From Chitinophaga sancti (GTDB lineage Bacteria > Bacteroidota > Bacteroidia > Chitinophagales > Chitinophagaceae), in contig NZ_CP139247.1 of the NCBI RefSeq assembly GCF_034087045.1, positions 6,660,001 through 6,724,000 of the forward strand: a stretch of 64,000 bases of DNA, in the 5' to 3' direction. Below the pieces are notes generated by a model. It had not been told where the DNA came from. It saw only the letters and a program-made list of their open reading frames with translations, and did no database searches. Both the position numbers and the translations under genes were made by a program. Shown here piece by piece: positions 1 to 64,000 of this stretch (position 1 is its first letter; the number at the start of each line of letters is the position of its first letter).

Positions 1-1029
1 CAGCAGGGTGTGTTTCACCTGGTCAATGGATTCATCCAGGTATTCCTTGGTGCTATAGATATTGAAATATTCTACACCTTTAGGAAATAGCAGGGATGCT
101 TTCTTCATCAGGGCATTGGCAGCTACCTGGATATCATTTGCGTTTGAACCCGCTGTTTGATAGATAGCTATACCAATACCGTATTTCCCATTCACCTTGG
201 TGTCACTGCTATATGTAAAGGAACCGAACTCCACTCTTGCCACGTCTTTCAGGCGCAGTAAAGAACCATCTGCATTTGCCTTCAGCACCATGTTTTCATA
301 ATCTTCGTGCTGGTTCAGTTTCCCTTTATATTTTAATACATATTCGAATGCTCTGTCACTACTTTCACCGAAACGACCAGGTGCTGCTTCTACGTTCTGT
401 TCCTGGATAGAATTCAGTACGTCCTGTGGTGACAGGTGATTGGCAGCGAGACGATCAGGGTGCAGCCATATACGCATAGAGTAATCTTTGGAACCGAATA
501 CCATGGCCTGACCTACACCAGTGATACGTTGTAATTCAGGGATGATGTTGATCTTTGCATAGTTCTGCAAAAACTTTTCATCGTATTCTGAAGTATTACT
601 CATCAGGTTCACCACCATGATCATACTATTCTGTTTCTTCTCTGTGGTGATACCTGCGCTCACTACTTCGGATGGTAAGAGGCTGGTGGCTTTGGATACG
701 CGATTTTGCACGTTTACTGCTGCCAGATCAGGATTCGTACCCAGTTTGAAGTACACACTCAGGGTCATGGAACCGTCGTTGTTGGAAGTAGAGGTCATGT
801 AGGTCATGTTCTCTACACCGTTTACCGCCTCTTCTATGGGGGTGGCTACGGAACGGGCTACCACTTCGGCGTTAGCGCCGGGGTAGGATGCTGTAACGGC
901 CACGCAGGGAGGGGCAATGTCCGGAAACTGAGTAACCGGCAATGTGAATAGCGATAAGATCCCCAACAGTACCAGCAGGATGGAGACCACCGTAGCCAGT
1001 ACCGGCCTTTCTATAAATCTTCTTAACAT
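1..1029 (-). CDS. RND efflux pump inner-membrane permease (HAE1/AcrB family), 3' part outside window
   Basis: This is the proton-driven inner-membrane pump subunit of a tripartite drug or solute efflux system. The visible 343 codons begin MLRRFIERPVLATVVSIL, the usual RND N-terminus followed by the first membrane helix (about residues 10-28). The porter domain then shows family features such as FTLPVTQFPDIAPP, a SYPGANAEVV segment, and TPIEEAVNGVENM. The last visible residues (STKEYLDESIDQVKHTL) match the segment leading into TM2 of AcrB. Full-length members are about 1,040 residues, so two thirds of the gene lies left of the window. It is read after the membrane-fusion gene on the same strand, the standard order; an outer-membrane factor gene may follow. 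Substrate cannot be told. The family call is strong from sequence alone. Confidence 0.93.
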   Translation of the reverse strand, partial: MLRRFIERPVLATVVSILLVLLGILSLFTLPVTQFPDIAPPCVAVTASYPGANAEVVARSVATPIEEAVNGVENMTYMTSTSNNDGSMTLSVYFKLGTNPDLAAVNVQNRVSKATSLLPSEVVSAGITTEKKQNSMIMVVNLMSNTSEYDEKFLQNYAKINIIPELQRITGVGQAMVFGSKDYSMRIWLHPDRLAANHLSPQDVLNSIQEQNVEAAPGRFGESSDRAFEYVLKYKGKLNQHEDYENMVLKANADGSLLRLKDVARVEFGSFTYSSDTKVNGKYGIGIAIYQTAGSNANDIQVAANALMKKASLLFPKGVEYFNIYSTKEYLDESIDQVKHTLL

Positions 1030-1046
1030 AAATCTTTAGTTGAATT

Positions 1047-1248
1047 TTTTACAAATGGACTTGCCTTTAGCTAGCAATCCATTTCACTGGTTTGGCCATC
1101 TACAGGTAATTCATGATAATGGAACTGCTTTCGACACGTCATCCATTTACATAGGTTTCACCTTTAGACAGGCAATCCATTTATGATGGAATCACCTTCA
1201 GAGAGCCGCCCCATTTTACAATGGCTTTACCTTCAGCAGGCTATCCAT
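1047..1248 (-). repeat. Six degenerate tandem copies (32-34 bp) of the 3' end of the membrane-fusion gene
   Basis: On the minus strand an ATGGAT-like start recurs at about 1248, 1214, 1180, 1146, 1114 and 1082, giving spacings of 34, 34, 34, 32 and 32 bp. Each unit continues with a TGCCTGnnnAAAGGTnAnnCC-like core. The rightmost unit is the last eleven codons (including stop) of the membrane-fusion gene; the other five fill the gap up to the permease gene and become less alike toward it. The pattern suggests successive slippage or unequal-crossover duplication of the gene's 3' end. Any role in translation coupling or RNA stability is speculation. Confidence 0.75.
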
Positions 1249-2424
1249 AGATATTGGCTGTGGAGCAATCACAGCACCATCCTGTAGTCTTCCCAATCCT
1301 GCATATACAATAGTCTCACCTGCCTGCAGTCCTTTCTCTACGAAGTAGTATGCGCCAGATTTACCGGAGATTATAATTGGCTTGCTCGCCACTTTATTGC
1401 TATCTCCTACTGTGAATACAAATACTTTGTCCTGCACTTCAAATGTCGCTTCCTGTGGCACCAACAGTGCTGCAGAGAGTTGTTCAGGAATACGGACTTT
1501 ACCGGTATTACCGGAACGAAGCAGCCCTGCACCATTCGGGAAAATAGCACGGAAACTTACGGAACCCATTGTTTTGTCGAACTGACCTTCCATTGTTTCT
1601 ACATGCCCTTTTTCGGTGTAGATGGTATTGTCTGGAAGCACCAGGTCTACAGCCGGTAATTTTTTCACTTTATCAGCTACGGTATTACCAGCTATTTTAT
1701 TTTTGAATTGGAGGAAGTCGATCTCACTCATGGAGAAGTAAGCATACACCTCATTTATATCCGATAATAAAGTAAGTGGCTGTGTTTCCCCACGGCCTAC
1801 CAGGCTACCGCTTTTGAAAGGAATTCGACCAATGTAACCATTTACAGGTGCAGTGATCAGGGTGTATCCGACACTGATACGAGCATTGCTTACATTGGCA
1901 CGTGCCTGTGATACGTTGGCTTTCGCAGCTGCATATGCAGCATTGGCAGTTTTAAGTTGTACGTCGGATACCACGTTATTTTGTACGAGTGGCGTAAGAC
2001 GGTTTACTTCTACCAGTGCCTTTTCTTCATTGGCCTGTGCAGCGAGTAAGAGTGCAGATGCATTACTCAGTTGTTCCTGGTAAGGACGGTCATTGATGCG
2101 GAATAAAGGTTGGCCTGCTTTTACGTAAGCACCTTCATCTACAAAGATCTTGTCGAGGTATCCATCTACCTGTGGGCGGATTTCAACGTTTACCTTTCCT
2201 TCTAATGTCGCGTTGTATTCACGATAAGTAGTAGCTGGAACGGAAGTTACTTTCAGCACGGGTAGTACCGCTGCTGGCGCTCCTCCTCCATTTTCTGTTT
2301 TTGCAGAAGAGGAGGCGCATGATGAAAGGAACGCGACAATAATGATACTATAAAGAAGACTCGCTGGCCCGTGTTTTTTGTGCGCTTGTTGTAATAAGAA
2401 TAAGTGATTCATACAATTGTTCAT
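1216..2424 (-). CDS. RND efflux periplasmic adaptor lipoprotein (membrane-fusion protein, AcrA/MexA type)
   Basis: This periplasmic adaptor links the inner-membrane RND pump to an outer-membrane channel. The 402-residue protein has a lipoprotein signal ending FLSSC (Cys36). A split lipoyl/barrel-sandwich domain follows: EIRPQVDGYLDKIFVDEGAYV on one side of a helical hairpin (LNASALLLAAQANEEKAL to VSQARANVSNARI) and APVNGYIGRIPF on the other. The beta-barrel and membrane-proximal domains follow. I chose the ATG at 2424 because it sits just before the lipoprotein signal; a longer frame reaches 2559 but adds no signal-like sequence, and an ATG at 2412 is also possible. The gene is transcribed first and the permease second, 186 bp apart, with the gap filled by copies of this gene's own 3' end. 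An AraC and a MarR gene lie upstream on the same strand and may control it. Confidence 0.92.
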   Translation of the reverse strand: MNNCMNHLFLLQQAHKKHGPASLLYSIIIVAFLSSCASSSAKTENGGGAPAAVLPVLKVTSVPATTYREYNATLEGKVNVEIRPQVDGYLDKIFVDEGAYVKAGQPLFRINDRPYQEQLSNASALLLAAQANEEKALVEVNRLTPLVQNNVVSDVQLKTANAAYAAAKANVSQARANVSNARISVGYTLITAPVNGYIGRIPFKSGSLVGRGETQPLTLLSDINEVYAYFSMSEIDFLQFKNKIAGNTVADKVKKLPAVDLVLPDNTIYTEKGHVETMEGQFDKTMGSVSFRAIFPNGAGLLRSGNTGKVRIPEQLSAALLVPQEATFEVQDKVFVFTVGDSNKVASKPIIISGKSGAYYFVEKGLQAGETIVYAGLGRLQDGAVIAPQPISMDSLLKVKPL

Positions 2425-2860
2425 TTTAAGAAAAATATGGCAATAGATAGCCACACCGCCAGTGGCGGAAATTTTAGGCAAAAGCCTCCCTATGGCCACA
2501 GTTAGCCATTCCACCATTGTCAGAGATGTAAATTTGAAGTCTTCCTGATTAAGACACAAGGTCCATTTTTACGAAGACCTACCTCTCTCACATACGGTGG
2601 TCACCGGTTAATAAATAACGACAGTTATTGGAGATAGAAAAGCCACCCCACCCGCCTGAACCGGGAAGCCAGATGACAAAGTTTTTTGATTGGTTACTGC
2701 TAAGAGAAACTTATGAACAGGTTAGCAGGAGTAATTTAGATACTTCATGTGCTAGTGTTTTTTTAAGGACGACATTATTTCAACATCACCATGTTATGAT
2801 TATTATAACCCTACAAAAGTACAATGATATGCAAGGAAGTTCATTTAACTAATTACGGTA
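2425..2860. other. Intergenic, presumed promoter region of the efflux genes
   Basis: This 436-bp gap separates the AraC regulator from the efflux genes. It holds a short hairpin CCGCC-AGT-GGCGG at 2457-2469. I found no consensus TAnnTTTG box on the minus strand and no copy of the MarR-type palindrome. Short open frames here look non-coding. Confidence 0.4.
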
Positions 2861-3742
2861 TTAATTGTACTTTTCCCGGATACTCTTCTGGAACGTTGCT
2901 GGTGTGTAACCAGTATGCTTTTTAAAGAAACGATTGAAGTACCCATCGTCTTCAAACTTAAGCTCCCACGCGATTTCCTTGATGGTATGTTCACCATAAA
3001 ACAAAAGTCGCTTGGCTTCCATCACCCGTTTTTCGTCGATGATCTGTTTGGCGGTTTTTCCCAACACAGCCTTGATTGTATCGTTGAGATGACCGGGTGT
3101 TACATACATCATATCTGCATAGTGTGCTACCTGCGTTTTGTCTTTGTAATGCACATCGGACAATTCATCGAACTGACGTACGATGCGGTTAGGCAGCGTA
3201 TCTGATTGCATAGCGGCAATGTCGCGTTGTGGTAAACGGGAGATAGCAGCAATGAGAGAATGTAGCATGTTGCGGATAATCAGTTCCCGCAATGGTTGCC
3301 TGGTTTCCATTTCTCTCATCATGAGACGCGCGAATCCCATGAGCTCTTTCAGTTGTGCATCTGTGAGTTCGATTACAGGCGTACCGCATACACAACCCCA
3401 ACAGATAGGGCTACCTAAGCCGGTTTCGTTCACAAGGAATTCCTGTGAAAAGATAATATTAACGACTTCGCATAAACTATCGCCGGTATGTTGATGTACC
3501 TGGTCAGGATATAACATCACTACAGCAGGACCTGTGACAGTATATTTTTCGAAGTCGATATATTGAGTTGTTTCGCCTGATAGCACAAGGGTGATACTGA
3601 AATGCTTACGGCGATGCGGTTCTTTCAGATCTTCTGGTTGTACCAGGTAGGTAGTGCGGTTGATAAAAAAACCTTTTAAAGGATTTTGCATATCAACACA
3701 ATCGTCAACATTGTAAACTGGTATGACTACATTAGTCTTCAT
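2861..3742 (-). CDS. AraC-family transcriptional regulator
   Basis: This 293-residue protein has an N-terminal cupin-like sensing region (about residues 30-170) and a C-terminal double helix-turn-helix of the AraC/XylS type (about 185-290). The second HTH carries the family signature TIKEIAWELKFEDDGYFNRF followed by KKHTGYTPATFQ. The first recognition region includes YADMMYVTPGHLNDTIKAV and GKTAKQIIDEKRVMEAKRLL. It lies between a MarR gene and the efflux genes, all on the minus strand, so it is a candidate local regulator of the pump. Its own upstream region contains one of the two perfect TTAGCCGGCTAA palindromes, which suggests control by the MarR protein. Ligand unknown. Confidence 0.93.
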   Translation of the reverse strand: MKTNVVIPVYNVDDCVDMQNPLKGFFINRTTYLVQPEDLKEPHRRKHFSITLVLSGETTQYIDFEKYTVTGPAVVMLYPDQVHQHTGDSLCEVVNIIFSQEFLVNETGLGSPICWGCVCGTPVIELTDAQLKELMGFARLMMREMETRQPLRELIIRNMLHSLIAAISRLPQRDIAAMQSDTLPNRIVRQFDELSDVHYKDKTQVAHYADMMYVTPGHLNDTIKAVLGKTAKQIIDEKRVMEAKRLLFYGEHTIKEIAWELKFEDDGYFNRFFKKHTGYTPATFQKSIREKYN

Positions 3743-3894
3743 ATCACATACAGTTTAGTCGTTAAAAAGAAGAGGGCTCAGTTGTAAAAGTTCAGAGGCA
3801 GTGCCATTCTAGCTACAGAATCGGCATGGATTAATTAGTCGGCAGGATTGTAATCAGTAGATGATTAGCAGATTATATCTATTACATAGTGCGA

Positions 3895-3902
3895 CAAAAA
3901 TA
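3895..3902 (-). promoter_or_regulatory. Possible -7 box of the AraC regulator
   Basis: On the minus strand the sequence reads TATTTTTG, matching the Bacteroidota -7 consensus TAnnTTTG. No TTTG is seen at the usual -33 distance. It lies between the MarR-type palindrome (3971-3982) and the AraC start, so the 5' leader would be about 150 nt. That leader contains a bulged hairpin (TGCC-ATTCT pairing with AGAAT-CGGCA, 3801-3825). Confidence 0.35.
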
Positions 3903-3970
3903 TAATTTACATTTCATTTTTCATCGAACTATTTTTACATGATAAATATACTTATTATCTGCAATTATTG

Positions 3971-3982
3971 TTAGCCGGCTAA
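3971..3982. promoter_or_regulatory. Palindromic operator TTAGCCGGCTAA, copy upstream of the AraC gene
   Basis: A perfect 12-bp palindrome 18 bp after the end of the MarR gene and upstream of the AraC gene. The identical 12-mer occurs at 4452-4463, directly upstream of the MarR gene. An imperfect version (TTAGTCGGCAGG) lies at 3835-3846. MarR proteins bind short palindromes in their own promoters, so this is inferred to be the MarR site. Confidence 0.6.
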
Positions 3983-4000
3983 TTAAATAAGTAAAAAATA

Positions 4001-4435
4001 TTATTTCTTCAGATTTTCCAGTACCTGCATGAGCAGACGTTTTAAGATTATCCTTTCTTCTGTACTTAGTCCTTTCACCATTTGTTGTTCCAATTGGTTC
4101 CAGGTTTGTTCTGTGATATGCATAGCGGCTTCCCTGCCTTTTTCAGTAAGGGAGACGCGAACGGCTCGCTGATCGGTACAGCATTTTTCTTTGACAAGGA
4201 AGCCGTTTTTTTCGAGACGGTCAGCCATGCGGGTGACGGTCACGGGTGTGACTTCCATGTTCGTCGTAAGGTCACTGAGCATGATGCCGTTGTGACATAG
4301 TACTTGTTGCAGGAAGATCTCCTGGCCGGCGTGCAGGTTGTATGCCGCGAGCATTTGATTCCCTTTGTTCCTGTGCGCTTTGCCGATTTGTACCAATAGG
4401 TGACCAATGGTACTGCACATAAGCGGTTTGTTCAT
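4001..4435 (-). CDS. MarR-family transcriptional regulator
   Basis: A 144-residue winged-helix protein. The dimerisation helices are at both ends and the DNA-binding region is in the middle: LSDLTTNMEVTPVTVTRMAD is the recognition HTH, and DQRAVRVSLTEKGRE is the wing with the conserved D-x-R motif. MarR proteins usually repress efflux or stress genes and release DNA on binding small phenolic or toxic ligands. The gene is the first of a run of minus-strand genes leading to an AraC regulator and an RND pump. A perfect palindrome overlaps its apparent promoter, pointing to autorepression. Confidence 0.94.
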   Translation of the reverse strand: MNKPLMCSTIGHLLVQIGKAHRNKGNQMLAAYNLHAGQEIFLQQVLCHNGIMLSDLTTNMEVTPVTVTRMADRLEKNGFLVKEKCCTDQRAVRVSLTEKGREAAMHITEQTWNQLEQQMVKGLSTEERIILKRLLMQVLENLKK

Positions 4436-4439
4436 GAAG

Positions 4440-4463
4440 CAAATATAATAATTAGCCGGCTAA
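4440..4463 (-). promoter_or_regulatory. marR promoter with overlapping palindromic operator
   Basis: On the minus strand TATATTTG (4440-4447) matches the -7 consensus TAnnTTTG and sits only 4 nt before the ATG at 4435, so the transcript would be leaderless or nearly so. Just upstream is TTAGCCGGCTAA (4452-4463), lying within the -7/-33 spacer where a bound repressor would block RNA polymerase. No clear -33 TTTG is seen. Confidence 0.6.
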
Positions 4464-4477
4464 ATAAAATAAAAATT

Positions 4478-4516
4478 AAATAAAACGCTTTTACCTGCGG
4501 TAAAAGCGTTTTATTT
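4478..4516. terminator. Bidirectional hairpin after mutS2
   Basis: The two arms (4478-4495 and 4499-4516) pair perfectly around a 3-nt TGC loop, with A-rich and T-rich flanks on both sides. It ends the leftward mutS2 transcript. The arm core AAACGCTT recurs in the hairpins at 7571-7613 and 31634-31678. Confidence 0.8.
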
Positions 4517-4601
4517 CGAAGGAGGCGGTCTTTTTGTTGCTATTGTACCTGAAATACTGCCGAAAAACAAGATTGCAGGAAATCACCCCTGCAAAAGAAT
4601 A

Positions 4602-6725
4602 TTATTTAGTGGCGGGCTCCTTTTCTTTAGGACGTTCTTTCACTAATATCAGATCAGCCAACAATACGTTCATCGGGATATTACCCAATTTCACGATGCC
4701 CCGCTTATCACGTATTTCAATCAGTTTGCCCACCTGGCCGTTTGTTTTAATTTTTACAAGGTTGCCGATCTCGAGGTTGCTACCAACTACTTCCTGGAAT
4801 TTGTCCTGTACCTTCTTCTCCAGCTTGTCATTGATAGCCTTTTCACGTTTTCTGAACAGGAGCGCTTCGGCCTGCTTCAAAACCTTCTGCTTGTCGTCGG
4901 TACGCTTCCATTCAATCACGATCTGCTTCATTTTGCGCTCCATATCTTTCAGGTAGGCCAGTTCGTCTTCCTTGATCTTGTTCTGCAACTTCATCATGCC
5001 GAACTGCTGGTTCTTTCGTTCCTTGTCAGAAAGTATCTCGTACTCACGTTTCAACTTTTCGTTTTCGCGCAGTAACTGCTGTAATTCCTTCTCTTTTGCC
5101 TCTACCTTTTGCAGGTCCTGCTCTGCCTTGTTCAGGAGCTTATCCAGCTGAAAATGGCCTTCATCTACAAGGTTTTTGGCCCTGTTGATCAGGGAAGGAT
5201 GAAGACCTATTCGCTGTGCAATAGAGAATGTATAGGAGCTACCAGGTTTACCTACGATCAGTTTGTACATTGGTGACAGGTTCTCCTCGTCAAAGCCCAT
5301 TGCCCCGTTGATGATACCTTTTACCTTGTTGGCCATTACCTTCAGGTTCAGGTAGTGGGTAGTCACGATACCAAATGCGTGTTTCTTAGCCAGCTCCTCC
5401 ATGATCACCTCCGCAAAGGCGCCACCGAGGTTCGGATCGGAACCACTGCCCAGCTCATCGATGAAAAAGAGGGTCTTACCATTCGCATTTTCCATGAAAT
5501 ACTTCATGTTTTTCAGGTGCGAACTGTAAGTACTCAATTCAAATTCGAGGGATTGTGTATCACCAATATGGATCATCAGTTGTCTGAAAATACCGATCTG
5601 AGAACTGGGATGTACCGGCACCAGCAGGCCTGCCTGCAGCATGAGCTGGATCAAACCGACTGTTTTCATAGTTACCGTCTTACCACCTGCATTCGGTCCA
5701 CTGATCACGAGGATATGATTGTTCTGATCCAGCGTGAGGTTGATGGGAATGGTCGGCTTGGTATTACGACGGTTGTACAAAAGCAACAGTGGGTGATATG
5801 CATCTACCAAATGCAGTTGTGCAGTGGGTGTAAGCATTGGGTAATTACCATCCATATCAAGTGCCAGTTTTGCTTTGGCACGGATAAAGTCGTAAGTACC
5901 GAGAATGATATGATAGTTGTTCAGCAGCAATGAATGCTTGCTCAGGTCCGCTGTCAGGGTACGCAATATCTTGTACACCTCACGGCTTTCGTCTCTTTCC
6001 AGGGCGGCAACATCATTATTCAGCTCAATAGTTTCTTCCGGCTCCACGAATGCGGTACGACGGGTATCGGATTCTCCATGGAGAATACCTTTTACCATAC
6101 GCTTGTTTTCGGCATAAATAGCCACTACCCTTCTGCCATTCAGAAAAGCTTCGCCTGTATCGGCGAGGTAGCCCAGTTTGCTGAGTTTAGACAAACTACG
6201 GTCAAATACACGGCGCAGTTCATTTCGCTTGCGGAACAGGGACATACGGATCCTGGATAACTCCGGAGTGGCGTTATCCCTTATTAGTCCTGCCTCATCC
6301 AATATCTCGTCGATGATCAGGATGATCTTCTTTTCGTAGTGGGTATGAGTAATCACTTCGAACAGACCCGCATAAGTAACGCGCCTGTCGTGATCAAAAA
6401 AACGTACAATGCTGCCCATGCTTTCGGCCAGCTTGCGCAATTGCATTACCTGCTCTCCGCTCAATACGGCTCCCTGGATGCCCAGTAAGCGCAATTCACT
6501 TTTCAGGTTCAGCACATAATCGTTGGGAAAATGTTCCTGCAGCAGCGTGAGCTGCTTATATTCGTGCGCCTGCTGTAATGCTGTTTTGACGTAGTCAATG
6601 TGGGTATGTAAACGCAGTTCCTGCGCCATTTCTTTACCCAGCTCCGTTTTACAATGTTCCTCCAACAAAGCCTGAACTTTGTCGAATTCCAGCTGTACTA
6701 AGGCTGAATCGGGAAAATACTTCAT
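4602..6725 (-). CDS. mutS2: MutS2-like DNA-binding ATPase lacking the Smr domain
   Basis: MutS2 proteins bind branched DNA and also act on collided ribosomes; they lack the mismatch-recognition domain of MutS1. The 707-residue product has the core and clamp region (about 1-300) and the ABC-type ATPase, with Walker A GPNAGGKT at residues 343-350 and Walker B FIDELGSGSDP at 421-431. A long charged coiled coil follows (about 510-640, rich in KVEAKEKELQQLLRENEKL-like heptads). It ends in a small KOW-like segment (about 650-690). The usual C-terminal Smr nuclease domain with its LDLRG motif is missing, and the protein is shorter than B. subtilis MutS2 (about 785). The stop is followed by a clean terminator, so this does not look like a window or frameshift artefact. 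Confidence 0.9.
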   Translation of the reverse strand: MKYFPDSALVQLEFDKVQALLEEHCKTELGKEMAQELRLHTHIDYVKTALQQAHEYKQLTLLQEHFPNDYVLNLKSELRLLGIQGAVLSGEQVMQLRKLAESMGSIVRFFDHDRRVTYAGLFEVITHTHYEKKIILIIDEILDEAGLIRDNATPELSRIRMSLFRKRNELRRVFDRSLSKLSKLGYLADTGEAFLNGRRVVAIYAENKRMVKGILHGESDTRRTAFVEPEETIELNNDVAALERDESREVYKILRTLTADLSKHSLLLNNYHIILGTYDFIRAKAKLALDMDGNYPMLTPTAQLHLVDAYHPLLLLYNRRNTKPTIPINLTLDQNNHILVISGPNAGGKTVTMKTVGLIQLMLQAGLLVPVHPSSQIGIFRQLMIHIGDTQSLEFELSTYSSHLKNMKYFMENANGKTLFFIDELGSGSDPNLGGAFAEVIMEELAKKHAFGIVTTHYLNLKVMANKVKGIINGAMGFDEENLSPMYKLIVGKPGSSYTFSIAQRIGLHPSLINRAKNLVDEGHFQLDKLLNKAEQDLQKVEAKEKELQQLLRENEKLKREYEILSDKERKNQQFGMMKLQNKIKEDELAYLKDMERKMKQIVIEWKRTDDKQKVLKQAEALLFRKREKAINDKLEKKVQDKFQEVVGSNLEIGNLVKIKTNGQVGKLIEIRDKRGIVKLGNIPMNVLLADLILVKERPKEKEPATK

Positions 6726-6910
6726 CTTAAATTAATTCCATACAAAACCTGCGGTTACAATAGCACAGGCGGTTAAAATTGGCTTTTGGCCCTTCAAAAG
6801 AATGTTAAAGTTAATTAATTGGGCGATCTGTTACATCAAACTTATCGTAATTTAACTTGTCTGGGGTGGAAGTGGTTACGCATACAAAACTACTCCAAAC
6901 GAAAAAAATC

Positions 6911-7567
6911 ATGCGAAGATACTCATTATTAAGCTTTTTGCTCGCACTTACCTTTGTAGCCTGTGCGCAGAGCAAAACATCGAACGAGCAAGTTCCAGGT
7001 GATATCAAAGTTTCTAAAGACCTGAAAACAGAGACTGCAACCTTTGGCGGAGGGTGTTTCTGGTGTACTGAAGCACAGTTTCAATACCTGGATGGGGTGC
7101 TGAAGGTAGAGTCAGGTTTTTCCGGAGGTACGGTAAAAAATCCTTCTTATGAAGAAGTGTGTACCGGCACAACGGGACATGCTGAGGTGATCCAGGTGAC
7201 TTATGACCCTGCTAAAGTCTCTTATGAGGAATTATTAAAGGCTTTCTGGACCGCCCATGACCCCACCCAGCTGAACAGGCAGGGGAATGATGTGGGTACC
7301 CAGTATAGATCTGTGATCTTCTATCATAATGAAGAACAGCATAAACTGGCGGAGTTGTATAAGGACAAACTGGATAAGTCAGGCGCCTATGATAAACCGG
7401 TGGTAACAGAGATTGCGCCTTTTACGAAGTTTTATAAGGCGGAAGATTACCACCAGGATTATTATAAGCAGAATGGAGAACAGCCTTATTGTCACTTTGT
7501 GATAGCCCCAAAATTGGAGAAGTTTAAAAAAGTGTTTAAGGATAAACTCAAAGCTGACGCAAACTAA
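6911..7567 (+). CDS. msrA: Peptide-methionine (S)-S-oxide reductase, lipoprotein form
   Basis: MsrA reduces the S-epimer of methionine sulfoxide in damaged proteins. The catalytic motif is GGGCFWCTE, with the nucleophilic Cys in GCFWC. Further family segments are VESGFSGGTVKNPSYEEVCT, TGHAEVIQVTYDP, and the YHQDYY motif near the C-terminus. The N-terminus (MRRYSLLSFLLALTFVACAQ) is a lipoprotein signal, so this copy probably acts in the periplasm, anchored to a membrane. The frame is open upstream to 6857, but the ATG at 6911 directly precedes the signal peptide. It diverges from mutS2 and is followed by a strong terminator. No MsrB domain is fused. Confidence 0.95.
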   Translation: MRRYSLLSFLLALTFVACAQSKTSNEQVPGDIKVSKDLKTETATFGGGCFWCTEAQFQYLDGVLKVESGFSGGTVKNPSYEEVCTGTTGHAEVIQVTYDPAKVSYEELLKAFWTAHDPTQLNRQGNDVGTQYRSVIFYHNEEQHKLAELYKDKLDKSGAYDKPVVTEIAPFTKFYKAEDYHQDYYKQNGEQPYCHFVIAPKLEKFKKVFKDKLKADAN

Positions 7568-7570
7568 TTT

Positions 7571-7613
7571 ATAACAAAAACGCTTTGTCCTTTGGACAAA
7601 GCGTTTTTGTTAT
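7571..7613. terminator. Terminator after msrA
   Basis: A perfect 20-bp stem (7571-7590 with 7594-7613) around a TTT loop, starting 3 nt after the msrA stop. It carries a run of T in the right arm. Its arms contain AAACGCTT, as in two other hairpins of this window. Confidence 0.85.
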
Positions 7614-7705
7614 AGGGGATGCCAGTTAAAACCAGGATCTTAAAATTTAAATATTATATATTAAAAAATTTACTATATTGCTGTAGTACAATCCCAACCT
7701 ATGCT

Positions 7706-8386
7706 ATGAATCACGTTACTACTCAATCCTTATTTACCCTGATCCGCCGGGATGCGGTTTTAATTTCGTTTCTGGAAACAGGAACTATTCCCAAAGGAGG
7801 TCGATTCCTCAACGATCCCAGATACAATGAACCAGCATTACTACAAATCATCGCCCCTCATTTTGAACCTGTCTTTACCGCAGCAGTCATTAGTTGCCTG
7901 CAAATGAAAGATACTCAATTGATGCGCGATCTGATGGCGAATCCACATCTGCTCGATGATTGTAATGAGGAAAAGAGCTACACCGCTATCCTGCAATTCC
8001 TGAATGAAAAAGAGCGATTCTTATTGTCACTCAGACATCAGTTGCAACTGGCGCAGGCCGTAGATGCTGTGGCGCTGGAAGAAACTGCAGACATCACGTA
8101 CATCTGTCTCCTCAATTTACTGCCGGATGAATTTCATTCCTTCCGCTCAGAATATTGTAAGGAGGTGATAAAAACCGCCCGTATACTGGCGAAGAAACAT
8201 CACAAGATGGCGATTATAATGCTCTCTAATATCCTGGAACTGCAATGCGATTCGCCTTCTCACCTGCGGGCAGAAATGCTCTACAATGAATTGCAGGCAG
8301 AAATACCTGACCTGAGTAGACAAATTCCGACTTCACGCACATCTATCTGGGTGACGATCGGCAGCTTATATTCTAAGTTATTTTAG
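7706..8386 (+). CDS. Hypothetical protein, helix-rich
   Basis: A 226-residue protein I do not recognise. It has no signal peptide and no membrane segment. The composition is helix-rich with many Leu, Glu and Gln residues (LSLRHQLQLAQAVDAVALEE, LAKKHHKMAIIMLSNILEL), as in a solenoid or all-alpha cytoplasmic protein, and Cys residues are scattered without a metal-binding pattern. The ATG at 7706 was chosen because upstream codons are A/T-rich and low in complexity. It lies between the msrA terminator and the CE2-like esterase, 29 bp before the latter, so the two could be co-transcribed. Confidence 0.6.
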   Translation: MNHVTTQSLFTLIRRDAVLISFLETGTIPKGGRFLNDPRYNEPALLQIIAPHFEPVFTAAVISCLQMKDTQLMRDLMANPHLLDDCNEEKSYTAILQFLNEKERFLLSLRHQLQLAQAVDAVALEETADITYICLLNLLPDEFHSFRSEYCKEVIKTARILAKKHHKMAIIMLSNILELQCDSPSHLRAEMLYNELQAEIPDLSRQIPTSRTSIWVTIGSLYSKLF

Positions 8387-8415
8387 TATTTTTCGCAGAG
8401 ATTTATTTCCCTGCT

Positions 8416-9468
8416 ATGATACAACGCATTTTATTTTCGCTGCTCATGCTATGCAGCCTGCAGACCTTTGCACAGGACCTTGTCGACTACAGGGCCAATC
8501 ATCCTTATATCCAATACACCGGCCGTATTTTTAAGAGCAGTTTTGTGACATATCGCTTCTGGCAGCCAGGGGTATATATCCGTGCGAAATTTAGCGGCAC
8601 CTACTGCAATATTGTGATTGATGACGAAGTATTGAATAACCAGCACAATTACCTGGCTATTCAGATTGACAATCAACCTCCTCAAAGGGTGCAGACCACG
8701 GCAAAGCGCAATGTGATCAAAGCCGCCTCCAACCTGCGTGACGGAGAGCACATCATCACTATCTGTAAAAATACAGAAGCAGGTATCGGTTACCTGGAGT
8801 TTATCGGTTTCCAGTGTAAAAAGCTCATTCCCATCACGGCTACTCCATCGCGAAGACTTGAATTTATTGGGAATTCAATTACCTGTGGTACGGGGAGTGA
8901 TCAATCTACCTTCCCCTGTGGACAGGGGCAATGGTATGATCAGCACAATGCCTACATGAGTTACGGACCATTGACGGCACGCGCACTGGATGCACATTGG
9001 ATGCTGTCTTCCGTGTCTGGCATTGGGTTGATCCATAGCTGCTGTGATATGAAGATCACTATGCCGCAGGTGTTTGATAAGATCAACATGCGGGATAATA
9101 GCCAGCAATGGGATTTTAATAAATATCAGCCACATGTGGTGACGGTATGTCTTGGGCAGAATGATGGTAAGCAGGATTCCACTACCTATTGTAATGCCTA
9201 CCTGAGGTTCATTCGTACCTTGAGAGGGCATTATCCAAATGCCAGTATTGTTTTGTTGAGCAGTCCGATGGCAGATGCAGACCTGAGTGCAGTATTGAAG
9301 TCTTATATTAAGAGGATCGTGGCCGCCAGTGGTGATAAGAATGCATCTTATTATTTCTTTTCGAAAAGATACCATGGTGGGTGTGGAGATCATCCTACAC
9401 TGGAAGAGCATCAGCTGATTGCCAAAGAGCTGACGGCGTATATTAAGAAACTGAAAGGATGGAATTAA
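8416..9468 (+). CDS. SGNH-fold carbohydrate esterase, CE2-like (acetyl-xylan/glucomannan deacetylase type)
   Basis: A secreted 350-residue esterase with a signal peptide ending QTFAQ. The N-terminal part (about 25-140) matches the small jelly-roll domain found before the SGNH domain in CE2 enzymes. The hydrolase domain has block I GNSITCG (catalytic Ser), block III CLGQNDG, and a C-terminal DHPTLEEHQ block with the catalytic His. CE2 enzymes remove O-acetyl groups from plant polysaccharides; that substrate is inferred from family. The gene converges on a cellobiose 2-epimerase gene and shares a terminator with it. Confidence 0.85.
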   Translation: MIQRILFSLLMLCSLQTFAQDLVDYRANHPYIQYTGRIFKSSFVTYRFWQPGVYIRAKFSGTYCNIVIDDEVLNNQHNYLAIQIDNQPPQRVQTTAKRNVIKAASNLRDGEHIITICKNTEAGIGYLEFIGFQCKKLIPITATPSRRLEFIGNSITCGTGSDQSTFPCGQGQWYDQHNAYMSYGPLTARALDAHWMLSSVSGIGLIHSCCDMKITMPQVFDKINMRDNSQQWDFNKYQPHVVTVCLGQNDGKQDSTTYCNAYLRFIRTLRGHYPNASIVLLSSPMADADLSAVLKSYIKRIVAASGDKNASYYFFSKRYHGGCGDHPTLEEHQLIAKELTAYIKKLKGWN

Positions 9469-9528
9469 AATAAAACATTCATGAAAGGGGGAATTCACCA
9501 ACGGGGAATGAAAACCATTTTCAGAGAA

Positions 9529-9555
9529 AAAGGCCGGCTAATCATGCCGGCCTTT
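9529..9555. terminator. Bidirectional terminator between esterase and epimerase
   Basis: AAAGGCCGGC (9529-9538) pairs with GCCGGCCTTT (9546-9555) around a 7-nt loop. It lies between two converging genes and can serve both. Confidence 0.85.
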
Positions 9556-9570
9556 ATGTTCATATACGTG

Positions 9571-10743
9571 TTAAACAATTCGGTGAATGAGTTCCAGACA
9601 CGCCCTGCTATTGTGATAAGGACATTTCCAGAACCCGGCTTTATCTTGTCCGGGCATGATTGTCAATGTTTCTGTTACGCCCCAGTACCACTCTCCTTTT
9701 TCCGTGTCGATGATGTATTTTTTTACAAATGTCCAGGTATCTAAAGAATAGTGTAAATATTTTTCCTCCCCACTTAGTTGCCAGGCGTTGAAAAATCCCA
9801 CCATTGCTTCTGCCTGTACCCACCAGTGTTTTTCTTTATTGTCATCTTCATATTGCAAACCTCCGTTCTCTTCTACACCGGCGATGGTAGCATGGGCCAT
9901 TAGGATGGCGTTTTCTTTCACTTTGTTTAAAAGGGGCTCATCTGCCAACACCTCTGCTGCATCGTGCAACAGCCAGGATGTTTCTATGTCATGGCCATAA
10001 GAAACGACGTTTGATTCCGGCTCCCAGGCGGTATCGAAGAACAGGATCTGCTGGTGGGTGGCAGGATGAATGATCTTATTTAAAAAGAGTTCGATGAGTT
10101 CCTCTATTTTTTTATGCAATTCCGCGTCCGGCCAGATACGATACAGATTGGTATAAGCTTCCAATACATGTAGATGCGTATTCATGGTTTTGGCTGCATT
10201 GTCATCTTTTGCACTCAGGCGCAAGTCTGATATAGGCCCCCATTCCCTGGAAAATGCTTCGTAGTATCCCCCGTTTACAGGATCATAACTATGCGCTTCC
10301 AGCAATCGATATACATCAATGGCCCAATCTAATACCTCTTTTGAAGGTTGAATGGCATAGTACTCACTTAAGGCATAGATCAGAAAAGCTTGTCCATATA
10401 CCTGTTTCCGTGTTTCCAGCGGTTCGCCTGTGGCGGTTACCGACCAATATATGCCACCGTATGCAGGATCATTGAAGTGAGTACGTAAGTACCGGTATGC
10501 TCTGTCTGCCAGTGCTAAAAAGTGTGGTTGTGGATCGAATTTATATGCGGCGGCAAAGGTCCACAATATGCGGCTATTCAGCACTGCACCTTTGGGACTT
10601 CCCTGCAATACGACATTGTCGTTGTTTATTGCCCCATAAAATCCCCCATCTTGTATATCAACTGTAAATTGTTGCCAGTAGCGGAGGATATCGTATAACG
10701 CTGTTGTAACCTCCTGCCTGTAAGCCGCTAGTCGCTTGTCCAT
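9571..10743 (-). CDS. Cellobiose 2-epimerase (AGE superfamily)
   Basis: This enzyme family converts the reducing-end glucose of beta-1,4 disaccharides to mannose, which feeds mannan or cellulose breakdown. The 390-residue protein is an (alpha/alpha)6 barrel. Visible family segments are NDNVVLQGSPKGAVLNSRIL, RKQVYGQAFLIYALSEY, SYGHDIETSWLLHDAAEVL with a conserved His, and WWVQAEAMVGFFNAW. No signal peptide is present, so it acts in the cytoplasm. I chose ATG 10743; the frame can be extended to a TTG at 10776, but the ATG gives the usual family length. An N-acylglucosamine 2-epimerase is the main alternative; the sequence fits the disaccharide epimerases better. Confidence 0.88.
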   Translation of the reverse strand: MDKRLAAYRQEVTTALYDILRYWQQFTVDIQDGGFYGAINNDNVVLQGSPKGAVLNSRILWTFAAAYKFDPQPHFLALADRAYRYLRTHFNDPAYGGIYWSVTATGEPLETRKQVYGQAFLIYALSEYYAIQPSKEVLDWAIDVYRLLEAHSYDPVNGGYYEAFSREWGPISDLRLSAKDDNAAKTMNTHLHVLEAYTNLYRIWPDAELHKKIEELIELFLNKIIHPATHQQILFFDTAWEPESNVVSYGHDIETSWLLHDAAEVLADEPLLNKVKENAILMAHATIAGVEENGGLQYEDDNKEKHWWVQAEAMVGFFNAWQLSGEEKYLHYSLDTWTFVKKYIIDTEKGEWYWGVTETLTIMPGQDKAGFWKCPYHNSRACLELIHRIV

Positions 10744-10867
10744 AGTCTTTTGAAAAACGTGGTACTGTTTCTTCAAAGCTAGGGTTATTCCGGATGCAGG
10801 AATAATACTTTTTTATCTAAATATTGACCCTAAAGGCATAGCGCGATGCCGTCATGTTTAGTATACC

Positions 10868-10932
10868 AAAAGGTCACTAAAAGGTCACTTCAATATCCCC
10901 TGGATAATGAGGTGACCTTTTGGTGACCTTTT
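10868..10932. repeat. Doubled inverted repeat built from four AAAAGGTCAC units
   Basis: Two direct AAAAGGTCAC units (10868-10877, 10879-10888) face two GTGACCTTTT units (10912-10921, 10923-10932) across a 23-bp spacer. The arms could form a 21-bp stem with one T-G wobble. It lies downstream of the small YtxH-like gene and about 125 bp upstream of the epimerase gene, so it may be a terminator for the first or a multi-site operator for the second. Confidence 0.7.
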
Positions 10933-10969
10933 AATGTACTTGTTGTACTATAGCTTGCCTATAGTCTGA

Positions 10970-11173
10970 CTAAGACTCCATATGCTCATGAATCATATTA
11001 TTTACTTTTTTGCGGGTTTTGCGCAAATGTTTTTTTGCCAGACGACGACCTTCGTCTGCGGTATCATTCAATTCGTCCAGGATCTGTTCTGCACGACTTC
11101 TGTTAGTCAGATAATAAATTACACCTGCTGCTGCTGCACCAACAATAGTGGCTGCTATTAATGCCTTTTTCAT
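10970..11173 (-). CDS. Small YtxH-like membrane protein
   Basis: A 67-residue protein with an N-terminal membrane segment rich in Ala and Gly (ALIAATIVGAAAAGVIYYL) followed by a basic, helical cytoplasmic tail (RRLAKKHLRKTRKKVNNM). This is the pattern of YtxH-type proteins, often stress-related, with no known enzymatic function. It diverges from a small membrane-protein gene. Function not determined. Confidence 0.75.
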   Translation of the reverse strand: MKKALIAATIVGAAAAGVIYYLTNRSRAEQILDELNDTADEGRRLAKKHLRKTRKKVNNMIHEHMES

Positions 11174-11236
11174 ATCTCTGCTTTTTTGGTTCCTTAGAGA
11201 TAATACAAGAGTTATACCAATTGATGCCAGATTTTT

Positions 11237-11244
11237 TATTTTTG
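11237..11244 (+). promoter_or_regulatory. -7 promoter box TATTTTTG
   Basis: Matches TAnnTTTG exactly and lies 20 nt before the ATG at 11265, which supports that start over the longer open frame beginning at 11148. No -33 TTTG is seen at the usual distance. Confidence 0.45.
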
Positions 11245-11264
11245 CCCCTCAATCAAAATCAACA

Positions 11265-11684
11265 ATGGCTGAAACCACCATTTCGCAGGAGAAAAATCCT
11301 GTTTACAGCATTCCCCTTAAATACCGGCAGATGGAGAACCTGCACATCGTTTTCTGGTTGCTCAAAGATATCAGCTGGTGCATGGCATGGCCTGTATTAG
11401 GGATTATCATGATCTTTCCAACGCTGATCATTTCTATTGTGATTGCCTGGCGTACACGGCAGTTTATGTCTGAGCTCTGCCATAATCTGGCCATTACTGT
11501 GTGGATTACAGCGAATTCTTACTGGATGATCAGTGAGTTTATGCATTTCGATACGGAGATCCTCTTTGGAAGTATTACTTACAAGCATCTGACACTGATT
11601 CCCTTTTTGATGGGGGTGGTGATCCTGGCTTATTATTATTTCTGGCATAAGCCAAAGCACCCTGAGGAGCAGGAAACGATGTAA
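11265..11684 (+). CDS. Small integral membrane protein, function unknown
   Basis: A 139-residue protein with about four membrane segments: residues near VFWLLKDISWCMAWPVLGII, IFPTLIISIVIAW, LAITVWITANSYWMISEF, and LIPFLMGVVILAYYYFW. The C-terminal tail is short and acidic (HPEEQET). It resembles uncharacterised Bacteroidota membrane proteins; I cannot name a function. The start at 11265 is supported by a TATTTTTG box just upstream. Confidence 0.7.
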   Translation: MAETTISQEKNPVYSIPLKYRQMENLHIVFWLLKDISWCMAWPVLGIIMIFPTLIISIVIAWRTRQFMSELCHNLAITVWITANSYWMISEFMHFDTEILFGSITYKHLTLIPFLMGVVILAYYYFWHKPKHPEEQETM

Positions 11685-11749
11685 TTTCTTTTTAAGAGGA
11701 AAATACTTCAAAATGAAAATGGATTTGTAACCAGGGTGCTCCGGCTCAA

Positions 11750-12787
11750 TCATTTCGAAGGCAGGAAAAAATCAAACGGCGCATCTCTGTCACACGTCAA
11801 CGTACCATTTTCAAACTTCAGTTCAGCTACCTCGATGCTGGAACGGCGGATAGAGTAAGGTTGTATGCCATCTTCATTCACCGGACTTTCGCTATGTACT
11901 TTTCTGCCGGGGTGGGTGAAGTAGATCACGTATGCCTGATCGCCGGTAACTACCACATCGCCATGTGCACCGGTAGGGGTATCGTCTTTTCGATTGCCGG
12001 GAACGTCGAGGATTAATCCCTGCCTGGTCCAGGTATTCAGATCGTCAGATCGGTATACACGCATGCCATGCCATTCATCGGTGACCATCCAGTAGTAATC
12101 TTTGAAGCGGAATACTTTGGGACCTTCATGTCCGGTGCCGCCGATGGCTGGTTTGGTACTGGCGTAGGTCCATTTATTCAGGTCCTTGCTACTGGCCATC
12201 ATGGTGTTTGAGCCATGATCTTCATCTTTGAACCAGATGCGCCAGGTCTTGTCCGGGAGTTGGTATAGCGTAGGATCGATCACTTTTTCGGAGGTGAGTT
12301 GGGGGAAGCCTTCGAACTTCCAGTCCCACATATCTTTGCTGGTGTAATGTGCGATGCGGGCATGACCTCCCCAGTTGCTACGAACGCCCTGAATGTAGGC
12401 GACGAACATATGGTAAGTACCGTTGTTGTAAACGACGTCGGGGGCCCAGAAGGTGTTTTCGCCTTTTTCGAATTCAAGGTTCAGGGCCCCTCTATATACC
12501 CAGGTATGACCGTTGTCTTTTGATTCGGCAATACCGATTTTGCTGCCGTAGCAATAGGCCACGTTTTCAGCGTCGACGCTGGCACGGCGCTGGGTGTAGA
12601 GTATCCACCAGGCTTTTTCTTTATCGTTCCAGATGAGTGTAGGGTCGGCGGCGCCATCGAAAATGGGGTCGCGGTAGAGAGGTGCAGGTGCGGTGTGGAT
12701 GAGTTTTGTTTGGGCGCAGCTGTTGAGTACAGGCAGGGCTGTAGCTAATGTTAAAGCCAGATAAAGTTTATACATAGTGGAACGCAT
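11750..12787 (-). CDS. Glycoside hydrolase, GH43-like five-bladed beta-propeller lipoprotein
   Basis: A 345-residue extracytoplasmic glycosidase. The N-terminus is a lipoprotein signal ending LNSCAQ. The propeller shows the three acidic positions expected in clan GH-F enzymes: Asp in GAADPTLIW, Asp in VIDPTLYQLPD, and Glu in GGTGHEGPKVF. GH43-type enzymes usually release arabinose or xylose; the exact substrate is not visible. The ATG at 12787 was chosen over the longer frame (to 12835) because it places the signal peptide at the N-terminus and leaves a 44-bp gap after the SusD gene. It is the last gene of a leftward ECF sigma-FecR-SusC-SusD operon, so its product probably acts on the glycan that the SusCD pair imports. 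Confidence 0.85.
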   Translation of the reverse strand: MRSTMYKLYLALTLATALPVLNSCAQTKLIHTAPAPLYRDPIFDGAADPTLIWNDKEKAWWILYTQRRASVDAENVAYCYGSKIGIAESKDNGHTWVYRGALNLEFEKGENTFWAPDVVYNNGTYHMFVAYIQGVRSNWGGHARIAHYTSKDMWDWKFEGFPQLTSEKVIDPTLYQLPDKTWRIWFKDEDHGSNTMMASSKDLNKWTYASTKPAIGGTGHEGPKVFRFKDYYWMVTDEWHGMRVYRSDDLNTWTRQGLILDVPGNRKDDTPTGAHGDVVVTGDQAYVIYFTHPGRKVHSESPVNEDGIQPYSIRRSSIEVAELKFENGTLTCDRDAPFDFFLPSK

Positions 12788-12831
12788 GATTATAAGCGTG
12801 CGAATTACAAATAATCCGGGAGATATTATAA

Positions 12832-14331
12832 TCATTTATTCCACCATACAGGTATCATCCAGTCATTGCTCCCTCCCAGCCTGTCTATCGCTTCCTGGTA
12901 ATGTACAGGATTTGATGTGGCCTCTGTAGCAGGATAGAATAACCGCTTGGGCTGATGGCCGCCGGTTTCAGACTCCCCATCTATGTCTACTATCGTGTTC
13001 AATTCAGGATAGCCAGTTCTACGTTGGTTCGCAAAAGCCTCATATCCATTTGGAAATAACGCTACCCATTTCTGCATACTGATAGCTTCTATTGCATTGG
13101 ATGGTAAAGCGTGTGTACCCACAAAACTATCGATCGCTCCACCAGATAACGGCGTCATACCCGGATACATTTCCAGTTGATGCATAGCCGCTTTCAAGCC
13201 TGACTGATAATGGGTATTGGCATCTCCGCCAATCCAGCCACGAACGGCTGCTTCTGCCAATAATAATTCTACTTCTGCATAGCCGAGATGTAACCATGCC
13301 CCTCCCTGTTGATAGAAAGGTGCATTGATGTGGCAATATTTATTCGCCTGTCCTACTATCTCACCGTTTTCACCTACAAAATCTGACCATTCCTCCCACC
13401 AGTAAAGGCCCGGTTGAATAGGAAGATAATTGGTAATGCTATCTGTATTTACAAAAAACAATCCTAAGCGGGGATCCTTTTCTGCTTTAAGATAATTGAC
13501 AAAGGTGGTTGTACCAATGGTATATTTATAAGCACCTTCCTCCTGTAATGCCTGCGCATAGCCATTGCCACGAAGATCAGGGTAACTGTAGTCTTCATGT
13601 ATCATCACAAAATTATCATTATTGCTTTGCATCACGCCACCGGAAAATGCCGCCGCAGCCTGTGCCTGTGCCAATGTGGGATCAGCGGCAGACAGGCGCA
13701 TGGCAAGGCGTAGTTGTAGCGAACGGGCCATGCGCTTCCATTTGGTAAGATTACCATTGTAGACAATATCATTGAGGATGACCGGCTTACGATCATCAAA
13801 TTGTTGAATAGCGGCTTCCAGTTCTACAAAGAAATCTTTGTAAATCTCTTCCTGCTTATCGTAGACAGGGGTGTAAATTTTATCATAATAAGCAAGGCCT
13901 GCCTGAGAATAAGGGATATCACCATACGCATCTGTCAATAAAGAAAAGATGTATACTTTCAAAATGCGCGCAGCAGCTACATAGTTCACTTGTGTGCTAT
14001 CATCCTGATGTTGCTTCAACAGGTCTACCAGTTGTTTGATGCATTTACCATAATAGTTGGACCACATCAATCCATTGTAAAATTCATCTCTTATATACTT
14101 GCCACCTACACGCATACCATATGTACCACTTACATATTGCACCATTGGCTGGAATATATATAAGTTTGGATACCCCATTTCCCGGCCACCATCCAGCAGG
14201 TATGCAGCGGCAGTGAGTTGCTCTCCGGCTGCAATGGTAGTGTCATTGACAGGATCTGTATTTATGACGCCAAAATTTGTCGTACAGCTGCTACTCAAAA
14301 TTATTACAAGGCAATAATGATAAAACTTCAT
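12832..14331 (-). CDS. SusD/RagB-family glycan-binding outer-membrane lipoprotein
   Basis: SusD-like lipoproteins cap the SusC transporter and bind glycans at the cell surface. The 499-residue protein has a lipoprotein signal (LVIILSSSC). It shows the SusD-like type 2 features: a TPR-like helical N-terminal half and the segment RILKVYIFSLLTDAYGDIPY near residue 115-140. It starts 3 bp after the SusC gene and is followed by the GH43-like gene, so the three are one transcription unit. Ligand specificity cannot be read. Confidence 0.92.
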   Translation of the reverse strand: MKFYHYCLVIILSSSCTTNFGVINTDPVNDTTIAAGEQLTAAAYLLDGGREMGYPNLYIFQPMVQYVSGTYGMRVGGKYIRDEFYNGLMWSNYYGKCIKQLVDLLKQHQDDSTQVNYVAAARILKVYIFSLLTDAYGDIPYSQAGLAYYDKIYTPVYDKQEEIYKDFFVELEAAIQQFDDRKPVILNDIVYNGNLTKWKRMARSLQLRLAMRLSAADPTLAQAQAAAAFSGGVMQSNNDNFVMIHEDYSYPDLRGNGYAQALQEEGAYKYTIGTTTFVNYLKAEKDPRLGLFFVNTDSITNYLPIQPGLYWWEEWSDFVGENGEIVGQANKYCHINAPFYQQGGAWLHLGYAEVELLLAEAAVRGWIGGDANTHYQSGLKAAMHQLEMYPGMTPLSGGAIDSFVGTHALPSNAIEAISMQKWVALFPNGYEAFANQRRTGYPELNTIVDIDGESETGGHQPKRLFYPATEATSNPVHYQEAIDRLGGSNDWMIPVWWNK

Positions 14332-14334
14332 CTT

Positions 14335-17300
14335 TCAAAATTTTGCATGCAGGGTGATACCATAGGCACGACGGGTAGGCAATGATCCATATTCAAAGCC
14401 CTGCCCATCGCCACTATTATAACTGGATTCAGGATCAATATTGGGTACATGTTTACTTAATGTAAGCAGGTTGCGGGCAACCACTGATACAGATACTTCA
14501 TTCAAAATCCTGTACCCCAGCGTGAGTTCGCGGATCTTTACCATACCTGCATCGTATACAAAAGGTTCGGGAATATTTTCTGTCACTCTTTTCCAGTAGG
14601 TTTCAGGATTTACATATCGATCTACCTGTTCGTATTGTGGTCTGTTCAAACCTACTATTTTTACGCCTTTTACACGCAATCCTCCCGTAGGTGTCCAATC
14701 TGCTGATGATACCCCGGCAGCGATCCTTTCTTTTTCTGATCTGGCCCAGCCTTCTCTGCCTGCCAGCGTACCTTTCTGTTGGCCATTTTGATAGGCAAGT
14801 AAGTTCGTCATGGAGAATATCTTACCTCCTTGTTTGATATCTAACAGGACAGCGCAGGACCAGCGGCGATAAGTGAATGTATTTGTGAGACCTCCGATCC
14901 AATTATACTGTGCACTACCAAGGTTGTAATCGGTAGCAGTATATTGAGGTAAATAATTTGCATCCAGTACCATCTGCCCATTCTCATCACGAAGAAATTT
15001 CTTGCCGGTGATCATACCATAGGCGGATCCGGTTTTTGCAATAATACTGGCATTGCCCCAGCGAGCGGAAGCAAGGGTGTAGTAGTCGGAGACCAATGAG
15101 CTAAGGGAAATGATCTTATTCCTGTTGCGGGCAAAGCTGGCGTTCACCTGCCATTTAAAATCTTTGGTGCATATAGGTCGTCCTCCCAGTGAGATCTCCA
15201 AACCCTGGTTGGATACATCTCCTGAATTGATAACTGCACTGGTGTAACCACTGGTTGGTGAAATAGGTGCATTCAATATCTGGTTCCTTGTATTGGAATG
15301 GTACCATGTCAGATCCAGGTTAATGCGGTTATCAAAAAACACCATGTTCAGTCCTGTTTCATAAGAACGGCTGATACTTGGTTTCAGGTTTTTATAAGGT
15401 ACTTTATCTGTTGCCACGCCACCAATGAGATAGCCACCCACACTGGGGATATCGGGATTCGTGGCATACGTGAGTGCTGTCTGATAAGGGGCGATGGCAT
15501 CTGTACCTGTCTGGGCAATACTTGCTCTCAGTTTTCCAAAAGATAATATTGCACTGGACGGTAATAATGAAGAGAACACAAAGCTTGCAGATGCAGAAGG
15601 ATAAAAATAGGCATTTTGCCCGGCGGACAATGTAGAAGACCAGTCATTACGACCAGTCAGGTCGAGGTAAAGAATGTCATCATACCCCATGGTGACGCCT
15701 CCGTAAACGGAGTTGATCCGCTTTCTGTACAATTGATGGCTGCTCAGTTGTGTCTGAAAATTATTGAGATTTTTAACGCCTCGTGTTTTCATATTTCTAC
15801 CAGTTACATTGCGCACCTCTTCTGTATAATCCATTCTATTGGTACCCGCATTTATTTCGAGAGAGAACCTGTTCCATTTTTTATGATAATTGACTAAAAG
15901 ATCGGAGTTGGTTTCCTGCAGATTCCGGTGCAGGAGTGCGATCCCACCTGTTGTATAATAAGGTGTGGAATATTGCATAAACTCAGTAAATGCAAAACGG
16001 GAATAATCCGTACCTGTACGTCCCTGAATATATAACCCCGGCCACAACTGGTATTTCAATAAGAGGAATCCGATAAAGCGGCGCTGGGTGCTGTTGTTGG
16101 GTTGTTCATTTATAGCCCAGTAAGGATTGACCTGATAGGCATTGTTATTCCAGTTGATATAATCGCCGGCGGAATCTTTGTATTTTTTGAGCCAGTTGAT
16201 ATCGATATTGGGAGCAATGCCACTCAGTACATATCCAATATTATTCGGGTTGTCAGAGAGTGCAGGGCGGTTAAAAACATCTTCGGAAAGATAAGTTCCT
16301 TTGGCATCAAGCATCAGTTTTGAAGACAGCCTGGCTGTACCTCTCATGGAAATATGATGACGATCAAGTTTACTACGGGGAATAATATCATTGTTTCTCA
16401 CATTCGTATAGGTAGCCCGTAACTGGGCTTTGTCTGTACCTGTAGATAATGAGACGGAATTGGTAAGTATCAGCCCTTTTCGAAAAAACTTACTGATAGC
16501 ATTACCTGCATTCACGTAAGGAACTTTTCTGCCATCCCAGATCACGACCGTGCTGTCTTTATTCATTTTTGGCCCCCAGCTTTTCTGTGCATCCACTCGG
16601 GCAGTAGAAATATCTTTTGGTAAAAAGCCATCCTGACCACTACCATATTCATGCTGGAAGTCGTAACTATCATTCAGTTTTTCAACAAGCATATTGGTGG
16701 TGTAATCTACCGAAAGACCTTTGTTTCCTTTCTTTGTTGTAATAATAATCACACCATTTGCAGCGCGACTACCATACAATGCGGAAGCGGAACCGCCTTT
16801 TAAAATGGAGATGCTGGCTATTTCATCAGGATTGATAATGGAAGTCCCATCACCTAAATCATACCCTCCATATTTATCTGCCTGACCGGGAGACGAATTA
16901 TTGACAGGAATACCATCTATTACAAACAAAGGCGTATTATCACCACCTATAATTTTCAATCCTCTCAGGGTCACTTTGGCCGATCCTCCTACTCCGCTAT
17001 TGACAGGTGTGATATTCAATCCGCTTACTTTTCCGGATAGTGTACTGACCGGATTTATCGTAAAAGTTTGCGGTCCCAGGTCGGCGTAGGCATAGCCTAA
17101 AGATCTTTGTTGTCTGCTGATACCCAATGCGATGATCACGACCGGGGTGATATCAATAATATGGGGTGGCGGGGTTACAAGCACAGGCACCTGTTTTTTC
17201 AGGATCACAATCTGTTTGCCTATGAATCGTAATTCATACAGAGAAGATGGAAAAATAACGTCTAAAATGGTCTTTAAAGGCACATTATCCCAATGGATGG

Positions 17301-17490
17301 TAATGCGGTCATTCACTTCGATGACTTCATTGCGATAAGCAAATAGAACACCTGCCTGTTTTTCTATGAGATGGAGTACGGAAATGATGGGTTCATTCAC
17401 CACATGAATGGTTAATTTTTCCTGCGCTTTTACGCAGTGGCACATAACGAGGAACAGGGTGAGTAAACAGCAAATGGCTTTGGTTTTCAT
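14335..17490 (-). CDS. SusC/RagA-family TonB-dependent transporter with STN domain but no carboxypeptidase-like domain
   Basis: This outer-membrane beta-barrel imports glycans using TonB energy. The 1051-residue protein has a signal peptide (1-22) and an STN domain (about 23-95), the part that contacts a FecR-type anti-sigma factor. The plug carries the SusC hallmarks VTLRGLKIIGGDNTPLFVID and GSASALYGSRAANGVIIITT. A 22-strand barrel follows, ending in Phe. In most SusC proteins a CarbopepD_reg-like domain of about 80 residues lies between STN and plug. Here only a short linker (PPPHIIDITPVVIIALGISR) is present, though the motif before the plug is retained. The STN domain matches the FecR and sigma genes immediately upstream. 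Confidence 0.94.
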   Translation of the reverse strand: MKTKAICCLLTLFLVMCHCVKAQEKLTIHVVNEPIISVLHLIEKQAGVLFAYRNEVIEVNDRITIHWDNVPLKTILDVIFPSSLYELRFIGKQIVILKKQVPVLVTPPPHIIDITPVVIIALGISRQQRSLGYAYADLGPQTFTINPVSTLSGKVSGLNITPVNSGVGGSAKVTLRGLKIIGGDNTPLFVIDGIPVNNSSPGQADKYGGYDLGDGTSIINPDEIASISILKGGSASALYGSRAANGVIIITTKKGNKGLSVDYTTNMLVEKLNDSYDFQHEYGSGQDGFLPKDISTARVDAQKSWGPKMNKDSTVVIWDGRKVPYVNAGNAISKFFRKGLILTNSVSLSTGTDKAQLRATYTNVRNNDIIPRSKLDRHHISMRGTARLSSKLMLDAKGTYLSEDVFNRPALSDNPNNIGYVLSGIAPNIDINWLKKYKDSAGDYINWNNNAYQVNPYWAINEQPNNSTQRRFIGFLLLKYQLWPGLYIQGRTGTDYSRFAFTEFMQYSTPYYTTGGIALLHRNLQETNSDLLVNYHKKWNRFSLEINAGTNRMDYTEEVRNVTGRNMKTRGVKNLNNFQTQLSSHQLYRKRINSVYGGVTMGYDDILYLDLTGRNDWSSTLSAGQNAYFYPSASASFVFSSLLPSSAILSFGKLRASIAQTGTDAIAPYQTALTYATNPDIPSVGGYLIGGVATDKVPYKNLKPSISRSYETGLNMVFFDNRINLDLTWYHSNTRNQILNAPISPTSGYTSAVINSGDVSNQGLEISLGGRPICTKDFKWQVNASFARNRNKIISLSSLVSDYYTLASARWGNASIIAKTGSAYGMITGKKFLRDENGQMVLDANYLPQYTATDYNLGSAQYNWIGGLTNTFTYRRWSCAVLLDIKQGGKIFSMTNLLAYQNGQQKGTLAGREGWARSEKERIAAGVSSADWTPTGGLRVKGVKIVGLNRPQYEQVDRYVNPETYWKRVTENIPEPFVYDAGMVKIRELTLGYRILNEVSVSVVARNLLTLSKHVPNIDPESSYNSGDGQGFEYGSLPTRRAYGITLHAKF

Positions 17491-17523
17491 AATAGGCGAT
17501 ACAGTGGTCAGATTAGCTGACGG

Positions 17524-18444
17524 CTATTGCTCCAATATCGCATTGAGTACCTGCTGTACTTCACTGGCTGACATGTTTTGGAAGTTGGCTGTTATTTTTT
17601 TCTTCCTGAATGTGCTGTCTGGCAATGTAATGTTCACCAGGTAAAACTCAGACAATGCAGTAGCCACTGTACCGGCTTCTTCGTTGGTAAAGGACAGTTT
17701 GGGTAGAAGTAGTTTTCCTCCTTTTGTGACCTGGGCGGCCAGACCTTTAGTCAGAATCAGGGTATCTGTCAGGGTAGTCAGGCGAACCTTTCCTTCCTGC
17801 ACGACTACTTTTTCCGTTGTGCCACTGACATTTACATTGAATTGGGTACCGAGTACTGTGACCGTGGAGCGTGGCAGCTGTACAATAAATGTACGCTTTT
17901 CATCTGGTGAAACAGAAAAATCTGCTGCTCCCTGCGTAAGAGAAACGCGGCGGTTGGTAAATGCGGGGTCATATTGCAGGATAGTACCTGGCTGTAGCTG
18001 GATGGACGAACCATCTGGCAGGGAAATGGTATTTTTTACAGTAGCCTGAATAGTAACAGGTTGCTCCGCCTTTTGCCAGAGCAGGTAACTGGCTACGAGG
18101 AATAAAGGAAAACATGCAGCTGCCAGCCATCTGTATCGCCTTAAAAATGGAGCAGTAACGCCGGGTGCTTCTTCCCGGGTACTGCTCGCAATTTCCCTCT
18201 TTAATTCAACAACGTGAGCTGATGTACCAGAAATTTGCTGAGACAGGGCCTGCCATCCCTGCTCCTTATTAAAAGGTGTAACAGGCATGTGTTCCGTAGC
18301 CTCCCATAACCGCTTCAGTTCAGCATAAAGCGTACGGTTTGCTTCGGATTGCTGTAGCCATTGCCCCAGTGCTGCCTGTTTATCTGCATTTGCAGGATGT
18401 GCCAGACAGTCGATTAAAAATTCCCTTATATCATCAACACTCAT
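17524..18444 (-). CDS. FecR-family anti-sigma factor
   Basis: FecR-type proteins sit in the inner membrane, hold an ECF sigma factor inactive and release it when the cognate TonB receptor is loaded. The 306-residue product has a cytoplasmic N-terminal sigma-binding region, one membrane helix (WLAAACFPLFLVASYLLW, about 107-124) and a periplasmic FecR domain (about 130-225, with QPGTILQYDPAFTNRRVSL). A C-terminal DUF4974/STN-like tail ends in MSASEVQQVLNAI. It lies 46 bp after the sigma gene and 33 bp before the SusC gene. Confidence 0.94.
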   Translation of the reverse strand: MSVDDIREFLIDCLAHPANADKQAALGQWLQQSEANRTLYAELKRLWEATEHMPVTPFNKEQGWQALSQQISGTSAHVVELKREIASSTREEAPGVTAPFLRRYRWLAAACFPLFLVASYLLWQKAEQPVTIQATVKNTISLPDGSSIQLQPGTILQYDPAFTNRRVSLTQGAADFSVSPDEKRTFIVQLPRSTVTVLGTQFNVNVSGTTEKVVVQEGKVRLTTLTDTLILTKGLAAQVTKGGKLLLPKLSFTNEEAGTVATALSEFYLVNITLPDSTFRKKKITANFQNMSASEVQQVLNAILEQ

Positions 18445-18490
18445 GATTGTATATTAATTAAGACAATTCAGGAAGGAGGTACTTTGATAA

Positions 18491-19048
18491 TTATTTTTCT
18501 TTTTTTTCACCCAGCAGGTGGATGCGGAGGTGTTTTAGTGCGACAGATAGCTGAAAATAAACGGTATTTAGTGTAATATTCAGTTTATCAGCGATTTCTG
18601 ATGGTTCCAGGCCGTTGACCCTACTTAATAAGAAGATTTCACGGCAGCGGGGGGCGAGGCCCTGGACGAGTTGGATCATTTCTTTTTGTAGCAGGATGTA
18701 GTCGGCGGTTTCGTAAAGGGAGGCCGGATCCGCCTGCCATTGGAGGATGTCTTCACTCACGTGACGGGATTGGCGTTTTAACTCATTGATAGCACGGTTG
18801 GTGACGGCACGGTAGAGGTAGTGCCGGACATTGCCGGTGATGGTGAGGGTGGCGCCTTTTTCCCAGAGGTGCACGAATAGATTGTGTACAAGGTCTTTTG
18901 CAAGGTTTTCGTCTTTTACCCAGCGGAAGGCGAGTAGGAACAGGTCTTCACTGTAGGTGAGATATAGTTTTTGAAAGACTTCCATATTCCGGTCACGGAG
19001 GCCTTCGGTAACGATTGCGGCAGAAATATCAGTTCCGTACCAGGTCAT
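18491..19048 (-). CDS. ECF sigma factor (RpoE-like, Bacteroidota type)
   Basis: A 185-residue extracytoplasmic-function sigma factor. Sigma-2 region: LYLTYSEDLFLLAFRWVKD followed by LAKDLVHNLFVHLWEK. Sigma-4 region: APRCREIFLLSRVNGLEPSE and the HTH IADKLNITLNTVYFQLSVAL. It is the first gene of the leftward operon sigma-FecR-SusC-SusD-GH43 and is expected to direct transcription of the uptake genes when the FecR protein releases it. No separate promoter consensus was found in the 162-bp gap upstream; a palindrome AATATTAATATT (19071-19082) is present there. Confidence 0.95.
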   Translation of the reverse strand: MTWYGTDISAAIVTEGLRDRNMEVFQKLYLTYSEDLFLLAFRWVKDENLAKDLVHNLFVHLWEKGATLTITGNVRHYLYRAVTNRAINELKRQSRHVSEDILQWQADPASLYETADYILLQKEMIQLVQGLAPRCREIFLLSRVNGLEPSEIADKLNITLNTVYFQLSVALKHLRIHLLGEKKEK

Positions 19049-19210
19049 TTTGATTGTGTCTGGGCGGTAAAATATTAATATTTTTTGATAAACTGACTGT
19101 TTTTTGAGGGGGCCTGCGGCAGCATGGAAAGGGGCGATTAGTTCGGCTGGCGCCGTCGGGGGAGGGTTTAGGGTAAGGTGAGTAGGAAGGATTGTTTTTT
19201 AATAAAGATT

Positions 19211-19984
19211 TTATTCCAATAGGCCGGCATTCTCTAAACTGGTATTATCTTTTAATGCAACACCGGTCAACTTTAATCTAATCGCTTCCATGACCAGGTA
19301 TAAAATTTTCTGCGCGGCAGCCTCATACTGTAATCCCTCTTCCCTGATATTTGAAATACAATTCCTTGCTTCATCTGTTATACCTGGTTTGGGTGCAAAA
19401 GTAATATACGCTCCCATGCTATCGGCCGCGCTGAGACCTGGCCGCTCTCCTATCAGCATCAGGGTCAATTTTGCCTGTAATATCTGACCCGCTTCGTCAC
19501 CGCTGGCCACTCTTCCCTGTTGCACCATACAAATGGGTGCTAATGACAGACCAGCGTTTTTAAGTAATGGGATTAATACTTCTAAAAGAGGTTTTGTATG
19601 CACATTCATAGCTGTTGCAGACAGGCCATCGGCAAGAATGATAGCGACATCTTTATGAAGGTATCCGGAATCTGTTTTTTCTAATAATGCAATACTATCC
19701 ACATCTAATTGCCTGCCTTTATCCGGCCGTTGCAAATATTCATGTCGATCTCCTGCTTTGCTGTGTAATAATAAAACAGGGATGTGAAAAGGTTGTAGCT
19801 GCTCCTGTAAAGTATTTACTGATAGTGCAGAATACACAGCATCGCGGGCATGTGCATGCGCCAGTCTGAAATTCAGTACTTCACGTAAAGGTATAGCAGT
19901 GCCTGTTCTACCCAATGCAATCCGGGCTGTTGTAAAAGCCTTCAGCGAAGCCCATGGATCCTGTTCTATTATTTCCTCACTCAT
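19211..19984 (-). CDS. eutC: Ethanolamine ammonia-lyase small subunit
   Basis: EutC pairs with EutB to form the adenosylcobalamin-dependent enzyme that splits ethanolamine into acetaldehyde and ammonia. The 257-residue protein shows family segments ARIALGRTGTAIPLREVLNF, RLAHAHARDAVYSAL, ILADGLSATAMNVH, and a C-terminal LIGERPGLSAADSMGAYI. It overlaps the eutB stop by 4 bp (ATGA), implying coupled translation and equal supply of subunits. The operon has permease, large and small subunit only; the aldehyde dehydrogenase and the reactivase EutA are not in the window. Confidence 0.96.
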   Translation of the reverse strand: MSEEIIEQDPWASLKAFTTARIALGRTGTAIPLREVLNFRLAHAHARDAVYSALSVNTLQEQLQPFHIPVLLLHSKAGDRHEYLQRPDKGRQLDVDSIALLEKTDSGYLHKDVAIILADGLSATAMNVHTKPLLEVLIPLLKNAGLSLAPICMVQQGRVASGDEAGQILQAKLTLMLIGERPGLSAADSMGAYITFAPKPGITDEARNCISNIREEGLQYEAAAQKILYLVMEAIRLKLTGVALKDNTSLENAGLLE

Positions 19985-21351
19985 ACGTATTTCAGTAATT
20001 TATGTGCACTTCCTACCGGTAATAACCTACCATCCTGATTCATAATTCCCTGTTGCTGCAACCACTGATCAAACTCCGGTGCAGGCTTCAGCCCTAATAC
20101 CTTCCTCGCATACAATGCATCATGAAAGGAGGTAGACTGATAGTTCAACATGATATCATCCGCTCCGGGCACCCCCATGATGAAGTTACAACCTGCTACC
20201 CCTAATAATGTAAGCAGGTTATCCATATCATCCTGATCCGCCTCTGCATGATTTGTATAACAAATATCTACACCCATCGGCAATCCCAACAACTTACCGC
20301 AAAAATGATCTTCCAATGCCGCACGAATGATCTGTTTCCCATCAAATAAATATTCAGGTCCGATAAAGCCGACCACTGTATTTACCAACAACGGCGAAAA
20401 TTTACGCGCCACCGCATATGCTCTTACTTCGCAGGTTTGCTGATCCACTCCACCATGCGCATTTGCAGATAAGGCACTCCCCTGCCCGGTTTCAAAATAC
20501 ATGAGGTTATTGCCCGCTGTTCCTCTCTGCAATGATAATCCTGCTTCATATGCTTCCTGCAATAATGAAAGATTGATACCAAAACTACTATTCGTCTGTT
20601 CCGTACCACCGATTGACTGAAACACCAGGTCCACAGGTGCACTTTGCATGATTTGCAATGCCGTCGTCACATGGCAAAGTACACAGGATTGCGTAGGGAT
20701 TTCAAATTGCTGCCGCAACTGATCCAGCATTTTCAATAAGGTGATCACTGCCTGCGGACTATCCGTAGCCGGGTTGATACCTATCACCGCATCCCCACTT
20801 CCATATAATAATCCATCTATGATACTGGCCGCTATTCCTTTGGGATCATCTGTATTATGGTTGGGTTGTAAGCGCACAGAGAGATGGCCTTTCAACCCGA
20901 TCGTATTTCTGAATTTAGTCACCACCTCACACTTCTTTGCCACACTGATCAGATCCTGGTTCCGCATCAACTTCGACACAGCCGCCACCATTTCTGGGGT
21001 AATCCCAGGCGCTAATTGCTGTAAGGTGAATGTATCCGCATAATCACTCAGTAGCCAATCGCGAAACTGCCCTACCGTAAAATGGCTTACCAGTGCAAAT
21101 GCATCCGCATCATACGAATCGATGATCAAACGGGTGATTTCATCTTTCTCATAAGGAATCACAGCCTCCTGCAGGAATGTCTTCAATGGTACATCTGCCA
21201 ATGCCATCTGTGCCGCTACCCGCTCCTCCGCACTATCTGCACACAATCCTGCCAGCGCATCGCCGGAACGGAAAGGCGTTGCCCTCGCCAATAAGGTGCG
21301 CAAATCACTGAACGCGTAATTTGTATGCTGAATCGTATGCCGGTAACTCAT
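19981..21351 (-). CDS. eutB: Ethanolamine ammonia-lyase large subunit
   Basis: The catalytic TIM-barrel subunit that binds adenosylcobalamin and ethanolamine. The 456-residue protein has the expected length and family segments, including SVRLQPNHNTDDPKGIAASI, GSGDAVIGINPATDSP, YFETGQGSALSANAHGGVDQ, VNTVVGFIGPEYLFDGKQI, and the YTNHAEADQDDMDNLL segment. It overlaps the permease stop by 4 bp upstream and the eutC start by 4 bp downstream. The cofactor must be made or imported by genes elsewhere; no cobalamin riboswitch was recognised before the operon. Confidence 0.97.
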   Translation of the reverse strand: MSYRHTIQHTNYAFSDLRTLLARATPFRSGDALAGLCADSAEERVAAQMALADVPLKTFLQEAVIPYEKDEITRLIIDSYDADAFALVSHFTVGQFRDWLLSDYADTFTLQQLAPGITPEMVAAVSKLMRNQDLISVAKKCEVVTKFRNTIGLKGHLSVRLQPNHNTDDPKGIAASIIDGLLYGSGDAVIGINPATDSPQAVITLLKMLDQLRQQFEIPTQSCVLCHVTTALQIMQSAPVDLVFQSIGGTEQTNSSFGINLSLLQEAYEAGLSLQRGTAGNNLMYFETGQGSALSANAHGGVDQQTCEVRAYAVARKFSPLLVNTVVGFIGPEYLFDGKQIIRAALEDHFCGKLLGLPMGVDICYTNHAEADQDDMDNLLTLLGVAGCNFIMGVPGADDIMLNYQSTSFHDALYARKVLGLKPAPEFDQWLQQQGIMNQDGRLLPVGSAHKLLKYV

Positions 21352-22664
21352 GAAATCAGGTTTATGACGGCTTGATGTTTATGTCTGCCCATCCCTATAA
21401 ATATAAGTAATGCCACCACCAAACCGGCGAAAAAGATCAAACTTAACATTGGATAAGTGTAAATGATGGCAACCAAAGAAACAATCGAAAGGAACAATGC
21501 AATACCCGGAAACCAGGGATATAATGGTGCTTTGTAAGGGCGTTCTAAAGCAGGTTCTTTATCTCTTAATATAAACAGGCTGATCATACTCAGGATGTAC
21601 ATCACCAGGGCACCCATTACGGACAATATAACCAACTGATCCGTTTTCCCCATATACAATGCGCACACACCTAACAGCCCACCTATTATCAGGGATATAT
21701 AAGGCGCTTTCCTACGCGGACTTAAGGTGGACATAAAAGCCGGTAAATACCCTGCACGGCCCAATGCAAACAATTGCCTGGAATAGCTGATGATGATGCC
21801 ATTGAATGAAGCAATCAGGCCAAATAAACCGATGCCTGCAAAGAGTTTCGTGATTCCATTTTGTTTGCCTAACACTATCCCGATTGCCTCCGGCAATGGA
21901 TAATCTATGGCAGACAATAATTTCCAGTCTGTGATGCCCCCGGTAAACACCATCACTGCTATCGCCAGCAACATCAGGGTCAGGATCGCAGAAATGTACC
22001 CTTTCGGGATATTCCGGTGCGGGTCCTTTACCTCCTCCGCCACCATCGCAATCCCTTCGATACATACATACAGCCAGATGGCAAATGGCAGGGCATTGAA
22101 CACCCCCTTCCAGCCAAAAGGCATGGCATCATGGAGAAAATTGGATGTCTTGAAATGGGGGCCTACAATCCCAAGGTAGATCAGTAATTCTACCACCGCC
22201 AATAAGGTGATTATCAAAGAAAATAAGGCTGACTCCTTGATCCCTAATAAATTGACCACCGTCAAAAGTATATAAAAAGCCACCCCACTCCCCAACACCG
22301 GCAATGCAGGATGTAAAAAATGCAGGTAGTTTCCCAGCGCCAATGCAATGGCCGGTGTGGCCAGCAAAAACTCCACTGCTGTCGCATAGCCCGCTATCAG
22401 TCCGCCAATAGGCCCCATGGCCCTATGCGTATAGGTAAAAGGCCCGCCTGCCTGCGGGATGGAGGTGGTCAATTCCGTAAAACTGAATATAAACGTAATA
22501 TAGAGCAGGGTAATGACCAGCGTTGCAATGAGAAAGCCAATGGTACCGGCTACCCCCCAGCCATAATTCCACCCGAAGTACTCTCCGGATATCACTAATC
22601 CAACACCAATAGCCCACAAATGAATGGGCCTGATCACTTTTTTTAACGAATGCGAAGACGACAT
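21348..22664 (-). CDS. eat: Ethanolamine permease (APC superfamily)
   Basis: A 438-residue transporter with 12 predicted membrane helices. The start LWAIGVGLVISGEYFGWNYG is characteristic of ethanolamine permeases within the APC family, and TELTTSIPQAGGPFTYTHRA is the conserved second loop. IEGIAMVAEEVKDPHRNIPK is the usual TM6 signature. It is the first gene of a three-gene operon with eutB and eutC, linked by 4-bp overlaps, which supports the substrate. Upstream lies the terminator of the tricorn-like protease gene. No promoter consensus was identified. Confidence 0.92.
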   Translation of the reverse strand: MSSSHSLKKVIRPIHLWAIGVGLVISGEYFGWNYGWGVAGTIGFLIATLVITLLYITFIFSFTELTTSIPQAGGPFTYTHRAMGPIGGLIAGYATAVEFLLATPAIALALGNYLHFLHPALPVLGSGVAFYILLTVVNLLGIKESALFSLIITLLAVVELLIYLGIVGPHFKTSNFLHDAMPFGWKGVFNALPFAIWLYVCIEGIAMVAEEVKDPHRNIPKGYISAILTLMLLAIAVMVFTGGITDWKLLSAIDYPLPEAIGIVLGKQNGITKLFAGIGLFGLIASFNGIIISYSRQLFALGRAGYLPAFMSTLSPRRKAPYISLIIGGLLGVCALYMGKTDQLVILSVMGALVMYILSMISLFILRDKEPALERPYKAPLYPWFPGIALFLSIVSLVAIIYTYPMLSLIFFAGLVVALLIFIGMGRHKHQAVINLIS

Positions 22665-22735
22665 AACAGAACACTACCTTTTGATGAAAAAAGAATGTTC
22701 CCAAATCCCTGAAGTGCGCTTAAGATACAAATAAA

Positions 22736-22763
22736 AATGGGACCAGGTATACCCGGCCCCATT
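22736..22763 (-). terminator. Terminator after the tricorn-like protease gene
   Basis: On the minus strand a 14-bp stem with two G-T wobbles (outer arms AATGGG and CCCATT, inner GGTA/TACC) is followed by TTTTTATTTG. It lies 24 bp beyond the protease stop and separates that gene from the ethanolamine operon on the same strand. Confidence 0.75.
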
Positions 22764-22787
22764 ATACTTAAATAAAAAAACGACGAC

Positions 22788-25700
22788 TTATTTTATTTCC
22801 AGCAGCATTTCTTTCACAGCTGCTTCCAATTGAGCATCCCTGCCACTCATTTCTTCTTCATATTTCAATGGCACCCTGATATCAGGCTCTACCTGTAAGT
22901 TCTCGGTAGGACGGCCTTCTTTACCAATAGTGGCAATCATCGGTATACCAAAAATGATGGTCGGGTCTATCTGTCTTTCCCACCATACAGCGGTACCGGT
23001 ACCAGCTACAGGCATACCTACCAGTTTACCCAAACCATTCTGTTTATAGACATATGGGAAGATAAAGGCATCGCTATAGTTGCCTTCACTCATGATCACA
23101 CAGCTGGGGCGTGTCCATCTGTCCAGCGGTTCAGCACCTTCTACCTTTTCCATCTGCGGAGCGAAGGTCAGGTATTGCTTACCACTCAGGAAGGTATTCA
23201 GGTCATTGTGCAACCATCCACCCCCATTGAAACGGGTGTCGACGATCAATGCTTTCTTGCCTCTGTTACGGCCCATTACTGCATCGTATACAGAACGGTA
23301 GCTGGCATCATTCATAGACTGTACATGCACATAGCCTACTTTGCCATCACTCAGTTTGTCTACCATATCCTGCATCCTGGTGACCCAGCGTTTGTACATC
23401 AGCTCAGTTTCTTCACCTGCTGCAAATGGGATGACAGTTTCTTCCCAACGCTCCTGTGAAGCAGGGTTGTACAGGCTTAACAGCACATTATCTCCTGTTT
23501 TGCGGTTCAGGAAAGTTGCCCAGTCTACATCAGGCGTAACCGTTTCGCCATCGATCTTTTCGATCACCACACCTTTTTTGATCCTGCTCTTAGCCTTATC
23601 AGAAGGACCACCAGGTATTACTTCATCTATCTTCAGACCGGTGCCTGTAAAGGTTTCGTCGTACAGCAATCCAAGAGATGCTGTTGCATCGCCCTCTGGT
23701 GCAGATGGATAATAACGACCACCTGTGTGCGACGCATTCAGTTCTCCCAGCAGTTCGCTCAGAATTTCCTGGAAGTCGTAGTTATCGCTGATGTGTGGCA
23801 GGAAACGCGCATAGTTCTTTGCATACATTTCCCAGTCTACGTTATGCAGTTTTGGATCGTAAAATTTATCTTTTACTTCCTTCCATGCGTGTTCATAGAT
23901 ATATGCTCTTTCGCTGGCAGGGTTCCAGTTGAACTCTGTGCTGATGCTCACTGGTGTGATCTTTCCGGAGGAGGCATCTACTTTTACCACGCTACCTCTG
24001 TTGCTTACGAACAGGGTATTACCATCTTTGCTCAATACGATATCGCCGGATGTACCACCGAGTTTAGCGAGGATCTTTGTTTCGCCGGTACGTGGTTCTG
24101 TTACCCACAGGTCGTATCCCTTTTCAAAAGAGGCCATGTAATACAGTTTGCTGGCATCTTTGTTCAGCACATAATCACTGATACTGGCACTGTTGATCGT
24201 GAGGCGAACTTTCCTGTTTTCCAGGTTTTCGAAGTCAGGTTTGAAAGGAGTTTTAGAAACAGAATCCTTCTTTGTAGCAGCTGTATCATCCTTCAGCAGA
24301 TTGAACTGATCTTTGGATAATTTGAAACGATCGTATGCTGCCTGATCCAGGAACACAGCATAAATATCTTTCTCCTTGCTACCTTGTCTGGCAAGAGAAC
24401 GACGACCATTTGCGTTACTCAGGTATAGCAGCATCTTACCGTCTTGAGAGAACTTATTACCTTCTTCACCGAAACCGCTTATCACAGGGTAGATAGCTTT
24501 ACCATTGCCATCGGCAGGGATCATCGCAGCATTGCTTACATCAAAATAACCCTGCTGATCTTCGGTCACGATATATTTACCATCAGGGCTCCATGCAAAA
24601 TCCCAGTCTTCGTCAGAGTAAGAATGGTTGCGGCCTTTCGGTAAGATGGTGCGGCTCTTTTTAGCAGCGAGGTTGTATACCTTCAGGATATTTCTATCTT
24701 CTACATAAGCCACTTCTTTTCCATCAGGGGAGAATACCGGCTGGAACTCTGCAGCAGCAGTGGCTACCAGCGGTTCTTCGTTCACCAGTGGTGCACTGAA
24801 GAAATAATTTTCTTCTGGTTTTGTCAGGGTTGCTTTGTACAGATCCCAGTTGCCATTACGCTCTGCGGCATATACCAGTGTTTTGCCATCAGGTGACCAG
24901 CTAAGGCCACGCTCCTGTGTAGGCGTATTGGTAATACGGCGGGTCATATTATTTTCTACGCTGCTTACAAATACTTCACCTCTTGCTATGAAGGCCATCT
25001 GTTTGCCATCAGGACTCATTCTGAATTGTGTGACATTGCCATTGACAGGCAGGTGTTTTACCACTGCTGCACGGCCATCATTCAGTACCTGGATAGAAAG
25101 TTTCTTAGGCTCCTGCCCTTCTTTCAGGGTATAGATCTCACCATTGTAAGAAAAGCAAAGGGTGCTATTATCAGCGATGGATAAATGACGTACAGGATGT
25201 TTGTCAAAATGCGTCAGTTGTTTCATTTCACCTTTGGTGGTCAAAGAAGCTTTGAACAGGTTTTGTGAAATGCCGCCTTTCTCGCTCAGGTAGTATAGCT
25301 GGTCATTTGGACCCAGTACAGGTTCCCTGTCTTCACCTTCGTAAGCAGAAAGCTGGGTGTATGACTTATTCTTTAAATCATACACCCATATATCGCGGGT
25401 TACGCTGCTGGTGTGGTGTTTGCGCAAAGGGTCTTCGTATCCTTTTCGGTCCTGGAATACGATCTGGTCACCTTTGGCAGAATAATGTGCATTGTCCGCA
25501 CCCGCAGAGGTCACCAATATTGCCCGGCCACCGGTTACGGGTACAGTATATAGGTTATTGAACAACCTGACACTAAAGCGGATATCTGAAGCAGGCGCAT
25601 TGCGGGGGCTACCAAATAATACCTGTTTATTGTCAGGCGTAAAATCGTAAGGATAATCAGCGGTGCTGTTGTAAGTAAGGCGTACGGGATTGCCACCCAT

Positions 25701-25985
25701 GGCTGGCATTACGTATACGTCGAAGTTCCCATTCCGGTCGCTGGCAAAGGCGATTTGCTTACCATCATGACTCCATACCGGCATCATGTCGTGTGCTTCG
25801 TGAATGGTGAGTGGTACAGCAATGCCCCCTTTGACATCCACCCTGTAAATATCTCCTTTGTACCCAAATGCAATGGTCTTACCATCGGGAGAGATGGCGG
25901 GATAACGCAGCCATAGTGCATTGTCCTGGGCATAGGTAGCCAGGGTCATACAGCAGGCTGAAAAAGCAAGCAGTAATTTTTTCAT
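22788..25985 (-). CDS. Tricorn protease-like S41 peptidase with beta-propeller and PDZ domains
   Basis: A 1065-residue exported protease. It has a signal peptide (MKKLLLAFSACCMTLATYAQ). An N-terminal region of PD40/WD40-like repeats follows (about 25-680, repeated SPDGKxIAF-type motifs such as AISPDGKTIAFGYKG and MSPDGKQMAFIAR). Next come a tricorn core domain, a PDZ domain (about 760-850, TGLKIDEVIPGGPSDKAKS) and the S41 catalytic domain. The latter shows DTRFNGGGWLHNDL and the nucleophile region SEGNYSDAFIFPY. Such enzymes degrade oligopeptides, the propellers gating access. The ATG at 25985 starts the signal peptide; the frame stays open to 26048. Confidence 0.93.
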   Translation of the reverse strand: MKKLLLAFSACCMTLATYAQDNALWLRYPAISPDGKTIAFGYKGDIYRVDVKGGIAVPLTIHEAHDMMPVWSHDGKQIAFASDRNGNFDVYVMPAMGGNPVRLTYNSTADYPYDFTPDNKQVLFGSPRNAPASDIRFSVRLFNNLYTVPVTGGRAILVTSAGADNAHYSAKGDQIVFQDRKGYEDPLRKHHTSSVTRDIWVYDLKNKSYTQLSAYEGEDREPVLGPNDQLYYLSEKGGISQNLFKASLTTKGEMKQLTHFDKHPVRHLSIADNSTLCFSYNGEIYTLKEGQEPKKLSIQVLNDGRAAVVKHLPVNGNVTQFRMSPDGKQMAFIARGEVFVSSVENNMTRRITNTPTQERGLSWSPDGKTLVYAAERNGNWDLYKATLTKPEENYFFSAPLVNEEPLVATAAAEFQPVFSPDGKEVAYVEDRNILKVYNLAAKKSRTILPKGRNHSYSDEDWDFAWSPDGKYIVTEDQQGYFDVSNAAMIPADGNGKAIYPVISGFGEEGNKFSQDGKMLLYLSNANGRRSLARQGSKEKDIYAVFLDQAAYDRFKLSKDQFNLLKDDTAATKKDSVSKTPFKPDFENLENRKVRLTINSASISDYVLNKDASKLYYMASFEKGYDLWVTEPRTGETKILAKLGGTSGDIVLSKDGNTLFVSNRGSVVKVDASSGKITPVSISTEFNWNPASERAYIYEHAWKEVKDKFYDPKLHNVDWEMYAKNYARFLPHISDNYDFQEILSELLGELNASHTGGRYYPSAPEGDATASLGLLYDETFTGTGLKIDEVIPGGPSDKAKSRIKKGVVIEKIDGETVTPDVDWATFLNRKTGDNVLLSLYNPASQERWEETVIPFAAGEETELMYKRWVTRMQDMVDKLSDGKVGYVHVQSMNDASYRSVYDAVMGRNRGKKALIVDTRFNGGGWLHNDLNTFLSGKQYLTFAPQMEKVEGAEPLDRWTRPSCVIMSEGNYSDAFIFPYVYKQNGLGKLVGMPVAGTGTAVWWERQIDPTIIFGIPMIATIGKEGRPTENLQVEPDIRVPLKYEEEMSGRDAQLEAAVKEMLLEIK

Positions 25986-26075
25986 ATAAAATGGCGATTC
26001 AGATTGTTGTTTATCCTTTAAAGGTAACAAATGATGTGCTGGCGCCATTAAATAACTGGATAAAAGGCAACAAGC

Positions 26076-26528
26076 CTACAGCAAGGGTTTCTGCAGGCAT
26101 ACACTGTTCTCCATCTGCTCGTAGGGCGGGTAATTATCCATGAATGTATAACCGGATTTTTGATAGAGGGCGATGGCTTCCGGTTGACGAATGCCGGTTT
26201 CCAGTACGGCACGGGAAAAGCCCTCAGTGATGGCCCAGGTTTCCAGCTCTTTTAAGATGGCGTACGCAATGCCCTGACCACGATGGGCATTGTGTACGAA
26301 CATGCGCTTGATTTCGACTGTTTTTGAGTCAAACTGGCGAAAACAGGCACAACCTACCGGCAACGCATCTACATACGCGACTACAACGGTAGGTATGTTT
26401 TTAACTTTATCGAGGACTTCGTAATCCTGTTGTATTTCAGGGTACCTGATCCATAGATCTTTGTCAAGGGCAATTATCAGCTCCTGAAAATGAGGATCAT
26501 CACTGTTCGTTCTTTTGAGTCTTAGCAT
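26076..26528 (-). CDS. GNAT-family N-acetyltransferase
   Basis: A 150-residue acetyl-CoA-dependent acyltransferase. Motif A, which binds acetyl-CoA, is visible as IKRMFVHNAHRGQGIAYAIL (R-G-Q-G-I-A). Motif B follows at the C-terminus, where AIALYQKSGYTFMDNYPPYE is typical of this group. Substrate is unknown. Its start lies inside the 3' end of the amino-acid permease gene (29-bp overlap, different frame), so the two are probably co-transcribed and translationally linked. Confidence 0.92.
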   Translation of the reverse strand: MLRLKRTNSDDPHFQELIIALDKDLWIRYPEIQQDYEVLDKVKNIPTVVVAYVDALPVGCACFRQFDSKTVEIKRMFVHNAHRGQGIAYAILKELETWAITEGFSRAVLETGIRQPEAIALYQKSGYTFMDNYPPYEQMENSVCLQKPLL

Positions 26529-27960
26529 AGACCCCTAATTTACTATTTTTTTTACCATATGTAAAGTATACGATAAAACCTAACAGCAACCATACAATGA
26601 GGCGGATCCACGTATCCAGTGGCAGGGAGAACATCATTACCAGGCAAGTCAAAATTCCTAAAACCGGCACTACCGGCACCCATGGTGTTTTGAAAGCACG
26701 GGGAATATCCGGTTGCTTTTTGCGGAGAATGAGGATACCTAAGCATACCATTACAAACGCCAGCAATGTACCGATGCTACACATCTCTCCTACTACAGAA
26801 ATAGGCACCAGACCAGCAAAGAGACTGATGAAGATACAGAGTACGATATTAGATTTGAATGGTGTGGCAAAGCGCTGATGCAGTTGCGCAAATACGGGTG
26901 GCAATAACCCGTCTTTACTCATTGAATAGAATACCCTGGATTGCCCCAGCAGGTCTACTAGTATCACTGAAGTATATCCTATGAGGATGGCGCCTATCAC
27001 TGCCAGGAACAAACCTTTATAAGGTGTATGTGCTATGGCCACTGCAACGGGTGCAGGGTTGTCCTTAAACTCTGTATAATGCGCCATACCAGTCATCACG
27101 TAACCAAACAATACAAAGAGAATGGTACATACGATGAGAGAACCTAAGATCCCTATCGGCATATTCTTTTTTGGATTTCGGGTTTCCTGCGCCATAGTGG
27201 CGACAATGTCGAAACCAATGAATACAAAAAATACTACGCCCGCACCTCTCAGAATACCGCTCCAGCCAAAGGAACCAAATTCGCCGGTGTTCGCAGGAAT
27301 GAACGGGTGATAGTTTTCAGGATGAATATATTTCCAGCCCAATGCAATAAATACCAGTACCACACCTACTTTCAGTGCTACAACGATAGCGTTGAACAAT
27401 GCCGAACTTTTAGTACCACGTATGATAATAGAAGTAATAGCAACAATGATCAATACAGCAGGCAGATTGATAAACCCATGTACGAATGTATGATCTGCCA
27501 GTTCTATTTTTTCAAATGGAGACGCGACCAGTTGGGGAGGTATATGAATATTGTAAGTGGCGAGAAACTTTACAAGATAACGTGACCAGCTGATGGCTAC
27601 AGTAGAGGCGCCTACGGAATATTCCAGTACCAGGTCCCAGCCGATGATCCAGGCCCACAGTTCACCGAGTGTAGCATAGGCGTATGTATACGCACTACCC
27701 GCTACGGGTACCATGCTTGCCATTTCTGCGTAGCAGAGTGCGCTGAAAGCACAGCCAACTGCCGCCAGTATAAATGATAAAATAACTGCAGGACCAGTGT
27801 TATTCGCAGCTGCAATGCCAGTGAGGGAAAAGAGCCCTGCACCGATGATCACGCCAATACCGATGGCGATGAGATTGAAACCTCCGAGACTACGTTTTAA
27901 TGTATTACTGCCACTTTGAGCAGCTTCCTGTTGCAGGCTGGCAATTGATTTTCTTATCAC
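26500..27960 (-). CDS. Amino-acid permease (APC family, cationic amino-acid transporter-like)
   Basis: A 486-residue transporter with about 12-14 helices. The N-terminus (KRSLGGFNLIAIGIGVIIGA) carries the APC TM1 signature GxGVIIGAGLF. TM6 region: FFVFIGFDIVATMAQETRNP, with the conserved E and P. The start codon is GTG at 27960; no in-frame ATG occurs nearby, and a good promoter lies 22 nt upstream, which fixes the start. The end overlaps a GNAT gene. Substrate is likely an amino acid; which one is not visible. Confidence 0.9.
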   Translation of the reverse strand: MIRKSIASLQQEAAQSGSNTLKRSLGGFNLIAIGIGVIIGAGLFSLTGIAAANNTGPAVILSFILAAVGCAFSALCYAEMASMVPVAGSAYTYAYATLGELWAWIIGWDLVLEYSVGASTVAISWSRYLVKFLATYNIHIPPQLVASPFEKIELADHTFVHGFINLPAVLIIVAITSIIIRGTKSSALFNAIVVALKVGVVLVFIALGWKYIHPENYHPFIPANTGEFGSFGWSGILRGAGVVFFVFIGFDIVATMAQETRNPKKNMPIGILGSLIVCTILFVLFGYVMTGMAHYTEFKDNPAPVAVAIAHTPYKGLFLAVIGAILIGYTSVILVDLLGQSRVFYSMSKDGLLPPVFAQLHQRFATPFKSNIVLCIFISLFAGLVPISVVGEMCSIGTLLAFVMVCLGILILRKKQPDIPRAFKTPWVPVVPVLGILTCLVMMFSLPLDTWIRLIVWLLLGFIVYFTYGKKNSKLGVYAKTQKNEQ

Positions 27961-27981
27961 AGGTAAGATTTAGATTGGGTG

Positions 27982-28012
27982 CAAAGGTAAGGGATTGATA
28001 TTACTCTACAAA
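27982..28012 (-). promoter_or_regulatory. Promoter of the amino-acid permease gene
   Basis: On the minus strand TTTG (28009-28012), a 19-nt spacer and TACCTTTG (27982-27989) match the Bacteroidota consensus in full. The start codon is 22 nt downstream of the -7 box. Confidence 0.75.
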
Positions 28013-28226
28013 ACAACTAGACTTAACACCATCACCACGATCGTATTTGCCGTTTATAAAGTTTCCGCATTCTTTAACATCGCATTAACCGATGTGAATT
28101 GGTTGAGTTGTACCTTAGCCGGACTATAAAATTATTATTTCATAGGTATAGGGATATCAGACAGCTGCTCTTTTAAGGGTGGCTTTTATTTTTTAAACCA
28201 TTGTTGATTTTAACTGTTACATCATC

Positions 28227-28295
28227 ATGGCTACACTCAATCCTTATCTCAGTTTCAAGGACTCCTGCAAAGTATGGCATTCACTGGATGGTTAA
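28227..28295 (+). pseudogene. Relic of a VOC/PhnB-like gene (first 15 codons)
   Basis: The frame reads MATLNPYLSFKDSCK, which resembles the N-terminus of PhnB/glyoxalase-like VOC proteins (MATLNPYLxFxGxC...EAMxFY), then loses similarity and stops after 22 codons. Just downstream, other frames give short fragments such as AMAF. It is read here as the 5' stump of a deleted gene; the call rests on one short match from memory. Confidence 0.45.
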
Positions 28296-28377
28296 CTATG
28301 ATTATAAATAACAAACGTACTGCGGTGCGGCATAGTTTGGCATTCATTATGTTCACTATATCCCAAAAGTAAATATT

Positions 28378-29424
28378 ATGAAAAGCGTTAAACTGGCCTT
28401 CTATGCCCGCCTGGCCCTGATCTTACATGCGCTTATCCTGTCCATGCTAATTATGCATCTGGGCAAGACGGTGATTATTCCACTGTTCTTTGCCTTGCTG
28501 ATCTCCTTTGCTTTACTGCCTGTATGCCGGCAACTGGAAAAATGGGGATTGCATCGTGGCATTGCGGCCGCTATTTCAGTACTGCTCTTTGTGGTACTGA
28601 TCGGTTCTTTCATTGATGTTCTGAGTCACCAGGTGGTGAACTTCACCCATAATCTGCCTGAACTGCAAAAGCGGTTTACTGAAAGTCTGACAGATCTCAG
28701 GGCCTGGCTTTTTAACACCTATCATATCGATTATCAACAGCAAACAGACTATCTGAAGCGGTCTACCAGCGGTTTGCAGTCTACGGCTATGAGTTCACTG
28801 GGTGCCACCTTTATTGGGGTAGCAGAGGTCTTTATTCTCTTTATCTTCTTCCTCATCTTTACCTTCTTCATGCTGTACCACCGCCGGTTGTTCAAGCGCT
28901 TTGTGGTAGCCCTGTTTCCAAAAGAAGAGCTGCCCAAGGTAGAGGAAGTACTGGTAAGTGCCCGCAGCATGATCAACAGATATATTATCGGGTTGCTTAC
29001 TGAAATGTTTATCCTGATCATCTTATTGCTTTCTACGCTGGCCATATTAGGGATCAAATATGCCCTGCTGATCAGTGTAATGGCAGCACTGTTGAACGTA
29101 ATACCCTATCTGGGAATTTATACAGCGATGGCCATCAGTATGTTCATCACTTTTGCCAATGGGGAACCTTCACAGGCGGTAACTGTTGGTATTGTTTTTA
29201 TCGTGGCGCATTTCCTGGATGCAAATGTTATTCTGCCCCGGGTGGTAGGTGGTAATGTAAAGCTCAATCCCCTCATCACTATTATCGCCGTACTCACGGG
29301 CAAGCTGATTTGGGGTATACCGGGTATGTTCCTGTTTATACCGCTGGCGGCCATTATCCGGATTATCAGTGAAAAGGTAGAATCATTGCAACCCTGGGCA
29401 ATTTTAATGGGAGAGGAAAAATAA
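28378..29424 (+). CDS. AI-2E family transporter (PerM/YdiK type)
   Basis: A 348-residue membrane protein with the usual layout: two or three N-terminal helices (LILSMLIMHLGKTVIIPLFF, GIAAAISVLLFVVLIGSFI), a central amphipathic region (about 85-140), and a C-terminal bundle of helices. That bundle contains the family motif NVIPYLGIYTAMAI and GKLIWGIPGMFLFIPLAAII. Members export autoinducer-2 or act as sodium/proton antiporters; the name is not proof of substrate. The gene stands alone, 68 bp before a DinB gene on the same strand. Confidence 0.9.
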   Translation: MKSVKLAFYARLALILHALILSMLIMHLGKTVIIPLFFALLISFALLPVCRQLEKWGLHRGIAAAISVLLFVVLIGSFIDVLSHQVVNFTHNLPELQKRFTESLTDLRAWLFNTYHIDYQQQTDYLKRSTSGLQSTAMSSLGATFIGVAEVFILFIFFLIFTFFMLYHRRLFKRFVVALFPKEELPKVEEVLVSARSMINRYIIGLLTEMFILIILLLSTLAILGIKYALLISVMAALLNVIPYLGIYTAMAISMFITFANGEPSQAVTVGIVFIVAHFLDANVILPRVVGGNVKLNPLITIIAVLTGKLIWGIPGMFLFIPLAAIIRIISEKVESLQPWAILMGEEK

Positions 29425-29492
29425 TTTGGGGGCTACTGACATACTGTTGTCACCTGCCCGTTTTTACTTTGTGATAACAAAACAAACCTCAC

Positions 29493-29987
29493 ATGAAAGA
29501 AATGACCACCACTGTCACTACGGAAACATTTATGACCCCGGCTCAACTGCTGAAACACTGGCAGTTGCACCGTAACCTGACCCGCAAAACGATCAATGCA
29601 TTCCCTGAAGATAAACTCTTTAGTTATTCTGTAGGTGGCATGCGTCCTTTTGCTGAACTGGCAATGGAATTCATAGGTATGGCCGTACCTACCCTGACAG
29701 GCATTATCACTGAAAAATGGGAAAAATTCAAGCATGATGAAGCACCTGATACGAAACAGGCATTGCTGGAATTGTGGGATGAGCAGACGGAAATTATTGA
29801 CACCTTATGGCCAAAAATTCCTGCTGAAAGGTTTAACGATGTTGTATTAGCCTTTGGTCAATGGGAAATGCCGGTAAACCTGTTGGTAATGTATGTAGTT
29901 GATAATGAAATACATCATCGTGCTCAAGGCTATGTGTACCTGCGTTCACTGGGTATTGAACCACCATATTTCTGGGACAGAGAGTAG
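29493..29987 (+). CDS. DinB-family protein
   Basis: A 164-residue four-helix-bundle protein of the DinB/YfiT superfamily, whose members are metal-dependent thiol transferases or unknown enzymes. The segment LLKHWQLHRNLTRKTINAFP gives helix 1. The C-terminal metal region is YVVDNEIHHRAQGYVYLRSL with HH ligands, ending in GIEPPYFWDR, a common family ending. A near-consensus TACTTTG lies about 20 nt upstream of the ATG. A long terminator follows. Confidence 0.88.
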   Translation: MKEMTTTVTTETFMTPAQLLKHWQLHRNLTRKTINAFPEDKLFSYSVGGMRPFAELAMEFIGMAVPTLTGIITEKWEKFKHDEAPDTKQALLELWDEQTEIIDTLWPKIPAERFNDVVLAFGQWEMPVNLLVMYVVDNEIHHRAQGYVYLRSLGIEPPYFWDRE

Positions 29988-30003
29988 TAGTATACGCCCC
30001 ATT

Positions 30004-30061
30004 CTAAAATCTTAATAAGAAGCCCCTGCCGTACAGCAGGGGCTTCTTATTAAGATTTTAG
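30004..30061. terminator. 26-bp bidirectional terminator that overlaps the end of the AraC gene
   Basis: Two perfectly complementary 26-nt arms (30004-30029 and 30036-30061) surround a 6-nt CGTACA loop. The right arm contains the last four codons (EL/LKS and stop) of the converging AraC gene (30050-30052 is its stop). It serves both the DinB and AraC transcripts. Confidence 0.85.
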
Positions 30062-30979
30062 TTCTTTTCTATAGACGACGGGAGATTGCCGGGTATGCTT
30101 TTTAAAATAATTACTGAAATGGGTGCTTTCCCCAAATCCCAGCAAGTAAGCAATTTCCTTAATAGACTTCGTAGAATTTTGTAAGAGGGACTTTGCTTCG
30201 GCAATCGTCTTTTCTGACACCCAGGTACTGATCGATTTGCCGGTCTTGGTCTTGATCACATTACTGAGGTAATTCGGATGCAATCCCTGCGATGCGGCAT
30301 ATTCCTGTACCCGAAAAGGCTTATCAATCACCCCCCTGCTCATATCCCGGTAATGCTTTTCTAATCCTCTTTTGAAGGTCTTTACGATCTGGGAACTGCG
30401 GTTACCCTCATAGATCGGGTTGTAATCCTTCCAGAAAAACTCCTTGATCTTTAACAGCAGTACGACGAAAAGGTTGCCGATCACTTTATTCCGATAGAAA
30501 GAAGTGGATTCGTATTCCTTTTTTAGGAGGAGATATAACTGTTCAAATACCGCAAACTCTTCAGGAGGCAGCACTCGTGGTGCCACCGTCTCTGCCAGTA
30601 AGAAAGGGAACTCCTCGAAAATGTCCGCATGAACATTTTCTTTCAGGAAGGATTCGCTGAGGGTAATGAGATACACCTCATCCAGCTCCTGCCATTCGAA
30701 TGACTTAAAATGCCCCGGGTTGGTGAAGTAAATGGTACCCGGCCGGGTAGTGTATATCTGCTCATCTGTTGTATAACGGCCCGTTCCACTCTTTACAAAT
30801 ACAAAAGAGAAGAAATTGACACGGTATACAATAGAAGTATAGGGCAATACCGGATGTATGTCCCTGATATTATGAATCGTAAAGTCGGTTTGATCATCAA
30901 TAAGATCGGTGGGCAAATTCTGAAAAAGGTATTGTTCTTTTAAGGAGTTAAAAACATGCCTTTCTATATCCTTTTTCAT
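30050..30979 (-). CDS. AraC-family transcriptional regulator
   Basis: A 309-residue regulator with a cupin-like N-terminal domain (VFVKSGTGRYTTDEQIYTTR, TIYFTNPGHFKSFEW) and a C-terminal AraC HTH pair (about 210-305). Diagnostic segments are YLSNVIKTKTGKSISTWVSE and SIKEIAYLLGFGESTHFSNY followed by FKKHTRQSPVVYRKEL. It begins 10 bp after the DUF1877 gene on the same strand, so the two probably share the promoter at 31547-31579. Target genes unknown. Its last codons form part of a terminator stem. Confidence 0.93.
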   Translation of the reverse strand: MKKDIERHVFNSLKEQYLFQNLPTDLIDDQTDFTIHNIRDIHPVLPYTSIVYRVNFFSFVFVKSGTGRYTTDEQIYTTRPGTIYFTNPGHFKSFEWQELDEVYLITLSESFLKENVHADIFEEFPFLLAETVAPRVLPPEEFAVFEQLYLLLKKEYESTSFYRNKVIGNLFVVLLLKIKEFFWKDYNPIYEGNRSSQIVKTFKRGLEKHYRDMSRGVIDKPFRVQEYAASQGLHPNYLSNVIKTKTGKSISTWVSEKTIAEAKSLLQNSTKSIKEIAYLLGFGESTHFSNYFKKHTRQSPVVYRKELKS

Positions 30980-30989
30980 GGGTTGCGAT

Positions 30990-31526
30990 TTAGTCCACGT
31001 AGCTCACGATATAAGCATCCTGCTCCTTCGCCTTTTCATAGATAGCTTTCAGCGCCATCAATTCTGTAGCCATATGCTGGGCATTGAATGTAACGCCTTC
31101 TTTTTCATCGTCTGTCCATACCTGGCCAGGTTCTATGTCATGTTCATTCAGCTCTGTATGGTCAAACAGCGCGATAATGTTGCCTGGTTCAATAGTTGAC
31201 AGCAGGTCTGCAATCTCAACTACGGTAGCCGGATCATTGAAATATAACGGTTGCCTGTCGAAGTCAAAATCGTCAGGGAGTTCGTCGATATCGATATTTT
31301 CAAAGTCGATCTCCTCTCCTACATATGCTTCAGGGTAAAAGATCTGCCTTACGATAGAGATATCCTCAGGTCTGCTACCTTTGGTAATCAGAAATAATAA
31401 TCCTTCGAAGGATTTCTCAAAAGTTGTTTTTTCCCTGGCAATGTTGGCCACTGGGTATTCAGGATCGTCTCCTATTTTGGAAAATTCGTTCCTGTCTACG
31501 AGAAATAGTGTAGCACTTTGTCCCAT
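30990..31526 (-). CDS. DUF1877-family protein (YfbM-like)
   Basis: A 178-residue cytoplasmic protein. The start MGQSATLFLVDRNEFSKI and the C-terminal MATELMALKAIYEKAKEQ fit DUF1877 proteins, whose function is unknown. The middle is very acidic (EEIDFENIDIDELPDDFDFD). The frame is open to 31643, and an ATG at 31571 exists, but a full-consensus promoter at 31547-31579 would start transcription downstream of that codon. The ATG at 31526 is therefore preferred, giving a leader of about 15 nt. It probably forms a two-gene operon with the AraC gene. Confidence 0.75.
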   Translation of the reverse strand: MGQSATLFLVDRNEFSKIGDDPEYPVANIAREKTTFEKSFEGLLFLITKGSRPEDISIVRQIFYPEAYVGEEIDFENIDIDELPDDFDFDRQPLYFNDPATVVEIADLLSTIEPGNIIALFDHTELNEHDIEPGQVWTDDEKEGVTFNAQHMATELMALKAIYEKAKEQDAYIVSYVD

Positions 31527-31546
31527 AAGAGCGTTTAAAGATTCCG

Positions 31547-31579
31547 CAAATTTATTTGAAGATATTAACATCTGCCAAA
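31547..31579 (-). promoter_or_regulatory. Promoter of the DUF1877-AraC operon
   Basis: On the minus strand TTTG (31576-31579), a 21-nt spacer and TAAATTTG (31547-31554) match the Bacteroidota consensus. It lies inside the longer open frame, which argues for the downstream start at 31526. Confidence 0.75.
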
Positions 31580-31633
31580 AAAAGCAAAAAAGGATATTTG
31601 AGCGGGGGCTTTTATGGCATTTTGTGGGCTTAA

Positions 31634-31678
31634 CCAAAGACAAACGCTTCTGCCTTCGGCAGAAGCGTTTGTCTTTGG
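31634..31678. terminator. Terminator after the fucosidase gene
   Basis: A perfect 21-bp stem (31634-31654 with 31658-31678) around a TTC loop. It sits 56 bp beyond the stop of the leftward GH29 gene and upstream of the DUF1877 promoter. The arm includes AAACGCTT as in 4478-4516 and 7571-7613. Confidence 0.8.
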
Positions 31679-31734
31679 GAGGTGGGCCTGCGGCCGGTTA
31701 AGTAGATCCGGCAACATTTGAAAGCAAGCCAGCA

Positions 31735-33660
31735 CTATTTTATAATGCCTATTTCGGCGATACCTACATATTGTTTGCCATCCTTAGCTGGCAGTACATG
31801 TAAAGGCTCAAACCTGAAGTATCTTGCAGTGACTGGTTTTTCCAGGTCAATCCGTTGTTCGATCGGGTTTGCTTTAATATTAGAAAACTCTCCTTCTTTC
31901 TGCAATTCCCAGGTCTTACCATCCTCACTGGTGTAGATCTTATACTTGTCTACCAGGCCTTTATCTTTTAACGGCAGGTAGTTAAAGCCGATCATCTTTA
32001 GCGGGAACTGCATATCTACGATCATGCCTTTAGGAGCAATCTTCTTAAAGGTAGACATATCCATCTGTACAGCACTCGTTGCATCCCCGTCAATAGCGGC
32101 AGAGAACTTCGTATTCTGTGATTTCCACTGTGTTTTATCAACAATGGTATTTTTGTTCGTAGCGGCAACCTTTACTTCAGGGGCTTTGAACAGGGCCACA
32201 TCACTGAGACAGATACTCGCAGCACCCTTTGTGATACGGATCCTTACCTTATCGGTCGTTACCATACGCTCGCTACGGATCAGGCGGCAATAACCAATTG
32301 CAGTACCTTTTTTCAGTTCTGTCCACTGGTTATTTTCCCAAACATCCACTGCCCAGTCGTCTATACGCTGACCTAATTTAATGTTCTCACGGAGACGGAT
32401 GACGTTGAATGTTTTTGTACCTGCCAGGTTCAGTACCAGCTCACCGGTGTTCACACCATCTTTTGTACCCCAGTAGGTGTATGGATCATTGTCCAGTACA
32501 TTCTCAGCAGCATATGCCTTATCCCCGCTTCTTACATCACTGGCCTGCACGGTTGCGCCTGCCGCGAAGTTCACTTTGTACATTTCTTTAATGATATCGC
32601 CAAAGCCTTTCAGCGAAGCAACGTCAATTTCATTTACCAGACCTCGTTGATCAGGAGGTACGTTCAGCAGCATGGTAGTACCATGACCTACTGAAGCGAA
32701 GTAATGGTTTAGCAGATCCTCCGGTGTTTTCACTTTGCCATCCTCAGTAGCGTGGTAAAACCATCCTGGCCGAATGGAGAAGTTTGTTTCTGCCGGCATC
32801 CATTGCTTACCATTGCGGGTACCATTCAGCCCCAGTTCATACAATACCTGTCCCGGTGATGCCACCGCTGAATCCTTATCACCGATGGGGGTGTAAGTAG
32901 CCCAGCAAGGGTCGCCGGAGAAACCGGTTTCGGTACCTACCCAGCGTACATCTGGACCTACATCGCTCATGGCCACTGCATTTGGCTGCAGTTCTTTTTC
33001 CTGTCTCCAGGTTTCAGGCCAGTTATAATAAGTGTAACGATCGATCTTTACTTCTTTGCGTGCACCACCATAATAACCATCACCACCATTTGCGCCATCA
33101 TGCCAGATTTCGAATACCGGGCCATAGTTGGTCAGTAGTTCCTTCATCTGTGCACGGTAGATGCGTACATACTCCTGGGTGCCGTAAGCGGCATTGTTCC
33201 TGTCCCATGGAGAGAGGTATACCCCAAATTTGATCCCCTGTTTTTTACAGGCATCAGCAAATTCTTTTACCATATCACCCTGGCCGTTTTTCCAGGGGCT
33301 TTTGGTAATGTTGTGGAAAGTGGTTTTGGTTGGCCAGAGGCAAAAACCATCGTGGTGTTTACAGGTCAGGATCAAACCTGTGAGCCCTGCCGCCTTAATG
33401 CTCGATACGATCTGATCGGCATCGAAGCTGGTAGGATTAAATATTTTCTCGTCTTCGTCGCCATAGCCCCATTCCTTGTTGGTGAAAGTATTAACAGTGA
33501 AATGTACAAACGCGTACATATCCATAGCCTGCCATTCCACCTGTGGTGCGGAAGGCAATACGCCGTAAGGTGCAGGTGCACTTACCTGTGCATTGCTACA
33601 GCTGGGCCCCAGCATCAGCATGGCAAATGCCAGACTTGCGCCACCTATAAATTTCTTCAT
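31735..33660 (-). CDS. Alpha-L-fucosidase, GH29, with C-terminal F5/8 type C-like modules
   Basis: A secreted or surface-bound 641-residue glycosidase that removes alpha-linked fucose. The signal peptide runs to about residue 24 (a Cys in GPSCSNAQ could make it a lipoprotein). The catalytic barrel (about 40-360) shows GLILTCKHHDGFCLWPTK, KKQGIKFGVYLSPWDRN and the nucleophile Asp in FEIWHDGANG. The next region (about 370-500) is a discoidin/F5-8C-like domain (VLDNDPYTYWGTKDGVNTGE, RIRITKGAASICLSDVALF). A second such module (about 510-641) ends RYFRFEPLHVLPAKDG. These modules probably bind sugar. It stands alone. Confidence 0.93.
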   Translation of the reverse strand: MKKFIGGASLAFAMLMLGPSCSNAQVSAPAPYGVLPSAPQVEWQAMDMYAFVHFTVNTFTNKEWGYGDEDEKIFNPTSFDADQIVSSIKAAGLTGLILTCKHHDGFCLWPTKTTFHNITKSPWKNGQGDMVKEFADACKKQGIKFGVYLSPWDRNNAAYGTQEYVRIYRAQMKELLTNYGPVFEIWHDGANGGDGYYGGARKEVKIDRYTYYNWPETWRQEKELQPNAVAMSDVGPDVRWVGTETGFSGDPCWATYTPIGDKDSAVASPGQVLYELGLNGTRNGKQWMPAETNFSIRPGWFYHATEDGKVKTPEDLLNHYFASVGHGTTMLLNVPPDQRGLVNEIDVASLKGFGDIIKEMYKVNFAAGATVQASDVRSGDKAYAAENVLDNDPYTYWGTKDGVNTGELVLNLAGTKTFNVIRLRENIKLGQRIDDWAVDVWENNQWTELKKGTAIGYCRLIRSERMVTTDKVRIRITKGAASICLSDVALFKAPEVKVAATNKNTIVDKTQWKSQNTKFSAAIDGDATSAVQMDMSTFKKIAPKGMIVDMQFPLKMIGFNYLPLKDKGLVDKYKIYTSEDGKTWELQKEGEFSNIKANPIEQRIDLEKPVTARYFRFEPLHVLPAKDGKQYVGIAEIGIIK

Positions 33661-33770
33661 GTAGTATTGTGTTTTTTGTTAGACCTGTGTTCACATGAGC
33701 TATAAAAATAGGTCGTTTTATCAAGGAATGGAACTATACGGAAAATAGTATTACCTATACTCAAAATAAT

Positions 33771-33798
33771 ATGAGGGCCCACATATGCAGGCCCTCAT
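33771..33798. terminator. Terminator after the Oar-like receptor gene
   Basis: ATGAGGGCC (33771-33779) pairs with GGCCCTCAT (33790-33798) around a 10-nt loop, 21 bp beyond the stop of the leftward receptor gene. Confidence 0.7.
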
Positions 33799-33819
33799 TA
33801 CAATTCAAATCCTTATCAG

Positions 33820-36800
33820 TTAAAAGATATATCTAAGCCCCAGCTGCATCTGCCACCTGGATGGCAGGTCAGGGCTGGTGGTAAAGGTCTGTGTTTGCCC
33901 GGGGTCAAACTGGTAAATAGCCTTGCCATCGGTATCCTTGCCAGTATAGGCCAATGGCTGGTAATAACCTGTGGTACTGGCGTATTTACGCAATCCCCAT
34001 TTACTGCTGATCAGGTTTCCGAGGTTCACGATGTCCAGGCTCACCTGAATGGTGCTGGTCTGATCTTTCCCTTTGAAGTTAAAATCCTGCAACAAACGCA
34101 GGTCCAGCTGACTAAACCAGGGTGTGGTACCATCATATTTTCCGGTATACTGACCTCTGTGTGAACTAAGGTATTTATCCTGCTGGATAAATCTTTCCAA
34201 TGCTGCTCCCTGCGCTGCCGCATCCTGTACCGTACCATTTGCATCTGTCAATGTTGCAAAATTCATTTTGCTGATCTCTGACTGCGTAGGTACATACAGG
34301 AGGTCGTTTGCTGCAGAGCCATCATTGTTTACATCGCCACCATATACATAGGAGTAGCGGTTGCCGCTTGTCCAATTGCTAAAGAAGGAAATGGTGGTTG
34401 CATATTTTCCTTTGCTGTATTCAAACTTCCTGATTCCTGCCAGTGTGATACGGTGGGTGTTACCATACAGTGAGTTCGATTCTCTCGCCTTGTTCGCATT
34501 GCCCAATACCAGGTTACGGTCAAATGCATCTCCGGAAATCTCTGCGGAGATTGAGCTTGCATCTTTTGCTATCAGATAGTTATATCCTAACATGAGGAAA
34601 TAACCTTTGCCAAATGTTTGCTGCGCCTGGAAAGAGGCATTGAATGAGTAACCAATCTTTGTATTGGTAAACACATATGTAGCAGTATTGCCTTTATCGC
34701 TTGCCTGGTATACCTCGCGTGTATCACCTGTTCCTGAGTTCAACACACCTGTTGGGGTACCCAAACCATAATCTCTTACCATCATAGCGTTCAGATCTTT
34801 TGAATAAGCCAGGTCACCTGTCAGGATCGTACCAATTGGTAATTTATAATCCAACCCGATATTGGAACGCCAGATCTGTGGCCACTTAAAGTTGCGCGCA
34901 GTCACATCATAATAACCGGTGAAAGGATTACCAATCTGGTTACCTACCCATACAAACGGGAAACGGCCGGTAAACAAACCGGTACCACCACGTAACTGTA
35001 CGGTCTTATCACCATTGATATCCCAGTTAAAACCTAATCTTGGAGATACTAAGATCTTACCACTGGGCATGCGGGTATTATCGATTGTCTGACCGGGACC
35101 ATTCTTTACGGGGTTCCCGTTTTCATCAAATAATGTGAGATCATCTGTATTCGCCACTGTGGGGGAGCCTTCTACAAATGTACCTGCAAAGGTGCCGTCT
35201 GCATTGACGTTCGGGCTCTTATAACTTGCTTTGGAAGGATAATACAATGCCTTGTCAAAGCGTACACCATAGGTTAATTTGAAGTTGGATACCGGGTTCC
35301 ATTCATCCTGTACATAAGCAGAAGCCTGCCCTACAGTGAGGTAATACCAGGTCCACTGATCAGCAGCTGCGCGGTTCTTTGCATAGGATACATTTGCATC
35401 ATATCCGCCAGCGGCAGCAGAGGTGAGGAAGTCATTGATGTCTACCCCTGAGAAGAGGGTAAACCCAAACCCTGTCAGGTTAAAAGAGTTCCCAAATTTG
35501 AACTGTTCGTACGAACCACCAATTGTGATGGTATGCTTAGGCAGAATGATGTTGAAGTTATCTGTCAGCTGTAGTGCATCCTGGTTCAGTACATTATTAA
35601 TAGAGAATGGTTCATACCCAGCTACGATATAAGGCACGCCATACTTCGTAATATTCAAAGCAGGGAAAGGGGTTGAGAATGGATTACGGTTATCTCTGAA
35701 GATGGTATAAACTGCCCTGAATTTATTGGCGTAGGTATCATTGAAGTTAGACTTCAATTCCAGTCCGAATGAGTGCAGTTTATTGACCATTTCATATCCT
35801 GAGTTTCTAAATTGCAGGGTAATGGCATCAGGTCCGCGACGGTTGATGGCATTGGGGTGAGCCGTTTTTTCCTGGGAAGCATCCAGGCCATTATAAGTAA
35901 AGGCCAGTGAATGTTTATTATTGATCACCCAGTCAATTTTTGCCAGCCATTTATAGTTGCTCCGTTTCAGGTTATAATGTTCGTAAGGTCCTGTGTTATA
36001 ACCATACTTTGAACTCAGCAGGTCACTCACCGCCTGCAGGTCAGATGCCAGTACGCGGGAAGTGGTGATGTCGCCGGCATTATCCGCAGTTTGCGCAACA
36101 TATGCACTGGCTTCATCCTTGCGCTGTTCGGATTCGAAGTTGACGAAATAAAACAGTTTGTTCTTTTTGATAGCTCCACCTAATGAAAACCCTGCCTGAA
36201 AGGATTCCAGGGTAGGCACAGAAAATTTTTGTCCGTCTATTTTGCTGCCGGACAATGCATCATTACGATAGAAAGCGTAAACGGTACCACTGAATTTGTT
36301 GCTACCGCTTTTGGTCACTGTGTTTACACCAGCGCCGGTAAACCCTGACTGGGTTACATCATAAGGTGCGATGTTGATCTGGATCTGATCGATCGCATCG
36401 ATAGAAATAGGCGTGGCATTGGTTTGCCCGCCGGGAGTAGGAGCATCCAGACCGAAAGGGTTATTGAAAACCGCTCCATCCAGGGAGAAATTGTTGTACT
36501 GCCCGTTCCTGCCTGCAAAGGAAATTCCATTGTAAGTAGGAGAAGCAGATGGTGTAAGGCGCAGGTAGTCGTCCGCCGAACGGGAAATGGTAGGCAGCTG
36601 GCGGATCTGGGTGTTGGAAATGTTTGTAGATGCACCCGTGCGCTGGTCATTAAAAATGGTAGAGCGACCACTCACCACAACTTCGCTGAGGGTACCTGCG
36701 GCTTCAGAAAGACGCAGATCCAGTGAGGTCGTTTGGCCCAGGTTCAGGAAAACCCCGGAAGCAGTTTTAGTCGCGTAACCGGTAAAAGACACGACTACAG

Positions 36801-37044
36801 TGTAAGGACCTCCTACACGGAGGTTGGGTACAAGAAAACTTCCATCTGATTTGGTAATCAAACCCTTGTTGATACCGGCATCTGACCATGTTACCTGTAC
36901 AGTAGCGCCGGGTAAAGCCTCCCCGGCCTCGGTTTTTATTACACCGCTCAGGCTGGCGGTCGTTACCTGGGCAAACACACTACTTAATGAAATACAGGCA
37001 ATTAATAAGCTCAAAAGGAGCTTGTTTAGATTTGGTTGATACAT
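33820..37044 (-). CDS. Oar-like TonB-dependent outer-membrane receptor
   Basis: A 1074-residue outer-membrane protein with a signal peptide (LLSLLIACISLSSVFAQ). An N-terminal carboxypeptidase-regulatory domain follows (about 28-115, SLSGVIKTEAGEALPGATVQ). The plug has SEVVVSGRSTIFNDQRTGAS and GAGVNTVTKSGSNKFSGTVY, the latter typical of Oar/OmpA-related TonB receptors rather than SusC. The barrel ends with Phe (LGLRYIF). No SusD gene adjoins, which fits the Oar group; ligand unknown, with peptide or protein uptake proposed for the group. The start ATG at 37044 was chosen for the signal peptide; the frame runs on to 37383 without likeness to anything. Confidence 0.9.
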   Translation of the reverse strand: MYQPNLNKLLLSLLIACISLSSVFAQVTTASLSGVIKTEAGEALPGATVQVTWSDAGINKGLITKSDGSFLVPNLRVGGPYTVVVSFTGYATKTASGVFLNLGQTTSLDLRLSEAAGTLSEVVVSGRSTIFNDQRTGASTNISNTQIRQLPTISRSADDYLRLTPSASPTYNGISFAGRNGQYNNFSLDGAVFNNPFGLDAPTPGGQTNATPISIDAIDQIQINIAPYDVTQSGFTGAGVNTVTKSGSNKFSGTVYAFYRNDALSGSKIDGQKFSVPTLESFQAGFSLGGAIKKNKLFYFVNFESEQRKDEASAYVAQTADNAGDITTSRVLASDLQAVSDLLSSKYGYNTGPYEHYNLKRSNYKWLAKIDWVINNKHSLAFTYNGLDASQEKTAHPNAINRRGPDAITLQFRNSGYEMVNKLHSFGLELKSNFNDTYANKFRAVYTIFRDNRNPFSTPFPALNITKYGVPYIVAGYEPFSINNVLNQDALQLTDNFNIILPKHTITIGGSYEQFKFGNSFNLTGFGFTLFSGVDINDFLTSAAAGGYDANVSYAKNRAAADQWTWYYLTVGQASAYVQDEWNPVSNFKLTYGVRFDKALYYPSKASYKSPNVNADGTFAGTFVEGSPTVANTDDLTLFDENGNPVKNGPGQTIDNTRMPSGKILVSPRLGFNWDINGDKTVQLRGGTGLFTGRFPFVWVGNQIGNPFTGYYDVTARNFKWPQIWRSNIGLDYKLPIGTILTGDLAYSKDLNAMMVRDYGLGTPTGVLNSGTGDTREVYQASDKGNTATYVFTNTKIGYSFNASFQAQQTFGKGYFLMLGYNYLIAKDASSISAEISGDAFDRNLVLGNANKARESNSLYGNTHRITLAGIRKFEYSKGKYATTISFFSNWTSGNRYSYVYGGDVNNDGSAANDLLYVPTQSEISKMNFATLTDANGTVQDAAAQGAALERFIQQDKYLSSHRGQYTGKYDGTTPWFSQLDLRLLQDFNFKGKDQTSTIQVSLDIVNLGNLISSKWGLRKYASTTGYYQPLAYTGKDTDGKAIYQFDPGQTQTFTTSPDLPSRWQMQLGLRYIF

Positions 37045-37158
37045 CTTTAAGATATTGGTGAGTAAGTAATGGCTAACATTCAAAGAACAACTACAGCACC
37101 ATTCGGATAAACATACTATACAATTTACCATAAAAAGTGCATAATTCCACCGCGTTTT

Positions 37159-37472
37159 CTGCAAATTGTTCAGGCAGGGGCTAGTAGAAAGTATTGCGCC
37201 CGGCAAGGGTTCATTCAAACAGCAGAAGGAGATGCGATCAAAGTGGATAAGAGTTTCTGACGAGTGCATCTGTGTTATATGATGCAGTATATGTACCGGG
37301 GGGAGCGGATAATGTGATTGCTTTGCAGGATGAACCGGATGCGATTCATTTTCTGAATGAGGCATGGAGGCATTGTAAAGCAATTGCGTTTGATGCAGAT
37401 GCGGGGCCTGTTTTGGACGGTTTCTATCCTATAATCATTGCCGTGAGGAAGTTGCATTTTGCCCATAAATAA
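37159..37472 (+). pseudogene. Decayed C-terminal domain of a large-subunit catalase
   Basis: Pieces of the DJ-1/PfpI-like tail domain of clade-2 (HPII-type) catalases can be read in order but in shifting frames: LQIVQAGA and VESIAPGKG (37159-37210), then FIQTAEGDAIKVDKSF (37210-37257), then LTSASVLYDAVYVPGG and PDAIHFLNEAWRHCKAIAFD (37257-37400). At least two or three single-base frameshifts separate them, and one falls at 37257 where a T seems lost. The catalase core is absent: upstream is the start region of the oppositely oriented Oar-like gene. The open frame from 37272 (GTG) is the longest surviving piece. Confidence 0.7.
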
Positions 37473-37920
37473 TGTCTGGCAGCTGTACCAATAATGCACA
37501 CAACTGTGCAGTAAGGTCCACACCTGGATTCCCCAAAATTGGTAAAACACAGCAGCACGGGTATGCAAATCGCCTTTGCCGGAATAATTTTTTCTACCAT
37601 CGGGGGTGGCAATTAAATACAAAATTGCATATGCCACAGCCAGCCAACATTTATTAAATCGCTCTATGGTGGCTGTATCTAAATATTCCGTGATGACTAA
37701 AAATACAAACATGCGATCCGCTCTGTAGTATTTATTGATGAGATTTTTGATTTATTCGTGTGGAATCCAATATTCCCATATCAATTAGCATGCCTATTGC
37801 TATGTACATGAATTACGCGAACAAAATAAAAATGACACCGCAACGAACTTATAACTGTTAACTATTAGGATTGGCAGTGCTATAAATAATATCTACATTT
37901 AAATTTTCTAAACATCAACA
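37473..37920. other. Intergenic upstream of the stressosome cluster
   Basis: About 450 bp of A/T-rich sequence after the catalase relic. Open frames on either strand have no recognisable similarity. No TAnnTTTG box was found before the RsbR-like gene. The further gap 37045-37158, before the Oar-like gene, also holds nothing recognised. Confidence 0.4.
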
Positions 37921-38790
37921 ATGGCAACAGACATAGCGAAGCTGCTTCAGAAGAAGCAGAAAAAGATTCTGGAAAACTGGATGACCGCTCAGCTTTCCAA
38001 CGTCAGCCTTAGGGAAGACCTAATGAGTAACGAGGACCTTAGAGAACAATCTACTGAACTATTAGAGACACTTTTAAAAGTATTATCTGAGAAAAATCTC
38101 AACAATTTTGAATCTACTGAATTTGAACCTGTTCATGAACTCCTGGCCGGGGTATCTCTTTCCCGTGCTCAACAAGGATTTACCCCTTCCGAAACTGGTG
38201 TTTACATATTTAGTCTGAAAGATGCCCTGCTATCAACCTTACTCACTGATTTGAAGGATGATCCGGCTACCCTGGTAGATGGTGTGATCAGAATAGGTAA
38301 GCTGATGGACTATCTCAGTGTAGTAGCGTTTGAAACTTTTATCAAGGGAAGAGAAGAAGTTATTCTGCGTCAGACAGATGAGATTGCAGAAATCTCCACT
38401 CCTGTGATCCGTGTATGGGATGGTATTCTCGCCCTGCCTATTATTGGCACCCTGGATAGTGCCCGTACGCAGGTAGTAATGGAGAGCCTATTGCAGGAAA
38501 TTGTGGAAAGTGGCAGTACAATTGCCATACTGGATATTTCAGGTGTGGCTGCTGTAGACTCACTGGTAGCACAGCACCTGATCAAAACTGTTGCGGCTAC
38601 CCGTCTGATGGGTGCAGAGTGTATCATTAGCGGTATCCGTCCGGAAATAGCGCAAACAGTGGTTCACCTGGGTATTGATCTTTCCAATATTATTACCAAG
38701 GCAACACTCGCCAGTGCGCTTAAACAGGCGTTTGGTATGTTGAGACTGAGTGTGAAAAAATTGGAATTCACAAATAAAACAGGCAATTAA
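37921..38790 (+). CDS. RsbR-like stressosome sensor/scaffold (RsbRD-type N-terminus plus STAS)
   Basis: RsbR proteins build the stressosome core with RsbS and hold back the switch kinase RsbT. This 289-residue protein has a helical N-terminal domain (about 1-150, KKQKKILENWMTAQLSNVSL) like the RsbRD_N group, with no heme or flavin motif. A C-terminal STAS domain follows (about 160-275) with GIRPEIAQTVVHLGIDLSNI, nearly identical in style to B. subtilis RsbR. Ser214 in AAVDSLVAQ and Thr246 in EIAQT correspond to the two threonines phosphorylated by RsbT; the first is Ser here. It is the first gene of a six-gene rightward cluster and is followed by the RsbS-like gene after 3 bp. Confidence 0.9.
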   Translation: MATDIAKLLQKKQKKILENWMTAQLSNVSLREDLMSNEDLREQSTELLETLLKVLSEKNLNNFESTEFEPVHELLAGVSLSRAQQGFTPSETGVYIFSLKDALLSTLLTDLKDDPATLVDGVIRIGKLMDYLSVVAFETFIKGREEVILRQTDEIAEISTPVIRVWDGILALPIIGTLDSARTQVVMESLLQEIVESGSTIAILDISGVAAVDSLVAQHLIKTVAATRLMGAECIISGIRPEIAQTVVHLGIDLSNIITKATLASALKQAFGMLRLSVKKLEFTNKTGN

Positions 38791-38793
38791 TAT

Positions 38794-39195
38794 ATGGATC
38801 GTATTCCTATACTTCGTATGGGGAACCTGTTACTGGTGACCATACAGATAGATCTGTACGACAGGTTAGCGACCAATCTGGAGACAGATCTGGTACAAAT
38901 GGTAAATAAAACCGAAGCGAAAGGTGTATTAATTGATATCTCCGCATTATCCATCGTCGATTCTTTTATGGGCCGTATTCTTGGTAACATTGGTTCTATG
39001 TCCAAAATTATGGATGCCGAAACCGTTGTTGTTGGTATGCAGCCAGCGGTCGCTATTACCCTGATTGAACTTGGGTTGGAACTCAGGGGCGTACATACGG
39101 CTTTGAATGTAGAAAAGGGAATGGAATTGTTAAAGGAAAAAATTGGTAATTATGAAGACGACCTAACAGAAGACGATGAAGATAGTACTGAATAA
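38794..39195 (+). CDS. RsbS-like STAS protein (stressosome core)
   Basis: A 133-residue single-STAS protein, the antagonist that binds the switch kinase. The phosphorylation site is Ser57 in ISALSIVDSFMGRI, matching the RsbS serine in a DSFxGR context. GMQPAVAITLIELGLELRGV is the conserved second half. The C-terminus carries an acidic tail (EDDLTEDDEDSTE) beyond the usual RsbS end; it lies over the start of the next gene, with a 20-bp overlap. Expected role: with RsbR it traps RsbT until phosphorylated. Confidence 0.92.
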   Translation: MDRIPILRMGNLLLVTIQIDLYDRLATNLETDLVQMVNKTEAKGVLIDISALSIVDSFMGRILGNIGSMSKIMDAETVVVGMQPAVAITLIELGLELRGVHTALNVEKGMELLKEKIGNYEDDLTEDDEDSTE

Positions 39196-39589
39196 GGACC
39201 GTATGCTAATCGAAAGAGAACAGGATGTGGTTCCATTCAGGAATCGTGTGAAGGAGTATGCTGTGAAAATTGGAATGAGTCTTGTGAATCAAACCAAACT
39301 GATCACCGCAGCCAGTGAACTTGTCCGCAATATGCTGAAATATGCCAATGGTGGAATTGTGTTGATTGAGGTACTCACCCAGGGCAGAGATAGTGGGATC
39401 CGGCTTGTCTTTACCGACAAAGGTCCGGGAATTAAAGATATCCCACTGGCTATGCAAGATGGCTATTCCTCCGGCAAAAGCCTGGGGATTGGCCTACCCG
39501 GTACCAAACGGCTGGTCAATGAATTTGAAATCAAAAGTATAGTCGGCGAAGGCACGACTGTTACAATTATTAAGTGGAAGAATGGATAA
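39176..39589 (+). CDS. RsbT-like switch serine kinase
   Basis: A 137-residue GHKL-fold kinase expected to phosphorylate the RsbR- and RsbS-like STAS proteins and then leave the stressosome to activate a downstream partner. The N box is ASELVRNMLKYA (Asn52), the G1 box DKGPGI (residues 81-86), and the G2 box GKSLGIGLPGTKRL. All nucleotide-binding elements look intact. It overlaps both neighbours (20 bp and 8 bp), suggesting coupled translation. In Bacillus the partner is the phosphatase RsbU; no RsbU, RsbV, RsbW or SigB gene is seen here. Confidence 0.92.
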   Translation: MKIVLNKDRMLIEREQDVVPFRNRVKEYAVKIGMSLVNQTKLITAASELVRNMLKYANGGIVLIEVLTQGRDSGIRLVFTDKGPGIKDIPLAMQDGYSSGKSLGIGLPGTKRLVNEFEIKSIVGEGTTVTIIKWKNG

Positions 39590-40589
39590 AAACATACACC
39601 TGGCGCTCAACGCATCTGAGCGAAGCTATTTTGCCATATTAAAAAAAGAAATCCATGCCATGGCAATCGCTGGCGGACTTTCTGAAAAGCGGGTTGCAGA
39701 GATAGATATTATTGTGGCGGAAATAGTAACCAATCTTGTCAAACATGCAGGTGGTGGTCAGGTACTGGCTAAACTCATCGAGGAAAACGGCGAACAAGGC
39801 ATAGAACTGATCAGTATTGACAACGGCCCCGGTATGACGGATGTAACCCGGATGGTAGCAGACGGTGTATCTACAAAAAAAACACTGGGGAATGGTCTGG
39901 GTGCCATGAAAAGGCTCTCCGATGTATTCCAGATCTATTCTAATAAGAACTGGGGCACCGTCATCCTGATCAGGGTTTTCAATAAGCCACCAGCCAAAGC
40001 CTTTAAAACAGAGATCAGATCCGTAATCATTCCTAAACCAGGTGAAACTGAAAGCGGAGATAATTTGTACTCTATAGTAGACAATAACCATGTGAAATTA
40101 TTCCTGGGAGATGGTCTGGGCCATGGCCCCGAAGCGGCGAAAGCCATGCGGGTAGCCGGAGAAGCATTTATGGCATGCAATCATACTGACCCCGTAGAAA
40201 TCATCAGGTATATTAACCTGGCTGTGAAAAGAACAAGGGGAATGGTAGGTACTGTCGCAGTTTTTGACCATCCCGCCAGGAAATGGCGCATTTGCGGAGT
40301 GGGAAATATTATCACAAAAGTGTTCAATCCGGAGAGCAATAAAAGCTACCTGGCGTACAATGGTATTATTGGGCTCAATGTTCCCAATACACTCAATGTC
40401 CAGGAAATTCCTTACGAAGATGGTCAGTATATCCTGATGTCCAGCGATGGTCTCAAAACCCGATGGGATACTTCAAAGTATACATCCATAACGCGATTCG
40501 ATCTTTCTATTCTATGCGCGTCTCTCATTAAAGACTTTGCACGCCTCACAGACGATATGTCGGTAGTGGCGTGCAAAATAAACTTGTAA
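39582..40589 (+). CDS. Fusion of RsbT-like ATPase domain and RsbX/SpoIIE-type PP2C phosphatase
   Basis: A 335-residue two-domain protein. Residues 1-140 form a second GHKL domain with N box AEIVTNLVKHA (Asn51), G1 box DNGPGM (80-85) and G2 box TLGNGLGAMKRL. Residues about 145-335 are a PP2C serine phosphatase with metal-binding motifs LFLGDGLGHGPEAAKAM and DDMSVVACKI near the end. RsbX-type phosphatases reset the stressosome by dephosphorylating RsbR and RsbS, so kinase-like and phosphatase domains in one chain could switch in both directions. It overlaps the RsbT-like gene by 8 bp and is followed by the kinase gene after 4 bp. Confidence 0.9.
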   Translation: MDKNIHLALNASERSYFAILKKEIHAMAIAGGLSEKRVAEIDIIVAEIVTNLVKHAGGGQVLAKLIEENGEQGIELISIDNGPGMTDVTRMVADGVSTKKTLGNGLGAMKRLSDVFQIYSNKNWGTVILIRVFNKPPAKAFKTEIRSVIIPKPGETESGDNLYSIVDNNHVKLFLGDGLGHGPEAAKAMRVAGEAFMACNHTDPVEIIRYINLAVKRTRGMVGTVAVFDHPARKWRICGVGNIITKVFNPESNKSYLAYNGIIGLNVPNTLNVQEIPYEDGQYILMSSDGLKTRWDTSKYTSITRFDLSILCASLIKDFARLTDDMSVVACKINL

Positions 40590-40593
40590 TCTC

Positions 40594-42225
40594 ATGCACG
40601 AACTTGCCCGGGTGACCCTTGAGAATGAAATGGATCTCATACTTGCGCATAAGCGCTCTATGAAACTGGCAGAACTGGCCGGTCTCTCCCTGTCGGCACA
40701 AACAACTTTTGCTACTGCCGTGTCCGAGGTGTCAAGAAACGCCATCGACAGCGGCAAAAGTGGTTGTCTCATTTTAAGCGTAGAAAGCGATCTGCGTGAA
40801 AAATTCATCGTGGCCTGCCTGAAAAATGAGCAGCAAAACAACGCCCGGGAAGGTCTTGAACATGCAAAAAAACTCGTTAATAAATATAAAGTTTCTACAA
40901 ATGGTCCGGAGACCAGCATAGAACTGTTCTATACCATCTCTCCCGCTTTCCGCATAGATATACAAAAGCTGGATGAGTGGCGGAGCCTCTTTCGCAATGA
41001 ACCTTCCATCTCCCCTTACGAGGAACTGAAAAGGAAGAATGAACAGCTGCAGGAACTGTCGGAAAGAGTGAAGAAAAGTGAAGACCAGTACAAAGTGCTC
41101 ACCAATTCTCTCCCGCTTATGATCTTCTCACTCGACGATCACGGGCAACTGCTCTATGCCAATTACTGGCTGTTACACTACACAGGTCAAAACCTGAATA
41201 GTCTCAACAACAGTAAATGGAAAACCATCGTGCATGAAGATGATTATGACGCTTTTTGTCTGCTGTTGCAAAATGATATTACACGGGGTGCCACCACCAT
41301 CAAGATACAGGCAAGGCTGATGAACAAAAGTACCAGCGATTATCTCTGGCACCAGATCTCACTGTCACCACTCAATGGAGATAAAGACGAGCCCAGTTAC
41401 CGTATCGGGTTTATGGTAGACATCCATGCGCAGAAAACGGTAGAAGAAACACTGAAAGATAATTATGAATTAAAGCAGGCGGAAAAGAAACTGAAAGATA
41501 ACCAGCATACACTGGAACAGTATATTGAAGAACTGAACCGCAGTAACCAGGAGCTACAGCAATTTGCTTTTGTCGCGTCTCATGATCTGCAGGAGCCGGT
41601 ACGAAAATTGTTATTTTATAGTGACTACCTGCTGAATAAATACCAGGCTTCTTTTGACGAGAAAAGCCTGCATTTCCTGAACAGCATACAGGGCGCTTCC
41701 CGCAGAATGCGATCGTTGATACAGGACCTGTTACTCTTCTCACAAATCAATAAAGAACAGATTCAGTTCCAGGAAGTTGACCTGAATGCGGTAGCGACAG
41801 ATGCCTGCCAGGACCTGGAAATAGCTATTGAAGAAAAGAAGGCTGCACTCAATATTCATTCACTGCCAAAACTCTATTGTGACGAAAGAATGATGCGGCA
41901 GCTGTTTGGCAATATCATCAGCAATTCATTGAAGTATAGCAAGGATGCCCAGGCACCGCAGGTAGATATTTCTTACAAGCAGGAGAACGGGCATATAGAA
42001 CTTATATTCAGGGACAACGGGATTGGATTTGATGAAAAATACCTGCCTAAAATGTTCACCCTCTTTCAGCGCTTACATACGCGACAGACGTATGAAGGCA
42101 CAGGATTGGGACTGGCCATATGCAGGAAGATCGTAGAAATGCACCAGGGTAAAATATGGGCGACCTCAGAAGAGGGATCAGGTGCAACTTTTTTCGTTTC
42201 TTTGCCTACACATCCGGTTATTTAA
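40594..42225 (+). CDS. Histidine kinase with degenerate RsbT-like N-terminus and PAS domain
   Basis: A 543-residue cytoplasmic sensor kinase without membrane segments. Residues 1-115 resemble the RsbT/RsbW fold: an N-box-like TFATAVSEVSRNAID is kept but no G1 or G2 ATP-binding motif is seen. A PAS domain follows (about 163-280, LLYANYWLLHYTGQNL) and then a coiled coil (280-325). The HisKA domain has the phospho-accepting His330 in FVASHDLQEPVRK, and the HATPase has NIISNSLKYS, DNGIGF and GTGLGLAICRKI. The N-terminal part may be the docking surface for STAS proteins, making this the output of the stressosome. A response regulator gene follows 11 bp later. Confidence 0.9.
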   Translation: MHELARVTLENEMDLILAHKRSMKLAELAGLSLSAQTTFATAVSEVSRNAIDSGKSGCLILSVESDLREKFIVACLKNEQQNNAREGLEHAKKLVNKYKVSTNGPETSIELFYTISPAFRIDIQKLDEWRSLFRNEPSISPYEELKRKNEQLQELSERVKKSEDQYKVLTNSLPLMIFSLDDHGQLLYANYWLLHYTGQNLNSLNNSKWKTIVHEDDYDAFCLLLQNDITRGATTIKIQARLMNKSTSDYLWHQISLSPLNGDKDEPSYRIGFMVDIHAQKTVEETLKDNYELKQAEKKLKDNQHTLEQYIEELNRSNQELQQFAFVASHDLQEPVRKLLFYSDYLLNKYQASFDEKSLHFLNSIQGASRRMRSLIQDLLLFSQINKEQIQFQEVDLNAVATDACQDLEIAIEEKKAALNIHSLPKLYCDERMMRQLFGNIISNSLKYSKDAQAPQVDISYKQENGHIELIFRDNGIGFDEKYLPKMFTLFQRLHTRQTYEGTGLGLAICRKIVEMHQGKIWATSEEGSGATFFVSLPTHPVI

Positions 42226-42236
42226 TTGCTTGCTTT

Positions 42237-42644
42237 ATGAAATGTGGAAAAATACTGGTTATTGACGACGACTCTGAAGATATGGTTATTATCAGAGAAG
42301 CCATGGAAATGATCAATGCTGATAATGTGATGATGTTTGCCGAAGGTGGCGAAAAGGCCCTGCAATTGCTGGAAACGCGCTTTAGCGCAGAACAGGTAGT
42401 TCCTTGTCTGATTGTACTGGACCTGAACATGCCAAAAATGAACGGTACACAGACACTGGCAAACCTGAAGGCAGATGACCGCTTCAGGAATATTCCTGTT
42501 ATCATCTACTCTACCTCTATCAATCCTTTTGAAAAAGCGAAATGTGTCACCTTAGGTGCACATGCATATATTACCAAACCTGTATCTGTCAAAGAAAGCC
42601 TGGAAACAGCGCAGGTGTTTCTGAATTTCTGCCAGGCAGATTGA
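42237..42644 (+). CDS. Single-domain response regulator (REC only)
   Basis: A 135-residue CheY-like receiver with no output domain. The acidic pocket is IDDDSEDM, the phospho-acceptor Asp62 is in VLDLNMPKMNG, the Ser/Thr switch is in VIIYSTS, and Lys114 lies in YITKPVSVKE. This is the Rcp1-like group often paired with PAS histidine kinases. The frame is open back to 42156, but the ATG at 42237 starts the normal REC fold. As the last gene of the cluster it is the likely phosphate acceptor of the upstream kinase; what it contacts is not encoded here. Confidence 0.93.
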   Translation: MKCGKILVIDDDSEDMVIIREAMEMINADNVMMFAEGGEKALQLLETRFSAEQVVPCLIVLDLNMPKMNGTQTLANLKADDRFRNIPVIIYSTSINPFEKAKCVTLGAHAYITKPVSVKESLETAQVFLNFCQAD

Positions 42645-42776
42645 TTGTTATTGCGACACTGGCAGCCACACTCTCTCTTATCACTCTTTCCTCTGCTTGC
42701 CCAGGCAAAATAAGTATCAGCTTTATCGTAAGTGGTTTAGAGTTATTATTCAGAGGATTGTGCCAATGTGAGTGTC

Positions 42777-44135
42777 TTAACGTGGCGCATTCCATAGCTT
42801 TTCAAGTTGTGCAAATCCGTGAATAGCATGTGCGGGCAATTTCTCTCCTTTTTCTCCAAACACATACATCGCGGCGGGTTGTTCAATAGTTATTCTGGTT
42901 TCGTCTGCGGCGGCGATATTAAGTTGTAGATATTTAGCCATAAATTCATATACTGCTTTGCGCTTGTTGCGGCCAAAGTCATGACCTTCTGCAGGCAGGT
43001 GTACATTGGATACTTTGCCTGTCTGGCCGTAGTAGCCGTAGATCTTTTGCAGGTAAGGGAAATCGTGTTCGGGCATTTTATCTGTCCAGTCGCCACCATC
43101 GCTGACTAACAACTGTGGTCTGGGAGCTGCCATAGCAGCAATTTCTACATTGTCTGTTCTATTGCCGCAACCATGTACGGGCATCCCACTTTCGCAGGGG
43201 CAACCACCATAAAAATAAGAACTGATGGCCACTACAGGTGCACTCACTTTGATACGGTCATCAATGGCTGTCATCAATACCGTATGACTACCCGCCCCTG
43301 AACCACCTGTAATACCTACTCTGCTGGTATCTGCATTTTTAAGAGACAATAAATAATCAAGTATCCTGATGGTGCCAAGCGCCTGTACACTCATGGCCAG
43401 ACTACGACGATGATCGGCTTCTTCAAATTGCAACTGAGATTCACCCCATGCGAACAGATCGTAGCTGAAAGCCATAGCCCCCATGCGTGCTAAGGCAGCA
43501 CAGCGATATTGACAGTCAGGTCTGTATCGCTGATCTTTCCAATGCCCGTCGGGGTTGAGGATCACAGGGATCTTTCCTTTGCTTTTAGCAGGAGCGTACA
43601 ATGAACCATTCATATATACACCTGGCAATATCTCTATGGCAATGTTACGTACAGTGTATCCATCAAACTTTCTTTCCGCAGTAACGATGGGGGCAGATGC
43701 AGGTTTAGGTGGTAATGGAGACAATTGTAATGCCTGCAGGATACAGGGTTGTAATGTTGCTTTTCTGCTTTCCCATTCCTGTTCGTTATGATACTGCGAA
43801 GCGATCCGATCCAGCTCAGCCCAACCATCGGCAACAGGCCAGCGGTAGTATTCATAACTGGTGAGGCGGTATTGTTTATCCTTTTCCTTTCTTACTTTCA
43901 GATCGAGTGGTGCGAGTACACGCTCGACCGTCGCCTCTGCATCGGGGCGATACCGCCAGTCCGCATAAGTCACATACTTACCTGCTACCTCTGCCTCCGT
44001 GTACCGGATTTTGATACCATAGCGGTGCTGGATATCGAGTAGTACATCCTGCAAGGGTTTCTTATATCCACTGTCAGAGTTTTGCTGTGCGTAGGCAAAC
44101 TGTACCAGTAACAGGCAGAATAGCAATCTTATCAT
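42777..44135 (-). CDS. Exported alpha/beta hydrolase with an N-terminal STN-like domain (acetyl-xylan-esterase-like)
   Basis: A 452-residue protein with a signal peptide ending FAYAQQ. Residues about 23-100 look like an STN/secretin short domain (LQDVLLDIQHRYGIKIRYTE, TVERVLAPLDLKVRKE), the module normally found at the front of TonB receptors. The rest is an alpha/beta hydrolase of the acetyl-xylan-esterase/dienelactone-hydrolase type, with oxyanion region VILNPDGHWKDQ, nucleophile elbow GITGGSGAGSH and catalytic His in PAEGHDFG. A cysteine-rich stretch (FYGGCPCESG, VHGCGNRTD) lies between. Full promoter at 44187-44217. STN-like fusion is inferred by eye. Confidence 0.8.
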   Translation of the reverse strand: MIRLLFCLLLVQFAYAQQNSDSGYKKPLQDVLLDIQHRYGIKIRYTEAEVAGKYVTYADWRYRPDAEATVERVLAPLDLKVRKEKDKQYRLTSYEYYRWPVADGWAELDRIASQYHNEQEWESRKATLQPCILQALQLSPLPPKPASAPIVTAERKFDGYTVRNIAIEILPGVYMNGSLYAPAKSKGKIPVILNPDGHWKDQRYRPDCQYRCAALARMGAMAFSYDLFAWGESQLQFEEADHRRSLAMSVQALGTIRILDYLLSLKNADTSRVGITGGSGAGSHTVLMTAIDDRIKVSAPVVAISSYFYGGCPCESGMPVHGCGNRTDNVEIAAMAAPRPQLLVSDGGDWTDKMPEHDFPYLQKIYGYYGQTGKVSNVHLPAEGHDFGRNKRKAVYEFMAKYLQLNIAAADETRITIEQPAAMYVFGEKGEKLPAHAIHGFAQLEKLWNAPR

Positions 44136-44186
44136 GGGAAAACATTAATAACGTAGTCACAACGATGAAATTAAGTGTCAATCAAA

Positions 44187-44217
44187 CAAATATATTTTAT
44201 TTGCCTGAAAAATCAAA
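44187..44217 (-). promoter_or_regulatory. Promoter of the STN-hydrolase gene
   Basis: On the minus strand TTTG (44214-44217), a 19-nt spacer and TATATTTG (44187-44194) match the Bacteroidota consensus. The start codon is about 50 nt downstream. Confidence 0.75.
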
Positions 44218-44344
44218 TTACAGGGTAAGTTGTAATGCCTGCGCCGGATCTTTTTCATAGTCGTAAAATATATTTTTCATGCCCATTGGGCGCTCCCCTC
44301 TTTTCATACCATTATAATCTTTCTACCAGCTACCCAGGCGGGTA

Positions 44345-44391
44345 CCGTTTAAACGGTTTTCGCAGGCCCTATAAGGCCCATTCCGTTTAAA
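44345..44391. promoter_or_regulatory. Palindrome CCGTTTAAACGG with a direct half-repeat
   Basis: A perfect 12-bp palindrome (44345-44356) is followed 38 bp later by CCGTTTAAA (44383-44391). Both lie between divergent hydrolase genes, a position expected for a shared operator. No cognate regulator is adjacent. Confidence 0.45.
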
Positions 44392-44604
44392 ATCGACTCA
44401 GCGTATATCTTTTCCAGGAAATGAGAAATTCAGGCCCGCAAATGAGGTAAAATAAGACAATAAAATGAATAGTGGGAATTACAGTCACGGAAGGGCTCCC
44501 CATGTATACTTCACCCATTTATTGATATTTCTTTTACAGTATTCACTCTCCTCTAATCAGGCCGCTCTACCTGCAAGGTTTTTGTTATTACTATTAATTA
44601 TAAA

Positions 44605-45384
44605 ATGAAATTTATGGCATCTAAAACGATATTATTTATTCATGGGATGTTTCAAAACCCTAAAAGCTGGTCTCATTGGGTAGACTTCTTTACTGAAAGA
44701 GGATACACCTGTTTAGCGCCTGCATGGCCGTTGCATGAAGGTGATCCCGTATCATTACGCGAGCAGCCACCTGCAGGACTTGGCGAACTGAGTCTCGACA
44801 CCGTTGTTGCAGCAATGGAAAGGGTAGTTGCAACACTATCGGAAAAACCTATTGCCATCGGGCATTCTGTAGGTGGTCTGATTGTACAGTTACTATCAGA
44901 GAAAAATATGATTGCAGGCGGTGTATGTATCGATTCTGTAGCCCCCAATGCCATGCTGGCTTTTGACTGGGGATTTTTCAAAAACAGTACGCTCATTGCC
45001 AATCCATTTAAAGGCGATCATCCTTTTATAATGGACGAACAATCCTTCCATGAATCATTTGCTAATACAATGACGGATGAAAGCTCTAATGCTGCCTTTC
45101 GTGCTTTTGCAACGCATGACAGCCGGAATGTATTAAGAGATTGTCTGGGCCGTGCCGGACACGTAGACCTGGATCTGCCGCATTTCCCTTTATTATTTAT
45201 TGGCGGCAGCGATGACCAGATCATTCCTGCGGAACTGAATAAGAAGAATGCGAAGGCTTATACAGATGATAAGAGTATTACAACATTCAAGGAATTTGCG
45301 CACAGGGGGCACTTCATTTGCGGGGAGCCCGGATGGCAGGAAGTGGCAACATATGCGTATCAATGGATTCACGCAAATATCTAA
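44605..45384 (+). CDS. Alpha/beta hydrolase
   Basis: A 259-residue cytoplasmic hydrolase without a signal peptide. Family features are the N-terminal strand ILFIHGMFQNPKSWSHWVDF with HG oxyanion motif, the nucleophile elbow GHSVGG, an Asp region LLFIGGSDDQIIPAEL, and the catalytic His in AHRGHFI. Close in layout to esterase/lipase or haloperoxidase-like proteins; the substrate is not visible. ATG 44605 and ATG 44614 (MASK) are both possible starts. Its 3' end is followed by one copy of a repeated terminator-bearing element. Confidence 0.88.
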   Translation: MKFMASKTILFIHGMFQNPKSWSHWVDFFTERGYTCLAPAWPLHEGDPVSLREQPPAGLGELSLDTVVAAMERVVATLSEKPIAIGHSVGGLIVQLLSEKNMIAGGVCIDSVAPNAMLAFDWGFFKNSTLIANPFKGDHPFIMDEQSFHESFANTMTDESSNAAFRAFATHDSRNVLRDCLGRAGHVDLDLPHFPLLFIGGSDDQIIPAELNKKNAKAYTDDKSITTFKEFAHRGHFICGEPGWQEVATYAYQWIHANI

Positions 45385-45416
45385 TAATAAAAAAGAACTC
45401 AATAATAAATAAACCT

Positions 45417-45502
45417 TTTCAAAATTACTTAATGGACTACCTCCATCAGGTACCCGAATTAAACGAGGCCGTATGTTATTGATGATACAGCCTCGTTTAA
45501 TT
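45417..45502 (+). repeat. Dispersed intergenic repeat, copy 1 (contains a terminator hairpin)
   Basis: This 86-bp stretch closely matches the reverse complement of 56281-56370: by eye about eight substitutions and one 4-nt indel over the first 80 positions. The shared part includes TTTCAAAATTACTTAA, CCATCAGGTACCCG and GAGGCCGTAT. The right half forms a hairpin (AATTAAACGAGGC 45457-45469 with GCCTCGTTTAATT 45490-45502, plus GTAT/ATAC) that ends both converging genes. Its last two bases belong to the stop codon of the GH51 gene. Confidence 0.75.
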
Positions 45503-47390
45503 ATTTCCTGTGGAGTCGTATTACCTGCATACTCAGTGCATCCAGCGTCATACTTCCTTTTGTTAATTCTGTTTCAATAGAAACAGGTACGCCCCTTTCT
45601 TCTTTTAATATTGTCACATTTGCCATTGATTGCAATGCACCAAAAGCTTTCAGGTTGACATTTACTTTAGCGTCTGTACTACCCGCATTTATAATCTTTA
45701 CAATGATATCTCCTGTCTTTGTATCCTTTACACAGGATGCTGCCAGTGTAGAATCTTTCTTACGGTCAAAAGTCACCACATCACTGATATATACATCTCC
45801 TGTATTCATGGAAAACAGCTGTTGTACATAGTAATTCACCGTTGGATATACACCTGTATTGTCAAAGTAGATCAGGTCCGGATTCCAGTTGGCATTTCCT
45901 TTCTTTGCAAGCAGTGGCGCATAGGAAGCCATGTGTACCACATCACCGTTTCTTTCCAGGCTGGTCATATAAGCAGCTTCAGAGATAGCATTGATAAACC
46001 TGTTGCCTTTAGAAGCATATTCGCCAACATACACTTTTGCTTTTTTCCTGTCATACTTATCATAGCGGAAATTATTCTTCAGGAACCATTCAGGGTCATT
46101 ATAATAATGCTCATCTACTACCGGTACTTTCAGTTTGTTCACGATCTCCCATCCTTTCTCATAATCTTCCCCTTCAGAGAAAGGACCAGCTGTACCAATG
46201 ACTGTAATTTCCGGATGTTTTGCTTTCACAACATTATAAATCATGGTGAAGCGTTCTTCAAAACCGGGGGTCATTTTATCTTCATTACCAATACCGAGGT
46301 ATTCAAGGTGGAATGGCTCCGGATGACCTGCAGCAGCACGCCTGGCTCCCCAGGCAGAAGTAGCGGGACCATTTGCAAATTCTATCAGATCCAATACATC
46401 CTGGATATAGGCCTGCATATCCTGCATAGGAATACCTTTCTGACCTGTGCCACCAATCGCCCAGGTGCCACCGGAATTCTGGCAACTCACAGCCGCGGCC
46501 AGGATAGGTACGGGTTTAGCACCGATGTCTTCACAGAACCGGAAATATTCAAAATAACCCAATCCCATTGACTGGTGATAGTTCCAGATGTTGCGCTGAT
46601 CAACACGTGCTTCTAAAGGACCAATGGTATTTTTCCAGTTGTACATGTTTGCGATACCATCTCCATGTACCAGGCATCCACCGGGAAAGCGCATAAATTT
46701 CGGGTGCAGATCTGCAATCGCCTGTGCCAGGTCAGCCCTCATCCCGTTTGGCCTGTTTTTGAATGTTTTCTTTGGAAAAAGCGACACCTGGTCCAATGCC
46801 AGTTCGCCAATACCTTTTGCGATGATCACCAGACAGGCGCTGTCATCGCTTTTATTCACTGTAATACTGGCGGCATATTTCTGCCAGTTTTTATCTTTTA
46901 TATCGAAAGTGGTTTCGCCGTAAATATCTCCTTTTTTGTTGCGGAGACTTACTGTGACAGGCATGGCATTGCCAGCAAGTTTATTTGCGAAGAACGATAC
47001 ATCGTACTGTTCGCCTTCTTTTACAGAGATGCCATTAAAACCGTAGTTAGTTAATCCAAGACCTTCCTTTCCTGCATCCTGGATATCCAGTACTACATAA
47101 TGCGGATTGTTTTCATTGAGCGGTGATTTTGTTTCCACCGATATTTTGCCGTAAGCAAATCCTTTGGGTGTATACTCCCATGCAGTCATTGGATTCCATC
47201 CCCTGTGATCCGATCCTGTATATTCAAAAGAACGGTTCTGGATGAGTTCTGCATACAATCCCCCGTCAGCAGCATAGCTGATGTCTTCAAAGAAGATACC
47301 GAATAGGTCAGGGCTGATAACCTTCTGTCGTTGGGCAAAGACAGCCGTGGAATAAAGGGCGATGATAAATGTAAATAATGAACGTTGCAT
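45501..47390 (-). CDS. Alpha-L-arabinofuranosidase, GH51
   Basis: A secreted 629-residue enzyme that cleaves arabinofuranosyl side chains of arabinoxylan, arabinan or related polymers. The signal peptide ends TAVFAQ. Residues 22-200 contain a carbohydrate-binding jelly roll (FGIFFEDISYAADGGLYAEL, AASITVNKSDDSACLVIIAK). The catalytic barrel follows, with MRFPGGCLVHGDGIANMYNW, the acid/base Glu in LGIGNEDKM and the nucleophile Glu in VYVGEYASKG. A C-terminal beta domain ends near DALSMQVIRLH. No regulator adjoins. It converges with the alpha/beta hydrolase gene on a shared hairpin. Confidence 0.95.
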   Translation of the reverse strand: MQRSLFTFIIALYSTAVFAQRQKVISPDLFGIFFEDISYAADGGLYAELIQNRSFEYTGSDHRGWNPMTAWEYTPKGFAYGKISVETKSPLNENNPHYVVLDIQDAGKEGLGLTNYGFNGISVKEGEQYDVSFFANKLAGNAMPVTVSLRNKKGDIYGETTFDIKDKNWQKYAASITVNKSDDSACLVIIAKGIGELALDQVSLFPKKTFKNRPNGMRADLAQAIADLHPKFMRFPGGCLVHGDGIANMYNWKNTIGPLEARVDQRNIWNYHQSMGLGYFEYFRFCEDIGAKPVPILAAAVSCQNSGGTWAIGGTGQKGIPMQDMQAYIQDVLDLIEFANGPATSAWGARRAAAGHPEPFHLEYLGIGNEDKMTPGFEERFTMIYNVVKAKHPEITVIGTAGPFSEGEDYEKGWEIVNKLKVPVVDEHYYNDPEWFLKNNFRYDKYDRKKAKVYVGEYASKGNRFINAISEAAYMTSLERNGDVVHMASYAPLLAKKGNANWNPDLIYFDNTGVYPTVNYYVQQLFSMNTGDVYISDVVTFDRKKDSTLAASCVKDTKTGDIIVKIINAGSTDAKVNVNLKAFGALQSMANVTILKEERGVPVSIETELTKGSMTLDALSMQVIRLHRK

Positions 47391-47566
47391 ATAAATTGTA
47401 ATCTGCGTTAGTGTTAATATACAACTACGATTTATTAATGAGTATAAAAATCTTTAAATATCATTTTCTTTTTGAATACAGTCTACTTTTCAAGTAATTA
47501 TTCTGCCCTAAAACCTATATTTATTTACTAACATTTTTAGTATTTTGTGCTAAATTATTTAGTTTT

Positions 47567-48286
47567 GTGTCAATAGAATTAGAACAGGTTTTCGAAGGTG
47601 CTTATTTCTTACAACAGGGAAAAAAGATTAGGATAAAGGGTACAGATCTACCAAATATCCTGCAGGTTATCGATACGCTGGAACCAATATTGATCGAACG
47701 CGCTGAATTGTCGCTTTTCCGCTTCTCCACTATGGATAGAAGTACCGGCACAATTCTCCGTTCAACAGCGCTTGGTAATAAGTTTTGGCTGAAGCCTGGC
47801 ATGGGAGGAAAATGGTTTGTAGGTGTAGACGAAGTCCTGACTTCTGCTTACATCTACTACATTCATCAGCTACAACGGCTCTTCTTTTCCCTCTTTGAAG
47901 AACAACTCAGGTATCCCAGTGATGAAGTACCCACTGGCAAATCTGCGAAAAAAACCTACTACTATAAACCTCAGCACCAGGTTGGCTCAATAGTAGTAGA
48001 AGCCAATCATCCGCGCATAAAAAAAGGCTATTCCAGGAAAGCAATCCTGGAGCCTGTGCCGGATGAATTGTACTACCTCACTTCCGACATGCGGTTGCTG
48101 ATCCGGTCCAAACGATTGGGATACGCCATCTGGGAAGTAGTAGAAAGTCCGCCACTCTTCGTGCATGACGGCAAACCCTGGGGCCTCCAACTGGCAGCAG
48201 GTAAAACCGTCACCGAAGAGGAGACGGCAAAAGCAGGGAAGTGGCTGCTGGACCATCTGATAGGAAATGAAGTGAATTTTTCTTAA
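47567..48286 (+). CDS. Hypothetical protein
   Basis: A 239-residue protein I do not recognise. It has no signal peptide or clear membrane helix. Aromatic-rich segments (YIYYIHQLQRLFFSLFEEQL, GNKFWLKPGMGGKWFVGV) and a basic middle (KKTYYYKPQHQ) stand out. The only upstream start is GTG at 47567; a TAGTTTTG sequence matching the -7 consensus (47560-47567) overlaps that codon, so either the true start is further downstream or the box is fortuitous. It stands alone between the GH51 gene and a 407-bp gap. Confidence 0.6.
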   Translation: MSIELEQVFEGAYFLQQGKKIRIKGTDLPNILQVIDTLEPILIERAELSLFRFSTMDRSTGTILRSTALGNKFWLKPGMGGKWFVGVDEVLTSAYIYYIHQLQRLFFSLFEEQLRYPSDEVPTGKSAKKTYYYKPQHQVGSIVVEANHPRIKKGYSRKAILEPVPDELYYLTSDMRLLIRSKRLGYAIWEVVESPPLFVHDGKPWGLQLAAGKTVTEEETAKAGKWLLDHLIGNEVNFS

Positions 48287-48693
48287 GCAACAACGGGGAC
48301 AAACTCAAAATAACAAAGGGAATAAAACAAACGACCGGTAATAAAGAACTTTGCAGCACCCTCAGGCTGTATATCTCAAAATAACCACGCAATCTCATTC
48401 AACATGAACCATTCAACATCTTCATCGTAAGCTCATTTTTGAGCTGCATCCATGCCAACGCAGAAGGATGATCAGCGTGCATTGTTTCTAAACGACAAGT
48501 CTGCACTCACTGTGTGCAGCAGCTATAGCTATGCCATCACCTCACTTGTGTCAGTTAGGAGTACTCCGCACCCCGGATTACCCCTAACTGCGCGGGTGGC
48601 TTGCTCACAGCCAACGAGCGTTTTCATTTTTTTCACGAAAGTAGTCGATCGACAACTTTTTATTCTCCAAAATGTGACCATTTTTCACCTGGA
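48287..48693. other. Intergenic upstream of the XRE regulator
   Basis: A 407-bp gap. CAGTTAGG (48552-48559) can pair with CCTAACTG (48583-48590), forming a stem that encloses a GGAGTACTCC palindrome. Another short stem, CTGCAC with GTGCAG, lies near 48504. A near-palindromic operator candidate is at 48638-48659. No gene recognised. Confidence 0.45.
48638..48659. promoter_or_regulatory. 22-bp near-perfect palindrome, candidate operator of the XRE regulator
   Basis: The core GTCGATCGAC is flanked by one mismatched pair and then AAAGT/ACTTT arms, giving 20 of 22 symmetrical positions. It ends 34 bp before the start of a small XRE-type regulator gene, a position suited to autorepression. Confidence 0.55.
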
Positions 48694-48927
48694 ATGTCTG
48701 AACTAAAAGTAATATTAAAAGAGCTCGGCGGAAAGATCAAAGCAATTCGTAAGCAGAAAAGAATGACCCAGCTGGATCTCGAAGTTTCTTCCGGTGTACA
48801 TGCCGGAGATATTTCGAAAATAGAAAATGGCATGAAAAATCCAGCTGCAACTACGCTCATCAAATTAGCTGCTGCACTCGAAGTTGAGCTGAATGAATTT
48901 TATCCTATCAAGAGGAGTGAATATTAA
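48694..48927 (+). CDS. Small XRE/Cro-C1-type HTH regulator
   Basis: A 77-residue protein made almost only of a helix-turn-helix domain: IKAIRKQKRMTQLDLEVSSG (helices 1-2) and HAGDISKIENGMKNPAATTL (recognition helix and turn), ending LAAALEVELNEFY. Such single-domain proteins often regulate themselves or neighbouring mobile or toxin genes; no toxin gene is adjacent. A 22-bp near-palindrome precedes it. Two hairpins follow it before the ECF sigma gene. Confidence 0.92.
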   Translation: MSELKVILKELGGKIKAIRKQKRMTQLDLEVSSGVHAGDISKIENGMKNPAATTLIKLAAALEVELNEFYPIKRSEY

Positions 48928-48973
48928 TTGTCTGGCTGACAAGTTCTTAAATTATTAAGCCTTTTCCCTCAAA

Positions 48974-49028
48974 CGATCGCTCCGCGATCGCGAAACCCTG
49001 CTGTTGTCAATGACAACAGCGGGGTTTC
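48974..49028. terminator. Two consecutive hairpins after the XRE gene
   Basis: CGATCGC pairs with GCGATCG around TCC (48974-48990). Directly after it a longer stem forms between 48992-49009 and 49011-49028, with arms GAAACCC...TTGTCA and TGACAA...GGGTTTC and one wobble. The second arm is followed by T-rich sequence. The pair separates the XRE gene from the sigma factor promoter. Confidence 0.7.
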
Positions 49029-49049
49029 TCATTTCACTCAGCTTTTTAT

Positions 49050-49057
49050 TACATTTG
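49050..49057 (+). promoter_or_regulatory. -7 promoter box TACATTTG of the ECF sigma gene
   Basis: Exact match to TAnnTTTG, 17 nt before the ATG at 49075. At the -33 distance there is TTTC (49025-49028) rather than TTTG, inside the arm of the preceding hairpin. Confidence 0.5.
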
Positions 49058-49074
49058 GTCAGCCACGTAATGAT

Positions 49075-49626
49075 ATGACTTTACTACCCGAAAGCCGCCA
49101 GCAAGACCTTTCATTCCATGACCTCCGCCTGGAATCCAACTTTGAAACCTTCTTCAGGGTACTTTACCCTCAACTCTGTGTATACTGCAAAATCAAATAC
49201 AACTTCAACATGCACCTCGCCGAAGACATCGTAAATACCTCCTTCTCCAAACTATGGGAAGCCCGCCATACCCTCAACCCGACCCTCTCTGCCAAAGCAT
49301 ATCTATTCAAAATAGTTAACAACCAATGCCTTAACACCCTCAAACACCAAAAGGTACAGGATCAGTATACCCAGGCCCAGCTCAATGCAGCTGATCCTTT
49401 GACCGCCACGGACGATCTCGACCTCAAACAACTCCGCGATGCCATCGACATAGCCATTGCCGAACTACCTGACCAGATGCGAAAAATATTTGAACTCAAC
49501 CGCCACGACGGACTTAAATACTCCGAAATAGCAGCACTACTGCATTTATCTGTCAAAACTGTAGAAACCCAGATGAGCCGGGCACTACTAAAACTCAGGA
49601 AAAAACTGGCCGCCTTTATCCACTAA
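49075..49626 (+). CDS. ECF sigma factor (RpoE-like)
   Basis: A 183-residue ECF sigma factor. Sigma-2: FFRVLYPQLCVYCKIKYNFN followed by HLAEDIVNTSFSKLWEARHT. Sigma-4: LPDQMRKIFELNRHDGLKYS and the HTH EIAALLHLSVKTVETQMSRA. It heads a rightward cluster with FecR, SusC and SusD genes (60 bp to the FecR start), the standard surface-signalling arrangement in Bacteroidota. Expected role: transcription of the uptake genes after release from FecR. Confidence 0.95.
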   Translation: MTLLPESRQQDLSFHDLRLESNFETFFRVLYPQLCVYCKIKYNFNMHLAEDIVNTSFSKLWEARHTLNPTLSAKAYLFKIVNNQCLNTLKHQKVQDQYTQAQLNAADPLTATDDLDLKQLRDAIDIAIAELPDQMRKIFELNRHDGLKYSEIAALLHLSVKTVETQMSRALLKLRKKLAAFIH

Positions 49627-49686
49627 AAAATATTTTTACTCCTTGTAGGGGTAAAATTGCTCTCACTTGTATTAATACCCGAGCGC

Positions 49687-50736
49687 ATGGAAAATACAAT
49701 CAACGATAAACTCCTGACCAGGTACCTGGCAAATGAGGCCACCGCCTCCGAAAAAGCCCTCGTCGAGCGCTGGATAGCACTCAGCTGGGAAAACCGCCAA
49801 TACCTGGATACCCTCCGCCAGGCATGGGAACTCGCTGATGCCAGGCAGACACTCGATTATGTGCTGGATGAAATGAACATGGACGAAAAATGGACACAGT
49901 TCAAACAGTCAAAGGGGAAAAGAGTATCATCCAAAAGACCGGTCGCTATATTGGCCGCCGCCGCTGCCATCTGTCTACTCATTGTCGTTAACTGGCAATG
50001 GATCGATAAAAGACCACCTACCAATATTGCGCTGTCAACCAGACCTGTTTTGCATGACAGCCTGCATCATGCTACGAACACCACCGGTATACCCATGAAA
50101 CTCACTATGGGAGATGGTACCGACATCCTGCTGGCTGATCAAAGCGCACTTACCTGGCGGGAACCATTCACCCACAACCGCGCGATCAGTATGACAGGAA
50201 AGGCATTTTTCCAGGTAACAAAAGACGACCAGCATCCATTCACAGTGATCAGTGGAGACATTGCTACGACAGTATTGGGAACGGGTTTCGAGGTCAATAC
50301 ATTTCATGATATCAGGGTCAGATTATACACTGGCAAGGTGATGATCACTTCTTCCAACACAGGAAGAATGAAGAACAAAGTATACCTCTCTCCCGGACAA
50401 GAATTTATTTATGGCAACCGGATCATCGTGCGCTCTTTCCTGCAGAACGCCGCTTCTGCTACGAGAGACAATCATCCTGCAGAAGATCCGTACATCGTTA
50501 ATGGCGATGAGAACAACTGGTATATGTTCAACAACCAATCACTGGAAGAAGTGCTGAATCAACTCGAAGCGCTCTATAAGGTGAGAATTATTTATAATAG
50601 ATCCGATATAAAGGATATCTATTTCACGGCCAGATATGAAAGAACAGAATCACTTGCATCAATCTTAGCACGAATTGCAAAATTGAACAACTTTAAGATT
50701 ACCGACAATGATAGCGTTATGATAATTAGAAAGTAA
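49687..50736 (+). CDS. FecR-family anti-sigma factor with DUF4974 tail
   Basis: A 349-residue single-pass membrane protein. Cytoplasmic N-terminal sigma-binding region (LLTRYLANEATASEKALVER), membrane helix VAILAAAAAICLLIVVNW (about 91-108), FecR domain (about 130-240, GDGTDILLADQSALTWREPF and VNTFHDIRVRLYTGKVMIT), and a DUF4974 domain at the C-terminus (SLEEVLNQLEALYKVRIIYN, FTARYERTESLASILARIAK), which is STN-like. It lies between the sigma gene and the SusC gene. The SusC partner has no STN domain, so how signal passes between them is open. Confidence 0.94.
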   Translation: MENTINDKLLTRYLANEATASEKALVERWIALSWENRQYLDTLRQAWELADARQTLDYVLDEMNMDEKWTQFKQSKGKRVSSKRPVAILAAAAAICLLIVVNWQWIDKRPPTNIALSTRPVLHDSLHHATNTTGIPMKLTMGDGTDILLADQSALTWREPFTHNRAISMTGKAFFQVTKDDQHPFTVISGDIATTVLGTGFEVNTFHDIRVRLYTGKVMITSSNTGRMKNKVYLSPGQEFIYGNRIIVRSFLQNAASATRDNHPAEDPYIVNGDENNWYMFNNQSLEEVLNQLEALYKVRIIYNRSDIKDIYFTARYERTESLASILARIAKLNNFKITDNDSVMIIRK

Positions 50737-50829
50737 AACCCGTATACATATTTTCCACGTATAGCCCACCGTATCAGTCATACCGATTGATAACAGGGCT
50801 GTTGTTTCCTGATAAAACTACAATGCTGT

Positions 50830-53800
50830 ATGAAATGTAAGCAACCCTGGACCCGGGCTTCCATGATAGCCCTGATCTTCCTACCCTTATGGACCTTTGC
50901 GCAAACAAAAATGAGCGACGTAAAAGGGATCGTTCACAGTGAAGATAATCATCCCGTAATAGGCGCCACCGTTGTGATCCGCAACACAAAAAGCAATTTC
51001 ACCACCGGCGCAAAGACTGACACCGCTGGTCTGTTCAATGCCAGCGTACCTGCCGGTGGCCCATACCTTTTTACCATTACCAGTATCGGTTTTGAGCCAA
51101 AGAATTATTCCGGTTATCAGCTCAGACCCGGTACTACCTTTACGCTGGACGTATCACTCAAGGCTGCTGTCGGCTCGCTGGACCAGGTGGTGGTAGTAGG
51201 TTATGGCACCCAGCGCAAATCCAGTCTGACCGGTGCTGTGGCCTCTCTCAATACAGAGAACCTGCAGCAACGACCTGTGACCCGGGTAGATCAGGCACTC
51301 ATTGGCCAGATGGCCGGTATCTCGGTGAAACAAACAACTGGTACCCCCGGCAAGGCTTTCAGCGTACAGGTAAGAGGTGCTGCTTCTATCTCTGCCGGCA
51401 ATGAGCCTTTGTATGTGATAGATGGTTTTCCATTGTCTACTGCGGCTCCCGGCTCTGCGGGCAGCTTTGGCAGTGGAAATCCACTGGATAATATCAACCC
51501 TGATGATATCGAATCCATACAGGTCTTAAAAGACGCCGCTTCTTCTGCCATCTACGGATCCAGAGGCGGCAATGGGGTAGTGCTCATCACTACCAAAAGA
51601 GGGAAAACCGGTAAGGCAGAAATCAGTTTCAATGCCAACGCAGGTTATTCAAAAGCTGTAAAAAAACTGGATGTGCTCAGTGGTAAAGAATGGATAGACA
51701 GAGCAACTGAAATGATCAATCAACAATGGGTGAACTCAGGCGCTAACAGGACTGCGGCACAGCGCAACGATGAGAGAAGAACACTCCTTGGCTTACCTGC
51801 CGGTGGTATTGACATCAACTATATGACGGATGATCGCTGGACACAACCCAACTACGGTGGTTTGAAATTCATCGACTGGCAGGATGAAGCATTCAGACAA
51901 GCTTCTTTACAGAACTACCAGTTATCTGCCAGAGGTGGTACAGGCACGCTGAATTATTTCCTTTCCGGTAATTATACCAAAACGGATGGCCTGGTGAAAA
52001 AGACGGATTATACCTTGTATTCCGTACGGGCCAACTTCGAAGTAAAGGCGAATGACAGACTCAAACTGGGATTGAACATCAACCCCTCCTACTCTATCAC
52101 CAATGATCCCGGTGTAGAAGGGAAAGACAATATCCTGCATCAACTGGTATCAGCTACCCCCGTGCAGCTATTCGATGCAGAAAATGTAAACGTATTCACC
52201 TACGACCGTTATCCATGGTCCGTTTCCAACAATAGCCCGGTAGCTAAGCTGCTGTATTTTATTGGCGCAACCAGGCGTTTCAGAACATTGACCAGTCTGT
52301 ATGGTGATTATGAAATAATGAAAGATCTACAATTTAAGACGACCGTAAACCTCGACAATACGGATAACACATCAAAGACTTACCAACCCAATGGTGTCAC
52401 TGTATCCTCTTATTCTACAAGGCTTGCATCTCCCAATGCCGGTACGTATGGAGCACTGTCACAATACCGTCGTCAGACATTCGTCAATGAGAATACTTTT
52501 AACTACAATCACAACTTTGGGCAAGCGCATGACGTATCATTGCTGGCAGGTTTCTCTTACAACAGTGATTACCTCTACGCCAATCTGGAAAGATCTTCAG
52601 GTGGCTTCAACTATAGTAACATCACCACACTCAATGGCGCTGTAGCGATCACAGGTAATAGTACAGAAACGCAGAACAAACTGCTCTCCTTCTTTGGCAG
52701 GGCACAATATGCATACAAAGGGAAATACCTGTTGTCTGCCAGCTTGCGTCGCGATGGTTCCTCCCGCTTTGGTAACAATACCAAATGGGCCTTATTCCCC
52801 GCTGCTTCTGTAGGATGGAATGTAACAGACGAACCATTTCTGCGCAATGTAAAACCATTGAATAACCTGAAACTCCGTGTGAGCTATGGTCAGACCGGCA
52901 ACTACAATATCGGGGATTATGCCAGCATAGCATTGCTCACGGCCGCCAATGCATCACTGAACAATACATCGGTAGCAGGTCAAACACAGGGCTCAATTGT
53001 GAATCCTGATCTTACATGGGAGAAGAGTCAGACCATCGATGGAGGTATTGATTTTGGTTTCTTCAATAACCGTCTCACAGGTTCCATCGATTACTATAAC
53101 AAAATTACATCCAGTCTGCTGCTGAATGTGCCCATTCTTGCCACCACAGGTTTTCAGACCTACCTGAGCAATGCAGGAAAAGTGAAAAACAATGGATGGG
53201 AGTTCGAACTAAATGCGAAAGTCATCAGCACGAAAGACTTTAGCTGGAACCTGGGCGGGAACCTGACCCTCACTAAAAACAAACTGGTAGCATTGCCAAA
53301 CGGACAAACACAAATCGTAATTCCATCCAGACTGGGCGATGCAGCAGTACATAGCATACTGAAAGTAGGTGAGCCGATTTACAGCATCTATGTATTAAAA
53401 AGGATTGGTGTATTGAGCCAGGAAGATATTGACAAAGGCGTACCCCTGTACACCAGTGAAACAGCTGGCGATCCAAAGTATTTTGATGCCAACGGCGACG
53501 GTGTGATCAACAGTAGTGACCGTGTGATAGCAGGCAAGCCCAGTCCTGATAAGATATGGGGCGTCAACAGTACCTTCCGGTACAAAAACTTTGACTTCGG
53601 ATTGCTGGTACAGGGACAAAGCGGTGGCGCCATTTACTCTTTACTGGGCAGGGCCATCAACCGTGTCGGTATGAGCTCTCTGGAAAATACCCTGGGCATT
53701 ATGCGGGATCGCTGGCGCTCTGCCGAAGAACCGGGTAATGGCATTACCAGTAAGGCAGTGACCAGTACGACCTACATCGCTAATACCGACTGGTTATATT

Positions 53801-54057
53801 CCTCCAACTATTGGAGAGTACGCAGCATCACGCTGGGTTATAACCTTGGCAATGCATTGAAAGCAAAACAGATCAATGCCGCCAGGATATACATCACGGC
53901 CGAAAACTACTTTGGTCATGACAGATACTATGGTGGATTTAACCCTGAAGCTGCCAACACCGATGTAAGCGGAAGCACCTCCTTCCCCGAAGCGGGCGAC
54001 TATGGCGGTCTACCACTGCCCAAATCACTGATATTCGGCTTAAACATCACCTTTTAA
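50830..54057 (+). CDS. SusC/RagA-family TonB-dependent transporter (no STN domain)
   Basis: A 1075-residue outer-membrane transporter. Signal peptide (MIALIFLPLWTFAQ), carboxypeptidase-regulatory domain (about 30-117, DVKGIVHSEDNHPVIGATVV), then the SusC motif DQVVVVGYGTQRKSSLTGAV and the plug (AASISAGNEPLYVIDGFPLS, IQVLKDAASSAIYGSRGGNG). The barrel ends with Phe (LIFGLNITF). The STN domain usual in SusC proteins paired with FecR is absent: the mature protein begins directly with the regulatory domain. The gene follows FecR after 93 bp and precedes SusD by 11 bp. Substrate unknown; no glycosidase follows, so peptide or non-glycan cargo is possible. Confidence 0.94.
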   Translation: MKCKQPWTRASMIALIFLPLWTFAQTKMSDVKGIVHSEDNHPVIGATVVIRNTKSNFTTGAKTDTAGLFNASVPAGGPYLFTITSIGFEPKNYSGYQLRPGTTFTLDVSLKAAVGSLDQVVVVGYGTQRKSSLTGAVASLNTENLQQRPVTRVDQALIGQMAGISVKQTTGTPGKAFSVQVRGAASISAGNEPLYVIDGFPLSTAAPGSAGSFGSGNPLDNINPDDIESIQVLKDAASSAIYGSRGGNGVVLITTKRGKTGKAEISFNANAGYSKAVKKLDVLSGKEWIDRATEMINQQWVNSGANRTAAQRNDERRTLLGLPAGGIDINYMTDDRWTQPNYGGLKFIDWQDEAFRQASLQNYQLSARGGTGTLNYFLSGNYTKTDGLVKKTDYTLYSVRANFEVKANDRLKLGLNINPSYSITNDPGVEGKDNILHQLVSATPVQLFDAENVNVFTYDRYPWSVSNNSPVAKLLYFIGATRRFRTLTSLYGDYEIMKDLQFKTTVNLDNTDNTSKTYQPNGVTVSSYSTRLASPNAGTYGALSQYRRQTFVNENTFNYNHNFGQAHDVSLLAGFSYNSDYLYANLERSSGGFNYSNITTLNGAVAITGNSTETQNKLLSFFGRAQYAYKGKYLLSASLRRDGSSRFGNNTKWALFPAASVGWNVTDEPFLRNVKPLNNLKLRVSYGQTGNYNIGDYASIALLTAANASLNNTSVAGQTQGSIVNPDLTWEKSQTIDGGIDFGFFNNRLTGSIDYYNKITSSLLLNVPILATTGFQTYLSNAGKVKNNGWEFELNAKVISTKDFSWNLGGNLTLTKNKLVALPNGQTQIVIPSRLGDAAVHSILKVGEPIYSIYVLKRIGVLSQEDIDKGVPLYTSETAGDPKYFDANGDGVINSSDRVIAGKPSPDKIWGVNSTFRYKNFDFGLLVQGQSGGAIYSLLGRAINRVGMSSLENTLGIMRDRWRSAEEPGNGITSKAVTSTTYIANTDWLYSSNYWRVRSITLGYNLGNALKAKQINAARIYITAENYFGHDRYYGGFNPEAANTDVSGSTSFPEAGDYGGLPLPKSLIFGLNITF

Positions 54058-54068
54058 TCACATTCCAC

Positions 54069-55595
54069 ATGAGAAACATACTGATAATACTGGCGATATT
54101 CATCATTTCTTCCTGTAAGACCGACCTGGATTTACAACCTGTTTCGTCCGTAACGACAGATAACTTCTTCGCTAATTCAAATGACTTTGTACAGGGGACG
54201 AACGCTATATACAACGACCTGCTCAGGTATCCTGACAGACTTTACAACCTGTCAGAAACCCGCTCTGACAATTTATATGCCGTATCAGATGGCGGAGTAA
54301 GGGACTGGGAAGGCGTGAATGACTTTTACAATGACCTCTCTACCAATGCATATATGTCTGAGGCATGGGTCACAAATTACAATGGTATTTTTCGGGCGAA
54401 CCTCGTATTAGAAAACCTGGCGGACAGAGGTAACCTTGTTACAGACACCATTCTGCGCACCCGTTTGCAGGCAGAGGCAAAGTTTCTCCGTGCCTTTTTC
54501 TACTTTGACCTGGTAAGACTGTTTGGTAAGGTACCGCTCATAAACAAGACAGTACTGGCCGCAGAAGCTGCCACGATTGGCAGAAGTCCGGTCTCCGCCA
54601 TCTATGACCTCATCATCAGTGATCTGAAATACGCCGCCGATCATTTACCATCCACAAATGGCACCACCTCCTCAGCAGATACCTATACTACGGCAGACAG
54701 GGGCCGGCCTACAAAATATGCAGCCAAAGGAATCTTAGCCCTCGTATACATGACCCGCTCCGCTCCTACCTATAGTATAGAAGGCCCGGGACTGGGACTG
54801 AATGAATGGCAGCAGGCAGCTGATCTGCTCAATGAGATCATCAACAGTGGAAATTATACCTTCCTCCCGTCCTTCACCGATATCTTTTCGTATAGCAACG
54901 AATACAACAAAGAGGTCGTTTACAACATCGACTATACTTCCGGAGCCTCTCCTTCAGTCGGCGCCTCATATCCCGGCATTTTGGTTCCTGACACCTATTT
55001 TTCGGCTATTTCAAAGAACACACAGGGAGGGCTCACCATTCGTCCGGTGTCAACAGACCTGCTGAATAGTTTTGAGGCAGGCGATATCCGGAAGACCTTT
55101 ACCATCCAGACAGGGTATACCAATACCAACGGACAGGTAGAGACCCGCTCCTTCCTGAAAAAGTATGTAGACATTACAAAGGTGCCTACAGTGACACAGG
55201 ACTGGTCCATCAACTTTATCGTGCTGCGGTATACAGATTTACTGCTGCTGAAGGCAGAATGTGTTTTACATGGCGCTTCGGGTTCACAGGGGGCGGATGT
55301 AGACGCGATCGTGAACCAGGTGAGGGTAAGAGCAGGGTTGACAGGCGATAAGGCAAATGTGACCCTCGCAGAACTGATGGAAGAGAGAAGAAAAGAGTTC
55401 GCCGCCGAGGGAACCAGGTGGCATGACCTCGTAAGAAGTGGGTTAATCACCTCGATAATTTCGGCATGGATCACGTCCGAAGACGTCCAAAATAAGATTC
55501 AGGCGTTCACACCGGACTACATTATTTATCCTGTTCCAAAATCACAGCTGGATATAGCACCAGGGCTGTATACACAGAACAATGGGTACAACTAA
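54069..55595 (+). CDS. SusD/RagB-family outer-membrane lipoprotein
   Basis: A 508-residue lipoprotein with signal ILAIFIISSCKTD. The N-terminal half has TPR-like helices, and the SusD/RagB family segments RLQAEAKFLRAFFYFDLVRL, FGKVPLINKTV and the C-terminal ELMEERRKEFAAEGTRWHDL are clear. It caps the SusC pore and binds the ligand at the cell surface. It is the last gene of the cluster and is followed by a strong terminator after 5 bp. Confidence 0.95.
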   Translation: MRNILIILAIFIISSCKTDLDLQPVSSVTTDNFFANSNDFVQGTNAIYNDLLRYPDRLYNLSETRSDNLYAVSDGGVRDWEGVNDFYNDLSTNAYMSEAWVTNYNGIFRANLVLENLADRGNLVTDTILRTRLQAEAKFLRAFFYFDLVRLFGKVPLINKTVLAAEAATIGRSPVSAIYDLIISDLKYAADHLPSTNGTTSSADTYTTADRGRPTKYAAKGILALVYMTRSAPTYSIEGPGLGLNEWQQAADLLNEIINSGNYTFLPSFTDIFSYSNEYNKEVVYNIDYTSGASPSVGASYPGILVPDTYFSAISKNTQGGLTIRPVSTDLLNSFEAGDIRKTFTIQTGYTNTNGQVETRSFLKKYVDITKVPTVTQDWSINFIVLRYTDLLLLKAECVLHGASGSQGADVDAIVNQVRVRAGLTGDKANVTLAELMEERRKEFAAEGTRWHDLVRSGLITSIISAWITSEDVQNKIQAFTPDYIIYPVPKSQLDIAPGLYTQNNGYN

Positions 55596-55600
55596 ATAGT

Positions 55601-55652
55601 AATGGAAAGTATTAACATGATTTGCAAACATATCATGTTAATACTTTCCATT
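55601..55652 (+). terminator. Terminator after the second SusD gene
   Basis: A perfect 21-bp stem (55601-55621 with 55632-55652) around a 10-nt loop, beginning 5 bp after the SusD stop. The A/T-rich arms can be read from either side, but no converging gene is near. Confidence 0.8.
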
Positions 55653-55901
55653 TCATATTGCAATCCAAACAATTTCAAAACTATTTTTCATTGCTACAGT
55701 ACCTGCAACATTGGAAATTATTTAAAAAAGCGACCATCATTTTTTGGCCGGAGAAAAAAAGTTGCTTTTTTCTATCGTTATATTCAAAAGGAGTCCTAAT
55801 TTTTCACCATGAATTGAACGAAACGTTTCCCCATTAACATTCAAAAAACTCATATTTCCTAACCAAAAAACGTTATTGTTCAATTAAAACCAGATTCCAT
55901 T
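55653..55901. other. A/T-rich intergenic stretch
   Basis: Together with the terminator this makes a 306-bp gap. It is rich in runs of A and T and holds no recognisable promoter box or gene; two short open frames lack similarity. Confidence 0.4.
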
Positions 55902-56243
55902 ATGAATCGAAAACGATCAAAACAGATCCACCTTGAGCAACCCGAAATGGGCATTAAGAAGGCCACAGCGAATGGCCTGTTTCCGAATCCCTTTGCAGAA
56001 ATGTTCTGGAAGGTGAATAACATTCCTGTCGAAGCGAGGGAATTAATCTGTAAACAATGTGATTGGAGTATTCCCACATTTTACAGAAAACTGAGGGCGG
56101 CGACCCGACCTCCGGAAGGAAACGATGGTAAGGTACGTGGCGTAAGCAGCGCGGAATTAGCCAGCATTAAAGCTATTTACGTGCAGGTTTTTGAAGACAC
56201 ATTAGCAAAGCTGAAAGCTACTGATACACGTCTTCCAAAATAA
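55902..56243 (+). CDS. Hypothetical small protein with possible HTH
   Basis: A 113-residue basic protein I do not recognise. It has no signal or membrane segment. The stretch ARELICKQCDWSIPTFYRKL (about 47-66) could fold as a helix-turn-helix, and SAELASIKAIYVQVFEDTLA would be a long C-terminal helix. The N-terminus is rich in Lys and Arg. It lies after the SusCD cluster terminator and converges with the beta-lactamase-like gene on a hairpin-bearing repeat. Confidence 0.55.
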   Translation: MNRKRSKQIHLEQPEMGIKKATANGLFPNPFAEMFWKVNNIPVEARELICKQCDWSIPTFYRKLRAATRPPEGNDGKVRGVSSAELASIKAIYVQVFEDTLAKLKATDTRLPK

Positions 56244-56280
56244 AGTACGCCTGTTTATCCTAACGTGCCCCGCCAAGTTC

Positions 56281-56370
56281 TTTTTTAAGAGGCCGTATTA
56301 TCAATAAGATACGGCCTCTTTTAATCCGGGTACCTGATGGAGTCAGGTCGTCCTTTAAGTAATTTTGAAA
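56281..56370 (-). repeat. Dispersed intergenic repeat, copy 2 (contains a terminator hairpin)
   Basis: The inverted counterpart of 45417-45502. It starts 14 bp beyond the stop of the leftward hydrolase gene, as copy 1 starts 32 bp beyond the stop of a rightward hydrolase gene. Its hairpin is cleaner: AAGAGGCCGTAT (56287-56298) pairs perfectly with ATACGGCCTCTT (56309-56320). It probably terminates both converging transcripts. Confidence 0.75.
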
Positions 56371-56384
56371 TAGTTTATAACCTC

Positions 56385-57788
56385 TTATTTTTTCAGGTTG
56401 TGTACGATCTGTGCACCTACAGCCTCCACACCATTGACTGAATTCACCAGTATCACTACAGCAGTATTGTTCGATGTGTCAGCCAGCAAAAATGAGCGGT
56501 AACCACCTGTCGCACCATTGTGGAATAAGTATTCATCCTGGTGCTGGAAGCGTACCCACGCAAGTCCGATTTTAGTAGCACCGTCATCATATGTAGCCTG
56601 ATGTGCCAATGCACATGCCTGCTGCAAGGGGTCTTTCCCCTGTTGTAACTGAAGGCTCGCATACTTCAACAGATCTGCTGCATCTGATTTAATGGCGCCG
56701 GCACTCTTCATTTCATTCAGATCCCACATAGCTACAGGGCTCAACCCTCCATCATATCCCTGGGCAATTTTGCCATACACGCTGATACCTGTGTGTTTCA
56801 ATCCCTGTGGACCTGTGATGTATTTTGACAGCAATGCTGCATAGTTCATTCCATAGATCCGCTCCAGTATCACACCCAGTAATCCGAATCCAAAGTTACT
56901 ATAGGAATGTACTTTCCCCGGTGGGTTGTCTGGTGCTACCGTCTTCAGATAACTAAACAGGTGTGCCTGGTCATAGTTTTCATAAGGTTGTTCAGCTCTT
57001 GATGTAGACAGATTGGATGGCAGACTGGGAAATCCGGCTGTATGATTGGCCAGTTGTTTCAGGGTGATACCTTTCAATGCAGGATTCTTTGCAACAGAAT
57101 CAGGAAGGAATTTAGTGACCGGCTGATCCAGCGTAACTTTTTTCTGGATGACAGCCAGGGCCAGCAAGGTGCCGGTGAATGTTTTAGTAATAGAGCCTAT
57201 TTCATAAATGGTATGATTGTCCGGCAGTGTATCTGTATTCAGTCTGACAGTACCATAGTTATAAAAATAGTCCTGCCCGTTATAGCGTACGCCAGCACTC
57301 AGCCCCACATTCCCGGTCAGGCTGATGTAGGATCTTACGGCTGATTCAACGATGCTATCCAGGTGGCTATTTAACGGATTGTCAGAAAGGACTGTAGTAG
57401 TTTTTTGCGGTAGATTCACCTTTACCGGCTGAAAAAAGAACGTTTCCAGTTTGCCCGAAACATCCAGCTTTGCATATAGATTTAGGGGCATTACACCTTT
57501 CATCCTATAGATGTTCATTCCATCATGACTACCGGTAAAAGTGAGGTCCGAAAATGGCAGGTAAGGCGAAAGGTTGCCTTTGTATACATTCCGCCATGAC
57601 TCAGGTGTAAATTGTTTCCTTGCGGCTTCTCCCCAGTAGGCATAAGCACTGTCTGGTTTGGATTCATTTAGGTAGCGTATCATCAGTCTTGTGATACTGT
57701 CTGTTTGTTTTTCTGTTTGGGTTGTCTGGGCGGAAACGGACCGGGAGAACAACAGTAATAGAAACAGGTAAAAAGGGGTGTGTCTCAT
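56385..57788 (-). CDS. Serine hydrolase of the beta-lactamase/D-Ala-D-Ala carboxypeptidase (class C-like) superfamily
   Basis: An exported 467-residue protein (signal ending SVSAQ). Residues about 25-130 form a small extra domain with YLNESKPDSAYAYWGEAARK and DLTFTGSHDGMNIYRMKGVM, resembling DUF3887-type modules. The hydrolase domain has the SxxK motif SITK (in YEIGSITKTFTGTLL), the Y-S-N motif in GKVHSYSNFGFGLLG and the final H-x-G motif HNGATGG. It could be a peptidase or esterase; a resistance role cannot be inferred. Its 3' end abuts copy 2 of the dispersed repeat. Confidence 0.9.
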   Translation of the reverse strand: MRHTPFYLFLLLLFSRSVSAQTTQTEKQTDSITRLMIRYLNESKPDSAYAYWGEAARKQFTPESWRNVYKGNLSPYLPFSDLTFTGSHDGMNIYRMKGVMPLNLYAKLDVSGKLETFFFQPVKVNLPQKTTTVLSDNPLNSHLDSIVESAVRSYISLTGNVGLSAGVRYNGQDYFYNYGTVRLNTDTLPDNHTIYEIGSITKTFTGTLLALAVIQKKVTLDQPVTKFLPDSVAKNPALKGITLKQLANHTAGFPSLPSNLSTSRAEQPYENYDQAHLFSYLKTVAPDNPPGKVHSYSNFGFGLLGVILERIYGMNYAALLSKYITGPQGLKHTGISVYGKIAQGYDGGLSPVAMWDLNEMKSAGAIKSDAADLLKYASLQLQQGKDPLQQACALAHQATYDDGATKIGLAWVRFQHQDEYLFHNGATGGYRSFLLADTSNNTAVVILVNSVNGVEAVGAQIVHNLKK

Positions 57789-57844
57789 AAAGCTAACTTA
57801 GTACTTTTTATGAGAATATAAAAGGTCACACCCCTGGTTGTATA

Positions 57845-58687
57845 CTAACTAAAGTCAGTCGATAAGGTCATGGTCTTATTCGCAGCAATACCTTCCTGCA
57901 ATAGCTGTATTTTATAATTTGCGAACTGCAATGCATCAGAGCCCATTAACACCCGCAATGGTGGTTCGCTCATCTGGCTCAGACTGATAATAGCTGCCGC
58001 TACCTTTTCAGGATCACCTACCTGTGTACCGGGTACATCTTCCCTGTGCTTACGACGCTCTTCTTCCAGTGCTACATATGCAGGGATAGGATGTGCAGGA
58101 TGTGCAATAGAACCGCTGCTCAGGAAGTTCGTACGTACATACCCCGGCTCTGCAATGGTTACATGAATACCGAATGGTTTTACTTCCTGTGCCAGTGCTT
58201 CAGTAATTCCTTCCACGGCGAACTTGGTACCGCAATATACGCCCCATCCCCCACCGGAGATCAAACCAAATACAGAAGACATATTGAAGATATGACCGGA
58301 TTGAGCTGCCCGCATATGTGGCAATACAGCGCGGGTGACATTTAAAAGCCCAAATACGTTCACATCGAAGCTGTTCCTGACTTCTGCATCAGAAGTCTCT
58401 TCGATGCCGCCAATGAGGCCAAAACCTGCATTATTTACTAAATAATCGATGCCGCTGAATTGTGCGATTGCTTGATTGACCGCTTCCCCTACACTTTTTT
58501 CATCTACAAGATTGACCTGTAAGGGCAGGAATTGAGGCGTATCATTATCTACCGCCTTTCTGAGGGTGTCAATATTGCGTGCAGTAGCGGCTACATTATA
58601 ACCGGCAGCTAATAATTGCTTAGCCAGTATCAAGCCAATGCCCTGTGATGCGCCGGTAATAAACCATGTTTTTCTTTGATTGCCCAT
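57845..58687 (-). CDS. Short-chain dehydrogenase/reductase (SDR)
   Basis: A 280-residue classical SDR oxidoreductase. The cofactor motif is GASQGIG near the N-terminus (TGxxxGxG), followed by the NNAG motif in YLVNNAGFGLIGG, catalytic Ser in FNMSSVFGL and the YxxxK pair in YCGTK. A PGYVRTNF segment follows. An Arg in AATARNI suggests NADP. Substrate unknown. It lies 53 bp after an AraC gene on the same strand, which may control it. Confidence 0.93.
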   Translation of the reverse strand: MGNQRKTWFITGASQGIGLILAKQLLAAGYNVAATARNIDTLRKAVDNDTPQFLPLQVNLVDEKSVGEAVNQAIAQFSGIDYLVNNAGFGLIGGIEETSDAEVRNSFDVNVFGLLNVTRAVLPHMRAAQSGHIFNMSSVFGLISGGGWGVYCGTKFAVEGITEALAQEVKPFGIHVTIAEPGYVRTNFLSSGSIAHPAHPIPAYVALEEERRKHREDVPGTQVGDPEKVAAAIISLSQMSEPPLRVLMGSDALQFANYKIQLLQEGIAANKTMTLSTDFS

Positions 58688-58740
58688 TGTTTAAAATTTT
58701 ATGGTACAAAAGAACTAACATTGGTCCGGCTTGTATTTAT

Positions 58741-59688
58741 TCAAACAACAGGGATAGTTGTGCGTTTCAAATTTTCTCTGAATTTAGAGGGGGAGAGCTG
58801 TTCTTTCTTATTAAATAACGCTGTAAAAGCAGCCTGTTCAGAAAAACCCAGTACATAACTAATGGCCCTGATATCCCAATCGGTTTGCTTCAGCAATACT
58901 TTGGCTTCGTAAAGGAGTCTTTCCTGTATGTGCTCTCTCACGGTTTTACCAGTCTGGTTCTTTACAAGGGTATTGAGGTAATTGGGGTGAACATGGAGTT
59001 GTTCGGCAAACTCAGTCGCCGTTTTCATTTTTACCACATCGTCCGGATGCTGTATCTGGAAGGTGGCTTCCAGCAGTGAGAGGAAACCATGGATATAACG
59101 ATAACTATCAGGCACCGCTTCATCGGCCAGGTTTTTTCCGGCACGCTGTGCCTCTAGCAGAATTAACTGTAAGTGCAGGAAGATGGCTTGCTGCTTATCT
59201 TCATTGTTCCCCTCCACTTCTTCCAATATGACCTTGAAGTACTGGTCCGTCTTTTCAGACTGTGCCGGCAATAACTGGACGACTGCTTTCGCTGGCTGGA
59301 AGTAAGGATAATTTCTAAATAACTGCACCAGGTGACTGGCCCCTTCAAAGTAATCAGGGTGTATGAGGCAGAAATGTCCCTCTGTTTCTACAGATGTCGT
59401 TTGCCATGACATGATCTCATCCGGGTGCAAAAATGAAATATCGCCCGGGTTCATGAGATATTGATGTAAGCCGACCGTAAGAATACCTGTACCAGCTGTA
59501 ATATGGAATATTTTGTAAAACTGTCTGCGGTTAGGAGAAATATAATCCTTCACCGGCGTGGTCTTCCGGTCTTTGATTGTAAAGAGGTTTGCATCTACAG
59601 GATAATTTTCAACATTCAGAAATGGTTCTTTGAAATTTACCTGTGTGAAAGTTGTTAACTCTAAACGAGGAATATTCGTTTTTCCCAT
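58741..59688 (-). CDS. AraC-family transcriptional regulator
   Basis: A 315-residue regulator with a cupin-like sensor half (ITAGTGILTVGLHQYLMNPG, SFLHPDEIMSW) and a C-terminal AraC HTH pair: EFAEQLHVHPNYLNTLVKNQ with TGKTVREHIQERLLYEAKVL, then DIRAISYVLGFSEQAAFTAL and FNKKEQLSPSKFREN. It is followed by an SDR gene, its likely target. A TACCTTTG box ends 5 nt before the ATG, so the mRNA may be leaderless. Confidence 0.93.
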   Translation of the reverse strand: MGKTNIPRLELTTFTQVNFKEPFLNVENYPVDANLFTIKDRKTTPVKDYISPNRRQFYKIFHITAGTGILTVGLHQYLMNPGDISFLHPDEIMSWQTTSVETEGHFCLIHPDYFEGASHLVQLFRNYPYFQPAKAVVQLLPAQSEKTDQYFKVILEEVEGNNEDKQQAIFLHLQLILLEAQRAGKNLADEAVPDSYRYIHGFLSLLEATFQIQHPDDVVKMKTATEFAEQLHVHPNYLNTLVKNQTGKTVREHIQERLLYEAKVLLKQTDWDIRAISYVLGFSEQAAFTALFNKKEQLSPSKFRENLKRTTIPVV

Positions 59689-59693
59689 AAATA

Positions 59694-59717
59694 CAAAGGT
59701 ACAGGTTACAGCCTGTA
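59694..59717 (-). promoter_or_regulatory. Possible AraC promoter box and palindrome
   Basis: TACCTTTG on the minus strand (59694-59701) matches TAnnTTTG and lies 5 nt from the ATG at 59688. Next to it TACAGG (59700-59705) and CCTGTA (59712-59717) form an inverted repeat inside the 3' end of the WGR gene. No -33 TTTG is visible. Confidence 0.4.
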
Positions 59718-59936
59718 CTCATCTCCTAACCGGAAATAAAAAGCAGCATCTTCTTTCTTCTCCTGGATTAACCGGTCGAATTCTTCGGCAGCCGTGCCGG
59801 CATCCCTGAATACTTTTTCTGTCGCAAAACCTTGTGTGCCTTTTTGTCCTGACCTTGTTCTCACTATTGTGTCCTCCAAAGTAATTTCTATAAAGCACGA
59901 TACATTCTCTTCCTGAAATTCAAAATATTGCATCAT
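59706..59936 (-). CDS. Small WGR-domain-like protein
   Basis: A 76-residue protein. The segment TRSGQKGTQGFATEKVFRDA followed by EEFDRLIQEKKEDAAF matches the layout of WGR domains (a W/R-G-x-x-G-Q core, then a helix and an xxEKxxKGY end), though the WGR triplet itself is altered to TRSG. WGR domains bind nucleic acid or proteins in DNA-repair and MolR-like proteins; here the domain stands alone. It is 17 bp upstream of an AraC gene on the same strand. Function unknown. Confidence 0.65.
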   Translation of the reverse strand: MMQYFEFQEENVSCFIEITLEDTIVRTRSGQKGTQGFATEKVFRDAGTAAEEFDRLIQEKKEDAAFYFRLGDEYRL

Positions 59937-60092
59937 TTTTACCCTCGTGATTTTATCTTCTTATATTATATTTATACCCACTTGTATGTCCTCAAAAATA
60001 GTTATAGTGGGCAGCGAAAATGAAAATCTAGTATCTACAAATGCTCTACATGGGCTAAAAAATGTCAACTACAAACACCCTACAGAAGACAT

Positions 60093-61910
60093 ATGTTGCA
60101 GTTAATCAATAAAATAGCCATATCCGTTATTGTTATCGCCTTACAGGTTCTTTCATGTGCAGCACGTACCCCCGCTGATTCTCTCAGTGCAGTATTAGCT
60201 CAAAAAAATATTACACCTGAACAAAAAGTGATCACCCTTGGCCTACTTGCAAGGGCAATATCCATTACAGAAAATAAGCATGCGATAGACATCGGACTAC
60301 AGGCTGTGGCCCTGAGCCGTACCCTTCCTGATGCACAGTACACGTCCATTTCATATGCCATATTGGCACAGATCTATATCCAGGCAAATGACCCCTCGCA
60401 AACTGCAATGGTAGTGGATAGTGCAGTGTATTATGCAGGAAAAACAGAAAGCCAACTGGCAAAAGGGATCGCCTGGTACCGTAAATCCTGGATGGAAGAT
60501 ATTAAAGGGAATACTAAAGAAGCACTGCTCAGTGCCCAGCAGGCATTAAAATACCTGGAGAAAGCGGGATCGGCCTATTATGAGGCGGCAGTATATTATG
60601 AAATTGCCAGCATCTATGCCAACCAGGAAGATAGCCCCCTGCATAAGAAATATGCACAGCTGTCTCTACAGGCCTCATTGGTAAGTAAGGACTACGATAA
60701 TATCCTTCTTGCCTATCAAACGTTGGGTACCTACTGGCAATATTACCACATGGCGCATACACAGGACAAAAACTCGTTGGACTCCGCTATTTATTATAAT
60801 AAGATCGCGCTTATTACTTATTTAAATAATAAAGACCGCATCATATTCCATAGCACTATGGCGATCATAGCGCTGAACCTGGCTGATCTCTATGCGCAAA
60901 ACTTCCCTGCGTCTTACAGAGATACGGTGTTTCATTACCTGGATTTTGCACAGAAGATCGGTTTTGAAACCCACCACCTGGAAGTGATTTCCAATTGCTA
61001 TGGCATGAAGAGTGATTTTGAAGCTGCTGCCGGCCACTATGCACAGGCAGAAGACCTGCTGCAAAAAGGATTGGCTATTGTAAATAAAGACAGTACCAAA
61101 AACCTGGCGACGAAAATACAGTTCATGTCTGCCCTTTCATCCCTGGCAGAGAAACGGGGCAATTATAAAGAAGCCCTGCAATACCAACAGCAATTTGCAA
61201 CTTTGTATACTGAACTCTACAATGAAGAAAAGCTAAACATCACCAAAGAACTGGAAGCCAAATATCAGGCAGAGAAAACGGCGATTGCTCTCAAAAACCT
61301 GCAACAGACCGCCAGCCTGCACAAGACACTTGGCTATCTGTATATCGGACTGGCATTGGCATTGCTGACTGCCGCCATCTTCCTGTTCCGATCCTATCAT
61401 TTCCGGCTCAAACAACTGGGCATGCAGGCACGCCTGAAAGATGAAGCAGCCATGCGCCTCATTGCCGAGCAACAACTCATGCAGGAAAGACAGGAGCGTA
61501 TGCAAAAAGACCTGTTGGCAGGTACACTACAGGTAGAGCAGAAAAATGCGCTGGTGCAAACTTTACAAAAGAAGATTGCTGAGCATACCAACAATAAAAC
61601 GGTGTTGACGCAGATTAACAGGATCATTGATCACGATAAACGACTGGATGATTCTCTTGCAGAAGACAAAGCGGATTTTGACAATGTGAGCCAGGAAGTA
61701 TTTGACAAACTGAAAGAGCGATCTGATAACACGCTTTCCAGACTGGACCTGAAACATTGTGCTTACATCTACATAGGCCTTACCAACAAAGAAGTATCCC
61801 AGCGGCTGGGCATTGCACCAAAGAGTATACTGATGTCGCGGTATCGTATCAAATTAAAACTAGGCCTTGGCAAAGAAGAAGAACTGGATGAATATATCCG
61901 TTCTCTGTAA
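60093..61910 (+). CDS. TPR-repeat membrane regulator with LuxR-like C-terminal HTH
   Basis: A 605-residue protein in the style of Bacteroidota TPR sensor-regulators. A signal peptide (IAISVIVIALQVLSCAA) is followed by periplasmic TPR repeats (about 40-400, e.g. ALLSAQQALKYLEKAGSAYY, YKEALQYQQQFATLYTELY), one membrane helix (LGYLYIGLALALLTAAIFLF, about 410-430), a coiled coil (440-520, QEKR-rich), and a C-terminal HTH (KEVSQRLGIAPKSILMSRYR). It probably senses a periplasmic signal and regulates genes without a kinase domain. It diverges from the WGR gene and converges on the rhamnosidase gene. Target unknown; the adjacent GH78 gene is a guess. Confidence 0.88.
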   Translation: MLQLINKIAISVIVIALQVLSCAARTPADSLSAVLAQKNITPEQKVITLGLLARAISITENKHAIDIGLQAVALSRTLPDAQYTSISYAILAQIYIQANDPSQTAMVVDSAVYYAGKTESQLAKGIAWYRKSWMEDIKGNTKEALLSAQQALKYLEKAGSAYYEAAVYYEIASIYANQEDSPLHKKYAQLSLQASLVSKDYDNILLAYQTLGTYWQYYHMAHTQDKNSLDSAIYYNKIALITYLNNKDRIIFHSTMAIIALNLADLYAQNFPASYRDTVFHYLDFAQKIGFETHHLEVISNCYGMKSDFEAAAGHYAQAEDLLQKGLAIVNKDSTKNLATKIQFMSALSSLAEKRGNYKEALQYQQQFATLYTELYNEEKLNITKELEAKYQAEKTAIALKNLQQTASLHKTLGYLYIGLALALLTAAIFLFRSYHFRLKQLGMQARLKDEAAMRLIAEQQLMQERQERMQKDLLAGTLQVEQKNALVQTLQKKIAEHTNNKTVLTQINRIIDHDKRLDDSLAEDKADFDNVSQEVFDKLKERSDNTLSRLDLKHCAYIYIGLTNKEVSQRLGIAPKSILMSRYRIKLKLGLGKEEELDEYIRSL

Positions 61911-61935
61911 GAATTTTTTATTCTCACGTCATAGA

Positions 61936-64000
61936 CTATGCCTGCAACCTGATTTTATTATTCCCGGCTTTGATCACATAGGACCTGCCTTTCCAGATGA
62001 ATACACCAGCAGTATTGGCGGGCAACTGCACATCCAGGTTCCATTGGCCTGCTTTGTATACATAGCTCACACTGATCTTACCAAAAGGGTGTGGCATTTC
62101 GCCATTTACATCCTTCAGGTTACCTAAGTGTGGTTCGATCTTTATTTTGCTGAAACCCGGAGCATCGCTGTCTATACCGAGTACAGTCCTGAAGAATTCA
62201 ATATTAGGACTACTTCCCCATGCATGACAGTCAGAACGGGAATACCCTACATCAGAATATTCTGCCCAGGTAGTCAATCCCATAGCAATATTCTCTTTCC
62301 AGATACCCAGCCAGTTGATATAGTCATCACCCATACCCGCCTTTACAAGTGCCAGATGCAGGTAATATTTAAAGTAGATAGAGCACTGAGTGAGCGTAGC
62401 ATCACCCAGTAGCTTTTTGCTGAATGCTGGCATATCCGCTTTATTTACAAGGCCAGTCAGAATAGCCAATGAATTAGCGTGTTGGGAAAAATGATCCTTC
62501 TCTTTTGTGTCCGCAAAAATGCCTTTACCTGCATCCCAATATTTCTGTTTGATGGTCTTGGTTAACTGTGCTGCTTTTTGATTGTACAATGCAATATTGG
62601 TAGGTGTAGTTTCCATTTGTGCCGCCCATTGATAGGCCCATAATAATTGCATATCTACAATAGCAGAACTGCCATCGCTACCTTTGGGAGGTGCTCCTCC
62701 ATTCCAGTCTTTTCCGGAAGCCCAGTCTACAAAGTTCCAATAAGGAGTATTGGCGAGAGAGCCATCTGCCTGTTGGTATTTGCTGAAGAAGTCCAGGATA
62801 CCTCTTACACCCGGAAGCTTATCTTTAATAAAATCATTATCATGCCTGTACATGAAGAAATCATGCAGCATGCCAATATACCATAAGGAGAAAGTTGAAA
62901 TAACCTGTGTGGTATGACTGGGATAACGGCTAAGCGTCACACCTTCGGGCAACCGGGATTGATCCATCAGGTCAAGGGCATGACGGGCCAATCGGTCATC
63001 ACCGCTATAGTAATAAGAGATCATGGCCTGAATACGGGTATCTCCGATGTATTGTAACTGCTCGTAGAAAGGGCAGTCTGTATACGTTTCGAAAGCATTG
63101 AGCCGGGCAGTACGCCACCCGATGTCGAGAATTTTTGGAATAACGGTATCTTCTGATTTAAAGAAAGCAGTTTGTTTAAATGGATACCCCGTGAAGGTAC
63201 CATACAGACTATCGATAACCAAAGGCGCATCTTTGGTATGTACAGATAACCGGATGTACCGGAAAGTACGGAAGTTAAAAGGAGTAAAAGTCTGGCCTTT
63301 GCTCCCATTGCTGGTCAGGCTGTCTTTGACACCGAAGAAGTCTTTCCCCTCTACATCATTTCTATTGCTTTTGTGGGAACCATAAGGCGCCTGATGATCA
63401 TAAAGCGCCTCGGCATAACTAAGAGAGATACCGGCATCTTTGCCGCCACTAAAACAGATAGTAGGATATGCGTTGGTTTCGTAGGTCTGATCGAGTAAGA
63501 TGGTAGTTTCTGTATTGGCAGGGATGGTGGCCGGAAGAGCGGCTCCTTTGCGAATAACGGTGACAGGCTGGTAGGTCAGTTCCCTCGCCGGGATGGTACT
63601 GGGTACAAGCATATAGCCAAAACCATCGCCCGCCCCTTTTAACTGGCCCTGGAATAAGTTGCCCGCCGGTGGCCAGGCACTGTCATCAAAGTCTTTTGCC
63701 TGCCAGTTGGGGATGGTTTTGTTCATATCGACATTTTCACCGTTGGTAGCGGCAAAGAAGCCCCATAGTGGCGAGAATGCCTTGTCCTGCACGCATTTCC
63801 AGGTGTCGTTGGTATTTAAGATGTCTTCAGCAGGTGTATTCCCCTGTATAATAAATGCGGTTCTTAAGGTCATTTGCCATTCCGGGCGGAATTCGGCTTC
63901 GTTCCAGACGATGGCGGCAATGCTGTTTTTACCTTTGGTAAGGTAAGGCGCCAGATCGATGGTTTCATAGTTCCAGTTATAAAAATCCCCTTTGGCAGGC
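61936..64000 (-). CDS. Alpha-L-rhamnosidase, GH78, 5' end outside window
   Basis: The visible 687 residues are the C-terminal part of a GH78 enzyme, which removes alpha-linked rhamnose from pectin (RG-I) and other glycans. The frame continues to the right edge (NWNYETIDLAPYLTKGKNSI, IVWNEAEFRPEWQMTLR), so the gene starts beyond the window. The catalytic (alpha/alpha)6 domain shows YTDCPFYEQLQYIGDTRIQA, the family DCPxxEQxxxxGD signature with the acidic residue used in catalysis, and the C-terminal beta domain (GFSKIKIEPHLGNLKDVNGE) is typical. No signal peptide can be judged. Confidence 0.9.
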   Translation of the reverse strand, partial: PAKGDFYNWNYETIDLAPYLTKGKNSIAAIVWNEAEFRPEWQMTLRTAFIIQGNTPAEDILNTNDTWKCVQDKAFSPLWGFFAATNGENVDMNKTIPNWQAKDFDDSAWPPAGNLFQGQLKGAGDGFGYMLVPSTIPARELTYQPVTVIRKGAALPATIPANTETTILLDQTYETNAYPTICFSGGKDAGISLSYAEALYDHQAPYGSHKSNRNDVEGKDFFGVKDSLTSNGSKGQTFTPFNFRTFRYIRLSVHTKDAPLVIDSLYGTFTGYPFKQTAFFKSEDTVIPKILDIGWRTARLNAFETYTDCPFYEQLQYIGDTRIQAMISYYYSGDDRLARHALDLMDQSRLPEGVTLSRYPSHTTQVISTFSLWYIGMLHDFFMYRHDNDFIKDKLPGVRGILDFFSKYQQADGSLANTPYWNFVDWASGKDWNGGAPPKGSDGSSAIVDMQLLWAYQWAAQMETTPTNIALYNQKAAQLTKTIKQKYWDAGKGIFADTKEKDHFSQHANSLAILTGLVNKADMPAFSKKLLGDATLTQCSIYFKYYLHLALVKAGMGDDYINWLGIWKENIAMGLTTWAEYSDVGYSRSDCHAWGSSPNIEFFRTVLGIDSDAPGFSKIKIEPHLGNLKDVNGEMPHPFGKISVSYVYKAGQWNLDVQLPANTAGVFIWKGRSYVIKAGNNKIRLQA

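Follow-up and report, generated by a model that had tools for sequence, protein, structure and literature searches.

A sigma-less stressosome operon of Chitinophaga sancti with a histidine kinase as probable output and a degenerate RsbT-like domain as its candidate docking part

A six-gene stressosome operon of Chitinophaga sancti appears to work without a sigma factor and to signal through a histidine kinase, and we lean towards a reading in which the N-terminal domain of this kinase (HKn), a degenerate relative of the switch kinase RsbT, is the docking part by which the kinase is held on, or released from, the stressosome scaffold. The operon lies in the window analysed here, a stretch of 64,000 nucleotides. 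Open reading frame and Pfam analysis confirmed six genes within 37921-42644, all on the + strand, in the order and with the intergenic distances first described (3, -20, -8, 4 and 11 bp):

37921..38790, + strand: RsbR, with an RsbRD_N sensor domain (aa 5-107, Pfam E 2e-27) and a STAS domain (aa 161-265, Pfam E 2.2e-14)
38794..39195, + strand: RsbS, a single STAS domain (Pfam E 5.2e-7; RsbS structures matched to E 1.5e-36)
39176..39589, + strand: RsbT switch kinase (HATPase_c E 1.1e-10; SpoIIAB structures E 1.5e-6)
39582..40589, + strand: TX, an RsbT-RsbX fusion, with an RsbT-like ATPase domain (aa 20-130) and a PP2C domain (aa 168-333; Pfam)
40594..42225, + strand: PAS histidine kinase, with HisKA (aa 321-386) and HATPase_c (aa 430-539; Pfam)
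40594..40947, + strand: HKn, the N-terminal part of the kinase, a degenerate RsbT-like domain (about aa 1-118; hhalign and RsbT profile)
41005..41088, + strand: helix-like polar linker from HKn to PAS/HisKA (aa 138-165; conservation and linker alignment)
42237..42644, + strand: REC-only response regulator (Response_reg E 1e-18)

The gene arrangement is more than chance, since its overlaps recur across loci: among loci retrieved by searching with the N-terminal part of the kinase, the RsbT and TX genes overlap by 8 bp in 14/14 and the RsbS and RsbT genes by 20 bp in 11/13, counted with the start codon nearest to the alignment, a choice that favours agreement. For the REC gene the start at 42237 is more likely than the longest-ORF start at 42156. 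Searching the window with a Bacteroidota-type promoter pattern gave 3 matches against 2.2 expected, none of them before rsbR. General scans returned 18 promoter-like sites (12.0 expected) and 6 terminator-like sites (4.5 expected); one of the former lies before rsbR (37871-37899) and one of the latter where the REC gene ends (42628-42640). Neither total rises clearly above chance.

The first three genes are adjacent and form an RsbRST module, in which Pfam recognised RsbRD_N and STAS in RsbR, STAS on its own in RsbS and the GHKL-type HATPase_c/HATPase_c_2 in RsbT. The candidate phosphorylation sites that the first-pass annotation had judged intact are indeed conserved in both scaffold proteins, as expected of a stressosome: Ser214 and Thr246 of RsbR are invariant in 15 aligned rows and align with Thr209/Thr241 of the RsbR chains in solved stressosomes, and Ser57 of RsbS is invariant in 14 aligned rows and aligns with Ser56 of the RsbS chains. 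Ala takes the place of Thr209 in one displayed RsbR chain and of Ser56 in one displayed RsbS chain. The ATP motifs of RsbT proved equally sound, with N, G1 and G2 invariant in 14 rows and conservation of 0.81 and 0.80 in the two parts of the protein. The fourth product had been described as a GHKL-PP2C fusion, and both domains are present (Pfam HATPase_c_2 and SpoIIE PP2C); we identify it as an RsbT-RsbX fusion. Its N-terminus (TX-N) is the second-best place for the RsbT profile in the whole genome (69.6 bits), and its ATP and PP2C motifs are invariant in 13 rows, the latter including residues expected to bind metal. The phosphatase is of RsbX type, though joined to an RsbT-like domain, and is the sole SpoIIE-type phosphatase found in the genome.

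The expectation that no SigB-like target of RsbT would be found was borne out. Across the genome no SigB/F/G-type sigma factor exceeded the model cut-off, which stands at 234 bits; the two best matches scored 117 and 112 bits, and we take their frames, 296 and 289 aa long, to be housekeeping-type sigma factors. No match to RsbU_N, which is known to receive free RsbT, occurred anywhere in the genome. Four STAS places were found, two of them RsbR and RsbS and the other two, as we read them, a SulP-like transporter and a lone STAS protein, and HATPase_c_2 had 21 places, the smallest in a frame of 282 aa and none RsbW-sized. From this search of the STAS family and a HATPase_c_2 search that missed RsbT itself, an RsbV/RsbW pair is probably absent. 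The parts that define SigB partner switching, namely RsbU with its RsbU_N domain, the RsbV/RsbW pair and a sigma factor of SigB type, did not turn up in these searches. RsbR, RsbS, RsbT and RsbX of the Bacillus subtilis sigB operon (rsbRSTUVW-sigB-rsbX) all have counterparts here; unlike in that operon, no RsbU, RsbW or SigB-type sigma factor was found, and the output would be a kinase.

In that kinase Pfam recognised PAS, HisKA and HATPase_c, the PAS models scoring below their own cut-offs. Its H box (SHDLQEP) and its N and G boxes are intact and conserved, as in a HisKA histidine kinase. Residues 1-150 form an unannotated, degenerate RsbT-like region, HKn, which aligned with RsbT in hhalign at a probability of 95 (E 2-3e-8, score 52-53). 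Controls against HKn scored far lower: 9.7-13.6 for six RsbT column shuffles, 16.9 for reversed RsbT, 11.5 for RsbS and 14.2 for the kinase's own ATPase domain, which rules out that HKn is a copy of the latter. With TX-N the match was weak (probability 4.6). Throughout the 8.3 Mb genome the RsbT profile found just three places, RsbT, TX-N and HKn (third, 24.9 bits), all in the cluster, and no further RsbT-like place. A profile built from 122 N-terminal RsbT-like domains gave 48.2 bits on the window kinase and matched 0/9 control kinase N-termini, and a tree built from 74 domains places HKn among RsbT-kinase fusions and separate from both RsbT and TX-N. This RsbT-like domain is absent from the first description of the cluster.

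HKn, which has lost its ATP boxes, appears by these profiles to be an RsbT-derived, GHKL-like domain. The G1 and G2 boxes that an active kinase would carry are absent from the 14 rows examined; a DxGxG string occurs in 10 of the best 120 of 1393 HKn matches, and by our placement these strings would lie before the true G1 site. Pfam HATPase_c_2 was recognised in 2/14 HKn rows, the window's HKn not among them, and among four full HKn kinases scanned one (P0110) had an N-terminal HATPase_c_2, below cut-off. A solved-structure search with HKn gave no match at E up to 10. Conservation is high in aa 1-50 (0.77) and in the exit linker (0.75, aa 138-150), which may form a coiled coil, and is 0.42 in aa 51-118.

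The kinase is the output candidate most tightly tied to the stressosome genes, as had been proposed. Among 195 family genomes, HKn lies downstream in 21/21 of those bearing RsbS (shared ancestry uncorrected), and among 395 phylum genomes it does so in 8/8 of those with the closest RsbS, at a distance of 1402-1490 bp in both samples; the kinase was not found unlinked from the rsb genes in these relatives. When their surroundings were retrieved, all strong HKn matches (8 from the phylum sample, 22 from the family sample) proved to lie within an rsb cluster, and HKn is kept in both of the two kinds of kinase body found among relatives. A kinase/REC pair tied to the rsb genes had also been suggested. 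The kinase is linked in 40/40 loci; the REC gene follows in 22/40 and is missing there in 18/40, so the pair is no fixed unit and REC is an optional, not an obligatory, member of the cluster.

Two wirings of the stressosome, mutually exclusive in the genomes sampled, emerged when phylum genomes were filtered for RsbT matches at E < 1e-25, which left 16: 9/16 have TX and an RsbT-like kinase without RsbU_N, and 7/16 have RsbU_N and a kinase without TX. Weaker RsbT-profile matches (E 1e-10 to 1e-14) occur in six further phylum genomes (G047, G172, G180, G228, G337 and G347), and another, G009, has a sub-threshold RsbU_N match and no RsbT at E 1e-8. The first wiring is not special to Bacteroidota: it recurs in Deinococcus radiodurans and, with less regularity, among proteobacteria and actinomycetes. 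The kinase of two TX operons from Variovorax lacks an RsbT-like N-terminus, and three Streptomyces TX operons have kinase N-termini that match at E 0.0097-0.1 only. On plasmid MP1 of D. radiodurans R1 (DR_RS15570-DR_RS15595) the order is the same (R, S, T, RsbT-RsbX, RsbT-HisKA-HATPase); in contrast to HKn, the RsbT domain on that kinase retains its G1 box, and the kinase, being of the hybrid kind, includes a REC itself; a REC-HisKA-HATPase protein comes after it. Related RsbT-like domains also occur on other PP2C and sigma-like proteins; on plasmids, no RsbT-sigma fusion was found at E 1e-20.

Heinz et al. 2022 (PMC9237108) describe a Vibrio-type rsbRSTX cluster that shares with this one the RSTX core, the lack of a sigma factor and downstream signalling genes mostly a few bp away, and list Bacteroidetes among its groups. 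In the Vibrio type, RsbX consists of one PP2C domain and RsbR includes a globin, and the protein encoded downstream either has RsbU_N or shows no docking domain that could be recognised; here both RsbX and the kinase bear an RsbT-like domain. Stressosome operons with RsbU_N-bearing kinases (Heinz 2022; Baral 2025, PMC12143880) likewise pair a histidine kinase output with an N-terminal input domain, RsbU_N there and RsbT-like here. We saw such kinases in five scanned loci (L050-L054), all with HisKA_3 instead of HisKA, and beside RsbT in two others (L078, L079); the partner is REC-LuxR in the two loci where it was scanned (L051, L052), and REC-only or none in HKn loci. The window kinase itself has no RsbU_N (Pfam, E up to 1). 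Stressosomes in the Bacteroides and Deinococcus groups are attributed, in PMC7358398, to a 2005 paper by Pane-Farre on RsbRST modules, in which these downstream genes may already have been described.

HKn occupies the place of RsbU_N in other stressosome-linked kinases. We infer that it is a docking part, and with it the docking partner, the direction of control and the flow of phosphate. RsbR and RsbS would form the STAS scaffold, with RsbT as the active switch kinase; a second RsbT-like domain is joined to RsbX and a third, its ATP boxes lost, to the output kinase. The kinase would be held through HKn in the fashion of RsbT, probably on RsbS/RsbR and otherwise possibly on RsbT; phosphorylation of RsbS Ser57 (and of RsbR) by the real RsbT would let it go, and the freed HKn would alter the helical linker and hence the kinase. 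RsbT-RsbX would return the scaffold to its starting state, and REC, where its gene is present, would be the likely phospho-acceptor. Mirror-tree correlations of HKn with all four partners (0.59-0.85, TX highest) singled out no docking partner, and the conservation pattern of HKn does not discriminate between docking to RsbS/RsbR and pairing with RsbT.

HKn might instead be a receptor for RsbT, a functional stand-in for RsbU_N with which released RsbT pairs to order the linker. SpoIIAB-type proteins dimerise, and HKn sits where RsbU_N does in the other wiring. Its conserved N-terminal half corresponds to the part of RsbT that holds R19, R23 and N24, residues implicated in RsbU binding in PMC12143880, where RsbU activation by RsbT is an ordering of the linker coiled coil; for Vibrio RsbT, PMC4976288 gives an autophosphorylated helix that is predicted to lie near the SpoIIAA site and to act in dimerisation and sigma binding. 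D92 of RsbT also contacts the RsbU linker (PMC12143880), and the half with D92 is the one HKn has not conserved, which counts against the docking reading. We nevertheless regard such a receptor as rather unlikely: TX, other PP2C and sigma-like proteins bear related domains, which a shared scaffold client fits better, and intact RsbT-kinase fusions would seem not to need a second RsbT.

That RsbT or the STAS proteins act on the kinase had been entertained in the first-pass annotation. If RsbT phosphorylated the kinase, for instance on Ser/Thr, HKn would be a substrate or remnant; such phosphorylation was suggested for Vibrio by Heinz et al., who report RsbU_N missing from most downstream proteins considered, Vibrio vulnificus included, and could not demonstrate an interaction of RsbT with a partner (PMC9237108). 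That proposal concerned partners without RsbU_N, whereas an RsbT-derived domain is present here and points to docking instead; HKn is moreover conserved as a whole domain, not as a short phosphorylation site, and we consider this route improbable. That kinase and REC are mere passengers, co-transcribed and independent of the stressosome, would accord with the optional REC gene and the two kinds of kinase body; we give it hardly any credence, against an RsbT-derived HKn retained across both bodies and confined, in its strong matches, to rsb clusters. Beyond the docking reading that we prefer for this operon, we tentatively entertain a broader one, which may well not hold: the RsbT fold could be a transferable docking tag, in many cases without catalytic activity, by which in one of the two wirings effectors (RsbX, histidine or hybrid kinases, RsbU-like phosphatases, perhaps sigma-like factors) are captured and released by the STAS scaffold directly, not via free RsbT. 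It would have taken the place of RsbU_N and become a pseudo-enzyme on more than one occasion.

To the question of how sigma-less stressosomes signal onwards, the conserved RsbT-derived kinase domain brings a direct, testable link. HKn splits stressosomes into two wirings, one of which reaches Deinococcus radiodurans, an organism well suited to laboratory work, and, if the docking reading is true, it would plainly exemplify how the domain of an active kinase can be turned into a docking module without activity.

The six ORFs of the cluster (37921..42644, forward strand) lie on a single contig of 8,320,843 bases (completeness 99.93%), and their strand, order and spacings match the first-pass annotation, whose domain calls were borne out by Pfam. 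RsbR and RsbS match solved stressosome chains (down to E 2.1e-40 and 1.5e-36, respectively), and alignment to these chains places Ser or Thr at the phospho-sites that had been called intact; the ATP boxes of RsbT, also said to be intact, are indeed kept. The RsbT-RsbX fusion (TX) retains both ATP and PP2C motifs in alignment; in the kinase the H, N and G boxes are intact. Two-component outputs have already been described for RSTX modules, and the groups listed with RSTX modules include Bacteroidetes (PMC9237108). Elsewhere in the genome, a lone STAS protein (L077:2326-2700, Pfam STAS barely above the cut-off) adjoins an ORF read as RNase Z-like; an anti-sigma gene is absent from the ORFs listed at this locus.

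Residues 1-139 of the PAS histidine kinase gave no Pfam match even at E 1, and HATPase_c_2 touches the kinase N-terminus in just 2 of 14 family rows. Profile comparison nevertheless aligned residues 7-111 of this region, here called HKn, with RsbT (probability 95, E 3.2e-8; E 1.8e-8 in a repeat). The score was 53.2, against 9.7-13.6 for six column-shuffled RsbT controls, 16.9 for reversed RsbT, 14.2 for the kinase's own ATPase domain, 11.5 for RsbS and 21.6 for the N-terminal RsbT-like domain of TX (TX-N). At E 1e-3 or better, an RsbT profile found three places in the whole genome, all inside this operon, with scores of 271.5 bits for RsbT, 69.6 for TX-N and 24.9 for HKn. On inspection of the alignment by eye, the G1 and G2 boxes are absent from HKn in all 14 rows. 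Among the best 120 of 1393 HKn proteins, residues 1-150 contain a DxGxG string in 10 and a GxG[LIMF] string in one; going by row L003 of alignment A1, the DxGxG string (DSGKG) is read as sitting near residue 52, ahead of the true G1 place. Across 40 loci (the window's, 14 from a search with the kinase N-terminus, and 7 and 18 from further searches), HKn conservation is 0.77 at residues 1-50, 0.42 at 51-118 and 0.75 over the exit-linker residues 138-150; the corresponding values for the two parts of RsbT are 0.81 and 0.80. From the sequences, this pattern is consistent with a binding part that has no further need of ATP. We found no description of RsbT-kinase fusions, or of a kinase carrying a degenerate RsbT domain, in the portions of the open-access literature consulted.

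The 14 loci, from Chitinophaga and other named Bacteroidota (nearest match [Flexibacter] sp. ATCC 35208, 97%), were found through HKn itself and are not independent evidence of linkage; linkage was sampled independently, with an RsbS profile as bait. RsbS occurred in 21 of 195 Chitinophagaceae genomes, all 21 of which had HKn (Fisher p 3e-27, uncorrected for shared ancestry). The 22nd genome with HKn, G531, is 76% complete and carries it on a 5,829-base contig starting inside rsbT. Among 395 Bacteroidota genomes, 14 had RsbS at E 1e-10, and the eight with RsbS below 1e-60 were the same eight with strong HKn; another three, weak HKn matches correspond by position to RsbT itself in G200 and G377 and to an RsbT-kinase fusion in G188. 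HKn starts 1402-1490 bp downstream of RsbS in 28 genomes, the window's included. The proposed association of the kinase with the rsb genes thus holds in relatives, RsbT and TX also preceding the kinase in 40/40 loci, with full R-S-T-TX in 39; the exception, L011, is truncated by the end of its contig. Three loci (L056, L059, L075) had been left out as copies of L014, L010 and L011, judged by the length of their contigs, and L002 was retained despite being almost identical to the window's own locus.

The expectation of the same gene order in relatives held for the kinase and only in part for the response regulator (REC), which follows in just 22/40 loci: 22 of 31 with long kinases (544-603 aa frames) and none of nine with short ones (397-426 aa). 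Pfam scans of four of the short kinases showed HisKA and HATPase_c but no PAS. Kinase bodies, compared in 36 of the 40 loci (L002, L005, L006 and L011 left out), differ by 0.74 between the two kinds and by 0.50 and 0.60 within them; RsbT and RsbS scarcely differ. Immediately upstream of the cluster there is an extra rsbR-rsbS-rsbT set in Sediminibacterium roseum (L006:3604-5267) and an additional rsbR in Flavisolibacter ginsengisoli (L014:1706-2557). A stop interrupting the TX frame in a metagenome-assembled genome (L005:6762-7775) may be a sequencing error.

Two wirings were seen in Bacteroidota. RsbT at E below 1e-25 was present in 16 of the 395 genomes; TX without RsbU_N occurs in nine of them (the eight HKn genomes plus G188), and RsbU_N above cut-off directly downstream of RsbT, without TX, in the other seven (Fisher p 9e-5, uncorrected for shared ancestry). 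Five of these seven (L050-L054) have RsbR and RsbS, RsbX as a lone PP2C (by profile, with a Pfam check on L050) and an RsbU_N-PAS-HisKA_3 kinase; in whole proteins RsbU_N was above cut-off in four, L052 scoring 25.0 against 25.5. A REC-LuxR regulator lies downstream in both loci scanned (L051, L052). In the other two genomes, G377 and G211, RsbR, RsbS and RsbX were not found by profile; at these loci (L078, L079) RsbT adjoins an RsbU_N protein of ~600 aa, with none of the three recognisable. Both wirings occur within one family, f17 (G188 versus G035 and G082), and G188 has a HisKA kinase fused to an intact RsbT domain, with REC coming after it.

Beyond Bacteroidota, plasmid MP1 of Deinococcus radiodurans R1 encodes R, S, T, TX, RsbT-HisKA-HATPase-REC and then REC-HisKA-HATPase, an order shared by Deinococcus sp. 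KNUC1210 and Caballeronia sp. M1242; these loci were found with an RsbT-kinase query and form a biased sample. A search of plasmids for RsbT returned 45 records, and TX was present in nine of the ten loci fetched. The gene after TX has an RsbT-like start at E below 1e-8 in four of the nine, just at E 0.0097-0.1 in three (Streptomyces) and, by profile, none in two (both Variovorax); such a domain therefore appears frequent but not universal. The Variovorax R-S-T-TX operons (L094, L098) have a kinase without an RsbT-like N-terminus, and that of L098 lacks RsbU_N as well, so some other coupling must exist there. On a Paraburkholderia aromaticivorans plasmid (L095), a 338-aa RsbT-HisKA protein lacks its own C-terminal ATPase domain, and a kinase-like match falls in the next reading frame along. 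In Streptomyces sp. Mg1 the gene after TX encodes a SpoIIE-type phosphatase. This phosphatase lacks G1, as do the kinases of Caballeronia and Nonomuraea, so the ATP site was apparently lost more than once.

A search with the G188 kinase returned 17 proteins, each of which combines HATPase_c_2, HisKA and HATPase_c; one is 97% identical to the query region, and G1 is kept in all 18 sequences when the query is counted. A second query, P0137, which lies next to HKn in the tree described below, gave 144 matches from 8000 scored candidates; the 120 listed include the names Massilia, Ramlibacter, Rhodoplanes, Azospirillaceae, Longimicrobiaceae, Thermoanaerobaculia and Limnocylindrales, and DxGxG occurs within the first 200 residues of 109. 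A tree of 74 domains splits HKn and RsbT-kinase domains from RsbT and TX-N (local support 0.98 and 0.56 on the two edges beside the midpoint root), with HKn a single clade (0.979). A profile of 122 N-terminal RsbT-like domains, built from the G188-kinase and P0137 matches, matched residues 4-74 of the window kinase with 48.2 bits and none of nine control-kinase N-termini (five with RsbU_N, four others). Given this split and match, the most likely ancestor of HKn is an RsbT-kinase fusion, although the long branches call for caution. Eight of the 120 listed P0137 matches (P0234, P0235, P0244, P0250, P0252, P0253, P0254, P0255) combine Sigma-70 region 2 with an RsbT-like HATPase_c_2. Pfam scans of three (P0234, P0244, P0254) place this domain at the C-terminus, with region 4 present; should these proteins belong to stressosome operons, they would be fusions of RsbT with a sigma-like factor. 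P0214 is a PP2C phosphatase with a C-terminal RsbT-like domain, the inverse of the TX order.

In B. subtilis, RsbU is activated when RsbT leaves the stressosome and orders a linker coiled coil; residues R19, R23 and N24 of RsbT have been implicated in RsbU binding, with D92 marked where RsbT meets the linker (PMC12143880). That paper also proposes that phosphatases and kinases exchange input domains, and it cites proteobacterial kinases with RsbU_N; no mention of RsbT-kinase fusions was found in the portions of it consulted. Here an RsbT-derived part takes the place of the receptor and leads into a conserved polar linker, the first part of which is retained in alignment in both kinase kinds. 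It is possible that HKn pairs with RsbT rather than with RsbS/RsbR. We propose instead that HKn would dock directly on the RsbS/RsbR scaffold, and such direct docking would also account for the RsbT-like domain on RsbX.
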